DNA of 5,994 nucleotides. It comes from Synergistota bacterium. Its GTDB lineage: Bacteria > Synergistota > JAGHAJ01. The notes beneath the pieces are model-generated. The model had not been told where the DNA came from. It saw nothing but the letters and a program-made list of their open reading frames with translations, and did not search any database. Positions 1 through 5,994 of the stretch are shown piece by piece. How positions within the stretch are numbered: position 1 is the stretch's first letter; the number at the start of each line of letters is the position of its first letter. Both the position numbers and the translations under genes were made by a program. Where the stretch lies: positions 1-5,994 of the forward strand of contig JAGHAJ010000189.1 in assembly GCA_021161545.1 (NCBI GenBank), read 5' to 3'.

Positions 1-449
1 ACGAAGACAAAGATCCCGTACTTATTGGTATATTGAAGGGAGCAATACCCTTCATGGCAGATCTATTAAAGAACATACACGTGCCTGTAAGAATCGATTT
101 CATGGCAGTATCGAGCTATGGCAATTCCACAGAAAGTACTGGTAATGTAAAGATATTAAAAGACCTTGACAAACCCATAAGGTCTCAAAACATAATAATT
201 GTGGAAGATATCATAGATACCGGATTCACTATAGACTATTTACTAAAAACACTACGTGTGAGAAAACCCAAAAGTATCAAAGTATGCGCTTTGCTCAGCA
301 AACCCGAAAGAAGAATCATAAAAGTTCCCATCGATTATAAAGGATTCGATATACCGAATAAATTCGTCATAGGATATGGATTGGATTACGCTGAACACTA
401 CAGAAATTTACCATACATAGCAGTACTCAAACCAGAGGTATATGAGTAA
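1..449 (+). CDS. hpt: Hypoxanthine phosphoribosyltransferase, 5'-truncated by window edge
   Basis: This cytoplasmic purine-salvage enzyme transfers the phosphoribosyl group of PRPP to hypoxanthine or guanine, giving IMP or GMP. The reading frame is open from base 3 to the TAA at 447-449, giving 148 residues. The family is usually about 170-185 residues, so roughly 30 N-terminal residues lie outside the window. Numbered from base 3, visible motifs are the LIGILKG loop with the PRPP-contacting LKG (about residues 7-13), [13 protein letters not shown], the PRPP-binding signature VEDIIDTG (67-74) with its acidic pair E68/D69, and the family's C-terminal block with [19 protein letters not shown] and [11 protein letters not shown] at 33 is not the start, because clear HPRT homology continues upstream of it. 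The last 23 bases overlap the end of the convergent hydrogenase protease gene. No break or unusual residue is seen. The assignment is firm; substrate preference between hypoxanthine and guanine cannot be read from sequence. Confidence 0.95.
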
Positions 450-879
450 TAGCATCCATTCCCTCCTCTATTATTTCTATCAAGCGGAGGGCTGCATGCT
501 TTACGCTATCCGAAACGCCTTCGCCAATAGAAGTATCCTCTGGTTGGATACCTATCACAATAATCCTATCTATATAAGGCTTAAGGTATTCTATCATGAA
601 CCCTATTGACATAGTGTGCGTAGTCAAAAATAGATTATCTATAGAAGTACTCTGAATCCTCCTTATACTACCTGGTAGAAGTCCCATATCCGCTGCATCG
701 ACGATTACAAGAATGTCAGGTGACTCCCTCTTGAGATAAGAAGTATAGTTTTCTGGAACGGTTTCGCCATTTATCAACACCCATCCATGAAGTCTATCCT
801 TAGCCAGATCTATAACATAGACCCCTACACCATCGTCTCTTCTCACAACACTACCCATACCAAGTAACACTTTCTTCAT
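427..879 (-). CDS. hycI: HycI-type [NiFe]-hydrogenase maturation protease
   Basis: This is a 150-residue endopeptidase of the HyaD/HycI (peptidase M52) family. Such enzymes remove the C-terminal tail of a [NiFe]-hydrogenase large subunit once nickel is inserted, using the bound metal for recognition. The N-terminal [13 protein letters not shown] block (7-19), [12 protein letters not shown] (59-70), TTHTMS (86-91) and GIQPEDTS (110-117) follow E. coli HycI closely. The three residues equivalent to its metal ligands D16, D62 and H90 are present as D16, D61 and H88. Length is normal. This points to a group 4 (Hyc/Ech/Mbh-like) hydrogenase, but no hydrogenase structural gene lies in the window. 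The ATG directly follows the TGA of the upstream membrane-protein gene (TGAATG), with a GGTGA about 8 nt before it inside that gene, so translational coupling is likely. It is the last gene of the minus-strand series and ends inside hpt. The family call is strong; the exact hydrogenase partner is inferred. Confidence 0.92.
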
Positions 880-1365
880 TCAGAGCTTCACCGCCTTAAT
901 CAGTACGTAAACAGCATATACAGCAAGAAATATTACAGCAAACGGAGCAATAAAGCGTACATAAAAAATAATTCCTCCTATCCCCCTAGCAAAAAAGAAC
1001 GGAAAACCAACAAAATGCCTTCCATGACCATGCATGTACCAGTGGTAAAATTTAAACGGATTCATCCCACACCGGTAAAAATGGCCAACGGAGGGGACAA
1101 AAAAATACATCAGCAGAACAATCCCAACAATCGCACCCACAACTATTAAAAGGGTAGTTTTATACTTTCTCTTTCTGCTGTATAAGATATTCTTCCAGTC
1201 AAATTGTACATTTCTGGTATCCATTTTCTTAAACGCTTTGTATACTATATAATCTTCCCATACATCAGGATATCTCTTCAAGAGCTCCTCCAACTCCGGT
1301 GAAACCTCCTTTATATCCCCACGGATTATTCTATCAAGTAGCTCTCTTGCCCCTTTTTCATCCAT
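880..1365 (-). CDS. Membrane protein with His-rich external loop, candidate anti-sigma or metal-sensor protein
   Basis: No family was recognised for this 161-residue protein. Residues 1-60 are charged and probably helical (cytoplasmic). A basic stretch RKRKYK (64-69) precedes the first membrane helix (about 71-90), and a second helix spans about 138-157, ending in a short Lys-containing tail. The positive-inside rule puts both ends in the cytoplasm and the 91-131 loop outside. That loop is aromatic and His-rich: H95, C99, H108, H112, H114 and H117, including the run YHWYMHGHGRHF, which could bind a transition metal. The start is fixed by GAGGTGA (1372-1378), 6 nt before the ATG and overlapping the TGA of the sigma gene. 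Position directly after an ECF-type sigma gene is typical of anti-sigma factors, so that role is inferred. However, the HxxxCxxC motif of zinc-binding anti-sigma domains is absent. It could instead be an unrelated small membrane protein. The next gene, a hydrogenase protease, begins right after its stop. Confidence 0.7.
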   Translation of the reverse strand: MDEKGARELLDRIIRGDIKEVSPELEELLKRYPDVWEDYIVYKAFKKMDTRNVQFDWKNILYSRKRKYKTTLLIVVGAIVGIVLLMYFFVPSVGHFYRCGMNPFKFYHWYMHGHGRHFVGFPFFFARGIGGIIFYVRFIAPFAVIFLAVYAVYVLIKAVKL

Positions 1366-1376
1366 GACATTTCACC

Positions 1377-1946
1377 TCAAGAAAGCTTAGAAAATAGCTT
1401 CTTTTTAATCCTACTAACTTTCTGCCTCGCATTTACCTCGCTCATTCCCAGCTCCTTTGATATCTCTGTATAAGAGAGACCATCCACATAGCGTAATGTG
1501 ACAATAACTCTCTCCTCAGGAGAAAGATGGGATAATATTTCACTAAGGTCTTCTTCGTCTATAAGCATGCTTTCAAACCTATCATCAACCACCTCATACC
1601 CCTTTTCTTCTAAATCTGTCAAGCTGACATCCTTCTTACCCTTCTTACGATACTTATCTATAAAGAAATTGGTAACCATCTTTCTAAGCCACGGCTTGAA
1701 CCTATCTACTTTTTGCTTCTTTTTTGCAAGCATATAAAGCTTCCACACGCTTTCTTGGTATAGGTCTTCTGCATCCTCTACATGAGATGTCAAATAAACA
1801 CACAATCTCATTAAGTAAGAGTTATATCGCAACATAAGGAGCTCAAACGCCTCATCGCTCTTATAAGATATGGCAAATAATTCTTCGTCAGAATGCCCAT
1901 AAAGTTTGCTCTTCATTAAGCCTTGTAATCTCCAAGATAACTCCAT
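1377..1946 (-). CDS. ECF-like RNA polymerase sigma-70 family factor
   Basis: This is a 189-residue alternative sigma factor with the two-domain (sigma2-sigma4) build of the ECF group. It would direct core RNA polymerase to a small set of promoters. Region 2 covers about residues 33-102: the core-binding segment VEDAEDLYQESVWKLY (56-71) and the -10-contacting segment KPWLRKMVTNFFIDKYRKK (84-102). A charged linker follows. Region 4 covers about 134-187, with LSPEERVIVTLRYVDGLSY (141-159) and the helix-turn-helix GLSYTEISKELGMSEVNARQ (156-175), which would read the -35 element. Regions 1 and 3 are absent. The ATG at 1946 has GGGGAG (1956-1961) 9 nt upstream; an in-frame Met at residue 11 is a less likely start. 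The gene follows a metal-ABC permease after the longest gap of the series (62 bp), and its stop overlaps the ribosome-binding site of the His-rich membrane protein, so the two are coupled. Family identity is firm; subgroup and target promoters are unknown. Confidence 0.9.
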   Translation of the reverse strand: MELSWRLQGLMKSKLYGHSDEELFAISYKSDEAFELLMLRYNSYLMRLCVYLTSHVEDAEDLYQESVWKLYMLAKKKQKVDRFKPWLRKMVTNFFIDKYRKKGKKDVSLTDLEEKGYEVVDDRFESMLIDEEDLSEILSHLSPEERVIVTLRYVDGLSYTEISKELGMSEVNARQKVSRIKKKLFSKLS

Positions 1947-2008
1947 TGTCTATCACTCCCCACAAAAAAAGACGAAAGTGTGAATAAAGATGTGACACAA
2001 TTTCATCC
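1947..2008 (-). other. 62-bp gap before the sigma gene, possible regulatory spacer
   Basis: This is the longest non-coding stretch in the seven-gene series. Read on the minus strand it contains the odd-length palindrome TGTGTCACA (1991-1999), a CACAC sequence 8 bases further on that makes only a 4-bp inverted repeat with it, a run of seven T (1964-1970), and the GGGGAG ribosome-binding site of the sigma gene. It also holds an uninterrupted 17-codon ORF (2006-1953, MKLCHIFIHTFVFFCGE) that begins 2 nt after the permease stop. I see no convincing -35/-10 pair and no terminator-grade hairpin. A promoter here that lets the sigma gene be expressed apart from the transporter is plausible but not demonstrated. 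Confidence 0.3.
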
Positions 2009-2809
2009 TCAAAATATCTTTCTCACTCCAACTACACCAGTAAACAATAGCGCTCCAGTAAGCACAATTGTAGCACCAGAAGGGAGGTCAAAATAATAAG
2101 AGATAAACAGTCCACCAGTAACTATACATTCTGAAAGTAATATACTGTGCAGGACAAAAGAACGAAACGACATAGATATCACCTTTGATATAGAAGGAGG
2201 CATAATAAGGAGAGCACTTACAAGTACAACACCAAGAAGTTTCACACCCACAATTATAGACACAGAGACAATAATAGTAAAAAGCAACTCCAAGAAGTCA
2301 ACTCTTATTCCACTAACAATAGCTATATCTCTATGAAGGCTCAGAAGTGTCAAATGCCTGTAAAATAAAACCAAAAATCCAGTAGATATAGCAGAAATAA
2401 GCAGAATGATCCACATGTCTGACCAACCTACAGAGAGTATACTTCCAAACAGATAGGCAATAAGCTCTGGTTGGTAACCTTGCATCTTACTTATGATAAC
2501 TATCCCGACCGCCATGCCTGATGCAAATATAATACCCACTATCGCATCAAAAGAAAGCTTAGTGTTTCTTTCCAATAAATAGACAGCTACCGACAGGAAT
2601 ACCCCAAAAATCACTGCGAAGATAATTGGATTAATAGAAAATGCTATACCTATCGCAATACTACCCAAAGAGGCATGAGCCATACCATCTCCCAAGAAAG
2701 ACATCTTCCGTAAAGTTACATATACTCCTAAAAAAGCGAGGGCTACTGCCAACGCCAATCCAGATATAAAGGCCCTTTGCATAAATGGGAGAGAGAATAT
2801 ATCAAGCAT
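2009..2809 (-). CDS. Metal ABC transporter permease (ABC-3 family, ZnuB/MntB-like)
   Basis: This inner-membrane permease belongs to the cluster 9 zinc/manganese/iron importers. It forms the translocation channel and pairs with the ATPase encoded just upstream. From the ATG at 2809 it is 266 residues, usual for the family, and almost entirely hydrophobic with about 8-9 helices. Family landmarks are MLDIFSLPFMQRA (1-13), SFLGDGMAHASLG (37-49) with H45, AYLFGSILSVGWSD (118-131), VSALLIMPPSIS (197-208) and DLPSGATIVL (241-250). The ALLI-PAATA segment common in ZnuB-type permeases reads LIMPPSIS here. A GTG at 2818 is in frame, but GAAGGTG (2816-2822) runs over it and lies 6 nt before the ATG, and the family's usual N-terminus begins at that ATG, so the ATG is preferred. 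Zn, Mn and Fe cannot be separated by sequence. No substrate-binding protein is encoded in the window. Confidence 0.92.
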   Translation of the reverse strand: MLDIFSLPFMQRAFISGLALAVALAFLGVYVTLRKMSFLGDGMAHASLGSIAIGIAFSINPIIFAVIFGVFLSVAVYLLERNTKLSFDAIVGIIFASGMAVGIVIISKMQGYQPELIAYLFGSILSVGWSDMWIILLISAISTGFLVLFYRHLTLLSLHRDIAIVSGIRVDFLELLFTIIVSVSIIVGVKLLGVVLVSALLIMPPSISKVISMSFRSFVLHSILLSECIVTGGLFISYYFDLPSGATIVLTGALLFTGVVGVRKIF

Positions 2810-2815
2810 CGCTAT

Positions 2816-2822
2816 CACCTTC
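2816..2822 (-). promoter_or_regulatory. Ribosome-binding site that sets the permease start
   Basis: The minus strand reads GAAGGTG, followed by 6 nt and the ATG at 2809-2807. The site covers the alternative GTG codon at 2818-2816, which argues against initiation there. It touches the TAG stop of the upstream ATPase gene (2824-2822), so translation of the two subunits is probably coupled. Confidence 0.7.
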
Positions 2823-3532
2823 TACTCTCTGTGTTCAAAAAGCGTAACACTGTCTCCATAAAGAGATCTTATAAGCTGAGGAGTAAGTTTATCATGAGGG
2901 TGCCCATGACAATGCAGCGTTCTGCTTATGCAGATAACTCTATTGGAAAACTTGTAAACCACATCTACCTCATGGCTAACCATAACTATGGTAATATCCA
3001 TACTTTTCTTCATGGACAGAAGCATCTGATAGAACGCATTTCTACCTGCAATGTCTATGCCACCTACAGGTTCATCCATAAAGAGAATACGAGGATAATT
3101 TATCATGGCACGAGCTATAAGAATCCTCTGAAGTTGACCTCCTGATAGGTTTCCCATCAACTTCCTACAATGTCCTCCCATATCAACCATTTCAAGGACC
3201 TTCTCTATCCTATCACCTTTAGTATCATTCCACAAAGAAAAAGAAAGAAACTCCTCCACCGTGAGAGGAAAGGTTCTGTCAAACTCAAATCTCTGAGGAA
3301 CATACCCACAAAACTCCCTCGCATCTGAGATGCTCTTGCCAAATATCCTTATTTCCCCACTCTTTATAGGAACTAAACCAAGTATCGCCTTCAACAATGT
3401 AGTTTTACCTGCTCCATTTGGCCCTATGATAGTAGCAAAATCACCTTCTTCTATATCAAAGGTGACATGACTCAATATTGATTCCTTCTCAATATCTACA
3501 TTTAAGTCCACCACTTCCACCGCTTTTGTCAT
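2822..3532 (-). CDS. Metal ABC transporter ATP-binding protein (ZnuC/MntA-like)
   Basis: This 236-residue cytoplasmic ATPase would power the neighbouring ABC-3 permease in divalent-metal uptake. All nucleotide-binding elements are intact: Walker A GPNGAGKTT (37-45), Q-loop Q80 in YVPQR, signature LSGGQ (129-133), Walker B ILFMDEP (149-155) with catalytic E154, D-loop GGID (157-160) and switch H187 in VSHE. The arrangement VPQRFEFDRTFPLTVEEF (78-95) and the C-terminal CHGHPHDKL and LYGDSVTLFEH are typical of the zinc/manganese cluster rather than other ABC families. A small His/Cys cluster, HCHGHPH (207-213), extends the family's usual CHG motif. The ATG is preceded by GGGGAG 5 nt upstream. 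The permease ATG is 12 nt beyond this gene's stop, and the DUF1015 gene ends 21 bp upstream, so all are likely cotranscribed. The family is firm; the metal is not determined. Confidence 0.93.
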   Translation of the reverse strand: MTKAVEVVDLNVDIEKESILSHVTFDIEEGDFATIIGPNGAGKTTLLKAILGLVPIKSGEIRIFGKSISDAREFCGYVPQRFEFDRTFPLTVEEFLSFSLWNDTKGDRIEKVLEMVDMGGHCRKLMGNLSGGQLQRILIARAMINYPRILFMDEPVGGIDIAGRNAFYQMLLSMKKSMDITIVMVSHEVDVVYKFSNRVICISRTLHCHGHPHDKLTPQLIRSLYGDSVTLFEHRE

Positions 3533-3553
3533 TATCTCTCCCCATATTCAGAA

Positions 3554-4819
3554 TTACCCCACATATTGCTCAACCAAACCTGTCAGCATCTTCGGGTAAA
3601 AATATGTACTCTTTTGAGGCAACAACTCCCCATTGAGAGATATATCTCTAACCTGCTCTTTTCTCACGGGATTTAAGAAGAAACACATCTCATACTCTCC
3701 ACTTTCTACCATACGATTGGCTTCAACGAAAGAGTCTGTATACGCAATGTTCCCAGAGTTCTTTATCTGCTCCACACTCATGCCAAGCAGCGGTTCCATA
3801 ATCAGATTTTGAAGTATATTTACATCAAGCTGCTTCCACATGTCTGAATGCCCATCACCTCCAACACTTAAAGCATCCTCTATATTACGCAATTCAAGGT
3901 AATAATACCCTATACCCCTGCCAAATATTCCTATTACTCCCTTCTTCCCAGACTTCATTGCATCAGTAAGCATTTTCCTAAGTTTCTCCAAAGTTTCCAC
4001 CCTTACTATCGTAAATTGCGCATTAAGTGCAGTTAGCTCAGGGATAGCTATACCTTTAATAACCCTATGAATAGGAAATATCTGTAAACCAGGGTCCTGA
4101 AAAGCAACGAGAGCCACCATTCTGTAATTCCATGGTGCATCATCTCTGGAGCCATTCAGGGTATCCATATACTTCTTATACCTCAAGGCTGTCTCATACC
4201 TATGATGTCCATCAGCTATCACAAACTTCATATTTTCTGTAATATTAGCTATCTTCTCATGAATATTTCTATCCCTAACAACCCAGAATGTATGAGTTAC
4301 ACCATCATCATCCATAAACGAAAACTCTGGAGGTTCTTCATATGCAGGAGAAAGCACACATCCAACATCATTGTCTTTATCATCATAGAGCATAAATATC
4401 TGCCCCCAATGTGCATTAGTGGACATAGTCAGTTTAAAGCGATCTTCTTTTGGACCAGAAAGGGTATACTCATGTGGAAAGACAACCCTTTTGCCAAACC
4501 CAGATAGCTTCAGAAGTGCTATAAAACTCCTCCTTCTGAACTCAGCGCCCTGAACCGAGAAGAGTTGCTCGTACAAATATATAGCTGGCTTCTCTTCCAC
4601 ACTGAGAACACCCGTTCTCATCCACTCCATTAGATACCTTCCAGCAGATGCGTATCTATCTTCCTCTCTATTCAATATTATCCTCACAATATTATAAGGA
4701 CTCTTCTTATAATAGAGATCTTGCATTTCAGGTGTGATAATATCGTATGGTTGGGATACAACATCTTTAATATCTACCTTACTTATATCGTACCTCAACC
4801 CTCTAAAAGGAAAAATCAT
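3554..4819 (-). CDS. DUF1015 family protein (COG4198) with ADGHHRYE motif
   Basis: This is a 421-residue soluble protein of the DUF1015 family, which I recognise from the N-terminal FPFRGLRYD (3-11), QPYDIITPE (23-31) and PYNIVRIIL (41-49), and above all the motif IADGHHRYETALRY (201-214). Other conserved-looking segments are FPHEYTLSGPKEDR (114-127), MSTNAHWGQI (132-141) and FPIHRVIKG (248-256). Length is normal for the family and no signal peptide or membrane helix is seen. The family has no function that I can state with certainty. The DGHHR core resembles the phosphate-binding motif of ParB/sulfiredoxin-fold proteins, a fold that includes archaeal free-serine kinase, so a nucleotide- or phosphoserine-related activity is a reasonable inference only. 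The ATG lies 2 nt after the TAA of the aminotransferase gene, and its GAGGGG site (4828-4833) is inside that gene's last codons, so the two are translationally coupled and probably act in the same pathway. Confidence 0.85.
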   Translation of the reverse strand: MIFPFRGLRYDISKVDIKDVVSQPYDIITPEMQDLYYKKSPYNIVRIILNREEDRYASAGRYLMEWMRTGVLSVEEKPAIYLYEQLFSVQGAEFRRRSFIALLKLSGFGKRVVFPHEYTLSGPKEDRFKLTMSTNAHWGQIFMLYDDKDNDVGCVLSPAYEEPPEFSFMDDDGVTHTFWVVRDRNIHEKIANITENMKFVIADGHHRYETALRYKKYMDTLNGSRDDAPWNYRMVALVAFQDPGLQIFPIHRVIKGIAIPELTALNAQFTIVRVETLEKLRKMLTDAMKSGKKGVIGIFGRGIGYYYLELRNIEDALSVGGDGHSDMWKQLDVNILQNLIMEPLLGMSVEQIKNSGNIAYTDSFVEANRMVESGEYEMCFFLNPVRKEQVRDISLNGELLPQKSTYFYPKMLTGLVEQYVG

Positions 4820-4821
4820 TC

Positions 4822-5967
4822 TTATTTCCCCTCTCTAAGCACGAGTTCAGCAGCTCTCACTCCACTACCAAGCTCCACAGGATATCCCTCATCTTTAAGT
4901 GCCATCTCTAAAGCAGAGATAGCAACTATCACATCAAAGGCATAAGCATATCCAAGATGGGCAATTCTCAATATTTTACCTTTAAGTTTACCTTGCCCCC
5001 CGCTAATCGTAACCTTATATTTATCTTTTATCCTTGAAAGTAGCTTCTCCCCATCTATTCCCTCTGGCACCTTAACAGCGGTACACACATTTCCTGGATT
5101 AGAAGAAAACAACTCAAGGCCCACTCCTTTCACAGCAGCCCTAGTTGCGCTTGCAAGCAAGGCATGCCTACTAATTACATTATCTATACCCTCCTCTAAT
5201 ATCATAGATAAAGACTCCTTAAGCTGAACAACAAGAGAAACAGCAGGAGTAAAAGGCGTCGTGTTAGAAAGATAAGCATCCTTATAACCAGATACAGAAA
5301 AGTAGTATGAGGGCAGATTGCTCTTTTCAACCAAACCGAATGCCTTTTTACTAAAAGCTACAAAAGATAAACCTGGTGGTAGCATAAATGCCTTTTGCGA
5401 ACTCGCAACAACAATATCCACACCCCAACTATCCATCTGTAAGTCACAGGCCGCTATTCCAGAAACGGCATCAACTACAAGTATTGCACCGCTATGCCGC
5501 ACATACTTAGCAATCCTCTCTATATCGTAGGTCGTACCTGTGGACGTCTCAAATAGCGTTGTAAACACAGCTTTTATATCAGGATGTTCTTCGAGATACT
5601 CACCTATTTTTTCTGGAATAGGTGCACTACCCCATTCCACTTCATACACAACAGCATCAAGCCCATAAGCCTTCGCTATCTGAAGCCACCGCTCTCCAAA
5701 CTTTCCACCAACCACTACAAGCACTCTATCACCATTAGAACACGTATTAACAAGTGCAAACTCCATTGCACCTGTTCCAGAAGCTGCAAGTATATAAACA
5801 GGATTTCTGGTTTTGAAAATTTTCTTCAAATCATCTGAAACTGACCATAAAATCTGAGAAAAATCGGGTGTTCTATGATGTATTATCGGTTTTGCAGCCT
5901 CCAGAAGAACACTTTCCGGAACAGCAGTTGGACCCGGAGCCATAAGATAATGCTTACCGAACAGCAA
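4822..5967 (-). CDS. Class V PLP aminotransferase (alanine-glyoxylate / serine-pyruvate / phosphoserine type)
   Basis: This 381-residue fold-type I PLP enzyme of the class V aminotransferase group moves an amino group between small amino acids and 2-oxo acids. Visible elements are the N-terminal substrate-binding MAPGPTAVPE (9-18), HHRTPDF (30-36), the phosphate loop ASGTGAME (62-69), the E140-TSTG turn, VVDAVSGIAA (164-173) with D166 to pair with the PLP pyridine nitrogen, SSQKAFMLPPGL (189-200) with Schiff-base lysine K192, and GGQGKLKGKILRIAHLGY (323-340) with carboxylate-binding R334. Length is normal. The start is TTG at 5967: GGAGGTG lies 8 nt upstream, an in-frame TAG two codons before excludes a longer protein, and the next Met is residue 9. 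Coupling to the DUF1015 gene suggests serine biosynthesis (a phosphoserine aminotransferase substitute) or glyoxylate/serine transamination. Enzymes of this group overlap in substrate, so the family is firm but the substrate open. Confidence 0.9.
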   Translation of the reverse strand: MLFGKHYLMAPGPTAVPESVLLEAAKPIIHHRTPDFSQILWSVSDDLKKIFKTRNPVYILAASGTGAMEFALVNTCSNGDRVLVVVGGKFGERWLQIAKAYGLDAVVYEVEWGSAPIPEKIGEYLEEHPDIKAVFTTLFETSTGTTYDIERIAKYVRHSGAILVVDAVSGIAACDLQMDSWGVDIVVASSQKAFMLPPGLSFVAFSKKAFGLVEKSNLPSYYFSVSGYKDAYLSNTTPFTPAVSLVVQLKESLSMILEEGIDNVISRHALLASATRAAVKGVGLELFSSNPGNVCTAVKVPEGIDGEKLLSRIKDKYKVTISGGQGKLKGKILRIAHLGYAYAFDVIVAISALEMALKDEGYPVELGSGVRAAELVLREGK

Positions 5968-5975
5968 CCTCTACC

Positions 5976-5982
5976 CACCTCC
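5976..5982 (-). promoter_or_regulatory. Strong ribosome-binding site for the TTG-started aminotransferase
   Basis: The minus strand reads GGAGGTG, a long match to the 16S rRNA 3' end, with 8 nt to the TTG at 5967-5965. An in-frame TAG sits at 5973-5971. Together they leave the TTG as the only well-placed start and may offset the weaker start codon. Confidence 0.75.
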
Positions 5983-5994
5983 AACTGGGGGAAA

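Follow-up and report, generated by a model that had tools for sequence, protein, structure and literature searches.

What does the small membrane protein encoded directly behind an ECF-type sigma factor gene do, and does it respond to a metal? The locus lies on a 5,994-base contig, which is the whole stretch of DNA that we analysed (the window), from a draft assembly of 1.58 Mb in 288 contigs that is 82% complete. The sequence-only reading had proposed a sigma/anti-sigma pair in which a histidine-rich outside loop binds a transition metal and the sigma factor controls metal supply and hydrogenase maturation. The pair is of an ordinary sigma/anti-sigma kind, from a rare lineage: with a probability of roughly 0.78, it is an ECF sigma factor and a membrane-anchored, non-zinc anti-sigma factor that are encoded together. 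The metal reading is weakly supported.

The locus and its sigma factor

All genes of the window are on the minus strand except the leftmost one. The features, from right to left, are:

4822-5967, minus strand: class V aminotransferase
3554-4819, minus strand: DUF1015 protein
2822-3532, minus strand: ZnuC-like ATPase (PF00005, E 6e-29; the top NCBIfam model is ZnuC, under its cut-off)
2009-2818, minus strand: ABC-3 (ZnuB-like) permease (PF00950, E 4e-65), 62 bases upstream of the sigma factor gene
1377-1946, minus strand: ECF-type sigma factor with regions 2 and 4, 189 amino acids (Sigma70_r2, Sigma70_r4_2 and TIGR02937 above cut-off)
1366-1379, minus strand: sigma stop codon and 11-base gap, with a GAGGTGA ribosome-binding sequence that overlaps the stop
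880-1365, minus strand: membrane protein of 161 amino acids without a named family, the proposed cognate anti-sigma factor (adjoins the sigma factor gene in 5 of 5 genomes; AF2 helices)
1156-1365, minus strand: predicted cytoplasmic anti-sigma domain, residues 1-70 (alignment; AF2 of the domain alone)
973-1095, minus strand: putative extracytoplasmic loop, residues 91-131, with H95, C99, H108, H112, H114 and H117 (hydropathy, alignment)
427-879, minus strand: HycI-type hydrogenase maturation protease (PF01750, 57.2 bits against a cut-off of 23; TIGR00142, 118.4 against 119.1)
3-449, opposite strand: phosphoribosyltransferase, converging on hycI

Our positions for the sigma factor gene and the membrane protein gene agree with those of the sequence-only reading. 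The pair does lie, as had been described, between an importer resembling the Zn/Mn type (ZnuB- and ZnuC-like genes, upstream) and hycI (downstream), all on the same strand. The intergenic gaps are 62 bases before the sigma factor gene, 11 bases between it and the membrane protein gene, and zero before hycI, whose ATG abuts the preceding stop (TGAATG). Judging from the sequence, the minus-strand genes of the window likely form one operon, and the 11-base gap with GAGGTGA over the sigma stop makes translational coupling of the pair plausible. At its other end, hycI overlaps the 3' end of the phosphoribosyltransferase gene by 23 bases (427-449).

The identification of an ECF-like sigma factor is borne out by the Pfam models for Sigma70_r2 (38.2 bits; cut-off 24) and Sigma70_r4_2 (60.5 bits; cut-off 25.7) and by the NCBIfam model for ECF sigma factors, TIGR02937 (91.3 bits; cut-off 42.9). 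The protein has the ECF arrangement, with only sigma-70 regions 2 and 4 in about 190 amino acids. Among the 25 NCBIfam matches listed, none of the narrower sigma models was above its cut-off. The closest relatives with solved structures are SigE, AlgU, and RpoE, while CnrH matches less well. We found no second copy of this sigma factor in the genome (in the 82% complete assembly), which has just three matches to sigma region 2.

The membrane protein as a candidate anti-sigma factor

The sequence-only reading recognised no family for the 161-residue protein, and HMM searches agree: there is no match in Pfam, and the sole match in NCBIfam is noise (E 0.13). It also noted the absence of the zinc-binding anti-sigma motif. 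Indeed, the only cysteine (C99) is outside the N-terminal domain, no histidine precedes residue 95, and the Hx3Cx2C pattern in helices 2-3 that defines the ZAS subtype is missing. The description as a two-helix membrane protein holds in that hydropathy and AF2 support two transmembrane segments; the extent of the second is ambiguous, as the hydrophobic stretch (about 119-157) is long.

We searched for homologues of the membrane protein in 185 genomes of the phylum (184 and the window's own) at E ≤ 0.001. It is present in 5 of these: the window's genome and four from another family, including bacterium GBS-1 (LEKQ01000007) and bacterium 42_11 (LGFB01000041). In all five, the gene is directly after a homologue of the sigma factor gene, on the same strand and in the same order, and no orthologue was found away from a sigma factor gene. 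Apart from the partner gene, the neighbours of the pair all differ between the window and the four relatives. The relatives are distant, with 36-38% identity for the sigma factor and 21-26% for the membrane protein. This strict adjacency supports a sigma/anti-sigma pair. A scan of named genomes with the sigma alignment, which relied on strict peptide patterns (relatives elsewhere are possible), returned only bacterium GBS-1 and bacterium 42_11, plus two weak and unrelated sigma matches.

The predicted structure points the same way. For the full protein, AF2 places helices at residues 3-14, 23-30, 33-50, and 57-89, the fourth continuing into the first transmembrane segment; for the N-terminal domain alone, the helices are at 3-14, 23-30, 33-48, and 57-73. 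The three short helices have a pLDDT of 83-90 and helix 4 a low 57-59, from a shallow input alignment of five rows. The domain is also the more conserved part: in the five-sequence alignment, mean column identity is 61% in the N-terminal domain and 52% over the whole protein, and 9 of the 11 invariant residues fall within the domain (among them P33, W36, E37, Y39, W57, K58, and L61). A class I anti-sigma domain consists of four helices, of which three form a bundle and the fourth follows a linker (PMC7406223). As modelled, the 161-residue protein has this layout, since three short helices, a linker, and a fourth helix that runs into the membrane correspond to the published definition, and this supports the anti-sigma reading. 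Furthermore, helix 3 contains W-E-x-Y, which can be compared to W33-E34-S35-Y36 of RseA (sequence checked against 1or7), where Y36 is a named sigma-contact position (PMC7406223).

Homology to RseA and MucA at the sequence level is suggestive only. The hhalign probability against RseA plus MucA was 0.5%, with equally good results in 3 of 60 column shuffles; profile comparisons with RseA plus MucA and with RsiW, each against column shuffles, were marginal or negative, and pairwise tests were marginal. With the full model or the N-terminal domain alone, Foldseek returned nothing below E 4.7, and its matches were unrelated helical proteins; a VIA fold search likewise gave only unrelated helical matches (Z 2-3). 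A profile search of the PDB gave no anti-sigma match. Nevertheless, the proposed pairing has held up, on the adjacency in five of five genomes and on the predicted four-helix layout: the membrane protein likely acts in the manner of class I anti-sigma factors, which it resembles in layout and gene position, with a membership by sequence that is unproven.

The shared coding of the two genes would cause both proteins to be produced in step. The four helices at the N-terminus (residues about 3-65) would form a cytoplasmic domain that binds regions 4 and 2 of the sigma factor, which would be held at the membrane and out of reach of RNA polymerase. It would then be freed by a signal sensed either within the membrane or outside it, via proteolysis of the anti-sigma factor or a change in the shape of the latter. 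(The window's genome encodes a peptidase M50, a site-2-type protease, as do 14 of 14 control genomes.) Once free, the sigma factor would transcribe its targets, among which may be the genes of the pair itself and hycI, which is coupled to them. Because the outside loop is short in the relatives, the membrane segments or a partner protein probably provide the core input, and the core device would need no outside sensory domain.

The histidine-rich loop and the neighbouring genes

The composition claimed for the loop is exact: all five histidines of the protein (H95, H108, H112, H114, and H117) and its one cysteine lie within 23 residues. Such a cluster arises in 0.12% of shuffles of the protein, and at least 5 histidines in 23 residues are found in just 3 of about 150 long ORFs from the loci that we examined, this one included; because this is one protein picked among many, these figures do not amount to genome-wide significance. 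In the alignment, the region between the transmembrane segments is about 20-25 residues shorter in the four relatives, with 0-2 histidines and without the HxxxHxHxxH pattern. The expected conservation of the loop histidines was thus not seen in any of the four, and no close orthologue with a long loop was found among the 185 genomes of the phylum. We view the long histidine-rich loop as a lineage-specific addition with putative metal binding. Although the distant relatives do not share it, such a loop may nonetheless have a role within the lineage that carries it.

The gene neighbourhood is not conserved either: neither the importer nor hycI adjoins the pair in any of the four relatives. Their hycI genes are on other contigs or far from the pair, and in the two genomes that we read, hycI is beside membrane-bound hydrogenase genes. 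In bacterium 42_11, a complete znuABC operon with the canonical histidines has no adjoining sigma factor gene. In the window's genome, the sole ZnuA-like binding protein that we found (C46:6130-7038, in the incomplete assembly) has M/R and Y at positions where MntC and ZnuA have histidine ligands. The ZnuBC-like importer may therefore be something other than a standard transporter of zinc or manganese, or another binding protein could be missing from the assembly. The ZnuA-like gene shares its contig with the mnh/mbh membrane hydrogenase genes and is upstream of them. The group 4 NiFe hydrogenase operon of this genome is split across contigs C46 and C147, and hycI is outside it, behind the anti-sigma gene instead. 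The large subunit (C147, L061 654-1892) ends in DPCIGCMDR followed by a C-terminal extension, so it is a likely substrate of HycI.

In the relatives, a secreted ASH/HYDIN-type protein is encoded just upstream of the sigma factor. Downstream of the pair are a membrane ORF, sufC, a SufB/D-like gene, an epimerase gene, and a metallo-hydrolase-like gene; sufC and the SufB/D-like gene follow closely and on the same strand in four of four relatives. With SufB of GBS-1 as the query, we found no suf genes in the window's genome (assembly 82% complete).

Several other features of the GBS-1 lineage are worth recording. The secreted protein upstream of the sigma factor has repeated ASH/HYDIN/PapD-like Ig domains (L030 5846-6880, L031 3404-4441, and L033 3203-4579), and it could be a partner of the switch or one of its targets. 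Near the sigma cluster, a cupin-like gene is accompanied by the gene for a small secreted protein with a high content of Gly, Pro, Trp, and Tyr (L030 7314-7874, L031 2399-2965, and L033 2231-2773); the one member that we searched has no Pfam family. The anti-sigma gene apparently starts with CTG in L030 (about 5268) and L031 (about 5021), preceded by GGAGGT or GAAGGTGA, and in L030 there is no in-frame ATG, GTG, or TTG upstream of the CTG. In all four loci (L030, L031, L032, and L033), the membrane ORF, which is read in another frame, shares about 211 bases with the 3' part of the anti-sigma gene. Its TTG start falls at a common place (nucleotides 167-173 of the anti-sigma gene) and is preceded by GGAGG in two genomes and by GGAG in one. 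The overlapping frame is free of stops in all four. Dual coding is not proven, as substitutions within the overlap follow the anti-sigma frame.

How do these observations bear on other explanations of the locus? The membrane protein might not be an anti-sigma factor and might instead be co-transcribed, assisting or sensing for another regulator, which would be in keeping with its lack of a family match or of a significant fold match. But adjacency is strict in five genomes whose neighbourhoods otherwise differ, and the conserved soluble N-terminal domain has a fitting size and predicted helix layout, so we consider this quite unlikely. Another proposal accepts the switch and takes its neighbours as the regulon: the sigma factor would govern metal-cofactor supply (the importer and HycI here, sufC and sufB in the GBS-1 lineage), with input via the membrane or a partner. 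It draws on hycI abutting the anti-sigma gene in the window and on the suf genes that closely follow the pair in all four relatives. However, that genes lie side by side says little about their regulation, epimerase, metallo-hydrolase-like, and secreted ASH-domain genes are part of the cluster in the relatives too, and a single look at the promoter-proximal gene there showed a TATAAT-like -10 rather than an ECF-type motif. From the one genome of the window's lineage and these relatives, no promoter motif specific to the sigma factor emerged. We regard this regulon as doubtful.

The original proposal was that the loop binds a transition metal and that the sigma factor controls metal supply and hydrogenase maturation. 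In a more detailed form, H95/C99 and HxxxHxHxxH would bind nickel, zinc, or copper outside the membrane and thereby release the sigma factor. Five histidines within 23 residues, a ZnuBC-like importer and hycI in the same likely operon, and a group 4 NiFe hydrogenase large subunit whose extension after DPCIGC would need a HycI-like protease all fit this proposal. On the other side, the four relatives lack both the histidine cluster and the metal-related neighbours, their hycI is elsewhere (beside hydrogenase genes in the two genomes that we read), and the only ZnuA-like protein found has M/R and Y in place of histidine ligands. Of the earlier metal-sensing idea, the anti-sigma role of the N-terminus is supported, while the metal part finds no support in the relatives, and we judge a metal sensor of this kind to be unlikely. 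Metal sensing with hydrogenase control, confined to the window's lineage, is a long shot. Its most specific form seems improbable: a single protein would be both sensor and anti-sigma factor, binding metal with the loop between its two transmembrane helices, and would link the supply of metal to the maturation of the NiFe hydrogenase via the hycI gene of its own operon.

Comparison with known systems

The pair of ECF sigma factor and membrane-anchored anti-sigma factor most resembles RpoE/RseA and AlgU/MucA, where an ECF sigma factor gene is also followed by the gene for a membrane anti-sigma factor. The window's sigma factor is closest to these and to SigE among solved structures. Like RseA and MucA, the 161-residue protein has helices 1-4 (predicted here) before the membrane, W-x-x-Y in helix 3, and no Hx3Cx2C. 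In contrast, it has two hydrophobic segments instead of one and no periplasmic RseB-binding domain, no RseB or MucB gene adjoins the pair, and its sequence and fold matches to RseA and MucA are not significant.

The sequence-only reading had pointed to CnrYXH, which shares an ECF sigma factor (CnrH) with a membrane anti-sigma factor, and a possible link to metals. CnrX is a separate periplasmic metal sensor. The comparison fails on anatomy, as no CnrX-like third gene adjoins the window's pair; the neighbours are the ABC permease gene and hycI. Also, the putative metal ligands are not conserved, as none of the four relatives has the histidine cluster, and CnrY is a class II anti-sigma factor with two helices (PMC7406223).

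The pairs of the GBS-1 lineage have a homologous sigma factor and a homologous membrane protein in the same order. They differ from the window's pair in the shorter loop without the histidine cluster, the ASH-domain gene upstream, and the membrane ORF and suf genes downstream. Hence the sigma-holding half appears to be kept while the sensing half varies, with a short loop in one lineage and a long histidine-rich loop in the other. If the long loop does bind a metal, then sensor and anti-sigma factor would be compactly joined in one small protein. In any case, the pair extends a familiar type of switch by a small and rare sigma/anti-sigma lineage, which comes from a branch that is uncultured and probably thermophilic.
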